DNA from: a virus
IMG/VR virus record: IMGVR_UViG_3300036826_000261
Coordinates: 1 to 64,000 of that record
DNA length: 64,000 bases
Direction: 5' to 3' (one strand)
This document shows, piece by piece, positions 1-64,000 of this stretch (its first letter is position 1; each line of letters begins with the position of its first letter). Below the pieces are notes generated by a model, which was not told the DNA's origin, ran no database searches, and saw only the letters and a program-made list of their open reading frames with translations. Both the position numbers and the translations under genes were made by a program.

Positions 1-38
1 CGAACAACACGAAACCAAGGGTAGAGGCCCGTTAGTTC

Positions 39-2471
39 ATGTCTGGGGAACAATATGATTCATCCGCCGTCAGATTGCAACTGCATAGCTTGGGCTACGC
101 GCCGATCCCCAACCACGGCAAACTACCCGGAATCAAGGGATGGAATGCAAGTGACTATGTTGCAAGGGAAATTCTGTTTCGGGGCAACCCGATCGCACGG
201 CTTAAAAGCTGGCTAAAAAGATTTCCCGACGCCCGCACCACCGGCATCCGGATCGAAAACGGGCTGGTCGTCATCGATATCGACTGCGACGACGAGGCCA
301 TGGTGCAGGCGCTGTTGGATGCACTGCAGCGGGTGGCGCCCGGCGTCGCACAGTCCGCGCCGATCCGCTGCGCCAGCGGCAGTTGGAAGCTCGCGATCTT
401 TGCCCGGTTGGAGGGCAAGCCGTTCGTCCGGATCGGCACCCGCAAGTACCAGCGCCCCGGTGATCCACCGAAAAAATACCATCACGTCGAAGCGTTCGGC
501 GGCAAGCCGCTGAAGTCCGGCAAATGCTCGCGGCAATTCGCGATCGACGGTCCGCGCAGCTACACCGACGATGGCGATGTCGAAAGCTGGTACCAGTGGA
601 TGGAAGACGGCCCGCCGCTGTACGAGGTAGCGCTGGCCGATCTGCCGACGATCACCGAAGACCAGATTTGGGAATTGTTCACCGCGTTCGAGGTGCAGGC
701 CGAAGCCTTGGGCTGGACTCGCGTCGAGACCAAGGATGAAGGCCACGGCGAGGGCGACGACATTTTCGATATCGATCCGGAGATCATGCGGTTCGATGTC
801 TTCAACGGCCCGCAACAAATTACTTACAACGATCTGGAAACGTTAGCTCTCACCGAAACCGATTTGCGGGTGTCGCCTGAGTTCATGCCGGACGAACAGA
901 CCGAACGGCCGGATCGCTGCAGCGTGTTTTGGTCGAATCGTTTCGACTGTGCGGTGATCAAGGATTGGAAAACCAACGCACGGCATTACCCGATCGACAA
1001 GGCGCCGGTCGCACAACAGGATTTCGGCGCCAAGCTGCAAGCTTTGGCCGACAAGCTCGGGGTCAAGATGACACCCGGGTGGAGCAAACGGGTCGTCGAT
1101 GAAGTCGAGACGCTCGAAGCCGGCGTGATCACGCAGGACGGTGTCGCTCGGGTGTTCGTGCAGCGCTACGCCAGCACGCTGCGGTTCTGCCATCACACCG
1201 ATGCGTGGTTCGTGTGGACCGGCACTTACTGGAGACGAGACGAAACCAAGCTGGCGTTTCATTTCTGCCGGTTGCTCGGTCGTGAAGTGACGCAGCTCTC
1301 GACCAAGTCGGAAACCAAGGAAGTGCGCAAGATCGCTTTTGCTGGCGGCGTCGAGAAATTCGCCCGCACTGACGTAGAGATCGCCGTGACGTCGGCGGAC
1401 TGGGATCAAGACCCTTATCTGCTCGGCACGCCCGGCGGCACGGTCGATTTGCGCACTGGTAAACTGCGCGATGCCGATCCGGCCGATGGCATCACCAAGA
1501 TCACCGCAGTAACACCGGCTGAGACCGCCGACTGCCCGCGATGGATAAAATTCCTCAACGAGACCTTCAGCGGCGCACAGGACACCATTCGATTCGTGCA
1601 GCAATGGTGCGGCTACTGTTTGACCGGAGATGTCCTCGAGCACGCGCTCGTGTTCGGCTGCGGCAACGGCGGCAATGGCAAGGGCACGCTGCTCGATACC
1701 GTCACCGGCATCATGCAGGACTATGCCGTGACTGCACCGATGGAAACTTTTGTCGCAACCAAGTGGAGCGCGCACCCGACCGAGCTGGCGATGCTGCGCG
1801 GCGCGCGAATGGTCACGGCCTCGGAAACCGAAGAGGGTCGATCGTGGGCTGAAGCCCGCATCAAGCAAATCACCGGCGGCGACAGAATCTCGGCGCGGTT
1901 CATGCACAAGGATTTCTTCACCTACATGCCGTCGTTCAAGCTCACCATTATCGGCAATCACAAGCCGGTGCTGCACTCGATCGATGACGCGATCAAGCGC
2001 CGTTTCAATCTGCTGCCGTTTCTGTTCAAGCCGGCGAAGCCTGATCTGCTGCTCGGTCAGACCTTGCGAGGAGAATGGCCCGGCATCCTGCGTTGGATGA
2101 TCGACGGTTGCCTGGATTGGCAGAAGCATCGATTGATCCGGCCCAAGGCGGTCACAGAGGCGACGACGACCTACTTCAAGGATCAGGATTTGATCGGGCA
2201 GTGGCTGGAGGAATGCTGCGAGATCGCGATCGGCAACCGACGAATATGGACATCATCCAGTCAACTGTTCGCTTCGTGGTCGGAGTTCGCGCGACGGGCT
2301 GGCGAATCCGCCGGCAGCAGCAAAGCGTTCGCCACCGAGCTGGCCCGACGCGGTTTCGAGAAGGGCGAGCAGGGCGATGCCAACGTCAAAGTCCGTTATG
2401 GAATCAGGCTGAAAGGCGCGCTGCGGATCGTGGCGGGCACTGATGTGGATGACGACACGAAAAAAGGTTGA
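39..2471 (+). CDS. Primase-helicase, prim-pol plus D5/SF3 helicase
   Basis: The 810-residue protein probably primes and unwinds phage DNA in the cytoplasm. The N-terminal third resembles an archaeo-eukaryotic primase (prim-pol) domain: LVVIDIDCDD supplies the paired acidic residues and HHVEAFGG lies further on. The C-terminal half is an SF3 helicase of the phage/plasmid P4-D5 family, with Walker A GCGNGGNGKGT near residue 545, a Walker B-like ASETEEG segment and the sensor-like FKLTIIGNHKP. Length and domain order are normal for this class. The ATG at 39 follows a weak purine stretch (gtagagg). It is the first gene in the window; an inverted-repeat region that could be an origin follows it. 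Family assignment is firm; the role as sole replicative primase is inferred. Confidence 0.9.
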   Translation: MSGEQYDSSAVRLQLHSLGYAPIPNHGKLPGIKGWNASDYVAREILFRGNPIARLKSWLKRFPDARTTGIRIENGLVVIDIDCDDEAMVQALLDALQRVAPGVAQSAPIRCASGSWKLAIFARLEGKPFVRIGTRKYQRPGDPPKKYHHVEAFGGKPLKSGKCSRQFAIDGPRSYTDDGDVESWYQWMEDGPPLYEVALADLPTITEDQIWELFTAFEVQAEALGWTRVETKDEGHGEGDDIFDIDPEIMRFDVFNGPQQITYNDLETLALTETDLRVSPEFMPDEQTERPDRCSVFWSNRFDCAVIKDWKTNARHYPIDKAPVAQQDFGAKLQALADKLGVKMTPGWSKRVVDEVETLEAGVITQDGVARVFVQRYASTLRFCHHTDAWFVWTGTYWRRDETKLAFHFCRLLGREVTQLSTKSETKEVRKIAFAGGVEKFARTDVEIAVTSADWDQDPYLLGTPGGTVDLRTGKLRDADPADGITKITAVTPAETADCPRWIKFLNETFSGAQDTIRFVQQWCGYCLTGDVLEHALVFGCGNGGNGKGTLLDTVTGIMQDYAVTAPMETFVATKWSAHPTELAMLRGARMVTASETEEGRSWAEARIKQITGGDRISARFMHKDFFTYMPSFKLTIIGNHKPVLHSIDDAIKRRFNLLPFLFKPAKPDLLLGQTLRGEWPGILRWMIDGCLDWQKHRLIRPKAVTEATTTYFKDQDLIGQWLEECCEIAIGNRRIWTSSSQLFASWSEFARRAGESAGSSKAFATELARRGFEKGEQGDANVKVRYGIRLKGALRIVAGTDVDDDTKKG

Positions 2472-2503
2472 ATGATACTTAAAACGGTTAAATGTTACCA
2501 ACC

Positions 2504-2598
2504 ACGAGCCGATACGAGCCGATCTACTATTTCCCGCACGCACGTGCGCGCGCGCACATACGTGAGACGATACGGACGACCAGCTCGTATCGGCTCGT
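2504..2598. repeat. Iteron-like direct and inverted repeats after the primase
   Basis: In the 200-base gap after the primase gene, ACGAGCCGAT occurs twice in tandem (2504-2523). Bases 2504-2518 are then repeated as a perfect 15-base inverted copy at 2584-2598. The interior is rich in alternating CG/CA steps (cgcgcgcgca). A GTTATTTGTTTT word lies at 2628-2639 just before the next gene. This could be a replication origin, given its position beside a primase-helicase, or an operator for the downstream operon. The sequence alone does not separate the two. Confidence 0.55.
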
Positions 2599-2671
2599 GA
2601 TGACTCTTGCCGCCGGCTACCAGTGGCGTTATTTGTTTTATATTTTCGCCGGCAAGAACTGAGGGCACGCC

Positions 2672-3031
2672 ATGAAATTCAAGACCGGTGAATCGGTGGT
2701 CTGCATCGACGACAGCTTCACGTGGGCGCGCAAAAAGTACGCGATGTTCAAAATCACGTGGCCGACGCAAGGCTGCTGCTATGTGGTGCGCGGCTATGCG
2801 ATCAAGGGTGACTACCCGGCGATCGTGCTGCGCGGCATCGTCAATCCGAGAATCCCGTACAATGACGGCATCTGGCGTGAGGCTGGATTTTGGGAAGAGC
2901 GGTTCGAGCGCGCGCCGTCGATCGACAACTTGAAGCAGATCGCCGAAACGATCTCGAATATGTTTCCGAAGGCGTTCGAGCGTGACATGCCGGAGTTGGA
3001 AGATTTGGAGGATGCAAATGCAGACGCATAA
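2672..3031 (+). CDS. Hypothetical protein, 119 aa
   Basis: I do not recognise this protein. It is an acidic, soluble 119-residue product with a basic, aromatic N-terminal half (FTWARKKYAMFKITWP) resembling small beta-barrel phage proteins, and an acidic tail (PELEDLEDANADA). The ATG at 2672 follows a good ribosome site (gaggg, eight bases upstream). Its stop overlaps the start of the next gene by 14 bases, so the two are probably translated as an operon. Confidence 0.7.
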   Translation: MKFKTGESVVCIDDSFTWARKKYAMFKITWPTQGCCYVVRGYAIKGDYPAIVLRGIVNPRIPYNDGIWREAGFWEERFERAPSIDNLKQIAETISNMFPKAFERDMPELEDLEDANADA

Positions 3032-3608
3032 CGTGGTGATGGAACGCAAGGAAGCATTGACGCTGTTTCGCAAGTACAAGGAGCACAAGCATTACTCGAC
3101 GCCGATCGATCGCGAGGTGCAGCGTGCTTATCAGTTGATCAGTCAGGGCCGGCTGGTGATCAAGGCGCTGCAATCGATCGTCGATGCCGGCCTCGATGCC
3201 GATGGGCATCCCAAGCTGGCGATCGCGCCGGCCGATGCCGAGCGGGTGGTATGCCGGATCGAGAGAAATGGTTCGTGCGTGATGGATTCACGAACCGCGC
3301 AAACTTGGAAACGACATGGTGAACGGTTTATCAGTGAGCGTGCTTATGTCGCGTGGCCGCGCGATACGTTTTCCAATGTGCCGAAAGATGTCTGGAACGC
3401 GCAGGCGCAGGTGCCGATGATCCCGCTGCATTTGAAACCGCAGCGCGCTCTGCCGAATTATCACATCCTGTTCGAAGCGGTGTGGACGAAGGCACCGCCG
3501 CTTGATCCGTTGCTGTTGCGCCGGATCGGCAAGGCCGATCTGTGGGTGGTGTGTGCGGCATGGGACTTGACGGAAGTCGAGCGCGGTGCGTTGGCGACAC
3601 GGGTGTGA
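3018..3608 (+). CDS. Hypothetical protein, 196 aa
   Basis: No family was recognised. The ATG at 3018 is preferred over upstream GTG/ATG codons because ggagg lies six bases before it. The protein has a basic helical N-terminus, a central segment with two cysteines and a C-terminal part rich in Trp, Pro and Leu. It overlaps the preceding gene and is followed after two bases by a tiny Cys-containing frame. Its place in the replication/regulatory block suggests an early function, but nothing in the sequence shows which. Confidence 0.65.
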   Translation: MQTHNVVMERKEALTLFRKYKEHKHYSTPIDREVQRAYQLISQGRLVIKALQSIVDAGLDADGHPKLAIAPADAERVVCRIERNGSCVMDSRTAQTWKRHGERFISERAYVAWPRDTFSNVPKDVWNAQAQVPMIPLHLKPQRALPNYHILFEAVWTKAPPLDPLLLRRIGKADLWVVCAAWDLTEVERGALATRV

Positions 3609-3610
3609 AC

Positions 3611-3676
3611 ATGCGAAACAAACACGGCGGCGCGTGCTATCGGTGCGGGCGCTACGTGGCGCAGGGGTGCTTATGA
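3611..3676 (+). CDS. Possible 21-aa CxxC micro-protein
   Basis: A 21-codon frame encodes a basic peptide with Cys residues at 9, 12 and 20 (ACYRCGRY), a possible single zinc knuckle. Its stop overlaps the next start codon (ttATGA), the arrangement used for translational coupling elsewhere in this genome. It could be a real small protein or only a leader for the following gene. Confidence 0.3.
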   Translation: MRNKHGGACYRCGRYVAQGCL

Positions 3677-3879
3677 CAGTCATCGATCCGAACGATCCGC
3701 TCTACAGCATCGTGGTGATCAACGGCGTTGAATTGAGATCGGACGAAGTGATGGTGCTGCGAACGGTGGTGGACTTGACGGTTGCGTCGTTGAATGCGTT
3801 GCCGTTCGATACGATGCTCGACAAAGGCAGTCACGCGCGCTTGTTGTATATTCAAAAGTTGTTAGCAGACGGAGAATGA
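3673..3879 (+). CDS. Hypothetical protein, 68 aa
   Basis: The 68-residue acidic protein begins MTVIDPNDPLYSIVVING. I do not recognise it. The start at 3673 is chosen because it overlaps the stop of the 21-codon frame before it, and its own stop overlaps the start of the methyltransferase-like gene (ATGA). The pattern suggests one tightly coupled early operon from 2672 to 4454. Confidence 0.6.
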   Translation: MTVIDPNDPLYSIVVINGVELRSDEVMVLRTVVDLTVASLNALPFDTMLDKGSHARLLYIQKLLADGE

Positions 3880-4454
3880 TTAACGTGACAGTTGCAGAGA
3901 TACTTGGTTGTGGATCGCCAACCAACATGCGTCGCAAAAATGATTTCTACGAAACCGAGAGTCAGCACACGCAGGCGTTGCTCGATGCGATTACAATTGA
4001 CGGCCCGGTGTGGGAGCCGTGTGCCGGCAAGGGCGCGATCTCCAGGGTGCTGCGTGCCAACGGTTTCAAGGTGATCGAAAACGATCTGGTGGCATTTCGA
4101 AAGATCACCAAGGCCAATTTTCTGGATGCTACCAGGGCGAAGGCGTCCACCATCATCACCAATCCGCCCTATAAGCACGCGACACGGTTCATCGAACATG
4201 CGCGCTATCTGAATGTGGAATTTCTGGCGTTGCTGTTGAGCGCGCATTTTCTCAACACCGAACTGCGCTACAAGCTCGTGCAGAGCGTCGGTTATCCGAC
4301 GCACATCTACGGCTTGGTCAAGCGTCCGGATTTCACCGGCGAGGGCTCACCGCCGATGGTGTGCAGTTGGTTCGTATGGGAGCGTTGGGGCGCGCGATCG
4401 TCCAAGTTTCGATTGCTGGACAATCGATCGCGTGAGAGGGTTGCATCACGGTGA
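3876..4454 (+). CDS. N6-adenine DNA methyltransferase-like protein
   Basis: The 192-residue protein has the two hallmark motifs of class I SAM-dependent amino-methyltransferases in the order expected: EPCAGKGAI (motif I, SAM binding, near residue 47) and TNPPY (motif IV, catalytic, near residue 97). The N-terminal NDFYETE matches Dam-like phage enzymes. It most likely methylates adenine in phage DNA, which could protect against host restriction. The target sequence cannot be read from here. It is short for a Dam-type enzyme, so target recognition may be minimal. It overlaps the previous gene by four bases. Confidence 0.8.
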   Translation: MINVTVAEILGCGSPTNMRRKNDFYETESQHTQALLDAITIDGPVWEPCAGKGAISRVLRANGFKVIENDLVAFRKITKANFLDATRAKASTIITNPPYKHATRFIEHARYLNVEFLALLLSAHFLNTELRYKLVQSVGYPTHIYGLVKRPDFTGEGSPPMVCSWFVWERWGARSSKFRLLDNRSRERVASR

Positions 4455-4510
4455 TTATGCGTGTAAGGGCATGACCCACTTGAGGGCTACGTGTATGCTG
4501 GGGCACACGC

Positions 4511-5011
4511 ATGGCAGCCTTCTGGTCGGTCGCACAGACCGAATCGCAACGCGAGAACGTTGCAGCCGCGTTTTTGAAGCAAGCTAATTTCCAAATCTAT
4601 CTTCCGAAAATTCGAACAGGTCACGGCAAGCGCGAGCGCGTGCTGCCGTTGTTTCCTGGCTATGTGTTTGTCGAGATCGTGGATCGCTGGTACGACATCC
4701 GCTGGACGGTCGGCGTGCTGCAACTGCTGTTGGTCGGCGAGCTGCCGGCGCGTGTGCCCGATAGCGTGATGACGTCGATTCGACGGCAAGAGGGTAAGGA
4801 TGGTTTGGTCAAGCTGCCGAAGCCTCGCGGGCTGGTGCGCGGTGATCCGATACGTGTGTTGCGCGGATCGTTCGAGGGTCGGATCGGTGTCTATCAGGGT
4901 TTAAGCAGTTCGCAGCGCTCGAAAATCCTGCTCAGTCTGCTCGGACGTCAGGTGCCGGTGTTGCTGCCGACGCAAGACGTCAAAGCCTTGGCAGCCTCTT
5001 GCGGTGCTTGA
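4511..5011 (+). CDS. NusG/RfaH-like transcription antiterminator
   Basis: The 166-residue protein matches the NusG family in layout. An N-terminal NGN domain (FWSVAQTESQRENVAAAFL; LFPGYVFVEI is the conserved core) is followed by a C-terminal KOW-type barrel (GDPIRVLRGSFEGRIGVYQG). Specialised NusG paralogues such as RfaH and LoaP bind RNA polymerase and suppress termination on particular operons. Here the gene sits directly before a 1.5 kb stretch that is mostly non-coding and rich in inverted repeats, and before the late packaging genes. A role in late-gene antitermination is likely but inferred. Confidence 0.85.
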   Translation: MAAFWSVAQTESQRENVAAAFLKQANFQIYLPKIRTGHGKRERVLPLFPGYVFVEIVDRWYDIRWTVGVLQLLLVGELPARVPDSVMTSIRRQEGKDGLVKLPKPRGLVRGDPIRVLRGSFEGRIGVYQGLSSSQRSKILLSLLGRQVPVLLPTQDVKALAASCGA

Positions 5012-5193
5012 TGTTTTGGCATTATGCTCCGCGCCTCCCAACCGTCAGAAATTGCCGTCAGTTTTCATACGAAGGGCACAAACTGCGTTCAAAGCGCAGC
5101 GTCCGTCGCGCGCAGCGCGCTGTCGAGTTGATTGGGAAAAACGTTTTCCACGGGTAACGGTTGGGAAATTCGTTTCGTCCGTGGAGATGAAGG

Positions 5194-5262
5194 GGCGATC
5201 AGACATCAGCTAAGACATGTCCTTGTGCCCTCAAGCTGCATGCCTTGGTGCGTCTGATCGCC
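5194..5262 (+). other. 11-bp inverted repeat closing a 69-base structure
   Basis: GGCGATCAGAC at 5194-5204 is repeated as its perfect complement at 5252-5262. The 47 intervening bases contain smaller self-complementary words such as gacatgtc. As RNA this would be a closed multi-branch element in the leader of the HNH gene; as DNA it could be part of a cos site, which in HNH-carrying phages often lies close to the terminase genes. Upstream, at about 5139-5153, GGAAAA and TTTTCC form another short palindrome. Confidence 0.45.
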
Positions 5263-5280
5263 TCAGCACGTTTGTTCGTC

Positions 5281-5604
5281 ATGACCAGACGCTTCGATCC
5301 CGGAAACGAATGGTACGGACTTGCGCGGTGGAAGAAGCGCAGGCGTGTGCAACTGCGGCAGCATCCACTGTGCAAGCTGTGCGAACAACTACATGGGTTA
5401 ATCGTACCCGCCTCGGTCGTTGATCACGTGGTGCCGCACCGCGGAGATCGCGAACTGTTCGAGAACGGGGAACTGCAATCACTCTGCGTCAAATGCCACG
5501 ACAGCGTCAAGAGGACGATTGAGCAGCGTGGTTACTCTTTGGATATCGGCGTCAACGGTTGGCCTGTCGATCACCGGCATCCCTGCTACAAGGTTCGACA
5601 GTAG
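5281..5604 (+). CDS. HNH endonuclease of the packaging module
   Basis: This 107-residue protein has the HNH fold signature: a CKLC pair, VVDHVVPH with the catalytic His, and CVKCHDS with the second Cys pair. Small HNH proteins next to terminase genes are known, as in HK97, to be needed with the terminase for cutting DNA at cos during packaging. Start at the ATG at 5281 (MTRRFDPG); an in-frame extension upstream lacks a ribosome site. Separation from the terminase genes by 900 non-coding bases is unusual. Confidence 0.85.
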   Translation: MTRRFDPGNEWYGLARWKKRRRVQLRQHPLCKLCEQLHGLIVPASVVDHVVPHRGDRELFENGELQSLCVKCHDSVKRTIEQRGYSLDIGVNGWPVDHRHPCYKVRQ

Positions 5605-5806
5605 CTTACACCGAGCTGATGGTGTGGTGCGACTGCGACCGATTAGCACGTTATAGTTTTTGCAAGCGTTAAATCCAGTGGGGTAAAAGCATCCTGAAAT
5701 CCTTGGATCGGCCCTTCTTTTCGTGGGTTGCTTTGAGGTTGCTTGTTCGTTTCTGATTCGTGCTGCATGCTGGCAATGGTGGTGCTCAGACTTCGGCTAT
5801 TCAGCA

Positions 5807-5823
5807 GTTCGGAATATCCGAAC
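5807..5823. promoter_or_regulatory. Operator-like palindrome, TTCGGA core, site 1
   Basis: Two perfect 7-base arms, GTTCGGA and TCCGAAC, are separated by ATA. The site abuts an inverted GTTATTTGTTTG word (5821-5838). The same core recurs at 6054-6070, so a dimeric repressor or activator is plausible; the HTH protein encoded at 56428 is one candidate ligand. Confidence 0.5.
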
Positions 5824-5962
5824 AAACAAACAAATAACTTCTGGGTTCCACGGGATCGGGCCGGAAGCGTCCATTTTCCATCGTTCGATCGTAGTTAGAC
5901 CCAGTTCCAGGGCTCGCCAGATGGCCGCCCATGCGTTAGAATGCGCAGGTCTTCACCCGACA

Positions 5963-5996
5963 AAGGCCCTAGAGGCAAACGCCTCTCAGCGGCCTT
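5963..5996 (+). other. Stacked RNA hairpin
   Basis: AAGGCC (5963-5968) pairs with GGCCTT (5991-5996). Nested inside, AGAGGC (5971-5976) pairs with GCCTCT (5981-5986) around the loop AAAC. There is no U tract, so it is not a standard terminator. It could be a recognition hairpin for the NusG-like protein encoded upstream, or part of a larger untranslated RNA. Confidence 0.4.
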
Positions 5997-6053
5997 CTAA
6001 TCGAAGCGGGTATCAAGGTACGCAAATCACTTAAAAGAGGGGCCAGGGGGGCA

Positions 6054-6070
6054 TTTCGGAAAATCCGAAA
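6054..6070. promoter_or_regulatory. Operator-like palindrome, TTCGGA core, site 2
   Basis: Two perfect 7-base arms, TTTCGGA and TCCGAAA, are separated by AAA. It shares the six-base half-site and the three-base spacer with the palindrome at 5807-5823; half-sites also occur at about 6154 and 6214. The repetition within one gene-free stretch supports a shared DNA-binding protein. Confidence 0.5.
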
Positions 6071-6498
6071 GTTCCATATCCTCCGGCGCGGCGGCGCTCG
6101 AATGTTGCCTTATCCTGATACCTATGACTTCCTTGATTTTATTGAAGAATTTCGGCTGTTTGTGTAACTCAGGCAAATCGGGCCGTTTTGGTTATTTGTT
6201 TGCTTCTGTTATTCCGAATTGGCCCGGTGCGGCCCGAACGACGCTTGCAAACCATTGATTTTATTTGGAGAATTTTGGTCTACGACCAGCTCGAAAGCGA
6301 TGCCCAGTGCGTGGCATATAGCTCGGCTGGCGGTATCGCTGGGAGGGTGAACGAACCAGGATTCACCCCTGGATCAACTGAAAACCGGCCGGTTCCAGCC
6401 GGTTCCATTCAAGGTAGCCGGGACCTTCCCTGTGCCGTACCTCGGTGCGCGCCCCGCGCGCAGCGCGTCATCGTCGGGGCGATGCGCGCCGGCACAGC

Positions 6499-6765
6499 CT
6501 AGTCCGGGTTCTTGCGGAACGGCCAGTTGCGCATCGCGTCCGCGATCGTGCGCGCCTCGGCGACCTTTCGATCGAGCCCGCCGGGCTCACAGTCCGGCAC
6601 CAGCAGGCTGGCCTGTATAGCCCACTTGTCCACCAATCCGTCAGCAAGGTTGTCCTGCCCGATCAAGAGAAACACCGGCATGTCCGGGTTCTTGCCGGCG
6701 TGATAGGCGAGCGGGCCTTCGCCGCGCCGCGTGGCGTCGAACAGTTGTTTCGCTGTGATCGTCAT
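6499..6765 (-). CDS. Hypothetical protein on the minus strand, 88 aa
   Basis: This soluble 88-residue protein (MTITAKQLFDATRRGEG) ends in a helix-rich segment (DRKVAEARTIADAMRNW) and looks like a real product, although I recognise no family. The ATG at 6765 is chosen because GGGAG lies eight bases upstream; a start at 6786 would have no ribosome site. It is divergent from the small terminase gene, whose ATG is only 13 bases away, so its ribosome site is read from the complement of the terminase gene's own translation-start region. Confidence 0.6.
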   Translation of the reverse strand: MTITAKQLFDATRRGEGPLAYHAGKNPDMPVFLLIGQDNLADGLVDKWAIQASLLVPDCEPGGLDRKVAEARTIADAMRNWPFRKNPD

Positions 6766-6778
6766 CGAGGGTTCTCCC

Positions 6779-7303
6779 ATGGCCAAGACCAGTTATCGAT
6801 CGAGCGCGGACCGCGCAACAGACGCCGCAGTCATTCCGGGCGCGCGCGTGCCGCCGCCGAAAGAGCTGGAGCCGGAGGCCGCGAAAATCTGGAACGAGAT
6901 CGTCGGCCGGCTGCCGCCGGACTGGATCACCAACGAGACCAAGCCGCTGTTGAAGGAGTACTGCCGGCATTCGCTGTACGCCGACAGCTTCGCGCGCGAC
7001 ATCGAAATGGTTCGGGCGCATTTGACGGCGTTGAATGCCGCGTTGCCGCCGGAAGACTCGCGGTTGAAGCCGAAGCCGGCGACGTTGAAGGCGATCAGGG
7101 TGACGACGTCCAACCTGCTCGAACTGCACCGCGCGCACGGCTACGAGACCGATCGCATGATCACGCTCGCCACCAAGATGCGCTTCACGCAGCAGAGCAA
7201 GTATTTCCCGGACAAGGCGGCGTCGAAGTCGAAGACCAGCGCGTCGGCGGGTCCGAAGCCCTGGCACGATTGGGGCAACAGCGACAACGATCCGGTCAAC
7301 TGA
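6779..7303 (+). CDS. terS: Terminase small subunit, P27 family
   Basis: The 174-residue protein fits the P27-type small terminase family: a flexible N-terminus (GARVPPPKELEPEAAKIW), then helices around WITNETKPLLKEYCRHS and a basic Ser/Lys-rich tail. Small terminase binds the packaging site and loads the large subunit. Start at the ATG at 6779, with gaggg about eight bases upstream. A minus-strand gene begins 13 bases away on the other side. The large subunit lies 1.9 kb downstream, separated by five short genes, which is looser than in most HK97-type phages. Confidence 0.8.
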   Translation: MAKTSYRSSADRATDAAVIPGARVPPPKELEPEAAKIWNEIVGRLPPDWITNETKPLLKEYCRHSLYADSFARDIEMVRAHLTALNAALPPEDSRLKPKPATLKAIRVTTSNLLELHRAHGYETDRMITLATKMRFTQQSKYFPDKAASKSKTSASAGPKPWHDWGNSDNDPVN

Positions 7304-7313
7304 CGAGGCGATC

Positions 7314-7517
7314 ATGGAAGCGAAAATCTATGAAGCGCGCGATGGATTTGTCGGCTCGGAGATCGGCTCCTACGTCACCCGTGAAGGTATCGATGGCATC
7401 GTGTTGTAGCAGATCGGCAGCCGCGTCGTGCATGTCTATCGCCGTCAGTCCTTGGCGCCGCGTGCGCCGACCATCATCGTCGCCGTCCCGGAAGACCACG
7501 AAGACGTTTTGCGATAG
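7314..7517 (+). pseudogene. Small protein gene interrupted by an in-frame amber codon
   Basis: A frame starting MEAKIYEARDGFVG, with a good ribosome site (gacgagg), runs 31 codons to a TAG at 7407-7409. It then continues in the same frame for another 35 codons (QIGSRVVHVYRRQS) to a second TAG at 7515-7517. Both halves have protein-like composition, so the full product was probably 67 residues. A CAG-to-TAG change is the simplest cause. TAG is used as the terminal stop by several other genes here, so genome-wide amber recoding is unlikely. Confidence 0.5.
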
Positions 7518-7580
7518 AGCAATAAATCGTGTTCACCAGCATCAGCACGATCGACGGGGGGTTTTACCCGGAGATGGCTC

Positions 7581-7970
7581 ATGCGTTACCTTGTAGCTTC
7601 GATGGTTGTTAGCAGCGTCTGTGCCGGGTTCTATCCTGTCGTGCAGTCGCAGCTCGTGCCGTCGCCTGTCGTTGTCACTGACGTGTCGCGCTATGGCGGC
7701 GACACGGTGCCCGGCAGCATGAACGGCGCCAATCTCACTTACGCTCAAGACGTTTCGATTCCGCCGCCGCCGCATCAGGTCGTGCCGGTAGTCAGGATTC
7801 GCAATCACCATGCGATACGTCATATGTCGTCGCAACAGCTTGCGCAGGCCAGAGCCAAGCTCGAACGTTCGCTCAGGCAAACCAATTTGTTCGGCAGGAA
7901 GTACAACGAAGAATTGGCGCGGATGAAGGGCAAGCGCGCCGCGCTGATCGTTAACGAGACACCGGATTGA
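7581..7970 (+). CDS. Putative secreted protein, 129 aa
   Basis: The N-terminus (MRYLVASMVVSSVCAGFYP) reads as a short signal peptide, so export to the periplasm is likely. A Pro-rich middle (SIPPPPHQVVPV) is followed by a basic helical C-terminus. No family was recognised. The ribosome site is ggaga, seven bases before the ATG. It ends at the base where the next gene starts (TGATG), indicating coupled translation with a P-loop kinase-like gene. Confidence 0.6.
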   Translation: MRYLVASMVVSSVCAGFYPVVQSQLVPSPVVVTDVSRYGGDTVPGSMNGANLTYAQDVSIPPPPHQVVPVVRIRNHHAIRHMSSQQLAQARAKLERSLRQTNLFGRKYNEELARMKGKRAALIVNETPD

Positions 7971-8506
7971 TGACAGACAGTTCGCCGCGTCCCGACTTTC
8001 CCAAACCGAAATGCCGTGTCGTGTTCGTCGCCGGTCCGCCGGCCGCCGGCAAGTCGAGCTACGTGCGCAAGCACGCCGCTTCTTGCGACATCGTGATCGA
8101 CTTCGATGCGATCGGCTACCAGATGGGCGTCAGCCGCGAGCGCAGTTCGGAACAGATCAATCTGATTCTCGCCGAGCGCAATCGCCGCTTGGCGGCGCTG
8201 GCCGATGAGCCGCCGCAGCGCACCGCGTGGGTGATCGTGACGGCGCCGAGCCGGCAGTTGCGCAAGTGGTGGGGCGATGCGCTCGGCGCCAAACTGATGG
8301 ATCGCGTGCTGGTCTGTGCCGATCGGCAGATTTGTCGTGAGCGTGTTCGTCGCGATCCGACGCGCCGTGGCATGGTCAACAAATATCTGCGGGCGATCGA
8401 TCAATGGTTCGAGCGCGAGAAGAACGACGATCCGGGCTGGCTTGCGCCGGGTTGCGACGCCAATGGCTATCCGCGCGATCAACTCCACCCATGGAATGCG
8501 ACATGA
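7970..8506 (+). CDS. P-loop kinase-like ATPase in the packaging module
   Basis: The 178-residue protein carries Walker A GPPAAGKSS near residue 18 and a following hydrophobic strand with Asp (IVIDFDAIG), as in zeta-toxin/polynucleotide-kinase-like P-loop proteins. RVRRDPTRR could be the lid region. Such proteins are often found between terminase genes, but their substrate is not established; DNA-end modification during packaging is one possibility. The ATG at 7970 overlaps the previous stop. Confidence 0.7.
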   Translation: MTDSSPRPDFPKPKCRVVFVAGPPAAGKSSYVRKHAASCDIVIDFDAIGYQMGVSRERSSEQINLILAERNRRLAALADEPPQRTAWVIVTAPSRQLRKWWGDALGAKLMDRVLVCADRQICRERVRRDPTRRGMVNKYLRAIDQWFEREKNDDPGWLAPGCDANGYPRDQLHPWNAT

Positions 8507-8516
8507 CGACGAGATC

Positions 8517-8603
8517 ATGAGCCATGTGTGTCTGTTCGAGGGTATCGGGCTCGGCGTATTGCTCGTGATCGCCGTGTGGGTACTGTCGGCGCATCTTCCG
8601 TGA
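8517..8603 (+). CDS. Tiny single-pass membrane protein, 28 aa
   Basis: A 28-codon frame encodes one hydrophobic helix (GIGLGVLLVIAVWVLSA) flanked by short polar ends. It begins 11 bases after the previous gene. The ribosome site is weak (gacgag). Two similar one-helix frames occur at 18749 and 30943, which makes a real role in the membrane more believable, although none can be assigned. Confidence 0.4.
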   Translation: MSHVCLFEGIGLGVLLVIAVWVLSAHLP

Positions 8604-8621
8604 GAAGAGTTTTTGTCATGA

Positions 8622-8791
8622 CCGGCTGCCGCATGGTGGGGAACACGCAGGGGCAGCCGGCCACTATCCGATGGACTTTCTGCAACGGGGTACGAGGTAG
8701 ATTGTCCTTCGGAATCTGTGCTGGTAACTTGTTTGTTCACGGCCAGTCAATGGCCCTGATGGGGTAGGCACCGCCCTCGCACCAGAGAGGG
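8622..8791 (+). promoter_or_regulatory. Hairpin-rich leader of the 8799 gene
   Basis: This non-coding stretch contains three inverted repeats: a perfect 9-base pair (CCGGCTGCC at 8622-8630 with GGCAGCCGG at 8652-8660), GGCCA/TGGCC at 8741-8755, and CCCTC (8774-8778) with GAGGG (8787-8791). The last one includes the ribosome site of the gene at 8799, so folding would hide it. A GTAACTTGTTTG variant of the recurrent T-rich word lies near 8725-8736. Confidence 0.45.
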
Positions 8792-8798
8792 TACAGCA

Positions 8799-9014
8799 AT
8801 GGCAATTCAACGAGCCTTTGCGCGCGGTGAGCGCGTCAAACTGCAGGAAGCTTTTGCACGTGCGTTGATGGCGAAACGAGATTTGGATTGGCTGAAGCGG
8901 CGCGGCACGGTCACCTATTGCAGTCCGCAGACTGTGTACGTGCGATGGGATGGCCGAAACACGCTTGACAATCTGCCGATCAAGGGCGTCGAGCATGCCG
9001 AGCAGCGCGAGTAA
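8799..9014 (+). CDS. Hypothetical protein, 71 aa
   Basis: The small basic protein (MAIQRAFARGERVKLQEAF) ends with a beta-rich half (GTVTYCSPQTVYVRWDGR) that resembles SH3/KOW-type small barrels. No family was recognised. Its ribosome site gaggg is part of a hairpin (8774-8791). Its 3' end overlaps, on the opposite strand, the end of a minus-strand gene by 35 bases. Confidence 0.6.
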   Translation: MAIQRAFARGERVKLQEAFARALMAKRDLDWLKRRGTVTYCSPQTVYVRWDGRNTLDNLPIKGVEHAEQRE

Positions 9015-9213
9015 TATCGAGCTGCGTGTTGCGGCGGACGTCTTCGACCAGTGCATCCATGCACTGTTTCCATGTCGCATCGAAATTGGAATACCACCCC
9101 GGATCACCGCGGAAGGTTGCAACGTGCGTGCGCTGCCATATCGGCAGCTTCATCAGCGCGGCCAGCAGGATCAGCGCTGCAAACATAAATACAATTCGAC
9201 GAGTCAAGGACAT
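8980..9213 (-). CDS. Putative membrane-anchored protein on the minus strand, 77 aa
   Basis: The 77-residue frame begins MSLTRRIVFMFAALILLAAL, a clear Arg-Arg-preceded membrane or signal-anchor helix. A soluble, Trp-containing tail follows and ends in an Arg-rich stretch. It has a ribosome site (GAGG, about six bases upstream). Its ATG shares the palindrome CATG with the terminase large-subunit start on the other strand. It fills a 200-base gap that has no plausible plus-strand gene. Function unknown; it could be antisense-regulated by, or regulate, terminase translation. Confidence 0.5.
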   Translation of the reverse strand: MSLTRRIVFMFAALILLAALMKLPIWQRTHVATFRGDPGWYSNFDATWKQCMDALVEDVRRNTQLDITRAARHARRP

Positions 9214-10918
9214 GACGCCTCGCAAGCCGAGTACAGAATTTCGTGGTTATAAAAACAACCGTGAGCCGGACCCGTGGTGGAAAGGCGGCGTTGCCAAATC
9301 GCCAAAGGCCGATGCGAAGTCTAGACTGAAGCAGACGCGAGCACGAGCAGCCAAAGCGCGCGAGCGCGCGATGCCCGGCAAGAAGAAGCCGTCCGGCGAT
9401 CAGATCATCGGCTGGATACAGCGAAACTGCTACGTGCCTGAAGGCAAGCTGCTGGGGCAGAACTTTCAGCTCGACGAGTGGCAGAAAGACGAGATCAGGC
9501 GAATTTACGACAACCCGCACGGCACGCGGCGCGCCATCCTGTCGTTTGCGCGCAAGAACGGCAAGACTTCGCTGGCTGCGGTGCTGATGCTGGTCAATCT
9601 GTGCGGCATCTCCGCGATCCCGAACTCTTCGCTGTACTCGGCGGCGCAAAGCCGTGAGCAGGCGGCGCTGATCTTCAATCTGGCTGCCAAGATCGTCCGC
9701 ATGTCGCCGGGTCTGCGCGACGGCGTCACGATCAAGGATTCAACCAAGGAGATGTACTGCCACGAGATCGGCACGCGCTATCGCGCGCTGTCGGCGGAAG
9801 CGTCTACGGCGTTCGGTCTATCCCCGGTTTTCATCGTGCATGACGAGCTGGGGCAGGTTCGCGGGCCGCGCTCGCAACTGTACGAGGCGCTGGAGACCGC
9901 GACCGGCGCGCAGGAGAACCCGCTGTCGATCATCATTTCGACGCAGGCGCCGGCCGACACCGATTTGTTGTCGGTGCTGATCGACGACGCGATCGCCGGC
10001 CACGATCCGCGCGTGATCTGCAAATTGTACACCGCGCCACTGACGGACGATCCGTTTGCCGAGGAGACGATCAAGATCGCCAACCCGGCCTATGGGTCGT
10101 TTCTCAATCCGACCGAAGTCATGGCGATGGCCGACGACGCCAAGCGCATGCCGTCGCGCGAGGCCGAATATCGTAATCTGATTCTGAATCAGCGTGTCGA
10201 AGCAGTCGCGCAGTTCATCGCACCGACGGTGTGGGCGAAGTGCGGCGCGCCGGTCGGCGACATCACCAAGTGTCGCGAAGTCTACGGCGGGCTCGATCTG
10301 TCGGAAGCCAACGATCTCACCGCACTGGTGCTGATCGGCAAGATCGATCAGGTCTGGCACGTCAAGCCATACTTCTGGATGCCGGAAGCCAACATCTTCG
10401 AGCGCGCGAAGACCGATCACGTGCCGTACGATCTATGGCTCAAGCAGGGTTATCTCGAAACGGTGGCCGGCGAAGCGATCACCTACGACGTGATCGCGAC
10501 GCGGGTCTGCGAAATTCTGGCCGAACACCCGGGCTTGCAGAAGATCGCTTTCGATCGCTGGAACTACCCGCAGTTTCGGCCTTGGTTGACGCATCACGGT
10601 TGGACTAATTCAAAGATTGATCAAAAATGGGTCGAGTTTGGCCAAGGTATCCAGAGTATGTCACCGGCTCTGCGCGAGTTGGAAAGCCGGATTCTGCGGC
10701 AGGAGATCGCGCACGGAAATCATCCTGTGCTTAATATGAACGTAGCCAACGCGGTTGTTGAAGGAAACAAAGACGCTGCTTTCACCAAAGATTCTTCGAC
10801 GCGCAAGTTGTCTAAGAAGCGTTCGAATGGCCGCATCGACGGCTTGGTAGCTTTGACAATGGCCATTGGTATCGCGCCGATGGCTGCAAAAGTAGACATC
10901 TCCGCTTTGATAGGGTAA
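9212..10918 (+). CDS. terL: Terminase large subunit
   Basis: The 568-residue protein is the DNA-packaging motor and nuclease of the HK97/Terminase_1 type. Visible motifs are the Walker A-like SFARKNGKTSL near residue 113, Walker B VFIVHDELG near 208, and the nuclease segment YGGLDLSEANDLTAL with its first catalytic Asp near 358; NGRIDGLVALTMAIG supplies the distal acidic residue. Start at the ATG at 9212 with aagga five bases upstream; the longer frame from 9026 overlaps a minus-strand gene. A homing-endonuclease relic begins immediately downstream. Confidence 0.93.
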   Translation: MTPRKPSTEFRGYKNNREPDPWWKGGVAKSPKADAKSRLKQTRARAAKARERAMPGKKKPSGDQIIGWIQRNCYVPEGKLLGQNFQLDEWQKDEIRRIYDNPHGTRRAILSFARKNGKTSLAAVLMLVNLCGISAIPNSSLYSAAQSREQAALIFNLAAKIVRMSPGLRDGVTIKDSTKEMYCHEIGTRYRALSAEASTAFGLSPVFIVHDELGQVRGPRSQLYEALETATGAQENPLSIIISTQAPADTDLLSVLIDDAIAGHDPRVICKLYTAPLTDDPFAEETIKIANPAYGSFLNPTEVMAMADDAKRMPSREAEYRNLILNQRVEAVAQFIAPTVWAKCGAPVGDITKCREVYGGLDLSEANDLTALVLIGKIDQVWHVKPYFWMPEANIFERAKTDHVPYDLWLKQGYLETVAGEAITYDVIATRVCEILAEHPGLQKIAFDRWNYPQFRPWLTHHGWTNSKIDQKWVEFGQGIQSMSPALRELESRILRQEIAHGNHPVLNMNVANAVVEGNKDAAFTKDSSTRKLSKKRSNGRIDGLVALTMAIGIAPMAAKVDISALIG

Positions 10919-10924
10919 ACAAAT

Positions 10925-11003
10925 AACGCAACGGCTGGAGCACTTGCAATGCTCCAGCCGTCACTTGACCTAGCAACCTGTCTGGAGGCTGCCATGCCCA
11001 AAG
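10925..11003 (+). repeat. Homing-endonuclease leader cassette, copy A
   Basis: This leader contains a perfect 12-base-pair hairpin (10931-10942 with 10950-10961, loop cttgcaa). The invariant block cgtcacttgacctagcaacc follows, then a ribosome site (ggagg) and the first codons ATG CCC AAA. Nearly the same sequence occurs at 45007-45087 before an unrelated homing endonuclease. The hairpin has no U tract, so it is not a simple terminator. It sits between the terminase stop and the interrupted HNH gene. Confidence 0.75.
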
Positions 11004-11530
11004 CTTTGGATATCACAAATCGACGTTTCGGACGACTCATCGCCCGCAAGATAGCGGGTCATGTGCGCGGGAACGGAGGCCAAAGTTATATCGTTTGGTT
11101 ATGCGATTGCGATTGCGGCAATCGAACCAAAGTAACTACAGCCAATCTTAGACAGCCGGGCGGCACAAAGTCCTGTGGTTGTTATTGGCTGGACCTTCAA
11201 GGGTCTCGTAATCTTCGTCACGGTCAAACCCGCAATGGAAAAATTAGCGGTGTGTACAACAGTTGGGCCGGCATGATCTAACGTTGTACTAATCCCAATT
11301 CTCAAGTTTGGAAATACTACGGTGGGCGCGGCATCAAGGTTCACAAGCCTTGGTTTCGTTTCGAAGCTTTCTACGCGTACGTTGGCGATAAGCCAAAAGG
11401 CAAGACGCTAGACCGCTACCCGAATCAAAACGGCGATTACAAACCGGGCAATGTTCGCTGGGCTACGCCAGCAGAGCAGGCCAATAATCGACGTCTTCGA
11501 AAAAGAGGTTACAGGAGAAAATTCAAATGA
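10994..11530 (+). pseudogene. HNH homing endonuclease interrupted by an ochre codon
   Basis: The frame opens MPKALDITNRRFGRLIARK, has the Cys-rich zinc segment CDCDCGNRTKV / SCGCY, and reaches a TAA at 11279-11281 exactly where homologues continue. After the TAA the same frame reads RCTNPNSQVWKYYGGRGIKV and runs to a TGA at 11530. This is the standard core of phage HNH/NUMOD homing endonucleases and matches the intact gene at 21214. One codon change (for example CAA to TAA) has probably inactivated it. Its final ATGA overlaps the start of the capsid-like gene. Confidence 0.8.
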
Positions 11531-12600
11531 ATCGCCACGTGATCGAGCACACGGCGCCACCGGAGCGTGGTTTTCGACGCAATCCGCTGCCTGTCTCACA
11601 AGGCAACTGTTTTGTGCGCATGCTGACCGCCAAGGTGATTGGCCAGTTGCGCAACATGGCACCGATCTCGGTCGCCACCGGAATGTGGCCGAGCGACAGA
11701 ATCACAGCCGAGATTTTGGAACGCGCATCGAGCGCGCCGGCCATGACGGGCGTAGCCGGTTGGGCTGCCGAGCTGACACAGCGGTTGGTCAGTGACGCGA
11801 TCTCGATCATGAGTGGCGTATCGGCCGGCGCCGAAGTGCTGCGGCGCTGCTTGATGCTGGCGTTGGATCGCAACGGCTTTTTGGTGCCGGGTCTGGTGGT
11901 TGACGCTACCGGCGCTTCGTTTGTCGCTGAAGGTGATCCGATCCCGGTGCACAATCTTGCGACGACGCCAGGATCGATTCCGTTTACCAAGCTCGCCAGC
12001 ATCGCGGTTTTGACAAGAGAAATGGTTGAATCGAGCAACGCCGAAGCGCTGATCGGCAACGCGCTGGGACGTGCAGCCGGTTTGGCGCTCGATGCCGTGC
12101 TGTTTTCCAGCGCCGCCGCGACATCAGCAGCGCCGGCTGGCTTGCGCAACGGCATTGGTGCTTTGACGGCAAGCGTCAACACCGATCCGTTCGCAGCGGT
12201 GTTCGAGGACATGGCAACGCTGTTCAACGCGGTCGGTCAAGTCGGCGGTGCCGGCCCGTTTGTTCTGGTTGCGGGTCCCGGCCGCGCGATAACCTTTTCC
12301 ATGCGGGTCGGCGGTGGCGCACAGTTATCGGTTTATCCGGTGGCGTCCAGCTTCGTCGGCAATGACCTGATCGCGATTGCACCACAGGCGATCGCGGCTG
12401 CGCTCGGCACGGAGCCGGTCATCGAGGCAGCAAAGGCCGGTGTTTTGCATATGGACACGGCGCCATCGGCGTCGCCTTCGGCCGGCGCGCGAAAAGAGAT
12501 GTATCAAACCGATTCGATTGCAGTGAAAATGCACTGGCCAGTATCTTGGCTTTTGCGCGATGCGCGCGGCGTGGCGTGGCTGACGCCGGCCTGGAAGTGA
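11527..12600 (+). CDS. HK97-fold major capsid-like protein 1, no protease domain
   Basis: The 357-residue protein aligns over its length with the capsid domain of the fusion protein at 18860. Shared landmarks are APAMTGVAGWAAEL against APAMTTVAGWAQEL, then SFVAEGDPIPV against SFVGEGMAIPV, PAGLRNGIGA against PAGLLNGVGA, and the end QTDSIAVKMHWPVSW against QTDSLALRMVFPVNW. It therefore has the HK97 capsid fold but no scaffold/protease part. The start overlaps the stop of the HNH relic. It could be a second shell protein, a vertex or decoration protein, or a capsid variant. Function is inferred from homology. Confidence 0.8.
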   Translation: MNRHVIEHTAPPERGFRRNPLPVSQGNCFVRMLTAKVIGQLRNMAPISVATGMWPSDRITAEILERASSAPAMTGVAGWAAELTQRLVSDAISIMSGVSAGAEVLRRCLMLALDRNGFLVPGLVVDATGASFVAEGDPIPVHNLATTPGSIPFTKLASIAVLTREMVESSNAEALIGNALGRAAGLALDAVLFSSAAATSAAPAGLRNGIGALTASVNTDPFAAVFEDMATLFNAVGQVGGAGPFVLVAGPGRAITFSMRVGGGAQLSVYPVASSFVGNDLIAIAPQAIAAALGTEPVIEAAKAGVLHMDTAPSASPSAGARKEMYQTDSIAVKMHWPVSWLLRDARGVAWLTPAWK

Positions 12601-12605
12601 TCACC

Positions 12606-13799
12606 ATGAAGCATTTCGCGCAGTTCGAGCCGCCATCGCTGCCGCCGGTGGTCGTGGTCGAGCACACGCCGAAAGGCTGGCGCGGTCTGACGGCGGACGG
12701 TCAGGTGCTCAACGTGGAATCCGCCAACGGGCATCCGGTCGAGATTCCATTCGGCGGCAATCTCGCGGTGACACGCGCGGGTCAGATCATCGGCTATCGC
12801 GATATTCCGGAGCAACCGACGCCTGGGCTGATCGACAGCTACACGCGCTGCTATGATTTGGCGCTGCGCGCCGTGAGAGCCGGCAGGCTCGACATGGCAC
12901 TGACCCACGTCGAGACCGCGATATCGTTCGTGCCGACGCTAACCGCGCGCTACAACCGCGGCATGATCCTGCTCGAACTCGGACGCTGGCGCGAAGGCTT
13001 CGACGACTACGCGTACGCGATGGAGTACGACACGTCGCCGTACATGCGTCCGGAGTATCGCACGTGCCTCGAATGGGGATTGAAGCGCTGGCGCGGCGAG
13101 GACCTTCGCGGCAAGCGCATTCTGCTGGTGCACGATCACGGGTTCGGCGATTCGATCATGATGCTGCGCTATGTGCGCGTGCTTCAGGCGATGGGCTCCA
13201 ACGTCACGTTGTGGTTGCCGCCGGAGCTGCAACGGCTGGCGGCGCCGCTGGCGAAGGTCACCGGCGAGATCGTGCACGCGGATTATTTCTGTTCGCTGCT
13301 GTTCCTGCTGCACACGCTGCAGCAGACACCGGCGACGATTCCACTGCAGCCGTATCTGTCGGTCGATACGAAATTGCGCGGCAAGTGGCAGGATCGGGTT
13401 GGGCACAAAAAGCCGATCGGCGTGGCGTGGACGCCGGGCCGGACGCACGATGGCGACTACCCGCGCGCCGTTCCGCTCGAATTGTTGCGCAAGGCGTTGC
13501 CTGACGCCGCGCTGGTCAGCGTGCAGCAGCAGGGCGCTGAAGAAGCGCAGGCGTTCGGTGTCGAGCACTACACGTTCGAGGATTTCGCCGACTGTGCGGG
13601 ACTGATGGCATGTTGCGATCGGATCATCACCGTAGACACCGCCGCCGTCCACCTCGCGGGCGCTGTCGGTCATTCGCGGATTTCGCTGTTGCTTGGTCAT
13701 TGGGCAAGCTGGCGCTGGTTGTCGCCGTTGTACGAGAACGTTTGCATTTATAGGCAGGCGCCGCCGGGTGATTGGAGCGGCGTGCTGAAATTGCTTTGA
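12606..13799 (+). CDS. TPR-containing GT9-like glycosyltransferase
   Basis: The 397-residue protein has an N-terminal beta-rich region, a TPR-like helical middle (ALTHVETAISFVPTLTARYNRGMILLELGRW) and a GT-B C-terminal part with IGVAWTPGRTHDGDY and the hallmark ITVDTAAVHLAGAVG. TPR-linked transferases of this kind act on lipopolysaccharide-type glycans or O-glycosylate proteins. Encoded between two capsid-fold genes, it may decorate the virion or the host surface. ATG at 12606 with ggaag upstream. It was probably acquired from a bacterial glycan cluster together with the next gene. Confidence 0.8.
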   Translation: MKHFAQFEPPSLPPVVVVEHTPKGWRGLTADGQVLNVESANGHPVEIPFGGNLAVTRAGQIIGYRDIPEQPTPGLIDSYTRCYDLALRAVRAGRLDMALTHVETAISFVPTLTARYNRGMILLELGRWREGFDDYAYAMEYDTSPYMRPEYRTCLEWGLKRWRGEDLRGKRILLVHDHGFGDSIMMLRYVRVLQAMGSNVTLWLPPELQRLAAPLAKVTGEIVHADYFCSLLFLLHTLQQTPATIPLQPYLSVDTKLRGKWQDRVGHKKPIGVAWTPGRTHDGDYPRAVPLELLRKALPDAALVSVQQQGAEEAQAFGVEHYTFEDFADCAGLMACCDRIITVDTAAVHLAGAVGHSRISLLLGHWASWRWLSPLYENVCIYRQAPPGDWSGVLKLL

Positions 13800-13831
13800 G
13801 TGACGGGGTTGGGGAATCCCGGGGAGCCATC

Positions 13832-14465
13832 ATGAACAGCAACCGTCTGATTCGACGACAGCGGCAACGCGAAGATTTTCTCGATCGTTTTCTCGACGAG
13901 ATCGACGATAAAACAGTTGATGAGGACGTGCGGTTTGATCTGGTATCAAAACAGGTTCGAGGTGCTGCGCCACGCGGCGGCGATAACACCCACTGAAGGT
14001 CTGGTGCTTGAGTTCGGCGTGGCTTCAGGAAGCACTGTTCGTTGCTTAGCCGAAACACCAGCATTGTGCGAGCGATCCATCTACGGGTTCGATTCGTTCA
14101 AGGGTTTGCCAGAACCATGGGCGTCGTATCCGGTCGGACATTTCGCTTGCGACATTCCAGAGGTGCCAAAAAATGTCGGGCTCGTGGTGGGGATGTTCGA
14201 ACATACGATCAAGCCGTTTTTGCTGGTTCATCCGAACAACGTTGCGCTGCTTCATATTGATTGCGATCTCTACTCCAGCGCTCGGTGTGTACTTGAGCAG
14301 CTCTCACCCCGAATCGTCTCCGGTACTGTTATCGTGCTAGACGAGTATTTCATTCTTGTTGAGCACGAGCAGCGGGCTTTCAACGAGTGGCTGTCGAAGA
14401 CGGGCCGCAGGTTTCGCAAGGAAGCGCGATCTGTCGAACAGTTGTGCGGCGTGATCGAAAGCTAG
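13832..14465 (+). pseudogene. TylF/MycF-like methyltransferase split by a +1 frameshift
   Basis: The N-terminal part (MNSNRLIRRQRQREDFLDRF... VRFDL) is read from the ATG at 13832. The rest (YQNRFEVLRHAAAITPTEG, SAM motif LEFGVASGSTVRC, GFDSFKGLPEPW, HIDCDLYSS) is one frame later. Skipping one base of gg at 13942-13943 joins them as VRFDLYQNRFEVLRHA, which reads as a continuous protein of this family. The cause is a one-base insertion, a sequencing error or programmed slippage. TylF-type enzymes methylate sugar hydroxyls, which fits the glycosyltransferase next door. Confidence 0.7.
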
Positions 14466-14518
14466 AAAAGCCTTCTCCCGGAGTTGCAATAGCGGGCGGT
14501 CAATGCTAGATAACAGGC

Positions 14519-14683
14519 ATGGACGAGAACAAACAAACAACCGAGACGGCGGAAGAGCGCGAGAAGTTGTTGAATCAGCTCGACGCGACTGGCCGCAGTC
14601 TGGTCGAGCGGATTCTGGCGCAGCATCCGGAGCTGACGGCGGCGGAAGCGATCGCGCACGTCCAGGAGATGGGCGGGCTGTAG
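14519..14683 (+). CDS. Small helical protein, 54 aa
   Basis: MDENKQTTETAEEREKLLNQ begins a 54-residue acidic helical protein ending HVQEMGGL. Its composition is clearly protein-like and unlike that of the overlapping frame, which is Gly/Arg-rich here. It overlaps the upstream-open part of the following large gene in another frame. The function is unknown; such proteins are common beside virion genes. Confidence 0.5.
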   Translation: MDENKQTTETAEEREKLLNQLDATGRSLVERILAQHPELTAAEAIAHVQEMGGL

Positions 14684-14712
14684 TCTCGCGCGGCGGCGGT
14701 GCTGGCCACGAT

Positions 14713-16914
14713 GTGTCCGGCGAGCCGCGCGACGAGCAGGGCCGTTGGACCGATGGCGGCGGCGATGGTAGCGACAGCTATTCCAGCAGCCCGCCGAGTT
14801 CACGTGAAAAAGACAAGCATGTCGCAGCGGTCTACAAGCCGACTGGCGCTGCGGTTACCGCAGCCAAGAAAGCCGGTCGCACGCCGCTGGAATTTCATCA
14901 ACTGACGGCGGACGGTAATCAGCGTTTCCACGATGCGATCATTAAGGCGAAAGAAAACCTGAAGTTCGGCGCGTCGGTGCATGCCTACGATGCCGCTGAC
15001 TATCGCGGCATGAAGACCTACGTGACGCCCGACGACAAGGCCGGCTTCGCGCTCAAGCCGGACGGTGATATCGTATCCGCATTCAGTCAGTCGAAGGCCA
15101 AGCGCGCCGGTGATTCGATTTTGGCGTTGGCGGTGCAGCACGGTGGCCGCAAGCTCGACGCGTTCGACACGGTGCTGCCGGCGATCTACAGCGACAACGG
15201 CTTTCGCGCAGTGGCGCGGATTCCCTGGAACGAAGAGTACAAGCCGGCCGATTGGGACAAGAACACGTTCAAGAAATTCAACGGCGGCAAGCCGGATGTC
15301 GTGTTCATGGTGCACGATCCGGCAAACGCCGCGCCCTACAAGCCGGGCGACGGCAAGCGCGTGTCGAGTTACGAGGAAGGTGTTGCCGAGCAGGACAAGG
15401 CGCTGAAGGAGATCGAGAAGGGGCGCGAGCATCCGGGCAAGGGCTATTCCCAGAACGCCTATGTCGATCATCAGGGCGTGATTCACACCTCGAACGTTTA
15501 TGACGCGCAGCGCGCGCTGTTCGAGGATCGCAAGGTCGAGCTGACGCAGGTCAAGCAGATATCGACCTTGATCAAGCGGCTCGGTGAGACCGCCGCGGAG
15601 ATGGCCGAGCACGGTGAAACTGCGCCGACCTTCAATCTCTGCAACGTCAGCGTCAAGGGCACCAACTTGTTTTGCGCCGACCAGATTGGCATTCCGCGCG
15701 TCGAGATGCCGGTGATCCGCGCCGGCAAGACCAAGGACTTCATCAAGCATCTCAAGAAGCTTGGCTACAAGATCGAAGAGACCAAGGAGGAAGCGCGCAA
15801 TCTTCGTGCCACACAGAACGAGATCAGTGGTACTAAGGTCGCTGCCGCGATGGCGCGGATCAAGCAGGAAGGTTTCTACAAACGTCTCGTGGTGTCGCGT
15901 GATGATTACATTCTCGATGGTCATCATACCTGGGCTGGTCAGCTCGGGCTCGACGCCAAGGATGGCGATCTCGAAGATGACGGCCGCGAAGTCAAGATCG
16001 CGCGGGTCGATATCTCGATCACCAAGTTGCTCGAAGAAGCCGAGAAGTGGACCGGCGGCGCCGGCAAGAAGCCGGCCAGCGAAGCGCCAAAGGGTTATCA
16101 GTTCGTCACGCTGCGCGAGGCGCAGCGGTTACTGGACGTGACGACCTACCAGAAGTTCGTCCTGATTGCGGGGCAGTTTCTTACAGCCAATGGCCATCTC
16201 GCGCGTGGCATCGAGAACATTCGGATCACGGTGCCGATTGCGCGCGAGTTTGACGACGCGCTGCATCCGCATCAGCCGGCCGGGCAGGGTGGTGGTCAGT
16301 TCGCGCCGACCGGCGGCAGTGACAAGCCGGCGGCGCCGAAGAAGCCGGCGGCGTCGCCGGCAGCGGCAGCAGAACCGGCTCAACTACAACCTGAACCTCC
16401 GGGATACGGATTGTCGCCAGCCGAGCACGACAAGCTCGATGATTGGACAATGGGCGAGCCGAAATCGGCGGCCTACAGCAAGATGCGCAAAGACCCGAAG
16501 ATGATCGCGATCATGGCCAAGCTGCCCAAGTACGAGGGCACGGTTTATCGCGGCACATCGTTCTACAAAGGCAAGATCGGTTCGATCAAGGTCGGGAGCA
16601 TCGAAGACATCATCGGCAAGACGTTCGATATCTCCAAGCTGTCATCGTCATCGACTGATGGTGCAAAGGCTGCGGAATTTGCTGTAAATGACGTGCTGAG
16701 CCCGACGACCGGTGAGCTGAAAAAAGGCTATACGGCCGTGGTTTTCAAGATGGATCAGATGAGTGGACATCAGGTGCCGTCGGATATCGATCGCGGCGTC
16801 GAGAAAGAAGTCGTGCTGATGCCGCACACTACTTTTCAGGCGATCAATGTCGCCGATATGACGGAAGCGACCAATGGTGTGAAGTACAAAGAAGTCACGA
16901 TGAGGGAAGTATGA
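14713..16914 (+). CDS. Large virion-type polyvalent protein: ParB-like plus ADP-ribosyltransferase
   Basis: The protein begins near SGEPRDEQGRWTDGGG. The GTG at 14713 is the best start after the small gene, but the frame is open from 14503 and the true start is uncertain. Residues about 90-200 (GMKTYVTPDDKAGFAL, GGRKLDAFDTVLPAIY) resemble the GNAT-like part of phage polyvalent proteins. ILDGHHTW at residues 400-407 is a ParB/sulfiredoxin-type motif. The C-terminus has the R-S-ExE set of arginine-type ADP-ribosyltransferases: R613 (VYRGTS), SSSST at 644-648 and E697-K-E699. It may be packaged in the head and act on host proteins after injection; that role is inferred. Confidence 0.75.
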   Translation: MSGEPRDEQGRWTDGGGDGSDSYSSSPPSSREKDKHVAAVYKPTGAAVTAAKKAGRTPLEFHQLTADGNQRFHDAIIKAKENLKFGASVHAYDAADYRGMKTYVTPDDKAGFALKPDGDIVSAFSQSKAKRAGDSILALAVQHGGRKLDAFDTVLPAIYSDNGFRAVARIPWNEEYKPADWDKNTFKKFNGGKPDVVFMVHDPANAAPYKPGDGKRVSSYEEGVAEQDKALKEIEKGREHPGKGYSQNAYVDHQGVIHTSNVYDAQRALFEDRKVELTQVKQISTLIKRLGETAAEMAEHGETAPTFNLCNVSVKGTNLFCADQIGIPRVEMPVIRAGKTKDFIKHLKKLGYKIEETKEEARNLRATQNEISGTKVAAAMARIKQEGFYKRLVVSRDDYILDGHHTWAGQLGLDAKDGDLEDDGREVKIARVDISITKLLEEAEKWTGGAGKKPASEAPKGYQFVTLREAQRLLDVTTYQKFVLIAGQFLTANGHLARGIENIRITVPIAREFDDALHPHQPAGQGGGQFAPTGGSDKPAAPKKPAASPAAAAEPAQLQPEPPGYGLSPAEHDKLDDWTMGEPKSAAYSKMRKDPKMIAIMAKLPKYEGTVYRGTSFYKGKIGSIKVGSIEDIIGKTFDISKLSSSSTDGAKAAEFAVNDVLSPTTGELKKGYTAVVFKMDQMSGHQVPSDIDRGVEKEVVLMPHTTFQAINVADMTEATNGVKYKEVTMREV

Positions 16915-18500
16915 GCGAAGACAGGCTCGGCGCTCGCATCACGGAAGAGACCGACGACACGGAATGGCTCACGCCGGTCGGGCAGAAGTTTGATCCGAAC
17001 GAACCGCGTGATGAGCAGGGTCGCTGGACCGATGGCGGCGGCAGTGATGACGCCGGGTCGAGCAAGCCGGTCGGCGGTGGCGGCAAGGAAGGCGGTCAAG
17101 GCAAGAAAAAGGTCGAGAAGCTCGCCGATTTCCAGAAGGACGGCGTGCGTATCGATGCCAGTACGGCGGCCGACGACGCCAAGGCGCAAAAATTTCTAGA
17201 GCGCTGGAATGATAAGATCGGCGAGGCGCCGGCCGAGTTCAAGCAGGAATTTCTCGGTGGCCTCAACGGCACGATGAAAGTTGGTTACGACGAACGCGAA
17301 GACCGAATCGATATCGACGGCCAGATCAAGGACGACAACGGCAGCACGATCGCGGATTATACGCGTTATGTTTTTCCTGGCCAGAACCGGGCCTATTCCG
17401 CTTACTTTGAAGTCAAACGCGCAGCGCAGCACGGAAAAGGTGGCCAGAACATCGGCAAGACGCTGCTTAAAGCCAACGTCGAGATGTATCAGAAGCTCGG
17501 TCTCGACAAGGTTACGGTGTCGGCCAATCTCGATGTCGGCGGCTACGCCTGGGCGAAATACGGCTACGTGCCGACGCGCAGTTCATGGGATTCATTGCGC
17601 GGCGCGATCGCCGACAAGCTGAACGACAACGGTGATCGCGCCAGCCATCGCGCGTCAGGTTCGGGTTATACGCCAGAAGAGTGGGATGCGATCGGTAACG
17701 ACGATCAAAGCCGGATCGAGCGGGCATGGATGGAGTCGGTGCGCGACGAGTTCGTTCAATCCGAAGAGCAGAACTACCGCGAGAGCGGGCAGGCGATGGA
17801 AGATGCCAAGCGCCAGCTCGCCGACAATTTCGATCCAACCGACAAATGGGCCGTGGCCGCGCTCAAGACGTGGCGCGAAGGGCTCGACGACGAAGGCAAG
17901 AGCATTCCCTACACCAACGAGGAATTGCTTAACGCGGTGACGATAGACGATTACTCGTCGCGCTATGGCGAGGGTCGTGACGATCCTGACATCGAGATCG
18001 ACGACAAGCAGCTTCCTGATTTGCAGCCTGGACAGGGGACGCTGCCCGGCATCGAGGTAGCGCCTGCGCTTAGCGATGACACACGCGACAAAATCGTTAG
18101 TGTGCTTACTGAGGCGTTCAACGAACAGGCTGAAACCGACGCCGACAACGCTGATTATACGCCGGATGATCACTACATTCGCGAGTCCATGGGCGAGTAC
18201 TGGGATTCGATGAGCGATCGCGACAAGTACGCCTGGGCCGAACGCAACAGCGAGTTGCCGGAATATCCGCTCGATGACGACGAGGATGTCGAGCCGGTCG
18301 AAGTAGCGGATGACACACAGCGCAGTGCGCTGTTGAAATTGACCGATAGCAATAATCCGAAGGCGCTGTGGGCGATCGCCGATTCACCGGCGGGCAAGGA
18401 TTTGCTGCTCAATACCACTTGGTCCGGTGTGCTTGATCTCAAGGACAAGGACACCATGGATCGTTTCAACGCCTACGTCGGCAAAAAGAAGGCCGCTTGA
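16911..18500 (+). CDS. Virion-type protein with GNAT-like domain, 529 aa
   Basis: The N-terminus repeats the motif of the preceding protein (FDPNEPRDEQGRWTDGGG), followed by a Gly/Lys-rich linker. Residues about 160-215 look like an acetyltransferase (GNAT) core: HGKGGQNIGKTLL is a plausible acetyl-CoA loop, followed by LGLDKVTVSANLDVGGYAWAKYGY. The rest is a long acidic helical region with no known match. The start overlaps the previous stop (ATGA). Being paired with the ADP-ribosyltransferase protein between capsid genes suggests an internal head protein; a host-modifying acetyltransferase is possible but unproven. Confidence 0.65.
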   Translation: MSEDRLGARITEETDDTEWLTPVGQKFDPNEPRDEQGRWTDGGGSDDAGSSKPVGGGGKEGGQGKKKVEKLADFQKDGVRIDASTAADDAKAQKFLERWNDKIGEAPAEFKQEFLGGLNGTMKVGYDEREDRIDIDGQIKDDNGSTIADYTRYVFPGQNRAYSAYFEVKRAAQHGKGGQNIGKTLLKANVEMYQKLGLDKVTVSANLDVGGYAWAKYGYVPTRSSWDSLRGAIADKLNDNGDRASHRASGSGYTPEEWDAIGNDDQSRIERAWMESVRDEFVQSEEQNYRESGQAMEDAKRQLADNFDPTDKWAVAALKTWREGLDDEGKSIPYTNEELLNAVTIDDYSSRYGEGRDDPDIEIDDKQLPDLQPGQGTLPGIEVAPALSDDTRDKIVSVLTEAFNEQAETDADNADYTPDDHYIRESMGEYWDSMSDRDKYAWAERNSELPEYPLDDDEDVEPVEVADDTQRSALLKLTDSNNPKALWAIADSPAGKDLLLNTTWSGVLDLKDKDTMDRFNAYVGKKKAA

Positions 18501-18503
18501 GCG

Positions 18504-18704
18504 ATGCCGAAGCCTGAAAAAGAATTGTACTACCGCGACAAGGGCAAGCGGCATGATGAGACATTGCACACGCCGATTCTCGCTGAGGGCGACCACGCAG
18601 CCGCGCAGAAGATCAGCGACAAGGTCGCGCGTGAGATCGGTTTAACCGACGCCGAGATCGAGGCATTGCACGCGCCAGTCCCACCGAAGAAGACAGGCAA
18701 GTAA
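18504..18704 (+). CDS. Hypothetical protein, 66 aa
   Basis: The small charged protein (MPKPEKELYYRDKGKRHDET) ends in a Pro/Lys tail (APVPPKKTGK). It begins three bases after the preceding stop and belongs to the same operon. I recognise no family. Its size and place beside head genes are compatible with a minor head or scaffold-associated protein. Confidence 0.55.
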   Translation: MPKPEKELYYRDKGKRHDETLHTPILAEGDHAAAQKISDKVAREIGLTDAEIEALHAPVPPKKTGK

Positions 18705-18748
18705 GACACCAGCATTGTGAGCCCGGGGGGTCGCGATGTGAGTGAACG

Positions 18749-18850
18749 ATGGTGTTCGGCCCGCTAGACAACGTTTCCAAACAAACCTGGATTCTGATCG
18801 TTGTGATCGCCGTTGTGGTGGTCACGGCGATTTTGTTGGTTCAGCTATAG
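18749..18850 (+). CDS. Tiny single-pass membrane protein, 33 aa
   Basis: The 33-codon frame encodes a short polar N-terminus (MVFGPLDNVSKQ) and one long hydrophobic helix (WILIVVIAVVVVTAILLV). It ends ten bases before the capsid-fusion gene. It belongs with similar micro-membrane frames at 8517 and 30943. Translation is plausible but unproven. Confidence 0.45.
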   Translation: MVFGPLDNVSKQTWILIVVIAVVVVTAILLVQL

Positions 18851-18859
18851 GAGAAGCTC

Positions 18860-21148
18860 ATGCCGATCAAGCCGCACAAGGGCGAGAGCCAAAGCGATTT
18901 CATGGGTCGCTGCATGCATGAGCTTGGCCAGAGCGACACCGAGCGTCCGCAGGATCAGAAGGTCGCGATCTGCATGAGCGCGTGGCGTGATGCGCATGGC
19001 GGTGAGCCGCCGAAGAAGTCGTGCGATCCGAACGACTATGACGACGATGAGCACGAAGAGTTTATGGCCGATTGTATCGATGAAGGCGGCGACGAAGACG
19101 AATGCGCAATGCGCTGGAACGAGGAACGCGGCGCAAAGCCGCCGGTGCAGCGCGTCGAGCATAAGCCACTGTATCACAAGACCCACAGCGGCACCGTGCA
19201 GGAAATGGAGTTCGTCATGTCTGACGAAACCGTTGATCGCATGGGTGATGTGATCTCGGCGAGCGGCTGGGAGCTGGAGAACTTCCACAAGAATCCGGTT
19301 TGTCTGTTCAATCACAGGGCTGATTTCCCGATCGGCCGATGGAAAAATCTGCGCGCTGAGAAAGGCGCGCTGCGCGGCTATTTGCAACTGGCACCGGAGG
19401 GCACTTCACCGCGGATCGACGAAATTCGACGGTTGGTCGAGGCCGGGATTCTGTGTTCGGTCTCGGTCGGTTTTCATCCGCTTGAAAGTGAGCCGCTCGA
19501 CAAGAAAGCCGGTTCGTTCGGCGGCATGCGTTTTCTTAAGCAGGAATTGATCGAAACTTCGCTGGTCAGCGTGCCGGCGAACCCGAATGCCTTGGCGATT
19601 GCCAAATCGCTGGGGGTCAGCTCCGCAACAATCGACGTCGTCTTCGCCAAGCACGGCAACAGAGAGGACGTCAGGACGCGGGACTTCACTGCCAAGCACG
19701 GCAACACGTCTCATGATCGAAGGGGCAGGATTATGCCCGAAGTTCAACTGTCACAACGCATTATCGATCTGCAGCAGCAGATCGCGAACCTGCAAGAAGG
19801 ATTGCAGGCGCATCTCGATAAGATGGACGACACCAATGTCAGCGATGCTGATATGCAGAAGACCAACGATTACAACGCAAGAATCACGCAGATGCGTAAC
19901 AACCTTGCGGGGTTGATCGAGTCCGAAAAGAATCTCGCCGCGTCGGTGGATTCTGTTGTCGATCAGCGGCGGCAACGCGCGCTGGCGACGACATCGATGA
20001 GCAGAGACCCGGAGATCGTCAGTCCGGCAATTCTCAGGCAGTCGAAAAAGGACTGGGAACCGATCGACTACCTCGTGCACGCAGGTGTTTGCCACGCGCT
20101 GGCGAAAATCTGCGGAACGTCGCCGCACTTCGAGATGACGCGCATCTACGGCAACGACGACGCGCACAAGACGGTGCTCGACTGGACCATGCGCGCAGCC
20201 GCAGCACCGGCCATGACGACGGTGGCCGGCTGGGCGCAGGAGCTGGTGCATCAAATCTACGCTGACATGATGGCGCTGCTGTTGCCGCAGTCGGTGTTTC
20301 CGCGGTTCTCTGCCAAGGGCATGACGCTGAGCTTCGGCAACGCCGGCAAGATTCTGCTGCCGACGCGCTCGGCAACGCCGTCGATCGCCGGCTCGTTCGT
20401 CGGTGAAGGCATGGCGATCCCGGTGCGGCAAGGTGCGTTCACCAGCCAGACCTTCACGCCGAAAAAGATGGGCGTGATCACGACTTGGACTCGCGAGATG
20501 GGCGACCACAGCATTCCCGCGATCGAGGGCGTGCTGCGTGAAGCCATCCAGCAGGACACTGCGATCTCGCTGGATTCGGTTCTACTCGACGCCAATGCGG
20601 CGACCACGATCCGTCCGGCTGGTCTCCTGAACGGTGTCGGTGCGACGACGGCGACGGCCGGCGGCGGTGTTGCGGCGGTGGTCGGCGATATCAAGGCTCT
20701 GCTTGGTTCGCTGGTCACGGCGACTAAGGGCAATGTTCGTTCCCCGGTATGGCTGATGAACCCGGTGGACATGCTGTCGGCCTCGTTGGTGTTTGCCGCC
20801 AACACTGGCACGTTCCCGTTCCGCGACGAGATCGGTCGCGGCACGCTGAACAATATCCCGATCATCGACTCGGCCACGGTGACGGCCAAGACGGTGATCC
20901 TGACCGACGCGGCGGATTTTGTCGTCATGCAAGGCGACAACGTGCGCTTCGACATCTCGGATCAGGCGACGTTGCACATGGAAGACACCAATCCGCTCGA
21001 TCTGGTGTCCGGATCGCCCGGTGTCGTGGCGTCGCCGCAGCGCTCGCTGTTCCAGACCGACAGCCTCGCGCTGCGCATGGTCTTCCCGGTGAACTGGGCG
21101 TTCCGCCGCAGCGGCATGGTCAGTTGGACCCAGAATGTGACATGGTAG
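18860..21148 (+). CDS. Prohead protease-major capsid fusion
   Basis: The 762-residue protein combines two head functions. Residues about 60-240 are a U35 prohead protease: DRMGDVISASGWELENFHKNP, then His152 in LFNHRADF, Ser202 in SVSVGFHP and ETSLVSVPANPNA. A coiled-coil delta/scaffold segment follows (QRIIDLQQQIANLQEGLQ, about 295-360), then the HK97 capsid domain to the C-terminus. In HK97 the protease and capsid are separate genes; here self-cleavage of a fused precursor is expected. The ATG at 18860 follows ggagaa. The capsid domain is related to the protein at 11527. Confidence 0.92.
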   Translation: MPIKPHKGESQSDFMGRCMHELGQSDTERPQDQKVAICMSAWRDAHGGEPPKKSCDPNDYDDDEHEEFMADCIDEGGDEDECAMRWNEERGAKPPVQRVEHKPLYHKTHSGTVQEMEFVMSDETVDRMGDVISASGWELENFHKNPVCLFNHRADFPIGRWKNLRAEKGALRGYLQLAPEGTSPRIDEIRRLVEAGILCSVSVGFHPLESEPLDKKAGSFGGMRFLKQELIETSLVSVPANPNALAIAKSLGVSSATIDVVFAKHGNREDVRTRDFTAKHGNTSHDRRGRIMPEVQLSQRIIDLQQQIANLQEGLQAHLDKMDDTNVSDADMQKTNDYNARITQMRNNLAGLIESEKNLAASVDSVVDQRRQRALATTSMSRDPEIVSPAILRQSKKDWEPIDYLVHAGVCHALAKICGTSPHFEMTRIYGNDDAHKTVLDWTMRAAAAPAMTTVAGWAQELVHQIYADMMALLLPQSVFPRFSAKGMTLSFGNAGKILLPTRSATPSIAGSFVGEGMAIPVRQGAFTSQTFTPKKMGVITTWTREMGDHSIPAIEGVLREAIQQDTAISLDSVLLDANAATTIRPAGLLNGVGATTATAGGGVAAVVGDIKALLGSLVTATKGNVRSPVWLMNPVDMLSASLVFAANTGTFPFRDEIGRGTLNNIPIIDSATVTAKTVILTDAADFVVMQGDNVRFDISDQATLHMEDTNPLDLVSGSPGVVASPQRSLFQTDSLALRMVFPVNWAFRRSGMVSWTQNVTW

Positions 21149-21181
21149 ACTTTACTTTACTGGTATCATACTGATAGGGTG

Positions 21182-21207
21182 CCCTCTGTCAACTTAAAAA
21201 CAGAGGG
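21182..21207 (+). promoter_or_regulatory. Hairpin hiding the ribosome site of the HNH-AP2 gene
   Basis: CCCTCTGT (21182-21189) pairs perfectly with ACAGAGGG (21200-21207). The 3' arm contains the ribosome site gaggg, seven bases before the ATG at 21214. In read-through mRNA from the capsid gene this site would be closed. Homing endonuclease genes of phage T4 are known to be silenced this way on early or read-through transcripts. Confidence 0.65.
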
Positions 21208-21213
21208 TATCCA

Positions 21214-21894
21214 ATGCGCCAATTGACAATCGAGAAAGGCGACAAATTCGGAAAACTTACGGTGATCCGAGAGGTTGCTAAGATTGGTCATTACCGGGCT
21301 TTCAAGCTCAAATGTGAATGCGGAAACACCACGACGGTTAAGCTCAACGCGTTGCGCAAGAAAAAACGTCCAACACTTTCGTGTGGATGTTTGCATATCG
21401 CATCCTTGGGTAATCGTCGCACACATGGGATGTCAAAGACACTGACTTATACGACATGGCTAGCGATGAAGAATCGTTGCGAAAATCTGAGCCACAAAGC
21501 CTATGTGAACTATGGTGGACGCGGCATTCGTGTTTGCAAGCGGTGGCAAAAGTTCGAGAATTTCCTCGAAGATATGGGGGAGCGACCGAACGATCAGTCT
21601 GAGATCAGTCGCATAAACAACGATGGCAATTATCAACTTGATAATTGCGAATGGACCGATGACGGGACGGCGCAGATTCGCAACCGTCGAAAACAAAAAG
21701 ATACGAGCAGTCGATTTCGTGGTGTTGATTATTGGGTGTCCAATAACAGTGTCACCGAAGGCTGGCGTGCTCGTATCACGATTGACGGCAAGCTACATCA
21801 CATCGGTCTGTTCGACCGGGAAAAGAAAGCAGCGCGTGCCTACGATGAAGTCGCGCGTTTGCATAAGGGATACATTCTCAACTTCCCGAAATGA
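21214..21894 (+). CDS. HNH-AP2 homing endonuclease
   Basis: The 226-residue protein has an N-terminal zinc-type segment (CECGNTTTVKLNALRKKKR, SCGCL) and the HNH core (MKNRCENLSHKAYVNYGGRGI; RINNDGNYQLDNCEW). A C-terminal AP2-type DNA-binding domain follows (SSRFRGVDYW, WRARITIDGKLHHIGLF, AARAYDEVARLHKG). It probably cuts capsid genes lacking the insert and spreads itself by repair. It lies directly after the capsid gene, uses more A+T than its neighbours, and is the intact relative of the relic at 10994. Confidence 0.88.
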   Translation: MRQLTIEKGDKFGKLTVIREVAKIGHYRAFKLKCECGNTTTVKLNALRKKKRPTLSCGCLHIASLGNRRTHGMSKTLTYTTWLAMKNRCENLSHKAYVNYGGRGIRVCKRWQKFENFLEDMGERPNDQSEISRINNDGNYQLDNCEWTDDGTAQIRNRRKQKDTSSRFRGVDYWVSNNSVTEGWRARITIDGKLHHIGLFDREKKAARAYDEVARLHKGYILNFPK

Positions 21895-21986
21895 AAATTA
21901 TGAACGTCGGCACTTATGCATAGGTGCCGGCGTTGAGATGTCGCGTTCCTCGTGGTGACGGAGTCCTTGACCGACACGGGGCGTCT

Positions 21987-22024
21987 GGGCGGAAGTGACA
22001 GCAAATGGGCTTCCGCCCCTTTTT
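21987..22024 (+). terminator. Rho-independent terminator
   Basis: GGGCGGAAG (21987-21995) pairs with CTTCCGCCC (22010-22018) around a 14-base loop and is followed by CTTTTT. It ends the capsid/homing-endonuclease transcript before the portal block. A second, U-less stem (AACGTCGGCAC with GTGCCGGCGTT) lies upstream at about 21903-21934. Confidence 0.8.
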
Positions 22025-22044
22025 CCCGAACAACGGAGATCATC

Positions 22045-22353
22045 ATGGCTGAACAGCATTTGAGTGAAAACGCACGGCGCGAGCTGGAGGCGAACCGCGA
22101 GGCGCGTGCCGAATCCTATCGGCAGTTCGCCGAACGCACCAAGGGCAAACCGACGCCGACGCAGGACGAGAACGATCGCGCCATGCTCGGCGAATCTTTT
22201 ATCGGTGTCGAGCACGAGCATGACGGCTCCGATCCTGATCCGAACGAGGAACAGCGTCGGCAGTTCGAAGCGCAACGCGGCGGCAGCTATCAGACGCGGC
22301 AAACGCAGGCGCGTCCGGCGCATCAGCCGTCAAAGCCGGCATCATCGAGCTAA
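22045..22353 (+). CDS. Hypothetical charged protein, 102 aa
   Basis: The protein is highly hydrophilic, rich in Glu, Arg and Gln (ARRELEANREARAESYRQF), with a disordered Gln/Ser/Pro tail. The ATG at 22045 has cggaga seven bases upstream. It is the first gene after the terminator, directly before the portal gene. No family was recognised; a head-associated or scaffold-like role would fit its position. Confidence 0.6.
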   Translation: MAEQHLSENARRELEANREARAESYRQFAERTKGKPTPTQDENDRAMLGESFIGVEHEHDGSDPDPNEEQRRQFEAQRGGSYQTRQTQARPAHQPSKPASSS

Positions 22354-22417
22354 CAACAACCAAACGGCCCCGGTCTTTGCCGGGACCGTTGTCTCCAGCG
22401 CAAAGGTCCGGCATGTC

Positions 22418-23881
22418 ATGGGCGCTCGCGAGTTGCTCGCGCGTGGATTGCGCACGCTTACCAAGGCGGTCGAAGGCGCGCCGCGACCAGGGCCGTACAG
22501 TCTACCCGTTACGGGCGGCTGGCTGCCGGACGGCAGTCCGACCAACTGGTGGCAGCTCGGGCAGGACCCGAATCCGTATGGCACGCGATCGGCGATGGTG
22601 GAAGCGTGCATATCGGCCTACTCGCAGACCATCGCGATGTGCCCCGGCGATCACTGGCGCAAGAAACCCAAGGGCGGACGCGAGCGTGTCGCCAATTCGG
22701 CGCTGTCGCGCATCCTGAAGAAGCCTAACGCTTACCAGACGCCGTCCGATTTCATGCTCAATGCGGTGCGGCAGGTCTATCTCGACGGCAATGCGTACGC
22801 GCTGGCGCTGCGCAATGACCGTTTCGAAGTTTCAGAATTGCATTTGATGGACACACGGCTGTGCAAGCCGGTCGTCGCGACTACCGGTGATGTGTTCTAC
22901 CGGTTAGCCGGTAACGCCGTGATCGAGAAAATGATGCTCGACGAATACCCGCTCTTGGTGCCGCAGCGGGACGTTCTGCACATCCGCTTGCACGCCGACC
23001 GGCGATACCCGTTTCCGCTGTGGGGCCAGACGCCGTTGCTGTCGGCCGCAGCGGACATGGCGACAACGGATGCGGTGATGTCGCAACAGATTCAGTTTTA
23101 TCTGAATCAGGCGCGGCCATCGGCGGTGCTGACCACTGATCTCGATCTCGACGCCGATCAGGTAGTGGCGTTGCAGGATCGCTGGGATGAGCGGTCGCGT
23201 GCGATGGCGCAGGGCAAGACGCCGGTGTTGACTCACGGCCTGAAGGTGATGCCATGGGCGTCGGTCGGTCGCGATGCGCAGCTCGCCGAACTGTTGAAAT
23301 TCTCGAAAGAGAATATCGCGCTGGTGTTTCGCGTACCTTTGGCGGTGCTCGGGCTCGGCGGCGCGACCTTCGGATCGACCGAAGCGCTGATGCAGTTCTG
23401 GATTTCGACCGGTCTGGGATTTGCGCTCAACCATGTCGAGCAGGCGTTCGATCGGCTGTTTCAGCTCAAGGGCCAGCCGGATGAGTACACCGAGCTATCA
23501 ACCAAGGCGTTGCTGCGCTCGGCGGCCAAGGATCGCATCGAGGCGTTGAAGGAAGGCGTCATGGGCGGCATCTACTCGCCCAACGAAGCGCGCAACGAAG
23601 AGGATTTGGATAGTGTGCCGTTCGGCGACGAGCCGCGCGTGCAGCAACAAGTGGTGCCGTTGAGCGCGGCTTCAGCCATTCAACCGGGCGCAGGCGGCGC
23701 GACGGGGCCGCATCCGCCGCCCGCGCCGCCGGCCGGCGGCCAGCCGCCTGCGGGAGGCGTGCCGATCGTTTCGTCTCAACCATCTTCGAAAGCCGACAGT
23801 TATGACGATGCAGCCTCAATCGAACGGGAAAGCCGACGAATTTTTGCTGCCGCCGCCAGAGTCTACCGACATCCTACTTGA
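22418..23881 (+). CDS. Portal protein, HK97 family
   Basis: The 487-residue protein matches phage portals: RSAMVEACISAYSQTIAMCP near the N-terminus, the clip/stem region, ENIALVFRVPLAVLGLGG and STEALMQFWISTGL. It forms the dodecameric ring at the packaging vertex and contacts terminase and connector proteins. The tail is Pro/Gly/Gln-rich and overlaps the next gene by 80 bases. Finding it after, not before, protease and capsid is an unusual gene order for this family. Confidence 0.9.
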   Translation: MGARELLARGLRTLTKAVEGAPRPGPYSLPVTGGWLPDGSPTNWWQLGQDPNPYGTRSAMVEACISAYSQTIAMCPGDHWRKKPKGGRERVANSALSRILKKPNAYQTPSDFMLNAVRQVYLDGNAYALALRNDRFEVSELHLMDTRLCKPVVATTGDVFYRLAGNAVIEKMMLDEYPLLVPQRDVLHIRLHADRRYPFPLWGQTPLLSAAADMATTDAVMSQQIQFYLNQARPSAVLTTDLDLDADQVVALQDRWDERSRAMAQGKTPVLTHGLKVMPWASVGRDAQLAELLKFSKENIALVFRVPLAVLGLGGATFGSTEALMQFWISTGLGFALNHVEQAFDRLFQLKGQPDEYTELSTKALLRSAAKDRIEALKEGVMGGIYSPNEARNEEDLDSVPFGDEPRVQQQVVPLSAASAIQPGAGGATGPHPPPAPPAGGQPPAGGVPIVSSQPSSKADSYDDAASIERESRRIFAAAARVYRHPT

Positions 23882-25628
23882 TGCGTGGCGCAAGATTCTC
23901 GGCGAAACGCTGGCGGAAGAGCGCGCCAATTGGCAGCGCAGTCGCGAATTGTCGGAAGCGCGATCCGCGCAGATCATCGCCGAGCTGAAGACGCAATCGA
24001 TGCAGCTCGTCACCGAGCTGGCGACGCGCACGTTCGAGTTGGAGCGCAAGCTTGAAGCATTGGTGCATCAGAAGTTGTCCGATGCCGAAGTCATGATAAA
24101 AGATCGCTTGTCCAACTTGCGCGATGGTGCGCCCGGCGAGAAGGGTGAGCGCGGCGAGCGCGGCGAGAAAGGTGATCCGGGTGGCATCGGGTTAACAGGG
24201 CCGCAAGGCTATGCCGGTGAACGCGGCGAAAAGGGTGAACGCGGTGCTGTAGGTGCGCCCGGGCCGCAAGGATCGCAGGGCGAGCGCGGCGAGAAGGGCG
24301 AGCGCGGTGACGTTGGTACTGTCGGGGAGACGGGCGAAAAAGGTGATCGGGGCGAGCGGGGCGAACCAGGAGAAAGAGGCGAACATGGCGAAAAAGGCGA
24401 GCAAGGCGAAAAAGGCGAGCAAGGCGAAAAGGGCGAGCGCGGCGAACAAGGACCGCGCGGTGAAGCGGGTACGCCCGGGCGGCAAGGCGAAAAAGGCGAA
24501 AAAGGCGAAGCGGGCGAGGACGGCAGCGACGGACTGACCATCATCGGACCCGAAGGCCCGTGCGGGCCTTCCGGTCCGCGTGGTGAGCGCGGCGAGACCG
24601 GGCGGGAAGGTCTGCGCGGTCAGCCGGGCGCAATGGGTCCGGTCGGCGGGCAAGGCCCGCGCGGCGAACCGGGCGAGCCCGGTGCACCGGGTGCGGATGG
24701 CCCGGCAGGTCCGGCAGGCTCGGTCGGTCCAAGCGGACCACCGGGCGAGTCCGGCGCACCGGGCGATATCGGCCCGATGGGTCTGCGCGGACCTATGGGC
24801 GAGCGCGGTGAGCGCGGTGAGCGCGGCGCCAAGGGCGATCCCGGCGATATCGTGATCGGTCCGCAAGGGCCTGCAGGCGAACGTGGTGAGCGCGGCGCAC
24901 CGGGCGCGCATGGTCCGACAGGTCCGGTCGGTCCACGCGGTGAACAGGGCAAGCCGGGGCGTGACGGAGTTGACGGAGTACGCGGCGCACCGGGCGCGCA
25001 TGGTCCGACAGGTCCGGCTGGTCCGCGCGGCGAGCCGGGTCTACCTGGGCGTGACGGAGCTGACGGAGCGCGCGGCGCCGATGGCGCACGTGGCGCCGAC
25101 GGCGCGCCGGGGCGTTTGCCGCCGGTCAAGCAGTGGCAAGCCGACGTCGTGTATTATGCCGGCGACGTGGTGAGCCACGAGCGCGGATCGTATCAGGCGC
25201 TGAAAGACACCAGCCGGCAGCCGGGCCGTAATCACGATTGGATTTGCATCGCCAGCGGCGGCGTCGATGCACGGTCGCCGCATGTGCGCGGCACCTATGA
25301 TCCAACGGCCAGCTATCAGGCGCTCGACATCGTTGTCAGCAACGGCGGCAGTTTCATCGCCAGGAAAGACGATCCGGGCGAGCTGCCGGGCGACGGCTGG
25401 CAATTGATGGCGCGGCAAGGCCAGCGCGGCGTTGCCGGCGAGAAGGGCGAACGCGGCGAGCCCGGCGCACCGGGAGCGAAAGGCGAGCCCGGCGAGGTGG
25501 TGTTCAAGGGCTGGACCCATGACTGGAAAAACTTCGTTGCCGTGCCGCTGATGGCCGATGGCAAGCGTGGTCCGACCTTGGAGCTGCGCGGTTACTTCGA
25601 GCAATTCCAGAAAGACACCGATGGCTGA
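23802..25628 (+). CDS. Collagen-like virion protein with coiled coil and paired CBM-like domains
   Basis: The N-terminus is a helical coiled coil (residues about 25-105, rich in Glu, Arg and Leu). About 325 residues of Gly-X-Y collagen repeats follow, broken by short inserts such as DGLTIIGPEG and GDIVIG. The C-terminus has two similar carbohydrate-binding-like units (VKQWQADVVYYAGDVVSHERGSYQAL; GTYDPTASYQALDIVVSNGGSF), a short extra collagen block and a final WTHDWKNF segment. It is probably a trimeric head or neck fibre that sticks to polysaccharide. It overlaps both neighbours; the start could be 23802 or 23808. Confidence 0.8.
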   Translation: MTMQPQSNGKADEFLLPPPESTDILLDAWRKILGETLAEERANWQRSRELSEARSAQIIAELKTQSMQLVTELATRTFELERKLEALVHQKLSDAEVMIKDRLSNLRDGAPGEKGERGERGEKGDPGGIGLTGPQGYAGERGEKGERGAVGAPGPQGSQGERGEKGERGDVGTVGETGEKGDRGERGEPGERGEHGEKGEQGEKGEQGEKGERGEQGPRGEAGTPGRQGEKGEKGEAGEDGSDGLTIIGPEGPCGPSGPRGERGETGREGLRGQPGAMGPVGGQGPRGEPGEPGAPGADGPAGPAGSVGPSGPPGESGAPGDIGPMGLRGPMGERGERGERGAKGDPGDIVIGPQGPAGERGERGAPGAHGPTGPVGPRGEQGKPGRDGVDGVRGAPGAHGPTGPAGPRGEPGLPGRDGADGARGADGARGADGAPGRLPPVKQWQADVVYYAGDVVSHERGSYQALKDTSRQPGRNHDWICIASGGVDARSPHVRGTYDPTASYQALDIVVSNGGSFIARKDDPGELPGDGWQLMARQGQRGVAGEKGERGEPGAPGAKGEPGEVVFKGWTHDWKNFVAVPLMADGKRGPTLELRGYFEQFQKDTDG

Positions 25629-26280
25629 ATACACGGTCAAGGTTCTGGTGCCGGCCACCGGCACTGATCTGTTGACGCTTGACGAAGCCAAGATGTGGCT
25701 GGGCATCACTGCGGGCGACACCTCGCAAGATGCGCTGATCGCAAGCTTGATCGACGTGTTTTCCGAAGAGATCGCCGAGCGACTCAACCGGCATCCGACG
25801 GTGACGATCGGCTATGAGGAAGTGCAAGAGACATGGCGCGATACGCAGAACGGCCGGATTCATCTGTCGCATTATCCGGTCAAGCAAGCCGATCTCATCA
25901 GCGTGTCGGACGCCGGTGTGATGCTGACGCCAGATCAGTACGAGCTTGCCGAGAACTCCGGCAAGCTGTCCAATATCAGTGTCGGCGGCGCCGAGCCGGT
26001 GAGTTGGACGCATCCGGTCGTGGTGCACTACAAGGGCGGCTACGCGTTGCCGGACGACTGCCCATTTCCACTGAAACGCGCGGTGGTGCTGTTGATCCGT
26101 GAGGAACGGATTCGCATGGTGCAGATGCAGACCGCCGGCATTCGTCAGATTTCGCACAAGGAAAGCCGGGTGGCGTTCTTCGATCCGAACGCGCTGTTGA
26201 TTCACTCGGCCAGCGCCAAGTCGCCGACGCTGCAGGCGCTCGACAGCATTCTGTATCACTACATGCGGTTCCCGGTCTGA
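25621..26280 (+). CDS. Head-tail connector protein, gp6-like
   Basis: The 219-residue protein opens with LLTLDEAKMWLGITAGDTSQDALIASLI, the classic N-terminal helix pattern of the HK97 gp6/SPP1 gp15 connector family. An HYPVKQADLISV segment and KRAVVLLIREERIRM follow. It forms the ring below the portal. The ATG at 25621 overlaps the previous stop by eight bases. At about 219 residues it is longer than typical gp6 (about 110), with added C-terminal sequence. Confidence 0.8.
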   Translation: MAEYTVKVLVPATGTDLLTLDEAKMWLGITAGDTSQDALIASLIDVFSEEIAERLNRHPTVTIGYEEVQETWRDTQNGRIHLSHYPVKQADLISVSDAGVMLTPDQYELAENSGKLSNISVGGAEPVSWTHPVVVHYKGGYALPDDCPFPLKRAVVLLIREERIRMVQMQTAGIRQISHKESRVAFFDPNALLIHSASAKSPTLQALDSILYHYMRFPV

Positions 26281-26648
26281 TGTTCAACATCGAAGCGCGC
26301 ACCGAGAAGATCATCGAACGGTTCGATGCGATGACCGAGAAGCTCGACACGTTCGGGGCTACCGACATGCCGAACGAGCTGACCGCTTGGCAGGTCGAGG
26401 ACATGCACCGGAGATATCCGGAAACCAAGGTAGAAGAGGATCAGGCGAGCACGGAGATTTTCCCGCGTTCGCGCACTTATGCGCAGACGCATCCGCATCG
26501 GGTGGCGAAGCCACGGCGACAGATCGCCGCGATGCCGGTGCTGCGTCGTCAAACGAAATTGCAGCATCCGGTGCTGCGTCAGGCGCTGCTCGACATGCTG
26601 CATACGCGCATGGCCACGCTGCTCAACGGAAAGATCACATGGCGATAA
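26280..26648 (+). CDS. Hypothetical head-tail junction protein, 122 aa
   Basis: The protein begins with an amphipathic helix (IEARTEKIIERFDAMTEKL), followed by a basic region (THPHRVAKPRRQIAAMPVLRRQ). This layout and its position between the connector and neck genes fit a HK97 gp10-like tail-completion protein or a chaperone of neck assembly. The sequence itself is not diagnostic. It overlaps both neighbours. Confidence 0.55.
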   Translation: MFNIEARTEKIIERFDAMTEKLDTFGATDMPNELTAWQVEDMHRRYPETKVEEDQASTEIFPRSRTYAQTHPHRVAKPRRQIAAMPVLRRQTKLQHPVLRQALLDMLHTRMATLLNGKITWR

Positions 26649-27025
26649 ATTTCTCGGTGACGAACTATCTGCCGGCGCAGAACATCTTCGGGCGCAGCAT
26701 CACGGTCTACCCGATCAAGTCACAGCCGGGCGAGCCGGCTTATGTCGCTCGCGGCATTCTGGAAACGCGCGGCACCGCGATCCAGACCGATGCCGGCATG
26801 GTGGTGATGTCGGATCAGGAAACCATTCTGGATATCCGTGAAGCCGAGTTCGGCGTGATGCCGGTGCAAGGCGACTTGATCGAGATTCCGGCCGAGAACA
26901 GCATTCCGGCGGCGGGCACCTTCGAGATCACCGATGCGGCGTGGAATGGTGGCGGTGAAGTGACGTTGACGATCCGGCGCTACGAGCCGCCATCGAACAC
27001 CTTCGTGATTCCCACAGCGAGCTGA
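26639..27025 (+). CDS. Probable head-closure protein, 128 aa
   Basis: The small beta-rich protein (MAINFSVTNYLPAQNIFGRS; VMPVQGDLIEIPAENSIP; GGEVTLTIRRYEPP) has the size and strand pattern of stopper/head-closure proteins that plug the connector. It starts ten bases inside the previous gene and ends one base inside the next. The assignment rests on position and fold impression rather than a clear motif. Confidence 0.55.
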   Translation: MAINFSVTNYLPAQNIFGRSITVYPIKSQPGEPAYVARGILETRGTAIQTDAGMVVMSDQETILDIREAEFGVMPVQGDLIEIPAENSIPAAGTFEITDAAWNGGGEVTLTIRRYEPPSNTFVIPTAS

Positions 27026-27738
27026 TGCGGCTTCCTCCGGAAAACATCGACACCGGCAACACCGGCACGATCCTGGACACCCAAAGCTATGCCTGGGTGC
27101 TGCTCGATTGGGTGTTCAATCGGCTGTCGAATGATCCGTTTTTTGTCAACTTCACGGTGGCGCGGATTTCGTCGGCGCTGCCGGTCGAGGTGTGGAATCA
27201 GGTGCCGTTTCTCGGGGTGTTTCTCACCGACGAACCACTGACGCCGGACAGCGCGATCAACCAGACAACGGTTCGGTTCGCGCACAGTGTGCAGATTGGT
27301 TTTCAGATCATCCTGCGCAACAACGACAGCGACAAGCTTCTGAAAGACCTTGATGCGGTGTCGTGGTTCATTCTGCGCACGCTGTTGCGCGACAGCGACT
27401 TGACCAACATGTTCGACAACGCGTCCGGGGCGGCGTTCGAGGGCTTTACGAGTGGCCGGGTGTCGAAGCCGCGTTATGGTCTTTCCGGCAGCAAGAACGA
27501 AACGCCGGTCGCGGAACGCGTGGTCAGTCTGACCTTCCGGTTCGTGACGATCTGGGCGCCGTACGGTTTCGACGATCTCGATCAGATTGTAGTGACGACG
27601 GCGTTTCCGATCGGCGGCACTGCGCAGGAGCAGGCGGCGGTCGAGCAGGTCACGCTGGTTTACGATTTCACCGAACAGACAGTCACACGCAAGGCTTTTG
27701 GGCGCGCGACCAGCATCGGCCGGGCGCAAGGCGTCTAA
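27025..27738 (+). CDS. Neck or tail-terminator protein, 237 aa
   Basis: The protein contains alternating strands and helices (YAWVLLDWVFNRLSNDPFFVNF; VSLTFRFVTIWAPYGFDDLD), compatible with the tail-terminator/gpU family of contractile phages. It is the last gene before the sheath block. I am sure of the coding frame but only moderately sure of the role. Confidence 0.55.
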   Translation: MRLPPENIDTGNTGTILDTQSYAWVLLDWVFNRLSNDPFFVNFTVARISSALPVEVWNQVPFLGVFLTDEPLTPDSAINQTTVRFAHSVQIGFQIILRNNDSDKLLKDLDAVSWFILRTLLRDSDLTNMFDNASGAAFEGFTSGRVSKPRYGLSGSKNETPVAERVVSLTFRFVTIWAPYGFDDLDQIVVTTAFPIGGTAQEQAAVEQVTLVYDFTEQTVTRKAFGRATSIGRAQGV

Positions 27739-27756
27739 CAACATCAGGAGGTGGTC

Positions 27757-28119
27757 ATGGTGGACGAACAGATGAATGCTGGATTGGCAGAGCGCGAGCA
27801 GCGCAAGGCTGAGCGTGTGAAGCGGGTGCGTGAAACGGCCGGCTTGCCGCCGGTGCGCGTGCTGCCGGCCAATGATCTGATGCGCAAGCATCTGCGGCAT
27901 CCGTCCAACAAAATCGGTTTTCGCGCCGAGGGCAGTGCCGAGTGGCCCAATGACAGCTTCACGCAGATGCGTTTGCGCGACGGCGATATCACGTTGGAGG
28001 AAAAGCCGGCCGGACAGGAAGCTGGCACGCAGCCGCAACCGCAGCCTGAAGCATCGCAAGGGCACGCCGAGACGCACAGCAGTCAAGGATCAGCACAGGG
28101 CGGTGAGCCCACCACCTGA
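27757..28119 (+). CDS. Hypothetical basic protein, 120 aa
   Basis: The ATG at 27757 has aggagg six bases upstream, better than the GTG at 27751. The N-terminal half is a charged helix (GLAEREQRKAERVKRVRE) followed by a conserved-looking basic patch (NDLMRKHLRHPSNKIGFRAEG). The C-terminus is disordered and Gln/Glu-rich. Short proteins with this pattern commonly precede the sheath gene in Mu-like tails; the function is unknown. Confidence 0.6.
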   Translation: MVDEQMNAGLAEREQRKAERVKRVRETAGLPPVRVLPANDLMRKHLRHPSNKIGFRAEGSAEWPNDSFTQMRLRDGDITLEEKPAGQEAGTQPQPQPEASQGHAETHSSQGSAQGGEPTT

Positions 28120-28146
28120 CAACTCTAACTTCTTTGGAGGGCTAAC

Positions 28147-29715
28147 ATGCCTGTCTCATTTGCCAACATTCCTGCCAACATAAAGGTCCCATTGTATTGG
28201 GTCGAAGTGGACCCTTCGATGGCGGGTCTGCCAAGTATCAATCTACGCGCACTGTTGGTTGGTATCAAGACCACCGCAGGCGCGGCGCCGGCAGATATTC
28301 CGCTGCCGATCGGCAGTCAGGCGCAAGCCGACGCTGCGTTCGGTCAGGGCAGCGAACTGTCCCGGATGTTCACTGCGTTCTACGCCAACAATTTCGCCAA
28401 CGAGGTATGGGGCTTGCCGGTGGCCGAACCGATCGGCGGTGTCGCGGCGAGCGGCACGATCACGTTCACGACGCCACCGACCGCAGCCGGCACTGTCGAT
28501 TTCTATATCGGCGGCGTGCATGTGCCGGTTAACGTGGCGACGACGGACACCGTGACCACGATGGCGGCGGCAACCGCAGCGGCGATCAACGCGATGGATG
28601 AGTTGCCGGTGACTGCGTCGGCGGCGGTTGGCGTGGTGACGTTGACTTGTCTGTGGAAGGGCATTCTCGGCAACGACATCACGGTGCAAATGAACTACTA
28701 CGGCACGCGCGGCGGTGAAATCACACCGCCCGGGCTCGCCGTGACGCTGCCGGCGACCGGTCAGTTGGCCGGCGGCACCGGCACGCCGATCTTTACCAAT
28801 GCAATCCTCAACATGGGTGAAGAACCGTTCGAGTATGTCGCGATGCCGTACACCGATTCGACGTCGTTGGCGGCGTGGAACCAGGAATACGGTTTCACAG
28901 ATACTGGACGCTGGGGTTGGCAGCGGCAATTGTTCGGCCATGTGTTCTCGGCCAAGCGCGACACCTATTCCAATCTGATCACGTTCGGCGGCACGGTGAA
29001 CTCCGGTGTCGAGTCGATCATGGCGGTCGAAGTCAAGGCGCCGTCGCCGGTGTTCGAATGGACGGCGGCTTATGTGGCCAAGGCGCAGCGCGCTTTGATC
29101 AATGATCCGGCGCGACCGTTGCAGGCGCTGACTTTGAACGAGATCAAGGCCGCGACGATCAACAACCGGTTCAAGTTCTCCGAATTGAACTCGCTGGCGT
29201 CAACCGGGTTCGCGATCCAGAAGATCGGCGGTGATGGTCAGCCGATGATTGCGCGAGAGAACACGACTTATCAGCTCAATCTCTACGGCCAGCCGGACGA
29301 TGCTTATGAGCTGGTCACCACGCTGGCGACGCTGGCCAAGCTGCTGCGCAATCAGCGGCAGGCGATCACCAGCAAGTATCCGCGGCACAAGCTGGCCAAT
29401 GACGGCACCAAGTTCGGACCGGGTCAGGCGATCGTGACGCCGGGTATCATCAAGGGCGAGCTGGTCGCGCAGTACAGTCAGGACATGTTCTCCGGGCTGG
29501 TCGAAGACCTGACCAATTTCAAGGCGCATCTGATTGTCGAGCGCGATCCCGACAATCCGAACCGCGTCAACGTGCTGTACCCGCCCGATTTGGTCAATCA
29601 ACTGCGCATCTTCGCCGTGCTGGCGCAATTCCGTCTGCAGTACGATCGTGGCGTAGACACCGCTATCATCGGACCGGCATCGCCGCCGTTCAACGCCGCG
29701 TCGGGCAACCCATAA
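28147..29715 (+). CDS. Tail sheath protein, Mu gpL-like
   Basis: The 522-residue protein matches the contractile sheath family of Mu: SFANIPANIKVPLYWVEVDPSMAG at the N-terminus, a surface domain (residues about 100-205) and the conserved C-terminal core (YQLNLYGQPDDAYELVTTLATLA, KYPRHKLANDG, ERDPDNPNRVNVLYPPDLVNQL). It polymerises around the tube and contracts at infection, so the particle is a myovirus. Strong ribosome site ggaggg. Confidence 0.93.
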   Translation: MPVSFANIPANIKVPLYWVEVDPSMAGLPSINLRALLVGIKTTAGAAPADIPLPIGSQAQADAAFGQGSELSRMFTAFYANNFANEVWGLPVAEPIGGVAASGTITFTTPPTAAGTVDFYIGGVHVPVNVATTDTVTTMAAATAAAINAMDELPVTASAAVGVVTLTCLWKGILGNDITVQMNYYGTRGGEITPPGLAVTLPATGQLAGGTGTPIFTNAILNMGEEPFEYVAMPYTDSTSLAAWNQEYGFTDTGRWGWQRQLFGHVFSAKRDTYSNLITFGGTVNSGVESIMAVEVKAPSPVFEWTAAYVAKAQRALINDPARPLQALTLNEIKAATINNRFKFSELNSLASTGFAIQKIGGDGQPMIARENTTYQLNLYGQPDDAYELVTTLATLAKLLRNQRQAITSKYPRHKLANDGTKFGPGQAIVTPGIIKGELVAQYSQDMFSGLVEDLTNFKAHLIVERDPDNPNRVNVLYPPDLVNQLRIFAVLAQFRLQYDRGVDTAIIGPASPPFNAASGNP

Positions 29716-29742
29716 GCATTTCTCAAATAGCAGGAGGATAAA

Positions 29743-30108
29743 GTGGCGACACGCTTCGCAGGGACCGCCTTTGTGTCGGTCGATGGTCAGCAATACGCAT
29801 TGCGCGGCAATTTGACCGTGTCTCCGTCACCGGTCGAGCGCACCATGATCGCCGGCCAGGACGGCGTTCACGGTTACCAGGAATTGCCGCGCGTGCCTTA
29901 CGTGGAAGGTGATTTCTCCACGATCCCCGGCTTCAGTCTTGAGACGCTGTTGACGCAGACCGATTCCACGGTGATCGCGCAATGCGCCAACACTTACGAG
30001 TACGTGCTGCACAACGCGGTGATCAAGGGCGGCTTCGAGGCCAACACCCGCGATGGGCAGGTGCGGATTCGCTGGGAAGGTCTAAATTGCGAAGAAATCC
30101 AACTGTAG
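29743..30108 (+). CDS. Tail tube protein, Mu gpM-like
   Basis: The 121-residue protein follows the sheath and resembles Mu-type tail tubes (GTAFVSVDGQQYALRGNLTVSPS; GQDGVHGYQELPRVPYVEGDFST). It builds the inner tube through which DNA passes. It begins at GTG 29743 with aggagga at ideal spacing, one of the few well-supported GTG starts here. A structured non-coding stretch follows. Confidence 0.88.
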   Translation: MATRFAGTAFVSVDGQQYALRGNLTVSPSPVERTMIAGQDGVHGYQELPRVPYVEGDFSTIPGFSLETLLTQTDSTVIAQCANTYEYVLHNAVIKGGFEANTRDGQVRIRWEGLNCEEIQL

Positions 30109-30113
30109 CGCGT

Positions 30114-30195
30114 CTAATCGCGACTTAGTCCGCACGTGAAGTCGGACAAGAGCTTAACAGCCGTCTTGCGACAGCCAGAGCGTCGTCGCGATTAG
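30114..30195 (+). other. Three-way-junction-like structured element
   Basis: CTAATCGCGAC (30114-30124) and GTCGCGATTAG (30185-30195) form a perfect 11-base stem. Inside lies a second hairpin (GTCCG 30128-30132 with CGGAC 30143-30147), and gtcttgcgac suggests a third arm. The element starts six bases after the tube stop and is not a tRNA (no T-loop or 7-base acceptor). It may be an untranslated RNA, a processing site or a protein-binding site. Confidence 0.5.
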
Positions 30196-30248
30196 GCGAC
30201 AAGCAGACATTAGCACAAACCCCTGAAACAAGAAACGGAGCTGGGCCG

Positions 30249-30452
30249 ATGACTCAGCGCACTGACGATCGACGGCTGAAGCATTTCGCCTACACGCATC
30301 TGCCGCCGGCCTATCAAGAAATCAGCAAGCCGTGCTGCGAGCTGGCCGAGCACATGGCGAAGCTGTTGCCGGACAATCCCGAACTGACGGCCGGCTTGCG
30401 CAAGCTGCTCGAAGCCAAGGACTGCTTCGTGCGCGCCCGCATCGAAGGCTGA
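30249..30452 (+). CDS. Acb2/Tad1-like hairpin protein, candidate anti-defence sponge
   Basis: The 67-residue protein reads FAYTHLPPAYQEISKP, then a helix (CELAEHMAKLLPDNPE), then LTAGLRKLLEAKDCFVRARI. This pattern (aromatic-Pro N-terminus, first helix, PD.PE turn, second helix ending in Ala/Arg) is that of small phage proteins of the Acb2/Tad1 hairpin family. Characterised members sequester cyclic nucleotide or cADPR-type signals of CBASS and Thoeris defence. The assignment comes from remembered family patterns, not a search. The ribosome site is cggag. Confidence 0.55.
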   Translation: MTQRTDDRRLKHFAYTHLPPAYQEISKPCCELAEHMAKLLPDNPELTAGLRKLLEAKDCFVRARIEG

Positions 30453-30488
30453 ACAAACTCACCGGAAGCCAACACAGGAGTTGTTACC

Positions 30489-30917
30489 ATGTCGATAGCT
30501 GACGCTACCGAAAACGCTATTCTCTTGCTGATTTTCAACGCTACCACCTGGGCGAACTACGCCAACAATGCTTCGACGTCGCCGGAGACCAACATCATTT
30601 GCGCGTTGCACACCGCAGACCCCGGTGACGCCGGCGCGCAGAATACGTCCGAGATCGGCTATTCGTCCTATGCGCGGGTCAACGTCGCGCGCACCTCGGG
30701 CGGCTGGACGGTGACCGCCAACAGCGTCAGTCCGGTCGCCGCGATCAACTTCCCGGCCGGCACCGGCGGCTCCGGCACTGCATCGTTCTTCTCGACCGGC
30801 AAGTCCGGCGGCGGCGCTTCGCCGATTTTGTGGAGCGGTACAGTAACACCTAATATCGTGTGCGGCAGCGGTGTCACGCCGAGCCTCTCGACGGCGACGA
30901 CGATCACGCTTGACTAG
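30489..30917 (+). CDS. Small tail-associated structural protein, 142 aa
   Basis: The protein starts MSIADATENAILLLIFNATTW and includes HTADPGDAGAQNTSEIGYSSYARV and a Ser/Gly/Thr-rich C-terminal part. This is a recurrent family in phage tail modules (short fibre or tail-tip associated proteins), though its exact role is not known to me. The ribosome site is caggag. Confidence 0.65.
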   Translation: MSIADATENAILLLIFNATTWANYANNASTSPETNIICALHTADPGDAGAQNTSEIGYSSYARVNVARTSGGWTVTANSVSPVAAINFPAGTGGSGTASFFSTGKSGGGASPILWSGTVTPNIVCGSGVTPSLSTATTITLD

Positions 30918-30942
30918 GATGCAGCGTGAAAACCGGGAGATC

Positions 30943-31011
30943 ATGAAGGCGATCGTCTTCATGATTGTCGTCGGGCTGATCGTTTATGTTCTGGCGATGT
31001 GGCTGGGTTGA
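30943..31011 (+). CDS. Tiny single-pass membrane protein, 22 aa
   Basis: The frame encodes MKAIVFMIVVGLIVYVLAMW followed by two residues, essentially one membrane helix. The ATG at 30943 has gggag five bases upstream and is preferred; an in-frame ATG at 30919 has no ribosome site. Comparable micro-frames occur at 8517 and 18749. Confidence 0.4.
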   Translation: MKAIVFMIVVGLIVYVLAMWLG

Positions 31012-31040
31012 CGTGATGCCGTCATTTGCGACGGCGATCA

Positions 31041-31119
31041 CCTTGAGCCAAGCCTGCCAATACCCTGCTTGGCCTCGCCGGGGGCACGCCGTGACACGTC
31101 CCGCCAAACCATGCCTAAG
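31041..31119 (-). repeat. GG-pentad array fragment, minus orientation
   Basis: Read on the minus strand this begins CTTAGGCATG and continues with GG dinucleotides about every five bases (ggcatggtttggcgggac). The plus-strand end CATGCCTAAG (31110-31119) is identical to that of the second inverted array at 38247-38256. It lies between two genes and does not code. It is the shortest recognisable copy of the array family at the right end of the window. Confidence 0.6.
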
Positions 31120-31175
31120 AGCTTTGCAGCTAGGTGTGCTCAGCAGCCCTGTCAACCTGTGAAAGTAAATGAATC

Positions 31176-31634
31176 ATGGATAGTTGCAAGGCTATGCGAG
31201 AATGCCTCGAAGAGATGGATGTCGATGGCGCCCGTTCACTCTGGCATCTTATTGCGCCCAACATGCCGCAGCCGAGAAGTAATTACGAGGCCGCTTGCAC
31301 ATTGCACATGGCAAGGACAACCGCAACGTGGATGACACCACGTCAGCGTTATTACAGCCATCGTTGGTGCCTCGATCACGGCGTGATGTCATTGCTGCCG
31401 GATCACGAGAAGCCGGCAGCCGAGCGGATGTATCCGCAAGTCGCAAGTTCGGTCGGCATCTCGGTGAAGGGGATATCCGATCTGACGGCGCCGGTGGTGC
31501 CGCATGTGCGCAGCGCGATGGAGCACGCGGTGCTCGAAGCCTACGCCGACGGCCGCAAGGACGACATTCCGCATATCAAGCTGCGGATGAAAGAGGCGCG
31601 CGCCACGACGATGCGCAAGCTGTTGGGGAAATGA
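31176..31634 (+). CDS. Hypothetical protein, 152 aa
   Basis: The 152-residue protein is rich in His, Met and Trp at the N-terminal half (WHLIAPNMPQPRSNYEAACTLHMAR) and helical at the C-terminus (SAMEHAVLEAYADGRKDDIPHIKLRMKEARATTMRKL). The C-terminal helix ends in a basic patch, suggesting nucleic-acid or membrane contact. I do not recognise it. It follows a GG-pentad array remnant. Confidence 0.6.
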   Translation: MDSCKAMRECLEEMDVDGARSLWHLIAPNMPQPRSNYEAACTLHMARTTATWMTPRQRYYSHRWCLDHGVMSLLPDHEKPAAERMYPQVASSVGISVKGISDLTAPVVPHVRSAMEHAVLEAYADGRKDDIPHIKLRMKEARATTMRKLLGK

Positions 31635-31647
31635 ATGGAGTGTCCCA

Positions 31648-31920
31648 ATGGCTCAAACGCTGGTGCTGATCGATTACGATCTAGAGACCCACGAAATCAG
31701 GAGGATTATTCATCCGGAGGACGATACGCAGATCGTCCAGCATCCGTGTGAGTCCGGCAATCATGAGCGATGGGGCCGCGTCGAAGCGGATCACAAGCGC
31801 TTTCCGATCGTGATCGATGAAGCAGGAAACGCCCGGCCGCTGTACGGTTTGCAGGAATGCATCGACGAAGTTGAGCGCGTCACCGGACGTCGGCCGCGAA
31901 TGATGCCACATAACGAGTAG
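31648..31920 (+). CDS. Hypothetical protein, 90 aa
   Basis: MAQTLVLIDYDLETHEIRRI starts a 90-residue, His- and acidic-rich soluble protein ending RMMPHNE. A ribosome site is weak (gagtg). It lies 13 bases after the previous gene and six bases before the giant repeat protein, so it belongs to the same operon. No family was recognised. Confidence 0.6.
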   Translation: MAQTLVLIDYDLETHEIRRIIHPEDDTQIVQHPCESGNHERWGRVEADHKRFPIVIDEAGNARPLYGLQECIDEVERVTGRRPRMMPHNE

Positions 31921-31925
31921 CCACG

Positions 31926-34900
31926 ATGGCTACTTATGTTTTTGTTGTCAGTGGCACGACGACCGGCGCACCGCCCGGTGATTATCAGGCCACGGGCTCG
32001 ACCTGGGACGTTATCGGCGGTGGTGGTTCGGGCGCAGTTGCCAGTGGTGGCGTGCAGCCGAATGCTGGTGGCGGTGGTGGTTGGTCGCAGATCGTCAACG
32101 TCGCGTGGTCGTCGGCGCAGACCGTGCAAATCGGTCAAGGCGGCGCGGCGAAATCGACCACCAACACGGCCGGCGCGGCGGGCACCGCGACATGGGCACG
32201 CATCGACGGTGGCGGCACCGCGCCTGCGACGACCGCGCAAGGCGTCTTAGCCAATCCCGGCAGTGGCGGCCTCGTCGGCAGCGGGACTGGCACGGCCGGC
32301 GGTTCGGTCACCGGCGCAGTTGGCACCACGACGCGCGCGGGCGGCAATGCCGGCGCTGAAAATGATACATCGTACGCCGGTCCCGGCGCTGGCGGCGCAG
32401 CCGGTCCGGGCGGCGCGGGCGGCACGGGTGGCGCTGATTCGCAGAACGGTCCGTACGGCGGCTCAGCTGGCGGCGGCGCCAATGGCGGCGGCGGTGCAGG
32501 CGGCGCCACCACGGGCGGGCAAGTTGGCACCCAAGGCGGTGCGTCGATCTCGACCGGCAATCAGACCGGCGCATCGGGCGGCACCACCAATACGGCGCCG
32601 ACAGCCGCGAACGCGGGCAGCAATGGATCAGGCGGCGGCGGTGGCTCTGGTAGTACTTCGTCGGGCACGGCAGCCGGGCGCGGTGGCGACGGCGGCGCCG
32701 GCAAGGAATACGATTCGTCGCACGGCTCCGGCGGTGGCGGCGGATCGGGTGGCGGCAACACCGCAGGCGGCACCAACGGTCAAGGCGGCACCGGTGGTCT
32801 GTACGGCGGTGGTGGCGGCGCATCGGGCTCCGGCAGTTCGGGTCTCGGCACTTCCGGCGCAGGCGCGCAGGGTCTGCTCGCGATCACCTACACGCCGAGC
32901 GGCGGGGCGCCGACGTGGGCCTTTGTCGGCGTCACAAGTGTCGTATCAGTTACAGCAGCAACGCACACGCTGAGCGAACCCGCAGGTGTGCAGCAGGGCG
33001 ACTTGCTCGTTGCTGTGATTTCATCGCGTATTGCTTCCACGACATCGATCACCTTGCCATCTGGCTGGTCGCTGGTCGCTGAGGCAAAGAACAATAACAC
33101 GCTCACGACGTCGAGTGCCGCAGCATCCGGCATGATGGCGTACTGCGTGCGGGGCGCCTCGGCGCCAAGCTTTACTTTTACGCACCCGACTGCACCCAGT
33201 GTTGCGCTAGGCTATGTCGTTGCTTATCGCAACAACGATCCGAGCCCTTTGGACGTCCATACGGCTTGGACCACAGCGACGAACACGACAGCTGTTTCCG
33301 GCGCAGGCGTCACTACGGGTTTTGCTTCAGACCTGATCGTGGTTGGCACCTGTGGCGGTCAGGAGGCGACGTGGACAGCGTTGTCTGCGGCAACCGATCC
33401 GTCCGGGGCTAGCGGCACTGGTGGCCAGACCGGAAACCCGGTGACGGGGTCTTGGCTGGAGCGCGCTGAAAACACTACTACGACCGGCGCCGACACGTCG
33501 TTGGGAATCTTCGATGCGGTACGCGGCACGGCCGGCGCGACTGGCAATATATCGGTCACAGCCGGGACGGCTGCGGCGCATGTGCTCGTCATTGGCGCCT
33601 TCAAGCTTGCGCCGCCCGCTGGCAATAACGGCGCGGCGGCGGGCACTGGTACTGCGAGCGCGGTCGGCACCGGGCTCAAGATCGCGCAGGGTGCCGCAGC
33701 GGGCACATCTACCGCGAGCGCGACCGGCAGTGGTGCGGGCAGCGGCCAAGGCGTCGCGAGCGGCACCGGTGCAGCGAGCGCGGTCGGCATCGGGCTCAAG
33801 ATTGCGCAGGGTGCTGCAGCGGGCACATCTACCGCGAGCGCGACCGGCAGCGGCGGCGCTGTTGCTCCGGCTTTCGTGCAGCACGTTACGCCGAACGCGT
33901 TTCAAGGCGGCAGTTCTGCAAGTGCGACCGGCGCGGCGGTGGGCGTCGGCAATTGCGTCGTCGGCGCGGTGTCGTGGCAGCGCGCCGACACGCTCGATCT
34001 CACGTCGGTCACCGACGACAAGGGCAACACTTACACGATCGTGGATCGTGGAGGCGATCCAGGTAACGCACAGACTCACGTCACTTTCATTCTCTGGAAT
34101 ATCACCAACGGCCCTTCGACGATCACGGCGAACTTCAGCCAGTCTGAAGGCATCAACGACATCGTCTGGGATGAATATTCGGGAGTTCTGACTACCGATC
34201 CGCGCGATGGTCACGCGATCAATCTGCAAAGTCCCGCCAGCAACACCACCGATGCGGCGACGTCGGGCAGCATTACGACCACCGTCGCCAACGATCTGAT
34301 CTGGTCGTCGATCGTTGATTGCCAAGGCTCCAGTCAGAACGGCTACGCGGCGGGCACCGGCTACACCAAGCGCGGCACGTTCTGGCTTTCTGGTTACGGC
34401 GCGACCGAAGACAAGACCCTGGCCACGCCGGGCAGTGTCGCCGGCACGTGGACGCTGACCACTTCGTCGGTTGTTGCGGTTGCGGTGATCGCGCTGAAGC
34501 CGGCTTTGCCGGCTGGTGCCGGCAGCGGTGCGGCTGCGGGCACCGGCGCCGCCAACGGCGTCGGACAATCGACGGCGGTGGCTGCCGGGTCGGCCGCCGG
34601 CACTTCGACCGCGAGCGCGACCGGCAGCGGAGCGAGCAACAGCACGGGGTCGAGCGCAGGCACCGGCGCAGCGAGCGGCGTCGGGCGCAGCACATTCCTC
34701 GCCACGGCAGTCGCGACCGGCACGGGCGCGGCCTCGGCGACCGGGACTGCGGCAGCGGCCGGCACAGGCAATGCGTCGGGCGCGGGTGCAGCGTCCGCCA
34801 CCGGGGCCGCCACGGTGGTGGCGACCGGCAGCACCGCCGGCACCAGCAGCGCGCAGGCGCAAGCCGCCGGGCAGGGCGCGACGTCCGGAACCGGCACGGC

Positions 34901-36650
34901 AACGGGCATTGGGCGGGCCACAGCCGCCGCTACAGCGGCGTCCGCCGCGACCGGCACCGCGACAGCCGCCGGCACCGGGATCGTCTCAGCGCCCGGCGCC
35001 GCTGCGGGAACAGGCGCTGCAGCGGCCACCGGGGCGGCGCTGTTCAGCGCCACCGGCAGCGCGGCGGGAACCGGTATTGCGCTGGGGGTGGCGCCGAGCC
35101 TTGGCAGCGCCACCGGCATCGGTGCGGCCAGCGCGGTCGGACAATCGACAGCGGCGGCGGTCGGCAGCGCGACGGCGACCGGCACCGCCACGGCGACCGG
35201 TACCGGCATCATCTTTTCGCCTGGGGCGGCGGCCGGCACCGGCGCGGCCAACGCCACCGGATCGGGCGTCGGCGTCACACAAGGCGCTGCCGCCGGCACC
35301 GGCGCGGCGTCCGGGGTCGGACAGTCTACAGCGGTTGCGACCGGATCGGCGGCGGGCGTCGGGGTCGCGTCAGGGGTCGGGCTCGCCAGTGCGCAGGGCG
35401 CTGCCGCCGGCCTCGGCGCGGCGTCCGGGATCGGGCGATCGACGGCGCTGGCGACCGGCAACGCGGCCGGCACAGGCACCGCGTCTGGAATTCAGCAAGG
35501 CACCTCGATCGCGGTTGCCGCCGGCACCGGGTCGGCACAGGCGCAAGCCGCTGGGCAAGGTGCCGCTGCCGGTCTCGGCGCGGCCAGCGCGACCGGCCAA
35601 GCGACGGCGCGCAGCCCGGGCAATGCCGCCGGTACCGGCGCGGCACAGGCGCGAGCCGCCGGGCAAGGGGCGACGTCCGGCGTTGGAACGGCTTCTGGCA
35701 TCGGCGCCAGCCTCGCCAGTGCGGTCGGCGCAGCGGCCGGCACTGGCACAGCGGCGGCGCAATCGTTGCAGGGTGGGCTCGGCAGCGCCGCCGGCACCGG
35801 TGTGGCGAGCGGCATCGGGCGATCGACGGCGGCAGCCGTCGGCAGTGCGGCTGGTCTCGGGTCGGCGGCGGCGGTCGCCAGCAGCCTGTCGATTGGCGCG
35901 GCCACCGGCACCGGCGTGGCTTCGGCGGTTGGCGTCGGGGCGAGCAATTCGGTCGGCGCATCTGCCGGAGTCGGCAGCGCGGCGGCGCAATCGCTGCAGG
36001 GCACGGTCGGCGTTGCCGCCGGCACCGGGACGGCCACTGGCGCCGGGGCGGCGTTGGTTCGGCAGCCGGGCAGCGCGGCCGGGATCGGCGCAGCCAACGC
36101 GGTCGGCACCGGCATCTTTGTCGCGGTCGGGTTTAGCTCCGGTCTCGGCGGCGACACCGGCGAGGCGACGGCGCTGGCGTCGGCGCAAGGCCATGCCGTC
36201 GGCACCAGCACGGCGACGGCGCCGGGCAGCGGGTTCGAGATCGGCGACGGCAGCGCCGCCGGTCACGGCGTCGCGACCGGTGTCGCCAAATCGGTCAATG
36301 CCGGCGTCGGCGCGGCGGCCGGGCTCGGCACGCTGCAGGCGGTGGCGCGGGTTATCGGTGCAGGCGTCGCGCAGGAAGCGTCCGATGTCGCCAATGGCGT
36401 CGCTTATTGGGTGCCGGAAGGCACCGCGCAGGAAGCGCCCGACACCGCGCACGGCACCAGCGGCAAGCGCTTCAGCGAGGATTTCATTGCCGAGATCGCG
36501 CCGCCGCCGGAGCTGGCGGGCGAGATCGAACCGACACCGGCGTTCACCGGGCGCAAGCGCTCGGCCGATCTGGTGGCGCAACTGTCCGCCGCGTCCGCGT
36601 TCACTGGGCGCACGCGCAACAGCCAAGATTTTATCGGACGCATGCCATGA
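31926..36650 (+). CDS. Giant Gly/Ala-repeat virion protein, 1574 aa
   Basis: Residues 1-325 are Gly-rich sheets as in tail-fibre tips (GGGGSGAVASGG and similar). Two beta-sandwich-like regions follow (about 335-560 and 650-860). About 600 residues are then built from degenerate units of the type GAAAGTGxASAxGxG (nt about 33630-33860 and 34510-36350). The C-terminus carries three short similar units (FSEDFIAEI, RSADLVAQL, NSQDFIGRM). It is probably a long fibre or adhesin. High-GC repeats open long false frames in both other phases. Shorter blocks of the same repeat occur in the proteins at 46047 and 49611. Confidence 0.8.
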   Translation: MATYVFVVSGTTTGAPPGDYQATGSTWDVIGGGGSGAVASGGVQPNAGGGGGWSQIVNVAWSSAQTVQIGQGGAAKSTTNTAGAAGTATWARIDGGGTAPATTAQGVLANPGSGGLVGSGTGTAGGSVTGAVGTTTRAGGNAGAENDTSYAGPGAGGAAGPGGAGGTGGADSQNGPYGGSAGGGANGGGGAGGATTGGQVGTQGGASISTGNQTGASGGTTNTAPTAANAGSNGSGGGGGSGSTSSGTAAGRGGDGGAGKEYDSSHGSGGGGGSGGGNTAGGTNGQGGTGGLYGGGGGASGSGSSGLGTSGAGAQGLLAITYTPSGGAPTWAFVGVTSVVSVTAATHTLSEPAGVQQGDLLVAVISSRIASTTSITLPSGWSLVAEAKNNNTLTTSSAAASGMMAYCVRGASAPSFTFTHPTAPSVALGYVVAYRNNDPSPLDVHTAWTTATNTTAVSGAGVTTGFASDLIVVGTCGGQEATWTALSAATDPSGASGTGGQTGNPVTGSWLERAENTTTTGADTSLGIFDAVRGTAGATGNISVTAGTAAAHVLVIGAFKLAPPAGNNGAAAGTGTASAVGTGLKIAQGAAAGTSTASATGSGAGSGQGVASGTGAASAVGIGLKIAQGAAAGTSTASATGSGGAVAPAFVQHVTPNAFQGGSSASATGAAVGVGNCVVGAVSWQRADTLDLTSVTDDKGNTYTIVDRGGDPGNAQTHVTFILWNITNGPSTITANFSQSEGINDIVWDEYSGVLTTDPRDGHAINLQSPASNTTDAATSGSITTTVANDLIWSSIVDCQGSSQNGYAAGTGYTKRGTFWLSGYGATEDKTLATPGSVAGTWTLTTSSVVAVAVIALKPALPAGAGSGAAAGTGAANGVGQSTAVAAGSAAGTSTASATGSGASNSTGSSAGTGAASGVGRSTFLATAVATGTGAASATGTAAAAGTGNASGAGAASATGAATVVATGSTAGTSSAQAQAAGQGATSGTGTATGIGRATAAATAASAATGTATAAGTGIVSAPGAAAGTGAAAATGAALFSATGSAAGTGIALGVAPSLGSATGIGAASAVGQSTAAAVGSATATGTATATGTGIIFSPGAAAGTGAANATGSGVGVTQGAAAGTGAASGVGQSTAVATGSAAGVGVASGVGLASAQGAAAGLGAASGIGRSTALATGNAAGTGTASGIQQGTSIAVAAGTGSAQAQAAGQGAAAGLGAASATGQATARSPGNAAGTGAAQARAAGQGATSGVGTASGIGASLASAVGAAAGTGTAAAQSLQGGLGSAAGTGVASGIGRSTAAAVGSAAGLGSAAAVASSLSIGAATGTGVASAVGVGASNSVGASAGVGSAAAQSLQGTVGVAAGTGTATGAGAALVRQPGSAAGIGAANAVGTGIFVAVGFSSGLGGDTGEATALASAQGHAVGTSTATAPGSGFEIGDGSAAGHGVATGVAKSVNAGVGAAAGLGTLQAVARVIGAGVAQEASDVANGVAYWVPEGTAQEAPDTAHGTSGKRFSEDFIAEIAPPPELAGEIEPTPAFTGRKRSADLVAQLSAASAFTGRTRNSQDFIGRMP

Positions 36651-37069
36651 ACCTTGTCGATCTGTTTGCAGGAGATGACTGGCAACTGAACTTCACGCTG
36701 CTCAACGCGGACGGCACGCCGTTCGATCTGACCGGCGGTCCGCAACTGCTGTGGACTTTGCTTAATCGGCTGAACCATCGGCTGATCGAATCCAACGAAG
36801 TCACTTACTCGATCACCAACGCGACTGCAGGTCAGTTCTCGGTATTGGTGCCGGCGATGATCACGACACGGCTGGCGGCGGCGATCTGCGAGCACGTGTT
36901 GCGGGTGATCTCCGGCGGTGTCGCCGCGACGCCATTCGCTGGACAGATCAACGTGCATGTCGATCCGTGGGCGGCGGCGCCGGCACCGTCGCAGAGCAAC
37001 GTCGTCAACATGACGGCGAAGCTGCGTCGTGATCAGGATCGCGCGGCCGGCGAAGGGCGGGTCGGATGA
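36647..37069 (+). CDS. BppU-like N-terminal domain structural protein, 140 aa
   Basis: The start overlaps the stop of the giant protein (ATGA). The opening FAGDDWQLNFTLLNADGTPFDLTGGPQL matches the immunoglobulin-like N-terminal domain of baseplate upper proteins and of the gene at 52470 ([13 protein letters not shown]). It probably docks a fibre on the baseplate or tail. Confidence 0.65.
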   Translation: MNLVDLFAGDDWQLNFTLLNADGTPFDLTGGPQLLWTLLNRLNHRLIESNEVTYSITNATAGQFSVLVPAMITTRLAAAICEHVLRVISGGVAATPFAGQINVHVDPWAAAPAPSQSNVVNMTAKLRRDQDRAAGEGRVG

Positions 37070-37440
37070 CCGTCAGCTATATCGCGGCGCTGAAGACCAC
37101 GCGGATGCAGGCGGTGATCAACGCGATCGATGCCGGCACGGCGGGCACGCTGGAGATGGGCACCGCCGGTATGGGCACGGTGCTGGTGACGTTCAGCCTG
37201 AACAAGCCGTCGTTCTCGCTGTCGGGCGACACCATCACGATGATCGGCGCGCCGAAATTCGCTGCCGCCAGCGCCACCGGCACGGCCGCCAATGCGCGGA
37301 TCAGGAGCAGCACCGGCAGCGTCATCGTGTCGGGTTTGACGATCGACACCGCTGGCGCCGACATCAACTTGAACGACACCAACATCGTGGCCGGCCAGAA
37401 CGTCACGCTGTCGAGTTTCTCGATTACGCATGCACCATAG
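37066..37440 (+). CDS. Hypothetical beta-rich structural protein, 124 aa
   Basis: A Ser/Thr/Ala/Gly-rich, strand-rich protein (GTAGMGTVLVTFSLNKPSFS; GSVIVSGLTIDTAGADINLN). It overlaps the previous gene by four bases and precedes the tail chaperones. It is probably a virion component; no family was recognised. Confidence 0.6.
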   Translation: MTVSYIAALKTTRMQAVINAIDAGTAGTLEMGTAGMGTVLVTFSLNKPSFSLSGDTITMIGAPKFAAASATGTAANARIRSSTGSVIVSGLTIDTAGADINLNDTNIVAGQNVTLSSFSITHAP

Positions 37441-37449
37441 GGAGAGCAC

Positions 37450-37875
37450 ATGAATAAGCCCGAACGCGAAGGCTTTGTGAAAGACGAACCGGTCGAGATG
37501 AAGGACGTCACGCCGCAACATGACACTGAACTGGATTTGCCGCAGGACGCGCCGGAATGGCCGCTGACGATCAAGCTGCTGCACAAGCCGATCCAGAAAT
37601 CGCGCACCGAGATGCTGCACGAGATCACGTTTCGCGAGCCGAATACGCTCGACATCGTCCGCTGCGGCGGCAACCCGTGTCGGATCGAAATCGCCGATGT
37701 CGGCGGCAGTCGCGCGGTGTTCAACGCCGTGATCGACGACCGCAAGATGATGACGCTGATGGCCAATCTGTCCGGGCTGCTGGAGCCGCAGATTCAGAAG
37801 ATGGACCCGCGAGACTATAACAGTTGCGCTTATCGGTTGCGCAGCTTTTTTCTCCCGGAGCAAGGTCTCTTCTAG
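37450..37875 (+). CDS. Tail assembly chaperone, upstream frame
   Basis: The 141-residue protein matches the gp41-like tail assembly chaperone family: PEWPLTIKLLHKPIQKSRTEMLHEITFREPNTLDIVR. Located between tube and tape measure, it should coat the tape measure during tail assembly. Its last 50 bases overlap the next frame and contain a T-run and a hairpin suited to -1 frameshifting, giving a short and a long product as in other contractile tails. Confidence 0.85.
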   Translation: MNKPEREGFVKDEPVEMKDVTPQHDTELDLPQDAPEWPLTIKLLHKPIQKSRTEMLHEITFREPNTLDIVRCGGNPCRIEIADVGGSRAVFNAVIDDRKMMTLMANLSGLLEPQIQKMDPRDYNSCAYRLRSFFLPEQGLF

Positions 37876-38063
37876 AAGGCGGCCTTGCTCCGAATCCGGA
37901 GGAAATGATTATCAACGCTTATCGGTTGGCGGATCGTTACAAACAAGACCCGATGACGTTTTTGCAGCAACCGTTGTCGCAAATAAACATGCACGTTTAC
38001 TACACGCTCAAACTGATCGAGTTGCAGAACGCGGCACGGGCGCGTGAGAATGAAGACGAGTGA
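37824..38063 (+). CDS. Tail assembly chaperone, -1 frame extension
   Basis: This frame is -1 relative to the chaperone at 37450 and overlaps it by 52 bases. Downstream of the slip site it reads GLAPNPEEMIINAYRLADRY then PMTFLQQPLSQINMHVYYTLKLIELQN, the usual C-terminal extension. An ATG at 37908 with ggagg only two bases upstream could allow separate translation. I favour expression as a frameshift fusion of about 203 residues (37450-38063). Confidence 0.75.
   Translation: MRLSVAQLFSPGARSLLEGGLAPNPEEMIINAYRLADRYKQDPMTFLQQPLSQINMHVYYTLKLIELQNAARARENEDE
37845..37892 (+). promoter_or_regulatory. Programmed -1 frameshift signal
   Basis: The heptamer C TTT TTT (37845-37851) lies in the zero frame as AGC TTT TTT. 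Four bases later a 10-base-pair hairpin begins: CGGAGCAAGG (37856-37865) with CCTTGCTCCG (37883-37892). The zero-frame stop TAG (37873-37875) is in the loop. Spacing is right for a stimulatory structure; the first base of the heptamer deviates from the X XXY YYZ rule. Confidence 0.7.
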
Positions 38064-38069
38064 AAAGCA

Positions 38070-38101
38070 TGAAGGGTGACCCGTTCCCAGATCACCCTTC
38101 A
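38070..38101 (+). other. 10-bp hairpin after the tail chaperones
   Basis: TGAAGGGTGA (38070-38079) pairs perfectly with TCACCCTTCA (38092-38101). It begins seven bases after the chaperone stop. There is no U tract, so it is terminator-like only in position; it might reduce transcription into the tape measure or protect mRNA ends. Confidence 0.5.
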
Positions 38102-38106
38102 CTTGT

Positions 38107-38256
38107 GCCGACCATGACGAGACCGGCCCGGCCAGACGGCGCCAAGGCCAAACCCCGACAAACCACGCCTGCCAAGTCTGGCTTTGCTTGGCCAAATCTT
38201 ACCGCGCCAGACCTTGTCGCGCCGAACCGCGCCTGTCCTCGCCTGCCATGCCTAAG
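38107..38256 (-). repeat. GG-pentad array, minus orientation
   Basis: On the minus strand it starts CTTAGGCATGGCAGGCGAGG and continues about 150 bases with GG roughly every five bases. It is non-coding and sits between the chaperones and the tape measure gene. The header word and rhythm match the arrays at 62741 and 63217. Confidence 0.65.
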
Positions 38257-38270
38257 AATTGGTGTAGGTA

Positions 38271-38289
38271 GTTTATTTGTTTGCGACTG
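38271..38289 (+). promoter_or_regulatory. GTTTATTTGTTTG word before the tape measure gene
   Basis: This AT-rich word, variant of GTTATTTGTTTG found at 2628, 5828 (inverted), 6191 and 10917 (inverted), lies 22 bases upstream of the tape measure ATG in otherwise GC-rich sequence. The tape measure gene lacks a clear ribosome site and may use its own promoter here. Confidence 0.4.
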
Positions 38290-38310
38290 TCAAGTTCGGG
38301 AATCGTTGTA

Positions 38311-40806
38311 ATGGCGACTGAACAAGAGCAACTGGAACTTGTCGTCACGCTTGATGATCAAGAAGCGCTGGCGAAGCTTGCCAATCTGAAAAATCAACTG
38401 GCCAACATGGGGTCAGGGTCTTCGGGGTTTGGCAAGGTCGGTGAGAGTGTCGAGCGTGCAACCAAAGGCGTCAAGGATTTAAGCTTCGAGATCGCCAAGG
38501 GCACGTTCTGGGGCAACATGTTTGCCGAGGCAGGCAAGGAAGTTCTCAAGTTCGGCGAAAAAGTTGTCGAGAGCGCGACGGACATCCAAGGGTTATCGAA
38601 ATCGATCGTCGATCTTTCGACGACCGCTTCGCGCATGGGAACAAGTTTAGGTCAACTGCGCTCCAATCTGCGCGTGTTCGATGAAATGGGAGTCGATGCC
38701 GGCAAGGCCACTGCGACATTGCAGGGTTTGGCCGATTCGATGGGCGATCTGCAAACGATTAACGGTCGGCTGCGCGGTCAATTGCGCAGTGGCGGATTTC
38801 TCGAACTACAGGAGATGCTGAAGGTTCTGCAAGACGCTGACGAGGCGAAGACGGTCGAAGAGTTCGGCGAGACCATGCGCAAGGCCGCCGAGAAGGTGCG
38901 GGAGCGTTGGACCGATCTCGCCGGTCCTGAAAAAGGCGCAGAGATGCAGCGGCGGTTTCTGGCGTTGCTCAAGGCGCCGGAGCTGGATCAGCTCGAAGGC
39001 AAACTCGGCAAAATAAACAAACAACAAGATGAGTTTTCCAAAAGACAGGAAACCATTCTGAAGCAATTCTACGCGGCTAGTCGCGGTATGGCGGAAGGTC
39101 TTGAGCGCATCGGGCAAGCGATCGGCACGGTGGTTGCAGCGATGAATTTGCCGTGGATGCAGACATTGGCCGACACGTTCAAAGCTGGTGCGGAATACGC
39201 CGAACGCATTGCGCTGGCGCTGACCAAGTTGAATGTCACACCAACAGAGGCAAAAAGCGCGATCCAAGACACGTTCGGCAAGTTTGGTCTAGGTGTGCCG
39301 GCGCCGAGTTTCAACGAGCGTTTCGGGACATGGCCCGGTGCGACCGCGGCGCCGATGAAATTCATCGGCGGCAGTGTGCAGGGCGGTGAGTGGGACAGCC
39401 GCAATTTCACGGCCAGCGGCAACGATTTTTGGCGCAATCTGCAGGGTCGCGGCGACGTCGATATCGAAGACCGGCGCAATCTCGAAGATAACACCGATCA
39501 GACCAAACAGCTCACTGAGCAGATGCGCCAGCTCAATGATGCATTGACCAATCCGATGGCGACGGGACGTGGCGGCGGCTTGGCTGCGATGGGCGCAGCG
39601 CTCGGTCTCGGCGATCTCGGCGGTGGCGGTGGCGGCGGCGGTGGCGGCGGCGGCGGCGGTCGTGCGCGACCGTGGGCGCTACGCAGTCCGAGTGATGCGC
39701 CTTACGGCAATGATGCTGGACCCGGCACCGGCAAGGGTGCCGGTGAATCCCCTGCGGCCATGGGTGCCCCACCGGGTCCCGGCGGTCCTGGTGGCATTAC
39801 GGCGCCGGCCGGGACGCCGATCATGCGCGGCGGCACTACAACGGTGACGACGGCGAGCGGGCACAAGTTTCAGGTTGCTGCCGCCTACGCGAAAAATTTC
39901 CAGGGCTTCATCAACGATTACGAAGCGGCTGGCGGTGTCATCGGTCCCAATTCCGGCACGCTTGGCAGTCGGCCGAGCAATGCATCTGGACATCCGATCG
40001 GTACGGCGTTCGATCTCAATCAAGTCGCGCGCAACGTTCGCAAGGGTGGCGTATCGCTGCCGCAGGAGCAAGAGGAAGCGCTGGCGAAAAAATGGGGTCT
40101 TGTCTCGGGCAGCCAGTGGCGCAATCCCGATGCCGGACATTTCGGCATTCGCAGCGCCAAGGCAGCGCGCGACGCGTTGATCGCCAATGGCGTGCCGGAG
40201 GGTGAAGCCAACAAGATCGTCGGCGGTGCCGCCAGCGGCGGGGCGGTCGGCGGCAGTGCCGGTGATGCCGCCAAGGTTAGGGGCTCATGGTTCGGCAACG
40301 CACCGGGTTGGCATGACCCATCCGAGCCGGTGGATAGTCCGAAGAGCAATCGGCCCGGCATTGCGTTGCCGTCCAAAGCGACGCTTGGTCAGATGTTCGA
40401 GGTGACGACGCCGGACGGTCGCAAATTTATGTTGCCGCAAACCGATGTCGGACCGGCAGCGCGCACCGGGCGCGGCGTTGATATCACGGCGGCAGCGGCG
40501 GCGAGGATGGGTTATACCGCGAAGAATTTTCCGACCGATGAACGCTTCATGGTGCAGCCGGCGTCCAAAAGCATGGACGCAGCGATTGCCCGTGGCGCGG
40601 AGCTGGATAAGGAGCGCGAAACGACGGTGACCGGCAAAGGCCATTTGAAAGTCGATATCAATGGCCCACCCGGCACGCGAGCGAGCGCGACGGGCGAAGG
40701 GCTGCTGAAAGACACCTCGATTTCGCGTGCGACGCAGATGGCGCCGGCCAGCTCCGGGCCGACCAATCCGGCCGGCGACACGCCGTACGTGTTCGGCGGG
40801 ACTTAA
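38311..40806 (+). CDS. Tape measure protein with M15 peptidase and RlpA-like modules
   Basis: The 831-residue protein has the helical N-terminal two thirds typical of tape measures (residues about 15-400) and a Gly15 linker. It then carries two wall-active modules. Residues about 510-630 look like an M15 D,D-carboxypeptidase (SGHPIGTAFDLN is the SxHxxGxAxD motif; PDAGHFGI gives the last His). Residues about 660-760 look like an RlpA-type double-psi barrel (SWFGNAPGW, QTDVGPAARTGRGVDIT). It should set tail length and open peptidoglycan on injection. At 831 residues it predicts a short tail. Confidence 0.85.
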   Translation: MATEQEQLELVVTLDDQEALAKLANLKNQLANMGSGSSGFGKVGESVERATKGVKDLSFEIAKGTFWGNMFAEAGKEVLKFGEKVVESATDIQGLSKSIVDLSTTASRMGTSLGQLRSNLRVFDEMGVDAGKATATLQGLADSMGDLQTINGRLRGQLRSGGFLELQEMLKVLQDADEAKTVEEFGETMRKAAEKVRERWTDLAGPEKGAEMQRRFLALLKAPELDQLEGKLGKINKQQDEFSKRQETILKQFYAASRGMAEGLERIGQAIGTVVAAMNLPWMQTLADTFKAGAEYAERIALALTKLNVTPTEAKSAIQDTFGKFGLGVPAPSFNERFGTWPGATAAPMKFIGGSVQGGEWDSRNFTASGNDFWRNLQGRGDVDIEDRRNLEDNTDQTKQLTEQMRQLNDALTNPMATGRGGGLAAMGAALGLGDLGGGGGGGGGGGGGGRARPWALRSPSDAPYGNDAGPGTGKGAGESPAAMGAPPGPGGPGGITAPAGTPIMRGGTTTVTTASGHKFQVAAAYAKNFQGFINDYEAAGGVIGPNSGTLGSRPSNASGHPIGTAFDLNQVARNVRKGGVSLPQEQEEALAKKWGLVSGSQWRNPDAGHFGIRSAKAARDALIANGVPEGEANKIVGGAASGGAVGGSAGDAAKVRGSWFGNAPGWHDPSEPVDSPKSNRPGIALPSKATLGQMFEVTTPDGRKFMLPQTDVGPAARTGRGVDITAAAAARMGYTAKNFPTDERFMVQPASKSMDAAIARGAELDKERETTVTGKGHLKVDINGPPGTRASATGEGLLKDTSISRATQMAPASSGPTNPAGDTPYVFGGT

Positions 40807-40809
40807 ACC

Positions 40810-41412
40810 ATGCCGACGATCCGCGAATTGCCAAGCGCGTGGCGCGAACGGTTGTTGCCGGCGCATTTCGACGGCCGGATGTTTCATGTCGAGAGCGGTT
40901 CACGTGAATCCGGTCGTCGGGTCGTCGTGCATGAATTTCCGAAAAAAGAGGACCCTTATTCCGAGGACATGGGCAAGCGCGCGATTGCGTTCACGGTGCG
41001 TGGTTATTGCATTGTCTATCCGCACGATGACCCGTCCGCGACATCGCTCTATCGCCAGGATTATCAGATCGCGCGCGATGCGTTGATTGAGCGGTTGGAA
41101 ACCGGCGGCACGGGCGTGCTGCAACTGCCGACGCTGGCGCCGCTCAAGGTAAAGTGTCAGCGCTACCGGATCACGGAGGAAGAAAAAACCGGTGGCTATT
41201 GCGTGTTCGACATGCAGTTCATCGAGGCCGGCGTGCAGCCGTTCATGCCGAACGTCGATACGGCAACGAACCTTCGCATGCAGGCGGATCAGCTCAAGCA
41301 GCAGGTCGCCAGTGTCTGGGCCGCGCAACGCGCCAAGACCGGTCTTGAGGATACCAGACTCAAATTCTTGACCGGACCGCCGCCGCCGAGCACAGGCACG
41401 CAACGACGATGA
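40810..41412 (+). CDS. DNA circularisation-type baseplate protein, Mu gpN-like N-terminal part
   Basis: The 200-residue protein matches the DNA_circ_N family: SAWRERLLPAHFDGRMFHVESGSRESGRRVVVHEFPKK is its conserved opening. Despite the family name it is a baseplate/tail-tip component. In Mu one gene encodes this and the following region; here it is split in two, the second starting four bases inside this one. Confidence 0.85.
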   Translation: MPTIRELPSAWRERLLPAHFDGRMFHVESGSRESGRRVVVHEFPKKEDPYSEDMGKRAIAFTVRGYCIVYPHDDPSATSLYRQDYQIARDALIERLETGGTGVLQLPTLAPLKVKCQRYRITEEEKTGGYCVFDMQFIEAGVQPFMPNVDTATNLRMQADQLKQQVASVWAAQRAKTGLEDTRLKFLTGPPPPSTGTQRR

Positions 41413-42077
41413 TCAAAACCGACGCCGTTGAAGCGCAGAAAATTCTAGACCCTGTTCTGGTGTCGCTGTTGAGCTGGGCGGCGACCACGGGGCGCGCCGG
41501 GTCGGCGTTGCGCACCATGGTCGGCGACGTGCGGGCCTACGCAATGCCGCTGTTGCAGAATGACATGATCGAGTTGCCGCTGATGACCTGCTTCAATCTG
41601 GCGGTCGCCACCGGCATCAACATCTATCAGGTCGAGACGGTGCGACGTACCGCAGCCGCACAGCCGGCGGTGTCGGTCGGCGCGATCATGACCAAGGATA
41701 CGCTGATCCAGATCGCGCTGGCGACGGCGGGCGTGGTGATCGCCAATATGACGTTCACCAGCCGGCAGGATGTCGATCAGATCAGAAACGCCGTCAACGT
41801 CGCGTTTGCGGAGATCGAGGAAATCCTCGCCGATCAGATGGACGCGATGTCGTGGCGCGCGGTGATCAAGCTGCACGCGGCGATCATCCATCATCTGGTC
41901 GAGACCGCGCGGCCGTTGCCGCGCATGCTGAACTACCGCTTCGCGGATTCATTGCCGAGCGTGGTGCTGGCGCATCGATTGTACGCCGACGCGTCGCGCG
42001 CCGACGAGCTGGTCAAGGAAAACAAGATCGTGCATCCGGGTTTCTGTCTGCGCCAAGGGCAGGCGTTGTCGTCGTGA
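41409..42077 (+). CDS. Companion of the gpN-like protein, C-terminal part
   Basis: The 222-residue helical protein (SLLSWAATTGRAGSALRTMVGDVRAYAMPLL; RQDVDQIRNAVNVAFAEIEEI) fits the C-terminal region of gpN-type proteins. It overlaps the previous gene (ATGA), which suggests stoichiometric expression of a split baseplate component. Confidence 0.7.
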   Translation: MIKTDAVEAQKILDPVLVSLLSWAATTGRAGSALRTMVGDVRAYAMPLLQNDMIELPLMTCFNLAVATGINIYQVETVRRTAAAQPAVSVGAIMTKDTLIQIALATAGVVIANMTFTSRQDVDQIRNAVNVAFAEIEEILADQMDAMSWRAVIKLHAAIIHHLVETARPLPRMLNYRFADSLPSVVLAHRLYADASRADELVKENKIVHPGFCLRQGQALSS

Positions 42078-42262
42078 TGTTCTGGGTGGAAATCGCCATC
42101 GCGACGATCATCGGCTTTCTGGTCGGCGTGGTGACGATGGGCACGTTTCTCAAGAGCGTCAGAAACATCGAGATGGAGGATCGGATCGTCAGCATGATTC
42201 GCGATGCGCAAGAGCGAGCGCTGCGGGATCGCGAGGTGCCGCCGGGTCCGCCCAAGAGTTGA
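42077..42262 (+). CDS. Small single-pass membrane protein, 61 aa
   Basis: The N-terminus is one membrane helix (VEIAIATIIGFLVGVVTMGTF), followed by a charged cytoplasmic-type helix (IEMEDRIVSMIRDAQERALRD). It overlaps the previous stop by one base. It may be a holin-like or injection-related membrane protein within the baseplate operon; the sequence does not decide. Confidence 0.55.
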   Translation: MFWVEIAIATIIGFLVGVVTMGTFLKSVRNIEMEDRIVSMIRDAQERALRDREVPPGPPKS

Positions 42263-42269
42263 GTTGACC

Positions 42270-43739
42270 ATGGACCGGCTTTACATCAGTCCGCTGCCGC
42301 AACCGAAAAGCGGTTACGAGGCGCCGGATACTCCGCAGTTTGGTCCGCAGGCCAATCAGAACGGCGTGCTCGACGCCGCGATCGCGCTGGACCACATCGT
42401 GACGCGGCCGGACTTGGTGCGGGTCGATGCGGACGGCAGCATCAGCGAGATCGCGACGCTGATCGTCGGCGGTCTGAAGTTCGAAGACTGGGAATCGGTG
42501 TGGATTCAGTGGAGCTGGGCCGACGCGTTCTCGCAATTCAGGTTCTCCTGCGCCGAGCGCGAGCCGTATCCGCTGCCGGGACAGGTGCTGCAATTCGCGC
42601 CGGGCACCACGGTCGAAATCTATCTCGGCGGCGTGCAGGTGATCACCGGCGTGATCATCACCCGGCAGGTGGCCTACGACGCGGAAAGCCATGTCGTGCA
42701 GTTGCAAGGCGTCAGTTCGTCATGGTTCGCGGCGCGTTCCGGCATCGATCACAAGACATCGGATTTCGATGGCAAGAGCTTCACGCAGATCGCGTCCGAG
42801 ATACTGGGGCCGACCGGCGTCGGGTTCACGACGGTCGGTGAGATCGACGAAACGCCGTTCAAGTCGGGCGCGACGCCGTCGGCCGGCGAGACCATCATCG
42901 CGTTTCTGGAGCGGCTGGCGCGCGATCGCAAGATCATCGTCAGCAACACGCCGGATGGAAAATTCTTGTTCATCGGTGACCACGAGTGGCCGCCGACTGG
43001 CGATCTGATCGAGGGTATCAATATCAAAAAGATGCAATGCGTGATCTCCAGCGACACGGCGTATTCGGATTTTGTCGTCAAGGCGCAGAAGGCGGCAAGC
43101 GATTCCGAGTGGGGCGCCAAGGCCAGCGAGCAGGAAGCGCGGGTCAAGGGCTCGCTCGGTCCGTACAGCATCCTGCTCACCGCGATCGAGCATCCGGTGT
43201 GGACGGCGGCGGAAGTCGCCAAGCGGGCGCAGACCGAAAAGATGTGGAATGACGATCTCGGCCGGATCGACGCCAATGTGCTGGTCTATGGCTGGTTTCG
43301 CCCGTTGCCGCAGGTGATGCAGACCAACACGCCGCCGGACATGACGCTCGGCGGACCGACCACCGGGCATACGCTGTGGATGCCGGGCGACGACGTGATC
43401 GTGCATTCGCCGATGGCGATGCTGTATCAGCAGCCGCTGAAGATTCGCACGGTGACATGGACGCAGGACAACAACGGCGGCACGCAGACATTGCTGCAAT
43501 GTACCTTGCCGGAAGGTCTCAATGGGCATCCGGTGCCCAAGGCGCGGTCTGATCCCAACAAGCCGGCGGAAACACCGGCCGATCAACCGGAAAATCCGCC
43601 GGTCGATCCGCCGACACAAGCGCCGGCCACCGTGTCGCCGCCCGGCGATTGGATGCCGGACTGGCTGAGGCGCCTGCAGATCGGTCCGACGTTCGATGAG
43701 CGGTTCGGCAACTGGCCGAACAATGCACCGGGGGGTTGA
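42270..43739 (+). CDS. Baseplate hub protein, Mu gpP-like
   Basis: The 489-residue protein matches Mu gpP/T4 gp27-type hubs: LIVGGLKFEDWESVWIQWSWADAFSQFRFSC, GVIITRQVAYDAESHVVQLQG, SAGETIIAFLERLARDRKIIVSNTPDGKFLF. It sits under the tube and holds the spike. A long Pro-rich C-terminal linker ends in FDERFGNWP, a motif also present in the tape measure. Start at the ATG at 42270. Confidence 0.88.
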   Translation: MDRLYISPLPQPKSGYEAPDTPQFGPQANQNGVLDAAIALDHIVTRPDLVRVDADGSISEIATLIVGGLKFEDWESVWIQWSWADAFSQFRFSCAEREPYPLPGQVLQFAPGTTVEIYLGGVQVITGVIITRQVAYDAESHVVQLQGVSSSWFAARSGIDHKTSDFDGKSFTQIASEILGPTGVGFTTVGEIDETPFKSGATPSAGETIIAFLERLARDRKIIVSNTPDGKFLFIGDHEWPPTGDLIEGINIKKMQCVISSDTAYSDFVVKAQKAASDSEWGAKASEQEARVKGSLGPYSILLTAIEHPVWTAAEVAKRAQTEKMWNDDLGRIDANVLVYGWFRPLPQVMQTNTPPDMTLGGPTTGHTLWMPGDDVIVHSPMAMLYQQPLKIRTVTWTQDNNGGTQTLLQCTLPEGLNGHPVPKARSDPNKPAETPADQPENPPVDPPTQAPATVSPPGDWMPDWLRRLQIGPTFDERFGNWPNNAPGG

Positions 43740-43763
43740 TCACGCAAGAGGAACGATCAACCG

Positions 43764-44012
43764 ATGAAGACGGCTTTGATTCTGTTAGCACTGGCGCACG
43801 CATCGCCGGTGCACGAGTTCTACAGCGACGCCTGCTGCGCCGGTCAGCACTGCCATCCGGTGCCGTGCGAGGAAGTGATTTCGACCGACAACGGTTGGAT
43901 ATGGCACGGTCGTAATTTCGAGAAGCACATGCTGCGCATCGCGCCGGACGGCGCCTGTCATGTCTGCGTCGCCGCCGCGCCGGTTTGTATCTATCTGCCA
44001 CCAAAGGTCTGA
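43764..44012 (+). CDS. Secreted Cys-rich protein, 82 aa
   Basis: The N-terminus (MKTALILLALAHASP) is a short signal peptide. The mature part has paired cysteines (DACCAGQHCHPVPCEE; GACHVCVAAAPVCIY), so it is probably a disulphide-bonded periplasmic protein. Similar small proteins are common in phages and genomes of rhizobia; none has a known function to my knowledge. The ribosome site is agagga. Confidence 0.6.
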   Translation: MKTALILLALAHASPVHEFYSDACCAGQHCHPVPCEEVISTDNGWIWHGRNFEKHMLRIAPDGACHVCVAAAPVCIYLPPKV

Positions 44013-44014
44013 TC

Positions 44015-44995
44015 ATGCATCGCTCGACACCCGCGGACACCTTGCGTCGCGCCTATGACAGCGGCGGCTGTCGTACCTGCATCGACAAGGTCGATGACAG
44101 CCGCATGATGCAGGAGATGGCGGGAAATTTCATGAAAGGGGAGTCCCGCAAGGCGCTGGAGGCGGCGCAGAACTACGGCTTTTCGTCGGTGGTGATGCCA
44201 GCGACCAAGGGCAGCGATGGTCAGATTCAGGAATGCGCCGAGGGGTTTATTTCCTTTCTGGGCGGCAACCGGTCGTTTCCGGTCTGCACGGTGATGGATG
44301 ATCGACGGCATCGGCCGATGCAGTTGCCGCCGGGCGCCAGCGCGCAGTACGGACCGAACACCGACTACGGCCGCGCGCTGACCTTGATCAAGCCGACGCC
44401 GCAGGACCAAGGCAGTTCGGGCGGCTCGTCCGGCGGCGGCGGCAGCACACGCGATTCCAGCGGTGGCGGCAGCAGTAGCAGCGGCGAGTACGGCGCGTTC
44501 ATGGTGGTGCCGCATCCGCAGGAATATGCCTCAATGCGGCACATTAACAACAAGAAGCAGCCGCGACCGCAAGGCGCGATGGGCACGCAGCAAGGCGGCG
44601 GCGGCGGCGGCCAGTCGCAACAGGGCGATCAGCAGCAACAGTACAATCACGAGAAGGGCGACAGCATCAACACCGAGATGCGTTGCACCAACAGCCGCAT
44701 CGAGTTTCGCAGCGGCGACACCGTGGTCGGCTACTACGACAAGAGCGCGTCGAAATGGGCGTTCATCGGCGAGGTGCATCTCGGCGTCGAGAGTGCTTCA
44801 CATCGGGTGTACGGCGTCAACGGCGATGTCGGCATGACCACGGCATCATCCGGTAGCGGCGCGGTGCTGGTCAATGCGACGCAGCCGGGACCGCCAACCT
44901 CATTGGACAATCAACCCTACGTGCTGGCGATGGAGCAGCGGTTCGAGGCGCGCATCGCCGAGCTGGAAGCAAGACTTGCCGCACTGGGAGGCTGA
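44015..44995 (+). CDS. Baseplate spike protein, Mu gp45-like
   Basis: The 326-residue protein has an N-terminal barrel part (NYGFSSVVMPATKGSDGQIQECAEGFISFLGGN), a Gly/Ser/Gln-rich linker and a beta-helix-like C-terminal half (HEKGDSINTEMRCTNSRIEFRSGDTVVGYYD). It ends in a short coiled coil (RFEARIAELEARLAAL). This fits the membrane-piercing spike of Mu-like phages. A homing-endonuclease cassette begins 12 bases after it. Confidence 0.82.
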   Translation: MHRSTPADTLRRAYDSGGCRTCIDKVDDSRMMQEMAGNFMKGESRKALEAAQNYGFSSVVMPATKGSDGQIQECAEGFISFLGGNRSFPVCTVMDDRRHRPMQLPPGASAQYGPNTDYGRALTLIKPTPQDQGSSGGSSGGGGSTRDSSGGGSSSSGEYGAFMVVPHPQEYASMRHINNKKQPRPQGAMGTQQGGGGGGQSQQGDQQQQYNHEKGDSINTEMRCTNSRIEFRSGDTVVGYYDKSASKWAFIGEVHLGVESASHRVYGVNGDVGMTTASSGSGAVLVNATQPGPPTSLDNQPYVLAMEQRFEARIAELEARLAALGG

Positions 44996-45006
44996 TATAC
45001 AATAGA

Positions 45007-45087
45007 AACGCAACGGCTGAAGCATTGGAAGTGCTCCAGCCGTCACTTGACCTAGCAACCTTGTAGGGAAGGCTGCCATGCCCAAAG
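45007..45087 (+). repeat. Homing-endonuclease leader cassette, copy B
   Basis: It matches the leader at 10925-11003: a 12-base stem (45013-45024 with 45032-45043, one A-C mismatch), the identical block cgtcacttgacctagcaacc, a ribosome site and ATG CCC AAA. The protein that follows belongs to a different nuclease family, so the leader has moved or been kept independently of the nuclease. Confidence 0.75.
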
Positions 45088-45698
45088 TTCTGTCTAGCAC
45101 AAACCAACGCAAGAAGCAGTGTGCGGCTGCATCTCGTCGATATAGAGCCAAGCATAAGCAGAAACACGCTGCGCTGAACCTTGTCAGTTACTACCGATTA
45201 AAATCTGATCCTGAGTGGTTAGCGAAACGTCGCGCTAAGGCGACGATAAACGCACGAAAATGGCGTGCCGCAAACCCTGAAAAATGTCGAGCAGCACAGC
45301 GTCGATATCGCAATAAAGATAACAACCGAGAAAAAATAAACCAACGAACTAAACGATGGTTAGCAGCCAATCCAGACCAACTTTTGAAACGTCGTGCGCA
45401 GTCCTTAGCTTGGGCGAAAGCCAATCTAGGTTTGCATCGTAAATACAAACTAGGCATCACGCCAGAACAGTTTGGTGCAATGCTAGAATCTCAACAGCAT
45501 AGATGTTTGGTTTGTCGGATCGATTTGCGAACACTGCGCGGGAAAAACGTTCATCTTGATCATTGCCATAGCACAAACCGTGTTCGAGGAATTTTGTGCC
45601 ACGGATGCAATACAGCTCTTGGTTTCATGAAAGAGAATGCCGCTAATTTGAGGGCGCTAGCGGACTACATAGAAGGGTTCTCGACATGTCGTGTCTGA
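45078..45698 (+). CDS. Endonuclease VII-type homing endonuclease
   Basis: The 206-residue protein has a very basic N-terminal half with repeated YR..K / NPEKCRAAQRRYRNKD units. The C-terminus is a recombination endonuclease VII domain: CLVC, LDHCHSTNRVRGILCHGCNTALG with the catalytic DHCH, and MKENAANLRALADYIEG. Such genes are common free-standing homing endonucleases in phages. It is richer in A+T than its neighbours and lies between spike and membrane-protein genes, overlapping the latter by 13 bases. Confidence 0.88.
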   Translation: MPKVLSSTNQRKKQCAAASRRYRAKHKQKHAALNLVSYYRLKSDPEWLAKRRAKATINARKWRAANPEKCRAAQRRYRNKDNNREKINQRTKRWLAANPDQLLKRRAQSLAWAKANLGLHRKYKLGITPEQFGAMLESQQHRCLVCRIDLRTLRGKNVHLDHCHSTNRVRGILCHGCNTALGFMKENAANLRALADYIEGFSTCRV

Positions 45699-45934
45699 AT
45701 CTGGCTTTCCTCGAAAATTTGATCGTCTGGGTGATCATCGTCGCGGCGATCGTCGCGGTCATCAAGCTGCTGTTGCCGCCGCTCAACTCTTTCACGCCGT
45801 TCGGCATTCCACTCGGGCAGATCGTGATGATCATTCTCTACGCGATCATCGCGATCTTGATCGTGTATCTGATCTTCAGCCTGCTGGCGTGTCTGCTCGG
45901 GAGCGGCCCGCCCTTTCATACCCTTCGACCATAG
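45686..45934 (+). CDS. Two-helix membrane protein, C-terminus possibly frameshifted
   Basis: The 82-residue product has two hydrophobic helices (LIVWVIIVAAIVAVIKLLL; IVMIILYAIIAILIVYLIFSLLACLL), like a holin or baseplate-linked membrane protein. After LLGSG the present frame ends quickly (PPFHTLRP). The +1 frame continues RPFIPFDHSGQVEVTPPNP to a Pro-rich end SICKGC with stop at 46046, immediately before the next ATG. One extra C in ggcccgccc near 45905 would explain this. The true protein may be about 119 residues. Confidence 0.6.
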   Translation: MSCLNLAFLENLIVWVIIVAAIVAVIKLLLPPLNSFTPFGIPLGQIVMIILYAIIAILIVYLIFSLLACLLGSGPPFHTLRP

Positions 45935-46046
45935 CGGCCAAGTCGAAGTCACGCCACCGAACCCGGCGACGCCTGACCATCCCAGTCAGGTGGCGCCGCT
46001 GCCGCCTGAACCGCCGCCGCCACCGAGCATTTGCAAAGGCTGCTGA

Positions 46047-48410
46047 ATGCCCGACATCCGTCTGGTGCAGAACAGGCTGTTTCCCGGTCAGGGCGTGGTG
46101 CAGACCGATTGGCTGTTGCGCAGCAACGGCACGCTTGACGACACGCAGGCGTTGGCCACCGCGATCATTGTCGCGCTCGGCACTGATCGGTTGGCCGACT
46201 CAAGCGACACGCTGCCGGACCCCGATGACACCAACCGGCGCGGCTGGTGGGGCGATTATCAGGCGCAGGACATCTGGGACGGCTGGCCGATCGGCTCGCG
46301 GCTGTGGCTGCTGCAGCGGTCCAAGATCACCGGACCGGAAGCCCGCGAGGGCGCCACCACGGTGCTGGTCACGCAGTACATCCGCGAATGTATCCAGCCG
46401 TTCATCGACCGGCGCATCGGGTCGAGCTTCACGGTCGAGGCCACCCGGGTCGGCAAGGAGCAGATCGACGCGCTGATCCGCATCTATCGCGGGCCGATTG
46501 TCGAAATCGAACTGCGCTACGCCATTCTGTGGGATGAAACCACGCCGCAGGCGACGCCGCCCGCGCCCTGGGCGCCGCTGGCGCCGATGACGAATCGCGG
46601 TCGTGGATCGGCGCGCGGCACCGGCAGCGCGGTCGCCGATGGCGACATGATCATCGATGCAGGTGTTGCCAAGGGTGCTGCGGCGTCGGCGGGCAGCACG
46701 GCGAGCGGTGTCGGCACCAAGAAGCTGACGTCGATCGGGATGGCGCCGGCCGGAATTATTGGCGTGGCGGCGGTCGGCAACTGGAAGATCGCCGTGCCCG
46801 GCGCGGCGGCTGGACATGGCAGCGCGGCGGCGGTGCCGACCGTGTTCGGTGGGGTGGGTGCGGCGAGCGGCATCGGCGTTCTTAACGGCTACAGCGCGGT
46901 CGCGACCAGCTACACCGATATCTACAACGTGCAGAATGTCGCCGGTTGGCAGGACTTTGCAGGCTATCGTGGGTCGTATCGGCAGGTCGTGCAACTGATC
47001 GGCGACAGTCAGGGCAAGATTCGGATTCTGGTCGAGCAGTTCTGCGATGCGGCAGCGGGTCATTTCTCCGATACGACGCATGTGTCGTTCGGCAAATGGG
47101 CGGGCACTAATGCGGACACCACGACGACACCGGTCGAATTGAAATTTGGCGGTGTGTCCGGCTTCACCGGGCCGCGCTCCGGTGCGCAGTTTCAAACACT
47201 GTTGTCCGACACGGTGGCGCATCCCGGTTTCACCTTGGCGACGGGCGATTCGATCGTCGTCATCTTCGATACGCCGACCAGCGATGCGACGGCGCATCTC
47301 GGCGGCGAAGCCTGGGGCGAAGGCGCGTCATCGTTCTGGTGGTGGAATAACTCGCCGCTGGAGACTTGGAATATCGCCGCACCGGGTGTCACGGCTGGCG
47401 GCACCAGTTCGCAGGTGGTCGCGCTGTCCAAGGTGCAGACCGCGCCGGCTGGTCCGACCGCGTCGATCGCGGTCGGCGCGGCAAGCGGCAGCGGCACGGC
47501 GCACGGTGTTGGTCCGCCCGCGACCATCACGGGCACTGGCGCGGCTTCGGCCACCGGCGCGGCGAGTGGGGTTTACGCTACGGCGACGTTGATCTGGGCT
47601 GACGAGTTCACGGCACCGCTTAATCTAGCGTCGGATTCCAATCCGAACGGCACGTGGCGGCCGAACGCGATCTGGCAAGATATCAACCAGGGCTACCAGG
47701 ACTTCGCCGGCACCAACTGGGATATCTCGCCGAACGATCCGGCGTGGGCGGCTTATCCGCCTTATAGTCAATCCGGCAGCGTGCTGACGCTGTATTCGTT
47801 CCGGATGCCGTCCGACATGGTCGCGCATACCCGCGCGCAGATGGACGCGCAGGGCAATTCCAATCCGGTGCCGGCGTGGTGCGGTTGTCAGTTGTCTACC
47901 AACTCGGTGGTGCGCAAGTTCAAGCAGCCCTACTATGTCGAATGGAAAGCGCGCTGGCCGATCGATGGCCAAGGCATGTTCCCGGCGCTGTGGATGTTCT
48001 CCAGCGATTTCAGTCTCGATCCGCAGAACAAGGGTTCGGCCGAGATCGACATGCTGGAGATCAACGGGCATGGCGGCTGGTTCAATACCAATCTGCATCA
48101 GCGTAACACCGATCACAGCGGCTATGACTCGGCAGGCTACGGGCCGTTCACCGGCGACACGCAGGGTTGGCACACTTACGGTGTCGATCGGACGTCCACC
48201 TACATTCGGTTCTATCGCGACAACGTGCTGCTCTATGAAGCAACCGGCACCGATGCGTCATGGTTCAACGACGTCAACATGGACATCCTGATCAACTTCG
48301 CGATGGATGCGTACTGGTTTTACAGTTACGGCCTCAATTCCGATACCACCACGCCGTCGCCGATGACGATGGAGGTTGACTATGTCCGCGTCTACTCCAG
48401 CAAGCCCTAA
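46047..48410 (+). CDS. Baseplate protein (Mu gp46-like) fused to a GH16 glucanase
   Basis: Residues 1-190 match Mu gp46-type baseplate proteins (VQTDWLLRSNGTLDDTQALATAI, GWWGDYQAQD, GSRLWLLQRSK). A Gly/Ala linker of the same type as in the giant protein follows, then a beta-sandwich (about 290-460). The C-terminal 270 residues form a GH16 glycoside hydrolase (WADEFTAPL; PYYVEWKARWPIDGQGMFPALWM) with catalytic EIDMLE at residues 666-671. GH16 enzymes cut beta-1,3/1,4-glucans, including rhizobial exopolysaccharides. The enzyme is therefore presented on the baseplate as a depolymerase. Confidence 0.88.
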   Translation: MPDIRLVQNRLFPGQGVVQTDWLLRSNGTLDDTQALATAIIVALGTDRLADSSDTLPDPDDTNRRGWWGDYQAQDIWDGWPIGSRLWLLQRSKITGPEAREGATTVLVTQYIRECIQPFIDRRIGSSFTVEATRVGKEQIDALIRIYRGPIVEIELRYAILWDETTPQATPPAPWAPLAPMTNRGRGSARGTGSAVADGDMIIDAGVAKGAAASAGSTASGVGTKKLTSIGMAPAGIIGVAAVGNWKIAVPGAAAGHGSAAAVPTVFGGVGAASGIGVLNGYSAVATSYTDIYNVQNVAGWQDFAGYRGSYRQVVQLIGDSQGKIRILVEQFCDAAAGHFSDTTHVSFGKWAGTNADTTTTPVELKFGGVSGFTGPRSGAQFQTLLSDTVAHPGFTLATGDSIVVIFDTPTSDATAHLGGEAWGEGASSFWWWNNSPLETWNIAAPGVTAGGTSSQVVALSKVQTAPAGPTASIAVGAASGSGTAHGVGPPATITGTGAASATGAASGVYATATLIWADEFTAPLNLASDSNPNGTWRPNAIWQDINQGYQDFAGTNWDISPNDPAWAAYPPYSQSGSVLTLYSFRMPSDMVAHTRAQMDAQGNSNPVPAWCGCQLSTNSVVRKFKQPYYVEWKARWPIDGQGMFPALWMFSSDFSLDPQNKGSAEIDMLEINGHGGWFNTNLHQRNTDHSGYDSAGYGPFTGDTQGWHTYGVDRTSTYIRFYRDNVLLYEATGTDASWFNDVNMDILINFAMDAYWFYSYGLNSDTTTPSPMTMEVDYVRVYSSKP

Positions 48411-48516
48411 ACCCAAAGAAGACCCGGCGCCGATTCCGAGCGTTCCGAACGCGCCGCGCGGACGCACCGAGTGGCCGCCGCACTACGACAACCCGCCAGA
48501 AAAGAAAATCGCGTAG
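48382..48516 (+). CDS. Small Pro-rich protein, 44 aa
   Basis: The frame MSASTPASPKPKEDPAPIPS to PPHYDNPPEKKIA begins inside the end of the previous gene, with ggaggtt at good spacing, and ends two bases before the next gene. It is disordered and Pro-rich. Probably translated; function unknown. Confidence 0.5.
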   Translation: MSASTPASPKPKEDPAPIPSVPNAPRGRTEWPPHYDNPPEKKIA

Positions 48517-48517
48517 C

Positions 48518-49621
48518 ATGCCCTGGTCAACTCCGACGCTTTACGACGTGCGCGTGCTGGTGCGCGATTCGATTCAGGCCATGCTGCCGGGTGCCGACGC
48601 GATGGTCCCGAACAGCGTGCTGCGCGTGCTGTCGGACAGCCAGGGCGCGCAATGTCACGCCGTCTTGCAATATGTAGATTGGCTGGCCAGACAGCTTTTG
48701 CCGGACACCGCCGAAACGGAGTGGTTGGATCGACACGGCAAAATCTGGTTGAAGAACGCCGACGGATCGACCGGGCGCAAAGCCGCCACGCTGGCGTCCG
48801 GTACCGCGACGTTCACCGGTGTGTTCAGCACCATCATTCCGATCGGTCAGCAGCTCGTGGCCGGCGAGATCGGTTACGAGACTACGGCGCAGATCGAAAT
48901 CGATGTCGATCCGACGCCGTGCCCGGTGCGGGCGCTCGATCCGGGCACGATCGGCAATCTCGATCCGGGCACCGTGCTCAATCTGACCGATGCGCCGATT
49001 GGCGCCGATGCCGGCGCTACCGTGGTGACGATGTCCGGCGGCACCGATGAAGAGACCGACGAAGAATTGCGGGTGCGTGTTCTGATGCGCATTCAGCAGC
49101 CGCCGATGGGCGGCGACGCCAACGATTATGTCGCCTGGGCGCTGGCGGTGCCGGGAGTGACGCGGGCCTGGGCGATCTCCGAGATGGGCGCCGGCACGGT
49201 GACTGTGCGCTTCATGATGGATGATCTGCGCGCCAGCAACGGCGGCTTTCCGACTGACGATGATATCACGATGGTGACCGGCTACATCGACACCGTGCGT
49301 CCGGTGACGGTGAAGGATCGCTGGGTGCTGGCGCCGATCCCCGAATACATCAACTTCACGATCAAGGGTCTGTTGCCGGACACCGATCCGTACCGTGTCT
49401 CGATCGAGGATGCGGTGCGCACCATGCTGCGCAACAAGGCCGCACCGGCGCAGACCATCAACGGCGTTCCGATCCCGGCGCAGACGATCTACGCGGCATG
49501 GGTGTCGGAAGCCATCATGAGCGTGAGCGGCGTGATCGGCTTCACGCTTTTGATGGACGATCATCCGATGCCTTACAACGGTTCACTCGCGGTGCTCGGA
49601 ACAATTCTCTATGAGCGATAA
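48518..49621 (+). CDS. Baseplate J-like protein, Mu gp47
   Basis: The 367-residue protein matches the Baseplate_J family: TLASGTATFTGVFSTIIPIGQQLVAG, GTDEETDEELRVRVLMRIQQPPMGGDANDYVAWALAVPGV. It forms the wedge that triggers sheath contraction. It overlaps the next gene by 11 bases, in the standard Mu order gp46-gp47-gp48. Confidence 0.92.
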   Translation: MPWSTPTLYDVRVLVRDSIQAMLPGADAMVPNSVLRVLSDSQGAQCHAVLQYVDWLARQLLPDTAETEWLDRHGKIWLKNADGSTGRKAATLASGTATFTGVFSTIIPIGQQLVAGEIGYETTAQIEIDVDPTPCPVRALDPGTIGNLDPGTVLNLTDAPIGADAGATVVTMSGGTDEETDEELRVRVLMRIQQPPMGGDANDYVAWALAVPGVTRAWAISEMGAGTVTVRFMMDDLRASNGGFPTDDDITMVTGYIDTVRPVTVKDRWVLAPIPEYINFTIKGLLPDTDPYRVSIEDAVRTMLRNKAAPAQTINGVPIPAQTIYAAWVSEAIMSVSGVIGFTLLMDDHPMPYNGSLAVLGTILYER

Positions 49622-50501
49622 GCATATCCGCCGCGACGGCGACGACTACGGCACTGAGCTGATGCTGTTGCTGCCGAGCGGGCAGGCATGGCCGAAAGAC
49701 CCTGGCTCGACGCTCGATCTCGTGATCCGCGGTTTGGCATTCTACTACGGCGTAGTCGATGGCCGTGCCGCCGATCTGTTGGAGATCGAAAGCGATCCGA
49801 CGCAAACCACCGGTGCGTCGTTGCTGCCGGATTGGGAGCGCAACTGGGCGCTGCCCGACGCCTGCGAGGTGCATCCGCCGACCGACGATCAGGGACGCCG
49901 CGACGAACTGATGTTCAAGATGACGCTGCTGGGACGACCGGACCGGCAGTTCTTCATCGACTGGGCGGCACGGCGCGGCGAGACCATCACGATTAGGGAG
50001 TACGCGCCGTACATGTGCGGCATTTCTCGGGTCGGCGAAACGCGAGTTATTACTACGGCGCAGAACAGGACGCCGATATCGCAACATAAGTCAGCGGCGT
50101 TGTCGGCGCCGCCAGTGTCACCACCGCCGCCGGTGCTGTCGTTGTCGGCATCGCCGCCGATGGTCGAGGGGTTCGTGATTTCGCCCGGCGCCGCGAGCGG
50201 TCACGGCGTTGCGATGGGGATTCCGTCGGGCGTGCGGATTTCGGCTGGCGCGGCGGTTGGCACGAGCTACGCGACATCGAAGCCGTCCAATGTCGCGGGC
50301 GACGTGATGTACGATCAATATTATCGCTGGCAACTCGGTCCGACCGGGCTGCGCTACTACTGGCTGGTCGATCTCGAACACACGCTGACCGGCATCGAGT
50401 GCCTGTTCCGCCGCTACAAGCCGGGCCACACCCACGTCGTGTTCACCTATCGCTCGCAGCTCGATCGCGCCATCAGCCTCTATCCGTGGCTCGGAGTGTA
50501 G
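49611..50501 (+). CDS. Baseplate protein, Mu gp48-like (DUF2313) with repeat insertion
   Basis: The N-terminal part (LMLLLPSGQAWPKDPGSTLDLVIRGLA, SLLPDWERNWALPDAC) and C-terminal part (LVDLEHTLTGIECLFRRYKPGHTHVVF) match the DUF2313 family. Between them, residues about 165-225 form a Pro/Ser and Gly/Ala insertion (ISPGAASGHGVAMG, ISAGAAVGTSYATS) resembling the unit of the giant protein at 31926. The insertion probably arose by spread of that repeat. Confidence 0.82.
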   Translation: MSDKHIRRDGDDYGTELMLLLPSGQAWPKDPGSTLDLVIRGLAFYYGVVDGRAADLLEIESDPTQTTGASLLPDWERNWALPDACEVHPPTDDQGRRDELMFKMTLLGRPDRQFFIDWAARRGETITIREYAPYMCGISRVGETRVITTAQNRTPISQHKSAALSAPPVSPPPPVLSLSASPPMVEGFVISPGAASGHGVAMGIPSGVRISAGAAVGTSYATSKPSNVAGDVMYDQYYRWQLGPTGLRYYWLVDLEHTLTGIECLFRRYKPGHTHVVFTYRSQLDRAISLYPWLGV

Positions 50502-50504
50502 AGA

Positions 50505-51311
50505 ATGAAGTACAACTCGCCATGGAACGATCCGGACACCAACGATCCTTATGTCAACGGCCAGCCGGCGCAGGGCGTCGAAGGCAGCGTGATTCCGGCC
50601 GAATCGATCGAGTACCCGCAGCGCGAGATCGTCAACACCATCGCGCAGAACGGTTTCTTTCCGACCAACAGCGACACCAATCAGCTCGGTCGCGCGGTGC
50701 AGCTCGATCTGTGCAACTTCGGGGTCGATTACGGCATCGCCAACGAAATGGCCGTGACGCTCGATCCGACGCCGCTCAACTATCATGTCGGTCTGAAGAT
50801 TTTCATTCTGGTCGCGCAGGCGAACTCCGGCGCGACCGTGCTCAATGTTAACGGGCTCGGCGCGGTGCCGGTGCGGCATCCTGATTTGACCGAGCTGTCG
50901 CCGGGTGACGTGATCCCCGGCGGCATCGCGCTGGTCTATCACGACGGCACGCAATTCCAGCTCTTGTTCGGCGCCAAGTCGGCGGCGGGGCCGGCAGGAC
51001 CGCAAGGCGCCACCGGACCGGCAGGAGCGACCGGCGCGACCGGCGCCACCGGCGCGACCGGCGCCAAGGGCGACAAGGGCGCGACCGGGCCGCAAGGCCC
51101 GTCAGGCGCACCGGCTTCGCTGATCGTCGGGCTCGGCGGCATCGGCTCGTATTTGTTCAACATCACCTATCTGGGCGTCTACGACGATTCGAGCCTGACC
51201 TACGCGATCAATCAACTGGGCTACGGCGGCACCTGGGCGCAGCACGGCATCGTGCAGCAAGGCTGGTTCTCCGGCGCGCTGGCCGAGTTCTTAGGCCAGA
51301 GGATCGCGTGA
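50505..51311 (+). CDS. Collagen-like tail fibre, paralogue 1
   Basis: The 268-residue protein has a conserved N-terminal attachment region ([31 protein letters not shown]) and a middle beta domain. A short Gly-X-Y block ([20 protein letters not shown]) and a C-terminal tip ([27 protein letters not shown]) complete it. It is the first of two tandem copies and should form trimers on the baseplate. Confidence 0.8.
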
Positions 51312-52141
51312 TGCAGTACAATCCGCCGTGGGACGCCTTCGAGGCGGGACTGTTCGACGCGCCTTATGTCAACGGCGACGAGCACAAGGGCATCGCCGGC
51401 AGCATCATTCCGCCGCAGGCGATCGAGCTGCCACAGCGCGAGATCGTCAACTTCATCACGCAGAACGACATCAGCCCGTCCAATGCCGATCTCACGCAGC
51501 TCGGTCGCGCGCTGCAGCTCGATCTGTGCAACTACGCGGTTGACACCGGCGTGCCGAACGCGCTTGCCGTGACGATCGATCCGACGCCGAAAACTTATCA
51601 GGCCGGTCTGAAGCTGTTCATTCTGGTCAACTACGCCAACACCGGCGCCACGACATTGGTGATCAACGGCATCTCGCCGGTGCATCCGGTGCCGGTGCGG
51701 CATCCCGGCGGCGTGGTCGAGCTGGCGCCGAACGATCTGTTACCGAACGCCATTGCGCTGGTCTATTACGACGGCACGGTGTTTCAACTGCTGTTCTCGG
51801 CGCGGCCGACCGCAGGACCAGCCGGCGCGATCGGTGCGCAAGGTCCGCAAGGCGCCACTGGCGCCACCGGCGCCACCGGGGCGAAAGGCGTCAGAGGCGA
51901 CACCGGTGCCGCCGGGCCGCCCGGTCCGGCGGGCAGTTCAGCCGGACTGATCGTCGGCTATGGCGGCGTCGGCAGTCTGGGCTTCTTCAACACTTACTAT
52001 TCGATCTATGACGCCACGTCCTTGAACTACGCGCTCAACGCGCTGCTGGGCGTCGGCGGCACGTGGTCGGATCGCGGCACCGTGACGCAAGGCTGGTACT
52101 CCGGCGCGTTGACCGAGTTCATGGCGCAGAGGATCGCATGA
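51311..52141 (+). CDS. Collagen-like tail fibre, paralogue 2
   Basis: The 276-residue protein is similar to its upstream neighbour along its length (YVNGDEHKGIAGSIIPPQAIELPQREIVNFI; tip GFFNTYYSIYDATSLNYALNALLG; shared ending FMAQRIA/FLGQRIA). ATG at 51311 overlapping the previous stop. Tandem duplication with a diverged tip suggests alternative receptor specificities or a heteromeric fibre. Confidence 0.8.
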   Translation: MQYNPPWDAFEAGLFDAPYVNGDEHKGIAGSIIPPQAIELPQREIVNFITQNDISPSNADLTQLGRALQLDLCNYAVDTGVPNALAVTIDPTPKTYQAGLKLFILVNYANTGATTLVINGISPVHPVPVRHPGGVVELAPNDLLPNAIALVYYDGTVFQLLFSARPTAGPAGAIGAQGPQGATGATGATGAKGVRGDTGAAGPPGPAGSSAGLIVGYGGVGSLGFFNTYYSIYDATSLNYALNALLGVGGTWSDRGTVTQGWYSGALTEFMAQRIA

Positions 52142-52479
52142 TCAACACCACGCGCACCATCGTCTCGGCTGTCAATCCGGTCCGCTATCAGGATGATTTC
52201 GCGGTGTGGCTGAAGGTCTGGTTCGAAGAGTTGAGCGAACCAGTGCTGTTCTGCGCGATCCCGTTCGATGTCGAAGTGCACGGCCGCGAGCTGTGGATCA
52301 GGGCGATGGCCGGCGAATACGGCCCGGTCGATGTGCGGCCGAAGCCTGACATGCCGGTCGGCCGGTTCAAGATCACGCGGCTGCCGGGACCGCGACTGAT
52401 CCAGATGATCGAGAGCAAGCAGTTCTGTTGCGAGCCGCTGGCCGATGACGATACCAACGGGCCGATCAAATGGCGATGA
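52138..52479 (+). CDS. Hypothetical structural protein, 113 aa
   Basis: The protein starts MINTTRTIVSAVNPVRYQDD and contains VWFEELSEPVLFCAIPFDVEVHGRELW and RFKITRLPGPRLIQMIE. It overlaps both neighbours and lies in the fibre operon. I do not recognise the family; a fibre-assembly or baseplate adaptor role is possible. Confidence 0.55.
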   Translation: MINTTRTIVSAVNPVRYQDDFAVWLKVWFEELSEPVLFCAIPFDVEVHGRELWIRAMAGEYGPVDVRPKPDMPVGRFKITRLPGPRLIQMIESKQFCCEPLADDDTNGPIKWR

Positions 52480-52841
52480 CGCTTGATCTAACCACCTATA
52501 CCGATTCCGATCTGGTCGAGAGCTTCATCTATCAGCTCGTGGACGGCACGCCGATCGATCTGACCGGCTACTCGTTGCGCATGCACGTGCGCAAGCACGC
52601 GGAAGACGCTACCGCGCTGTTCGAGTGCTCGACCTTCAACGGACTGATCTGGTGGAATGATATCGTGGGCGGCGCGTTCACCCTGCAGATACCCGTCGCG
52701 ATCCTGGTATCGCTGTCGCCCGGCACCTACACGCAATCGCTGATCGCCACGCAGCCGGTGTCGCTGCTGCGGCGTGATTTGTGGCGCGGCTCGTTGATCC
52801 ACGCCGCCGGTCCGACACGTTGGGATTTGGGCACGCTATGA
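52470..52841 (+). CDS. BppU-like domain structural protein, 123 aa
   Basis: [30 protein letters not shown] is the typical immunoglobulin-like domain of baseplate upper/fibre-anchor proteins. The gene overlaps the next fibre gene by four bases, suggesting it anchors that fibre. It is related to the product of 36647. Confidence 0.7.
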
Positions 52842-54124
52842 CCAGAAAAATTATCGGCGAACAACACCCCAACGTGCGGGCGGGCACCAGTCCGCCGCAT
52901 CCTGCGCAAACCGATTCGACCGTGCCGGTCACCGACGTGGTGCAGATCGGTCCGCCGGGGCCGCCCGGCCCGAACGGTCCGCCGGGACCGCCCGGCCCGA
53001 CTGGCGCGGTCGGGCAGACCGGTCCGCAGGGGCCGCAAGGCCCGCAGGGACCGCAAGGCCCGCAGGGCTCGCAAGGCCCGCAGGGACCATCCGGGCCGCC
53101 CGGCGGCCTCGGCGAAGCGCCGAGCGACAGCACGTCCTACGGCCGCAGAAACGCGGCGTGGTCGTCGGTCACCGAAGAGGCGCCGAACGACGGCCAGACC
53201 TACGGTCGCAAGAACAAGGCATGGGTGGTCGGCGGCGGCGGTGGCGCCACGGTCACCGCGTCGGATACGCCGCCGGGCTCGCCGAGCGCCGGCAGCCTGT
53301 GGTTCAACACAACCAACGGCCAGCTCTACATCTATTTCAACGACGGCACATCGTCGCAATGGGTGTTCGCGTCGGGTGGCGTGCAGAATCAACCGCAGGT
53401 GCCGCGCGGCGCGCTCGGCGGGTTGACGCTGTCCACGGCGGGCAGTTCGGCGACGTTCACGGTGCAGCCCGGACGCGCTGCGGATTCCACCGCTGCATTG
53501 CTGATGAACCTCGCATCGGCGATGAACAAGACCACCAGCGCATGGGCGGCGGGCAGCGGCAACGGCGCGCTCGACACCGGCGCGATCAGCGCGGCGGCTT
53601 GGTACCATGTCTTTTTGATCATGAACCCGACGTCGGGCGCGGTCGATATCCTGATCTCGCTGTCGGCGACGGCACCGACCATGCCGTCCGGCTACACGCT
53701 GTTCCGGCGCATCGGCTCGATGCTGACCGCGTCGTCGCTGTGGGTGAAATTTTCGCAGCGCGGCGACGAATTTTTGTGGGATGCGCCGGTCGTCAACGCC
53801 AGCGCAGTCGCGTTCACCGTGACTGCGACATTGCTGGCGCTGGGTGTGCCGCCGGGGATTCAGGTCAACGCGTTCGGGCAGGTGCGCGCCGACTACGCCA
53901 CCAACGCGGCGACTTTCACGCTGTCATCGCCGGACATCACGGCGCCGGTGGTCGGCAGCGCCACGTCATCGTTGGTGGTCTCGGGTACTTCCACCAACTC
54001 GGTCAGTTACTTCAACATCCGCACCAACACCGCGCAGCAAATCCGTTATCAGGCCAACGGCACCGGTCCGACCTTCAGCCTGGGCACGTTCGGCTGGATC
54101 GATCGTCGCGGCAAGGACGATTAG
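52838..54124 (+). CDS. Collagen-like receptor-binding fibre, 428 aa
   Basis: After a short N-terminus comes a Gly-Pro-X collagen block ([40 protein letters not shown]). Two copies of an S(T)SYGRxNxAW-type unit and a [24 protein letters not shown] segment follow, with a beta-rich C-terminal half ending [10 protein letters not shown]. The C-terminal 250 residues are related to those of the next protein (STSAWAAGxGNGxLDTGAI; [18 protein letters not shown]). Probably a receptor-binding fibre. Confidence 0.8.
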
Positions 54125-54125
54125 C

Positions 54126-55640
54126 ATGCTGGATTTTCCCAATTCGCCATCGCTCAATCAGTTGTTTCCGACCACCAACCCGCAATGGCAGTGGAACGGC
54201 ACGGCGTGGACGCCCTATGTGCTGTCGCAGGTGTCCGGGCTGCAGGTCAAGGTTCGGGTGTTCACTTCGACGCAGACCTACGCGCCGACGCCCGGCTTGC
54301 AATTCGCAATGGTTGAATGTCTCGGCGGCGGTGGCGGTGGCGGCGGCTGCGGCGGCGCTGCATCGCAATCGGTCGGGTCGGGCGGCGGCGCGTCCGGCTC
54401 GTACTCGCGGTCGCTGTTGAGCGCCGCGCAGATCGGCGCGTCACAGGCCATTACCATCGGCGCGGCGGGCTCTGGCGGCGCGTCCGGGCAGAACAACGGC
54501 GGCACCGGCGGCCAGACATCGTTCGGTGCACTGGTGACGGCGCCGGGCGGCGGCGGTGGTGTCGCCGGCAGCGGCGCGGCCAGCCCGTCGAACGGCATTG
54601 CCGGCGCGGCGGGTGTCGGTGATTTCGCGATCCGAGGCAATGATGGCGGTTCCGGCATGTACGTGCCTTCGGCCACCGCGACCGCCTATGGCGGCTTCGG
54701 CGCGCCGAGCCAGTTCGGCGGCATGGCGTGCGCGCTGCAAGCGGCGTCATCGGCCTCGAACGGCAGTACGGGCAAAGGTTACGGTGCGGGTGGCTCGGGC
54801 GGCGCCTCGATGGGCGTTGCGACCACGGCGTCCGGCGGCGCCGGTGTCGCGGGCGTCTGTATCGTCACCGAGTTCGGCAATTTCGGCTATGTGCCGCCGA
54901 TCTTCGTCATGCGTTCGTATCTCGCCGGCTATACGTTGTCATCGCCAGGGTCTTCGAGCTTGTTCACGGCGCAGCCGGGACAAGCCGCCGATTCGACCAA
55001 TGCCGACTACATCAGCCTGACGGCGGCGATCAACAAATCCACTAGTGCGTGGGCGGCCGGCACCGGCAATGGCGGGCTCGACACCGGCGCGATCGCGATC
55101 AACACGTGGTACCACGTTTTCGCGATCAAGAACCCAACGACAAATGTCGTCGATATTCTGATTTCGCTATCGGCGACGGCGCCGACCATGCCAAGCGGCT
55201 ACACGCTGTTCCGGCGCATCGGTTCGATCAAGACCAATTCGTCATCGCAATGGAAGGGGTTCAGCCAGCGTGGTGATGAATTTATCCTGACTGAAACGCT
55301 GACCCAAGATGTTAACACAACAACTCTCGGCACAACGGCGACGCCGTACACCTTGGCGTCGGTTCCGAGCGGCATTCAGGTCATCGCGATGTTTCGCGGC
55401 TCGATGCAAAACGCAGCAGGAAACGCCATCACGATTTCGTCACCGGATGAATTGTCGGTGGCGGTCAACACCCCCGCCGGCAACTTGACGATCTCGAATG
55501 GCGCTGGGTTGACAGTTGATTTCCAACTGCAGCTTCGAACTAACACAAGTCAGCAGATTCGCGCGGTGTCGCTGAATGCGAACACAACTTTCTATGTCGT
55601 GCCGTACGGTTGGCTCGATCGGCGCGGCCAAGACAACTAA
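54126..55640 (+). CDS. Gly-rich receptor-binding fibre, 504 aa
   Basis: The N-terminus has a tail-fibre docking look (SPSLNQLFPTTNPQWQWNGTAWTPY). A Gly-rich region (ECLGGGGGGGGCGG onward, about 70-240) resembles polyglycine-sheet adhesin tips and the N-terminus of the giant protein. The C-terminal half is homologous to that of the preceding fibre and ends GWLDRRGQDN. A paralogous pair with different shafts but one tip type. Confidence 0.8.
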   Translation: MLDFPNSPSLNQLFPTTNPQWQWNGTAWTPYVLSQVSGLQVKVRVFTSTQTYAPTPGLQFAMVECLGGGGGGGGCGGAASQSVGSGGGASGSYSRSLLSAAQIGASQAITIGAAGSGGASGQNNGGTGGQTSFGALVTAPGGGGGVAGSGAASPSNGIAGAAGVGDFAIRGNDGGSGMYVPSATATAYGGFGAPSQFGGMACALQAASSASNGSTGKGYGAGGSGGASMGVATTASGGAGVAGVCIVTEFGNFGYVPPIFVMRSYLAGYTLSSPGSSSLFTAQPGQAADSTNADYISLTAAINKSTSAWAAGTGNGGLDTGAIAINTWYHVFAIKNPTTNVVDILISLSATAPTMPSGYTLFRRIGSIKTNSSSQWKGFSQRGDEFILTETLTQDVNTTTLGTTATPYTLASVPSGIQVIAMFRGSMQNAAGNAITISSPDELSVAVNTPAGNLTISNGAGLTVDFQLQLRTNTSQQIRAVSLNANTTFYVVPYGWLDRRGQDN

Positions 55641-55655
55641 CAGAGGTTTCACGAC

Positions 55656-56420
55656 ATGGACCTGTTCGTCATCACACTGGCCGATGGCATTCCGATTGCC
55701 GGCGACGGCGATGTCAAGACCATCAACGCGCTGATGGAAGACGGCGCGCTTGCCACCATCGGGCGGCTGTCGGACGCGGCAGTGACGTCAACCGACGCCA
55801 CGCCGGTCTCGGTGGTCTCGCTGCTGAAGCAGCTCTCGTCCACTATGCAGGACATCCGCGGCGATCTGCCGTCGTCGCTCGGCACCGGCGGCGGGCTCAA
55901 GATCGAGGGCTCGGGCACGCCGCTGCCGGTCACCGGCACATTGACGACCGTCGAGAACCAGGGCGCGGTCGCGGTGACGACGTTCACCTGCGGCACCTCG
56001 CCTTACGGTGCCGGCGAGGTGGTCGGCGTCGGCGGCGGCAACGCCGCGCTGTTCTTCGCCGCGATCGCTACCGGCGCGGCGGCGATCGAAATCCGCTCGG
56101 CGGAACTGATGATCGCCCGGAGCGCGGTGATCTCCGGCGAAACCACCTACCGGCTGCACCTCTACAATGTCACACCGCCGTCGGCACTGGCTGATAGCGT
56201 GGCGTTCGATCTGGCGGCCGGTGACCGTTCGGCCTATCTCGGCTATATCGATTTCGGCACCTTGCAGGTGCTGGGCTCGACGCTGTTTTCCGAAGTGCTC
56301 AATGTCGGCAAGATGATGAAGACCGCCAGTGCCGGCATCTACGGCTATCTGCAGACCATCGGCGCGTTCACGCCGACCGCTGCGCAGTACCGCATCACGC
56401 TGGGGGCGCGACAACAGTGA
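55656..56420 (+). CDS. Hypothetical structural protein, 254 aa
   Basis: The N-terminal 90 residues are helical and Ser/Thr-rich; the rest (GTLTTVENQGAVAVTTFTCGTSPYGAGEVVGV, RLHLYNVTPPSALADSVAFD, RSAYLGYIDFGT) has a jelly-roll-like strand pattern common in small phage appendage proteins. It ends the fibre operon and is probably a virion component. Confidence 0.65.
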   Translation: MDLFVITLADGIPIAGDGDVKTINALMEDGALATIGRLSDAAVTSTDATPVSVVSLLKQLSSTMQDIRGDLPSSLGTGGGLKIEGSGTPLPVTGTLTTVENQGAVAVTTFTCGTSPYGAGEVVGVGGGNAALFFAAIATGAAAIEIRSAELMIARSAVISGETTYRLHLYNVTPPSALADSVAFDLAAGDRSAYLGYIDFGTLQVLGSTLFSEVLNVGKMMKTASAGIYGYLQTIGAFTPTAAQYRITLGARQQ

Positions 56421-56427
56421 GGACCGC

Positions 56428-56688
56428 ATGGCACTTGTGCAAGTCGATATGAGCAACTGTGTGGTCGTATCGCCCCGCGACAGCATGACACTGGGGGAGT
56501 TGATCGCGATCGCCCGGGAATGCAAGAACTTCAGCCTACGCGATCTCGAACGCGCCACCGGAATTTCGTCCGCGCTGCTCAGCCAGATCGAGACCGGCAA
56601 GATCAAGAATCCGAGCTTCGCCAAGGTGGTGCGGATCACCCGCGCGCTGGGCATCAGCCTGGATCGCGCCGCGAGCACCGTGCGATGA
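56428..56688 (+). CDS. Cro/C1-type HTH regulator, 86 aa
   Basis: The protein contains a complete XRE helix-turn-helix: LGELIAIARECKNFSLRDLERATGISSALLSQIETGKIKNPSF. Such proteins bind short palindromes as dimers. Its target may be the TTCGGA-N3-TCCGAA sites in 5605-6498; that link is conjecture. It follows the fibre genes with gaggacc as ribosome site, an unusual place for a regulator, and has no C-terminal cleavage domain. Confidence 0.85.
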   Translation: MALVQVDMSNCVVVSPRDSMTLGELIAIARECKNFSLRDLERATGISSALLSQIETGKIKNPSFAKVVRITRALGISLDRAASTVR

Positions 56689-56852
56689 GCTGCGCCCGCT
56701 GCCGCGCGATTCGCCAGATGGTGCGGGCGGCATTGAACTGGCCGTCGCGGTCGCCCGCGACGGCCAAGCCGGTCACTTTGAGAAGTGCGCCTCCAGCGCG
56801 TCGCAGCACAGCCGCAACTGGGCGCCGCGTCCGGTCACCGCCATATACCTGA
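56685..56852 (+). CDS. Possible CxxC micro-protein, 55 aa
   Basis: The frame begins MSCARCRAIRQMVRAAL, overlapping the regulator stop by ATGA, and runs as a very basic 55-residue protein. Its second half overlaps a minus-strand gene tail-to-tail, so only the first 30 residues look independently protein-like. It may be real or a shadow. Confidence 0.3.
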   Translation: MSCARCRAIRQMVRAALNWPSRSPATAKPVTLRSAPPARRSTAATGRRVRSPPYT

Positions 56853-57093
56853 CGTCGAGCAGTTTGCAGATCGCGCCGGCCAGCAACGCGGCGTCCATGC
56901 CGCGTGCCGAGCGGGCGCCGTTTTTCAGTGTGAGCCCTTTCATGTCTTCCGGGTTGGCTCGCACTTTATGCGGCTTGATCGAACCGGTTAACCCGAACAC
57001 CTGGGCGAAGCTCTCGACGCCGGCTTCGCTGATGAAGGCGTGATCGTAGGCGCGCAGGTTCTTGATGGCATTCAACTTGACTGGATCAGGCAT
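56773..57093 (-). CDS. Hypothetical protein on the minus strand, 106 aa
   Basis: The product begins MPDPVKLNAIKNLRAYDHAF and ends with GRGAQLRLCCDALEAHFSK; the middle (LKNGARSARGMDAALLAGAICKLLDVRYM) is a helix-loop-helix. The ATG at 57093 has GGAG eight bases upstream. Composition and ribosome site make it a credible gene, but no family was recognised. It is divergent from the lysis operon and shares a 238-base promoter region with it, so it may regulate lysis. Confidence 0.65.
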   Translation of the reverse strand: MPDPVKLNAIKNLRAYDHAFISEAGVESFAQVFGLTGSIKPHKVRANPEDMKGLTLKNGARSARGMDAALLAGAICKLLDVRYMAVTGRGAQLRLCCDALEAHFSK

Positions 57094-57331
57094 TTTCAAA
57101 ACTCCGTTGTGTGGTTCATCAACACGCCAAGCATAGCAAATCGATTTTCGCCAGATCGTGTAATTTGTTTGTTTGCAAGTGTGATGTACTACACTGTCGG
57201 CAGAAATCAACCGCGAAACAAACTTGTTGACTCGGAAAACGCTGGAGCAAGCGGGCCTGAATCGACCAGTGTGACGCGCGCAAGCATCGGGAGTTGAGCT
57301 GCAACAATTCGTGAAGCGAGGGGGAAATGCC
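57094..57331. promoter_or_regulatory. Divergent promoter region of the lysis operon
   Basis: This 238-base gap between the minus-strand gene and the lysis genes is A+T-rich. It contains TAATTTGTTTGTTTG at 57161-57175 (variant of the recurrent T-rich word) and an imperfect palindrome AGTGTgatgtactACACT at 57178-57195 centred on GTAC. No gene was found. Promoters in both directions are expected. Confidence 0.5.
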
Positions 57332-57592
57332 ATGAACACACTTGTGGTTTGGTACGTGCTTCTCACCACCGTTCCGGGATCGCTGCTGACCTACGCGCGG
57401 CCGATCGGCCCGTTCACCTACGAGCAGTGCCATCGCATGGGCGAGGTGGTGCGCGACATGAAGTGGTCGGAGATCGCCTCGATCGAGTGCCGCAAGGCCG
57501 TCCGGTTCGAGGTGTGCGAGCTGCCGGACATGCCGCACACCAACTGCTGCTGCCCGATCTTCGAGCGCGGCAAGGGAGACCGATTGCTATGA
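57332..57592 (+). CDS. Secreted Cys-rich protein of the lysis region, 86 aa
   Basis: MNTLVVWYVLLTTVPGSLLT is a signal peptide or anchor. The mature part has seven cysteines (YEQCHRM; IECRKAVRFEVCELP; HTNCCCPIF). It overlaps the amidase gene by four bases and has a strong ribosome site. A periplasmic spanin-like or signal-arrest partner of the endolysins is possible; the motif set is not diagnostic. Confidence 0.6.
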   Translation: MNTLVVWYVLLTTVPGSLLTYARPIGPFTYEQCHRMGEVVRDMKWSEIASIECRKAVRFEVCELPDMPHTNCCCPIFERGKGDRLL

Positions 57593-58551
57593 AAATTGTC
57601 ATATCGTCTGGCCATGGCCTCTATGTCCGTGGCGCCAGCGGGATACTCGACGAAGTCGATGAGGCGCGTCAGGTGGTCGAGGCGGTCGCCACGCATCTCG
57701 ACGCGCTCAACGTGGCCGTGACGGTGTTTCACGACGACGTGTCCCGGTCGCAGGATGAAAATCTGGAGCGCATCACCGATTTCCACAACGCGCAGGGCGC
57801 GCACGATCTCGATATCTCGGTGCACTTCAACTGCTACGAACAGACCAGCGAGCCGCGCGGCGTCGAGGTGCTGTTCGTGTCGGATTCCGATCTCGCCGAC
57901 GACTTGTCGAGCGCGATCGCGGCGTGCAGCGGCCTGATCGATCGCGGGCCGAAGCACCGCGACGATCTGTACTTTCTCAACAACACCGAGTCGCCGGCGA
58001 TCCTGATCGAGGTGTGCTTCGTCGATAGCAAGGCCGACGCCGAGATTTATCAGGCCAAGTTCGACGCGATCTGTCGCACCATCGCCGACATCGTGTCCGG
58101 CAACCCGGCGAAGCAGCCGCTGCCGCCGCCGCAGGTGCTGCTGCACGACACCGGGCCGTGCTCGTGGTTCGGCGGCCCCGACGACACCGGGGTCGATGCC
58201 GACGAAGGTCTGGCGTTTCTCTACGACTACGACGACGCGCCGCATCTGTTTCTCGACGAACAGCCGGCCGGCACCAGCGGGCTGGCGCGGCGGCTCGATC
58301 CGAACCGGCCGTACATCGCCTGTCGTTGGGACTACGATGTGACGCCGAAATCCATGCTGGCCGATCCGCGTCAGATCGCGATGGTGCGCGCGGTCAAGAA
58401 CGGCAAGTGCGCGTTCGCGTGGCCGGCGGACTGGGGTCCGCACCAGGACACGGGACGCGTTGCCGATCTATCACCGCGGCTGCTCGATCTGCTCGACATC
58501 GAGACCGACGACGATGTCGAAGTGATCTATCCAGCGAAGCGCAAAGCGTGA
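57589..58551 (+). CDS. Endolysin 1: N-acetylmuramoyl-L-alanine amidase (Amidase_3)
   Basis: The 320-residue protein opens KIVISSGHGLYVRG with the first zinc-binding His. It has ARQVVEAVATHLDALNVAVTV, the second His in LDISVHFNCY and the catalytic Glu in ILIEVCFVDS. The C-terminal half (about 175-320) is an acidic extra domain with no known match. It cleaves the amide bond between muramic acid and the stem peptide at lysis. There is no signal peptide, so a holin is needed. Confidence 0.88.
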   Translation: MKIVISSGHGLYVRGASGILDEVDEARQVVEAVATHLDALNVAVTVFHDDVSRSQDENLERITDFHNAQGAHDLDISVHFNCYEQTSEPRGVEVLFVSDSDLADDLSSAIAACSGLIDRGPKHRDDLYFLNNTESPAILIEVCFVDSKADAEIYQAKFDAICRTIADIVSGNPAKQPLPPPQVLLHDTGPCSWFGGPDDTGVDADEGLAFLYDYDDAPHLFLDEQPAGTSGLARRLDPNRPYIACRWDYDVTPKSMLADPRQIAMVRAVKNGKCAFAWPADWGPHQDTGRVADLSPRLLDLLDIETDDDVEVIYPAKRKA

Positions 58552-58555
58552 TGCC

Positions 58556-58798
58556 ATGTTGAGTCTCGCTGTCGTGCTGATCAGTCTGCACGCGCCGAAC
58601 GGTGACAAGATCGATGTCAATCCGGACAGCATCACCAGCATGCGCGACCGCGCGGCGCAGCACGATGCCGACGAGAGCTTGGTGGCCAAGGGCATCGAAT
58701 GCATGATCAATCTGAGCGACGGTAAATATGTTTCGGTGACCGAGCACTGCGACAAGGTGCGTGAACTGATCAAGGCTGCAACGGGAGCGGACAAATGA
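58556..58798 (+). CDS. FlbD-like small protein 1, 80 aa
   Basis: LHAPNGDKIDVNPDSITSMRD and CMINLSDGKYVSVTEHCDKVRELI follow the FlbD pattern (strand, NG turn, VNPD, strand, DG turn, V.E helix). FlbD proteins are small and usually flagellar. Here two related copies flank the muramidase gene. A short hydrophobic N-terminus may export or anchor it. Its stop overlaps the muramidase start. Function in the phage unknown. Confidence 0.6.
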   Translation: MLSLAVVLISLHAPNGDKIDVNPDSITSMRDRAAQHDADESLVAKGIECMINLSDGKYVSVTEHCDKVRELIKAATGADK

Positions 58799-59595
58799 GC
58801 GAACCGATCAATCCGCTGGTCGTCGATCTGTCGCACTGGGATTTGGCGGACGACTATGACGCGGTGAAAGCTGCCGGCATTGTCGGCGTGATTTTCAAGG
58901 CGACCGAAGGCCAGAGTTACACCGACGCTACCTATGTGCAGCAGCAGCAGGCGGCGAAGAAAGCCGGCCTGAAATGGGGCGCCTATCACTTCGCCGACGG
59001 CAGCGACGTCGATGGTCAGGTGGACAACTTCATGAACTTCGCCTGCCCCGATCCCGATGAGCTGTTCTGTCTCGACTGGGAGGACAATCCCGGCGGCAGC
59101 AAGATGTCGCTCGATCAGGTCAAGGATTGGATCACCCAAGTCGAAAACCGGCTGGAACGGCCGGGCGAGTGCGTGCTGTACGGCGGCAACACCATCAAGG
59201 AAGCGCTCGACGAAGCCGATGAGTTTTTATCGCAGCGCCGGCTGTGGCTGTGCCAGTACGGCAGCGATCCGTCGTGGCCGGACACCTGGGACATCTACTG
59301 GCTGTGGCAGTACACCGATGGCGAGTACGGCCCGGCGCCGCACGCGATCGACGGCATCGGTCCGTGCGACATCAATTCCTACAGCGGTCCAACCGAGCAG
59401 TTGATCGCGGAATGGGCGGCAGGCCACGCGCAGCCGGCACCGCCGCCGCGACCGCCGCAGCCGTCGATCGATCAGGTCAACGTCCTGATCGCGGCGCCGG
59501 CCGGCGTGGTGGTCAAGGTGCGGCAATTGCAGCTCGGTCACGGCCTGTCACGCAAGACCTTCAAGGAGCTGCGCCAGCAGGAAGCCAATCCTTAA
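58795..59595 (+). CDS. Endolysin 2: GH25 muramidase
   Basis: The 266-residue protein has the GH25 barrel motifs VVDLSHWD at the N-terminus, FKATEGQSYTD, WGAYHFAD, the catalytic pair in FCLDWED and a closing YWLWQYTDGEYG. It cuts the glycan chain of peptidoglycan, complementing the amidase. A Pro-rich linker and a short helical tail follow the barrel (about 210-266). Confidence 0.9.
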   Translation: MSEPINPLVVDLSHWDLADDYDAVKAAGIVGVIFKATEGQSYTDATYVQQQQAAKKAGLKWGAYHFADGSDVDGQVDNFMNFACPDPDELFCLDWEDNPGGSKMSLDQVKDWITQVENRLERPGECVLYGGNTIKEALDEADEFLSQRRLWLCQYGSDPSWPDTWDIYWLWQYTDGEYGPAPHAIDGIGPCDINSYSGPTEQLIAEWAAGHAQPAPPPRPPQPSIDQVNVLIAAPAGVVVKVRQLQLGHGLSRKTFKELRQQEANP

Positions 59596-59635
59596 AACTA
59601 CATGAGCGCCTCGGGGGTACCGGGAGCTGACTGCC

Positions 59636-59950
59636 ATGTACACGCCAGAGCTGGCGCGACGCACCATCGTGGTGCTCGCGATGCTCGTCGTATTGGCCTC
59701 CGGCAGCGTGCGCGGTGATTCGCCTCTGCATCTGATTCACGTGCACGGCCCGGACGGCGAGCAGGAAATCGACGTCAATGTGCAGGAGATTTCCTCGATC
59801 CGACAGCCGCGCGAGAACACCGAACAGCATTTCGCCAAGGGTATGAACTGCATGATCTACATGACCAACGGCAAGTTCATTCCGACATCGGAAACTTGCA
59901 AAGAGATCGTGAAGTTGATCGCCGCACTCGATGCGACGACCGACAAGTAA
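59636..59950 (+). CDS. FlbD-like small exported protein 2, 104 aa
   Basis: A signal peptide (ARRTIVVLAMLVVLASGSVRG) precedes a domain like that of the gene at 58556 (IHVHGPDGEQEIDVNVQEIS; GMNCMIYMTNGKFIPTSETCKEIVKLI), including the conserved Cys in each copy. It is the second of a paralogous pair flanking the GH25 gene, and the signal peptide places it in the periplasm. Confidence 0.65.
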   Translation: MYTPELARRTIVVLAMLVVLASGSVRGDSPLHLIHVHGPDGEQEIDVNVQEISSIRQPRENTEQHFAKGMNCMIYMTNGKFIPTSETCKEIVKLIAALDATTDK

Positions 59951-59953
59951 TTC

Positions 59954-60418
59954 ATGGGGGTGCCAGTGGAGCAACTGGAGATCACGTTCGGTGGTCCGCT
60001 GCGCATTGTCGTGGAGCAACCGCAGCCGACCGACATCACAGCCCGGCTGACAATCATCATCAACGGTTTCAAGATCACAGGAGAACGCCTGATGTACACG
60101 CTGCCCGTCGATCATTTCGCGCAAATGGAAGTCTCTTACGTCGATGCCAAGGGCAACCCGGCCGAGATCGACGGCCCGGTGACGTGGCAGTCGTCGGACG
60201 ACACGGTCGTAACGCTCGATGTCGATCAGTCGGATTCCTCGATCGTCAAGGTGACGCCGGTCGGCAAGATCGGACAGGTGCAGATCACCGCGACCGCAGA
60301 CGCCGATCTCGGCGCCGGTGTCAAAACCCTGGTCACGCCATGCGATATCGAAGTTGTCGCCGGAGAGGCAGTTGCCGGCACCATCCAGCCGCTCGGTGAG
60401 CCTCAGCCGATCGGATAA
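59954..60418 (+). CDS. Ig-like (Big2-type) protein, 154 aa
   Basis: PVDHFAQMEVSYVDAKGNPAEIDGPVTWQSSDDTVVTLD and KVTPVGKIGQVQITATADAD form a bacterial Ig-like domain with the usual W-S-S-D and V-T-P pattern. Such domains occur on phage surfaces and bind sugars weakly. The ribosome site is poor. It lies at the end of the lysis/late operon and may be a capsid decoration protein. Confidence 0.65.
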   Translation: MGVPVEQLEITFGGPLRIVVEQPQPTDITARLTIIINGFKITGERLMYTLPVDHFAQMEVSYVDAKGNPAEIDGPVTWQSSDDTVVTLDVDQSDSSIVKVTPVGKIGQVQITATADADLGAGVKTLVTPCDIEVVAGEAVAGTIQPLGEPQPIG

Positions 60419-60443
60419 CTCTGAACCAGCAAAGGAGACTTGA

Positions 60444-61178
60444 ATGGCGACCATGTCGAAAAAGGCAATCATCACCTGGGAGACCGACGACGGCAGCGGG
60501 CCGCCGGTCGGCATCTGGCCGGAGCCGGGCTATCCGGCGCACCCGATTGCGCCGGGCGGACCGCCGCCGGGCGTGTGGCCGGGACCGGGCTATCCGGCGC
60601 ACCCGATCGTGATTCCGCCGGACAAGCCCGGTGAGCCGCCGACCGTGATCTGGCCGGGGCCGGGCTATCCGGCGCATCCGATCGCGCCGGGCGGACCACC
60701 GCCGGGTTATTGGGGTGGCGTGGCGCCGCCGTTGCCGACACATCCGATCGCACCGGGTGGACCGCCGCCGGGCATCTGGCCGGGGCCGGGCGTGCCGACG
60801 CCGCCGATCCATTATCCGCCGATCATCTGGCCGCAGCCGCCGGAGGGCGGACCGCCGATCGCGATCGATCCGGGACATCCCGAACATCCGATCGTAATTC
60901 CGACACCGCCCGGCACGGTGTGGCCGCCGGATGCATCTATCGAGCATCCGATCGTGCTGCCGCTGCCGCCGGAAATCTGGCCGAAGCCGGGGGTGCCGAC
61001 GCATCCGATCGTGATTCCGCCGGAGCAGCCACCGGAGAAGCCGCAACTGATCACGTGGTATGCCGGCTGGTCGGACAAGACCGGTTGGGTCGTGGTCGGC
61101 GTGCCGAACGTGCCGCATCCGACGCCGTCGAAGGCCGGCGGACCGGGCGGACCGGGCGGGCCGAAGAAAGGGCCATGA
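60444..61178 (+). CDS. Proline-rich repeat protein, 244 aa
   Basis: About nine degenerate copies of WPGPGYPAHPIAPGGPPPG-type units make up residues 20-200, followed by a folded tail (LITWYAGWSDKTGWVVVGVPNVPHP) and a Gly/Pro/Lys end. It looks like an extended polyproline stalk. Proteins of this type are frequent in rhizobial phages near the lysis genes; the function is unknown. Last gene before a terminator. Confidence 0.65.
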   Translation: MATMSKKAIITWETDDGSGPPVGIWPEPGYPAHPIAPGGPPPGVWPGPGYPAHPIVIPPDKPGEPPTVIWPGPGYPAHPIAPGGPPPGYWGGVAPPLPTHPIAPGGPPPGIWPGPGVPTPPIHYPPIIWPQPPEGGPPIAIDPGHPEHPIVIPTPPGTVWPPDASIEHPIVLPLPPEIWPKPGVPTHPIVIPPEQPPEKPQLITWYAGWSDKTGWVVVGVPNVPHPTPSKAGGPGGPGGPKKGP

Positions 61179-61220
61179 CGTCGCCGTAAACAACCGTTTC
61201 AACCTTCCTCCCTAGACTTG

Positions 61221-61257
61221 AGCCGGGTGGCCCTCCAAGCGCCCGGCTTTCTTTTTT
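61221..61257 (+). terminator. Rho-independent terminator of the late operon
   Basis: AGCCGGG (61221-61227) pairs with CCCGGCT (61242-61248) and is followed by TTTCTTTTTT. It ends the late transcript 43 bases after the Pro-rich protein gene. Confidence 0.85.
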
Positions 61258-61277
61258 GCCTGCACGATGTTTTTGCC

Positions 61278-61304
61278 GGCGAAAAATTTTCTTGACTTTT
61301 CGCC
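61278..61304. promoter_or_regulatory. Operator/promoter candidate of the right early module
   Basis: GGCGAAAA (61278-61285) and TTTTCGCC (61297-61304) are a perfect 8-base inverted repeat enclosing attttcttgac, which contains a TTGAC -35-like word. It lies between the late terminator and the first gene of the next module, where a promoter is required. Confidence 0.45.
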
Positions 61305-61362
61305 AAACCCGTCGCTCGCTTCCCGGATTCGTAAAATCAAAATGCTAAAGGGAGAGAAGCAA

Positions 61363-62241
61363 ATGGCGAAAAAGGCACCCGTCAGTGAAATCATCGAAAT
61401 CCAAGCTATCGAAATGGCGTCGCTGGATTTCCATGTGGTCGGCACCAGCCCGTTCATCATGCATCGCTTCAGTCAGAAGGCGTGGCAGGAATTGCTGCTG
61501 CCGTCGATCCGCGAAAACCGCGCTAGTCTCGAACAGAAGCTCAAGCATGATCCGTATGCAGAATTTCGTGGCGCGTTCTATCGCAACAGCAATCCGCGCG
61601 CCAAGACGGCGTACCATATTCCAAACGGCGCGTTTCACGGCGCGATCGCCAGCGCCGCGCTCGACATGCCGGGTGCCAAGAAGGCGCAGATCGAGCGGTT
61701 GACCAAGATCACCAGCGTCAACATCGAACTGTATGGCATCCCGAAAATCTTTTGCAGCATGGTGCGTAACAGCGACATCTCGCGCACGCCAGATGTGCGC
61801 ACCCGGCCGATCTTCCCGCGCTGGGCGTGCACGGTTTCGGTGCGCTACGCGAAGAACGCGTTGACGGCCAAAGCCGTCGCCAATCTGTTCGGCGCGGCGG
61901 GCGAGATCATCGGCATCGGTGATTGGCGCGGTCAGAAGGGCGGACCGTTCGGCGCGTTCCGCACCAACGTGTCGGTGAACGATAAAGAGTTCAAGAGCAT
62001 CTTGAAGGAAGGCCGCGTCGCGCAATTGAAAGCTTACGACAAACCGTTGTTCTACGATGAAGACACGGAAGAAATTTTAACGTGGTTCGCCACCGAGGTG
62101 CGCCGCCGTGAGTTGGAAGGCAAGATGCGCAGCGATAACGTCAAGGAGTTTCGCGTTATCACCGAGCGCGGCAAGGAGCGCGGCAACGGCGAGTTGGTGA
62201 GCCTTGACGACAAGCGGCGGACCCGTCGAAAGGCCGCGTGA
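61363..62241 (+). CDS. Conserved phage protein with RAMP-like glycine-rich loop, 292 aa
   Basis: The protein begins with a strand (MASLDFHVVGTSPFIMHRFS). Helical stretches and ISRTPDVRTRPIFPRWACTVSVRY come next. It then has GAAGEIIGIGDWRGQKGG followed by PFGAFR, a glycine-rich loop similar to those of RAMP/Cas7-type RRM folds. It ends in a basic RGKERGNGELVSLDDKRRTRRK tail. Relatives are common in phages without known function. Binding of single-stranded nucleic acid is a reasonable guess. The ribosome site is gggagag. Confidence 0.6.
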   Translation: MAKKAPVSEIIEIQAIEMASLDFHVVGTSPFIMHRFSQKAWQELLLPSIRENRASLEQKLKHDPYAEFRGAFYRNSNPRAKTAYHIPNGAFHGAIASAALDMPGAKKAQIERLTKITSVNIELYGIPKIFCSMVRNSDISRTPDVRTRPIFPRWACTVSVRYAKNALTAKAVANLFGAAGEIIGIGDWRGQKGGPFGAFRTNVSVNDKEFKSILKEGRVAQLKAYDKPLFYDEDTEEILTWFATEVRRRELEGKMRSDNVKEFRVITERGKERGNGELVSLDDKRRTRRKAA

Positions 62242-62735
62242 TGGCGAAAGCCACCAAACACGACCGCATCAAAGCGGCGTTGGAAGCGATCAGGCGCTCG
62301 CATCGCGGGCGCTTGACGGCGCGGGCCGTGGTCGAGGCGGCCAAAAATCCTAGGCACCCGTTGCACAGTGAATTTGAATGGAACAACCAGAAAGCAGCGG
62401 ATCAGCAACGCTTGGAGCGTGCGCGCGAACTAATCAGATACGTCACGGTCGTGGTCGTTGATGCAACGCGTAAAGTCGAAACACGATTTTATGCGCACGA
62501 TCCGCGAACGCCGCATCGTGAAGGCTATGTCAGCATCTTGGAGATGAACCGCCGCGATGCTGAACAAGATGTGGTCAACGCTATCGCGATCTGTCAATCG
62601 ACGATCGATCGCGCGCTCAGCAAAGCGGAATTTCTCAGCGCGAAGCATCGTGGTGTTTCACGATTGTTGAAAAATGCAGTTGCTACCCTTGCCGCCGCGC
62701 ATGATCTGCTCGAAGGCTCGGCGGCAGCGGCGTGA
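62241..62735 (+). CDS. Conserved hypothetical protein, 164 aa
   Basis: The N-terminal part (RGRLTARAVVEAAKNPRHPLHSEFEWNN) is a pattern seen in many phage early proteins; EAAKNP.HPLH and FEW recur in that family. The middle is strand-rich (RYVTVVVVDATRKVETRFYAHD) and the C-terminus helical. It overlaps the previous gene by one base. No function is established to my knowledge. A GG-pentad array begins six bases after its stop. Confidence 0.65.
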   Translation: MAKATKHDRIKAALEAIRRSHRGRLTARAVVEAAKNPRHPLHSEFEWNNQKAADQQRLERARELIRYVTVVVVDATRKVETRFYAHDPRTPHREGYVSILEMNRRDAEQDVVNAIAICQSTIDRALSKAEFLSAKHRGVSRLLKNAVATLAAAHDLLEGSAAAA

Positions 62736-62740
62736 AGTCA

Positions 62741-62961
62741 TAGGCATGGCAGGCTAGGCAAGGTGCGGCCCGGCCGGAGTAGGTTCGGTGCGGCAAGGCA
62801 GGCATGGCCCGGGAGACGCGGTGAAGCGTGTCCGTGATCTGGTAGCGTCGGGTAAGGCGGCGTTGGATGGGGTGAGGCGAGGCAGGCTTGGTCAGGTCTG
62901 ACGAGACTGGGCGCGGTAGGTTTTGGCGCGGTACGGCAAGGCGTGATGCGGTAAGGCAGGC
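62741..62961 (+). repeat. GG-pentad array, plus orientation, copy 1
   Basis: Starting at TAGGCATGG (62741-62749), this 221-base stretch repeats GG about every five bases: the bases divide as ggcat ggcag gctag gcaag and so on, with degenerate other positions. No perfect unit repeats and no coding signal. It ends where the ATG of the next gene is taken from its own GGCATGG word. Confidence 0.75.
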
Positions 62962-63219
62962 ATGGCCAGAAACACAGCGGATAAGGTTCTCGAAAACAAG
63001 TTGCGGCTGATCGCCAAACGGCGGGGTTTGTTTCTTTCGAAATCCCGTCGTCGCGATCCGTTTGCGCTCGACTTTGGTTATGAGTTGAGAGACGCGCAAC
63101 AGCACGTCATCGAAACAGCGTGCAGTCTTACTCGAATCGAAAACTTGTTAGCTCTCGGTCGGACGGGGCGGAAACGTTTAACAGTCGAAGGATGGCGTCA
63201 CATCATCCTTGGTAAGTAG
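62962..63219 (+). CDS. Small basic protein between arrays, 85 aa
   Basis: MARNTADKVLENKLRLIAKR then RGLFLSKSRRRDPFALDFGY is the pattern of a widespread small protein family (KSRRRDP with Gly-Tyr) of unknown function found in many bacteria and their phages. A helix near the end (IENLLALGRTGRKRLTVEGW) follows. It is clearly more protein-like than the surrounding arrays. Its ATG lies in the upstream array and its stop TAG is the first triplet of the downstream array header. No ribosome site other than array sequence (taaggc) precedes it. Confidence 0.65.
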   Translation: MARNTADKVLENKLRLIAKRRGLFLSKSRRRDPFALDFGYELRDAQQHVIETACSLTRIENLLALGRTGRKRLTVEGWRHIILGK

Positions 63220-64000
63220 GCATGGCAGGCGTGGCCGGGCCGGGTTGTCCCCGGTGTGGCAGAGCATGGCAGCGCAGGGTTGACATGGCAGGGCAGGCAG
63301 GGTCCGTCGTGGTCGCGCGGGATTGGGCGGGGCAAGGCACGGCACGATGCTGGTCTGGCGAGGCGTGGCAGGCATGGCTGGATCAGGCGTGACGAAGCTT
63401 GGTGTAGCTAGGCCGGGTGCAGTGTAGGCATGGCGAGGCAGGCGCGGCGGGACAAGGTCCGATATGGCGTGGCGCGGTCTGGTTCGGTCTGGCCGGGTTT
63501 GGCAGGCAAGGTGCGTCGAGGCCAAACATGGTGTGACAAGGTACGGCGCGGCCTGATCTGGGCTCGACTGGGCAGGCGCGGTGGGTTCTGGCTCGACATG
63601 GTTAGGCGAGGCCCGGTGATGCCCGGCATGTTGAAGTGCGTCCTGGCAGGCGTGGCGGGGGTGCGTGCGAGGCGGGACCGGGCAAGGTCGGGCACGTTAT
63701 ATGGTCTGGCTGGGCACGGCTTGGCGGGTCACGGCAAGGCACGGCCGGCAAGGTTTGTCCGGAACCGGTTTGGCTTGGCGAGATGCGATTAGGCGAGGCG
63801 AAGCGAGGCCGGCTAAGCGTGACTTGGTCGGGTAGACGTGGCCGGGCACGGTAGCGGCGTGGATCGGCCGGCGACGCTAGGCTTGTCGTCGATCGGCATG
63901 ACATGGCGCGGCACGGCGAGGCGTGGTTCGGCCGGCGCGATTAGGTGTGGTCGGAATCGGCATGGCTCGGTGTCGCGTGGTCTGGCGTGGCTCGGCTGGG
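63217..64000 (+). repeat. GG-pentad array, plus orientation, copy 2 (runs off the window)
   Basis: From TAGGCATGG at 63217, about 780 bases continue to the window end with GG every five bases in long in-phase runs (for example catgg cgcgg cacgg cgagg cgtgg ttcgg near 63901-63930). A second header, TAGGCATGG, is at 63425-63433, so at least two units are joined. Open frames through it are a by-product of composition. Nothing else is seen in this stretch. Confidence 0.8.

What the first reader, a model, noticed from the sequence alone, without database searches (positions are those of the whole stretch)
62741..64000. Undescribed class of non-coding arrays with GG every five bases
Over about 1 kb in two blocks, GG recurs on a five-base lattice while the other three positions vary, so it is not an ordinary tandem repeat. 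Each block opens with TAGGCATGG. (GGNNN)n on one strand is the minimal two-layer G-quadruplex pattern, so many overlapping quadruplexes or R-loops could form. As RNA, an NGG triplet every five bases has the same spacing as the GAG/UAG triplets bound by the ring protein TRAP; as DNA it puts GG on alternating helix faces. I know of no phage element with this description. Possible roles include packaging or replication signal, transcription road-block, protein-wrapping RNA, or a selfish repeat.
Basis: partly seen in the sequence, partly recalled or inferred. Interest (0 to 1): 0.88.

Follow-up and report, generated by a model that had tools for sequence, protein, structure and literature searches.

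The report
Phage VIPR guide-RNA array (GGYNN repeats)
The strange DNA with GG every five bases is a store of about 25 guide RNAs belonging to VIPR, an RNA-guided system described in 2026 that phages use to silence rival phages, and at least two of the guides can be matched to genes of competing Bradyrhizobium phages and mobile elements.

Summary
A GG-Y-NN pentamer array runs from 62742 to 65179 of a 72.7-kb soil myophage contig, interrupted only by an 85-aa ORF, and a third copy lies at 38106-38252 on the minus strand. It is not undescribed: it is the vrRNA array of a VIPR system (Viral Interference Programmable Repeat; preprint PMC13142463, 2026). Just upstream lie vipr (61363-62241), a RAMP protein whose family profile matches the solved SUSP1 Vipr at E=2e-34, and a candidate accessory gene, vap (62241-62735). 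Arrays fetched by DNA pattern alone have vipr alongside in 92 of 109 strong cases; the GG strand is the vipr coding strand in 113 of 114. Under VIPR's one-base-skip code I decoded two natural targets. Guide 63870 matches Bradyrhizobium integrase genes (23/24, skips on wobble bases). Guide 64673 matches the tail-fibre gene of related phages and prophages (22/22); the phage's own fibre gene differs at 7 of 24 positions. Pairing begins immediately after a tetramer (GGCA/GGCC) that punctuates the array, probably the 5' guide boundary. Expression and activity are inferred, not shown. New member of a known, very recent kind.

The parts
61221..61255 (+). GC-rich stem followed by a T run, intrinsic-terminator-like, separating the locus from the upstream gene
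   Evidence: read directly from sequence; only a weak partial Rfam suhB match, E=0.011, below gathering
61363..62241 (+). vipr: RAMP-family Vipr protein, 292 aa (phrog_4652)
   Evidence: family profile vs PDB 36pp_D 'SUSP1 Vipr protein' E=2.2e-34; single-sequence phmmer E=0.0034; AlphaFold2 pLDDT 90, Foldseek top PDB hits are Csm/Cas7-type RAMPs
62241..62735 (+). candidate vap (vipr-accessory protein), 164 aa, phrog_15946; start codon overlaps the vipr stop (TGATG)
   Evidence: phrog_15946 E=2.4e-14; homologs next to vipr in Gordonia phages, mycobacteriophages and many contigs; model pLDDT 91, no significant PDB fold match
62742..62970 (+). vrRNA array A (about 228 bp)
   Evidence: GG on the vipr coding strand
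62962..63219 (+). 85-aa ORF between the arrays; its ATG lies in the last units of array A and its stop abuts the first unit of array B; no relative found
63219..64000 (+). vrRNA array B, part inside the window (continues to record position about 65179, 1.96 kb in all)
63870..63929 (+). guide of 12 units (GA TA TT GT TC AT AT GC AC GA GT TC) bounded by two GGCC tetramers; predicted target: tyrosine-integrase genes of Bradyrhizobium
   Evidence: 10 of 266 genomes with <=3/24 mismatches, four with 1/24, reversed control 0; skip base at codon position 3 in all eight sites examined
38106..38252 (-). detached third vrRNA array, between tail genes, GG on the strand opposite to the neighbouring genes
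   Evidence: identical in the near-identical contig IMGVR_UViG_3300036857_000248
25092..25622 (+). C-terminal part of the phage's own collagen-like tail fibre gene, homologue of the gene targeted in relatives by guide 64673; best own site (25326, minus strand) has 7/24 mismatches

Best explanation
The arrays are the guide-RNA store of a VIPR system. Transcribed with vipr and the candidate vap, the RNA would be handled as units of roughly 9-16 GGYNN pentamers. Vipr, a single-RRM RAMP, binds along it through the constant GGY and presents the NN dinucleotides. These pair with one strand of double-stranded DNA at NNxNNxNN..., skipping one target base per unit, usually the codon wobble base, and the bound complex blocks transcription. 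Here the guides aim at competing mobile elements of Bradyrhizobium: an integrase gene and the tail-fibre gene of related phages and prophages, while the phage's own fibre allele is spared. The GGCA/GGCC tetramers most likely mark where each guide begins. Shown here: array grammar, linkage to vipr and vap, Vipr homology and fold, and statistically supported targets. Taken from the paper: RNA binding, the pairing code, repression. Inferred: expression, processing and effect in this phage.
For: Vipr profile hits solved SUSP1 Vipr at E=2.2e-34; RAMP fold. Array grammar matches the published GGY/NN vrRNA. In loci fetched by DNA pattern alone, vipr is present in 60/68 viral and 32/41 genome loci with strong arrays, against 11/72 with weak or no arrays and 5/206 in relatives not selected by array; same strand 113/114, median distance 22 nt. 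Skip-rule test with 2,526 ten-unit windows on 4.4 Mb: skip 1 gives 2 guides with 20/20 targets and 9 with <=1 mismatch; skips 0, 2, 3, 4 and all shuffles give none at 20/20 and 0-4 at <=1. Guide 64673: three exact 22/22 sites in all of IMG/VR, in tail-fibre genes of related phages, plus 1-mismatch sites in Bradyrhizobium genomes, three of them about 3 kb from a tail-sheath gene. Guide 63870: integrases, 23/24, wobble-aligned. Own genome spared.
Against: No expression or binding data for this phage. Only 2 of 27 decoded guides have a convincing target in the DNA searched; exact scans of IMG/VR for two guides, 63441 and 63870, found nothing and guides 63441 and 63934 found nothing convincing in Bradyrhizobium. 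No constant 3' tail, as in SUSP1 vrRNAs, is visible between units. Many GG positions in the window array are degenerate. The vap is not detectably homologous to any gene near vipr in the SUSP1-like phage Alf5, so the VIPR type is not assigned.
Confidence: 0.95

Rival explanations
1. Selfish or structural repeat: the arrays are mobile pentamer minisatellites or quadruplex/R-loop elements and lie next to vipr by chance or because vipr merely tolerates them.
For: (GGNNN)n meets the two-tier quadruplex pattern; arrays occupy different intergenic sites in related loci (in L011 between vipr and vap, in the window after vap); a detached copy exists.
Against: Position 3 is a pyrimidine in 95% of units, which quadruplexes do not need, and NN is near-random; vipr linkage and strand are almost fixed; decoded targets fit only the one-base skip.
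Confidence: 0.03
2. TRAP-like RNA: a ring protein binds triplets spaced by two bases for RNA-level regulation, with no DNA targeting.
For: Same 5-nt spacing as TRAP sites; unit blocks of about 11 pentamers.
Against: The linked protein is a Cas7-like RAMP, not TRAP; the triplet is GGY, not GAG/UAG; NN content matches rival genes at wobble-aligned sites.
Confidence: 0.01
3. It is a VIPR locus but the array is largely decaying: most guides are old, non-functional, and only a few units act. (This refines rather than excludes the best explanation.)
For: Many GG to GA/GT/TG substitutions and off-length units in the window array compared with, e.g., L073 or L034; few guides have targets found.
Against: Guide 64673 itself contains degenerate units (GACAA, TGTGA, GACCC) yet keeps 22/22 NN matches to present-day targets; target databases for this host are thin.
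Confidence: 0.25

Closest known systems
VIPR of Escherichia phage SUSP1 (type II; PMC13142463, PDB 36pp)
   Same: Vipr RAMP homologue, adjacent accessory gene, GGY/NN repeat RNAs flanking vipr on its coding strand, targets in competing mobile elements under the one-base-skip rule.
   Different: About 25 guides in one punctuated, nearly uninterrupted array of about 2.4 kb without visible constant tails; in the SUSP1-like phage Alf5 four short arrays lie apart. The accessory gene is phrog_15946, not detected in Alf5. Vipr has a ~90-aa, largely helical C-terminal extension.
VIPR 'staggered arrays with overlapping vrRNAs' (PMC13142463, main text; fig. S18 not readable here)
   Same: Probably this architecture: contiguous units without spacers.
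Class 1 CRISPR-Cas (Csm/Cas7 RAMPs)
   Same: RAMP fold; works as RNA-guided recognition with periodically interrupted pairing.
   Different: No Cas1/Cas2, no CRISPR repeats, no large effector subunit seen next to it; constant bases recur every 5 nt inside the guide; phage-borne.
TRAP (trp RNA-binding attenuation protein)
   Same: RNA with a triplet every five bases bound by an oligomer.
   Different: Unrelated protein, other triplet, no DNA targeting.

Membership tests
VIPR | Vipr: minimal RAMP homologue with RRM core and G-loop | tested here: met
   profile E=2.2e-34 to 36pp; W154, G180, G184, R189, G197 invariant in 108 sequences, the last four in the G-rich loop; Foldseek Csm/Cas7 RAMPs
VIPR | vipr with a vipr-accessory gene (vap) | tested here: inconclusive
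   a conserved adjacent gene (phrog_15946) is present and recurs with vipr, but the published vap sequences could not be read, so its identity with vap1-6 is unproven
VIPR | intergenic RNA of about 9-16 YNNGG repeats, GGY constant | tested here: met
   (at the DNA level)
VIPR | hypervariable NN positions | tested here: met
   position 4 A31 C15 G34 T20, position 5 A28 C24 G21 T28 per cent over 98 arrays
VIPR | targets follow the one-base-skip rule in competing mobile elements | tested here: met
   (in silico only, for 2 of 27 guides)
VIPR | vrRNA expressed, bound by Vipr, represses transcription | not testable with these tools
   needs sRNA-seq, pull-down and reporter assay
VIPR | constant structured 3' tail (described for the SUSP1 clade) | tested here: inconclusive
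   no constant segment between units of the window array and no Rfam match above gathering; the paper describes other array types, so this is not defining for all VIPRs
Class 1 CRISPR-Cas | CRISPR repeats with cas1/cas2 and multi-subunit effector genes | tested here: not met
   no exact repeats in the array; neighbours of vipr are vap, an orphan ORF and arrays
TRAP sites | GAG/UAG triplets bound by TRAP | tested here: not met
   triplet is GGY; linked protein is a RAMP
G-quadruplex array | folds as stacked G-tetrads in vivo | not tested
   sequence pattern compatible, but the pyrimidine constraint is not explained by it

The most novel reading that the evidence does not exclude
The long punctuated array is a growing memory: the phage lineage gains new GGYNN guides against the integrases and tail fibres of rivals that share its Bradyrhizobium hosts by some unknown, Cas1-free mechanism, with the GGCA/GGCC tetramer as the unit boundary at which guides are added or cut out.
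Probability: 0.1. Interest if true: 0.9.

Novelty: new member of a known kind. Interest (0 to 1): 0.52.

Why it matters
It independently recovers VIPR from raw sequence. It extends VIPR, with decodable guides, to soil phages whose relatives are integrated in Bradyrhizobium. It gives two concrete natural targets: a conserved integrase site and rival tail-fibre alleles, with the phage's own allele diverged. And it adds a testable rule, that guides start right after the GGCA/GGCC tetramer, which would let the hundreds of similar arrays in public data be cut into guides and their targets read.

Tried and rejected
BLASTN of the array against phage genomes found nothing, because NN divergence defeats alignment. 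No Pfam or NCBIfam family covers vipr. Literature search by 'pentanucleotide repeat' led nowhere; the lead came from the PDB profile search. Some pattern hits are ordinary tandem repeats, e.g. L198 (GGCA)n/(GGCAA)n, or GC-rich sequence in Streptomyces and others with no array score. Exact IMG/VR scans for guides 63441 and 63870 gave no hit; the 63870 target found later in Bradyrhizobium genomes has one mismatch, which an exact scan would miss. Guides 63441 and 63934 gave nothing convincing in 266 Bradyrhizobium genomes. The vap structure gave no significant fold match, weak forkhead-like hits only. Considered and rejected: frame-coded peptide (period 5, not 3; stops), B-DNA helical phasing (tetramers shift the phase the wrong way), assembly artefact (a near-identical contig from another sample carries array 3 unchanged; the same grammar recurs in over a hundred contigs).

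Full report
What is there. The reported lattice is real and part of a larger object. The window is cut from a 72,692-bp IMG/VR record. Reading beyond its end, the second block runs to about position 65179 and stops just before the next gene. A cyclic GGYNN model scores array A (62742-62970) about 81 bits, array B (63219-65179) 678 bits, and a third array on the minus strand at 38106-38252 62 bits. The best other segments in the window score 27 and 20 bits and the best in a shuffled window 15. The unit is GG, pyrimidine, two free bases. Across 98 arrays and 5,785 pentamers, GG is kept at about 90%, position 3 is C 74% / T 21%, positions 4 and 5 are near random, and a tetramer, mostly GGCA, occurs every 8-13 units.

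How widespread. After filtering with the model, the true arrays share one grammar in contigs labelled Firmicutes, Bacteroidales, Actinobacteria, Planctomycetes, Proteobacteria and others.

What goes with it. Open frames between paired arrays in unrelated contigs were recurrently homologues of two window genes, 61363-62241 and 62241-62735. Of loci fetched by array DNA alone with at least 100 bits of array, 60 of 68 viral and 32 of 41 genome loci carry gene 1, against 11 of 72 with weak or no array, and 5 of 206 loci of related phages fetched by other genes. The GG strand equals the coding strand of gene 1 in 113 of 114 cases, with a median distance of 22 nt. In annotated phages the pair is present, as hypothetical proteins, in Mycobacterium phage Pippy and relatives and in Gordonia phages.

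Identity. Gene 1 has no Pfam or NCBIfam family and belongs to phrog_4652, function unknown. A profile of 108 homologues matches the PDB chain 36pp_D, 'SUSP1 Vipr protein', at E=2.2e-34. Its AlphaFold2 model (pLDDT 90) matches CRISPR Csm/Cas7-type RAMPs in Foldseek. The VIPR preprint (PMC13142463, read) describes the system: Vipr, an accessory vap, and vrRNAs of 9-16 YNNGG repeats whose NN pair with double-stranded DNA at one-base skips, repressing rival phages. Every sequence-level feature tested is met except two left open, the type of vap and the tail.

Testing the code on this phage. I decoded pentamer runs into NN strings and searched held DNA with skips 0-4, with order-shuffled guides as control. 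Only skip 1 gave perfect 20/20 targets, for two guides, one of them from this phage (first seen). That guide begins at record 64673, in the same array just past the window edge. It matches 22 of 22 NN bases in three contigs of the whole IMG/VR collection, all in the C-terminal part of a collagen-like tail-fibre gene of related myophages, and with one mismatch in two Bradyrhizobium genomes, in one of which three copies lie about 3 kb from a tail-sheath gene like that of this phage. The phage's own fibre gene has the homologous site, but with 7 of 24 mismatches, and no guide has a close match in its own window.

A guide inside the window. Guide 63870-63929, exactly 12 units between two GGCC tetramers, has sites with at most 3 of 24 mismatches in 10 of 266 Bradyrhizobium genomes, four with a single mismatch; the same pattern read backwards has none. 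By simple base-matching odds about 0.001 sites with at most one mismatch would be expected in that much DNA (my estimate, assuming about 8 Mb per genome and equal base frequencies; codon composition would raise this somewhat). In all eight sites examined the target is a tyrosine-integrase-like gene, at the conserved stretch ending in the ...TSVAMIEKxYS motif, and the skipped base is codon position 3. Of three tested, two match Pfam Phage_integrase, one above its cut-off and one just below, and one has no Pfam match although its motif is the same. In two of the loci the next gene downstream resembles this phage's own primase, an integrase-primase arrangement suggestive of a satellite or integrative element. 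One independent guide-gene match is the unit of evidence here, since the ten sites are one gene family.

Other targets seen on the way. A Mycobacterium szulgai guide matches the vipr gene of Mycobacterium phage Pippy (20/20 over ten units) and a Mycolicibacterium canariasense guide matches Pippy's integrase (25 of 28), which fits the preprint's report of VIPRs aimed at other VIPRs.

A boundary rule. In the best target matches (five guides), pairing starts at the first pentamer after a tetramer and is absent before it; guide 63870 also starts right after a tetramer, GGCC. I infer that the tetramer is the 5' boundary of a guide. The preprint mentions staggered arrays with overlapping vrRNAs, but its supplement could not be read here, so this may or may not already be known.

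What is not shown. Expression, processing, Vipr binding and any effect in this phage; the function of the 85-aa ORF between the arrays; the VIPR type; the role of the detached array. Host assignment to Bradyrhizobium rests on genomes of the genus of L151 (Bradyrhizobium lablabi) carrying prophage-like loci with 74-78% identical tail sheath.

Noticed in passing
window 62962-63219: 85-aa ORF wedged between arrays A and B, sharing its start and stop with array units; no relative in PHROGs, Pfam or held loci.
   Followed up: partly
window 11488-12597 and 18851-21145: Two separate genes match the major head protein family phrog_617; the first matches only its middle part, suggesting a partial capsid paralogue.
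   Followed up: no
window 10925-11019 and 45007-45103: About 95 bp repeated at 87% identity at two distant places.
   Followed up: no
L381 14696-14772, L283 1069-1170, L439 10298-10379, L444 12954-13045: Related myophages carry short solitary GGYNN arrays near structural genes, like the window's third array, apparently without an adjacent vipr.
   Followed up: partly
L183 3514-3694 and L222 3143-3346: Mycobacterial VIPR guides match the vipr gene and the integrase of Mycobacterium phage Pippy under the one-base-skip rule.
   Followed up: partly
L474 and L476 (Bradyrhizobium genomes): The integrase targeted by guide 63870 lies next to a primase 47-62% identical in parts to that of the window phage (window 36-2468).
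   Followed up: partly
L198 1953-2148: A bacterial contig end made of plain (GGCA)n and (GGCAA)n repeats, a true tandem repeat and not a guide array.
   Followed up: no
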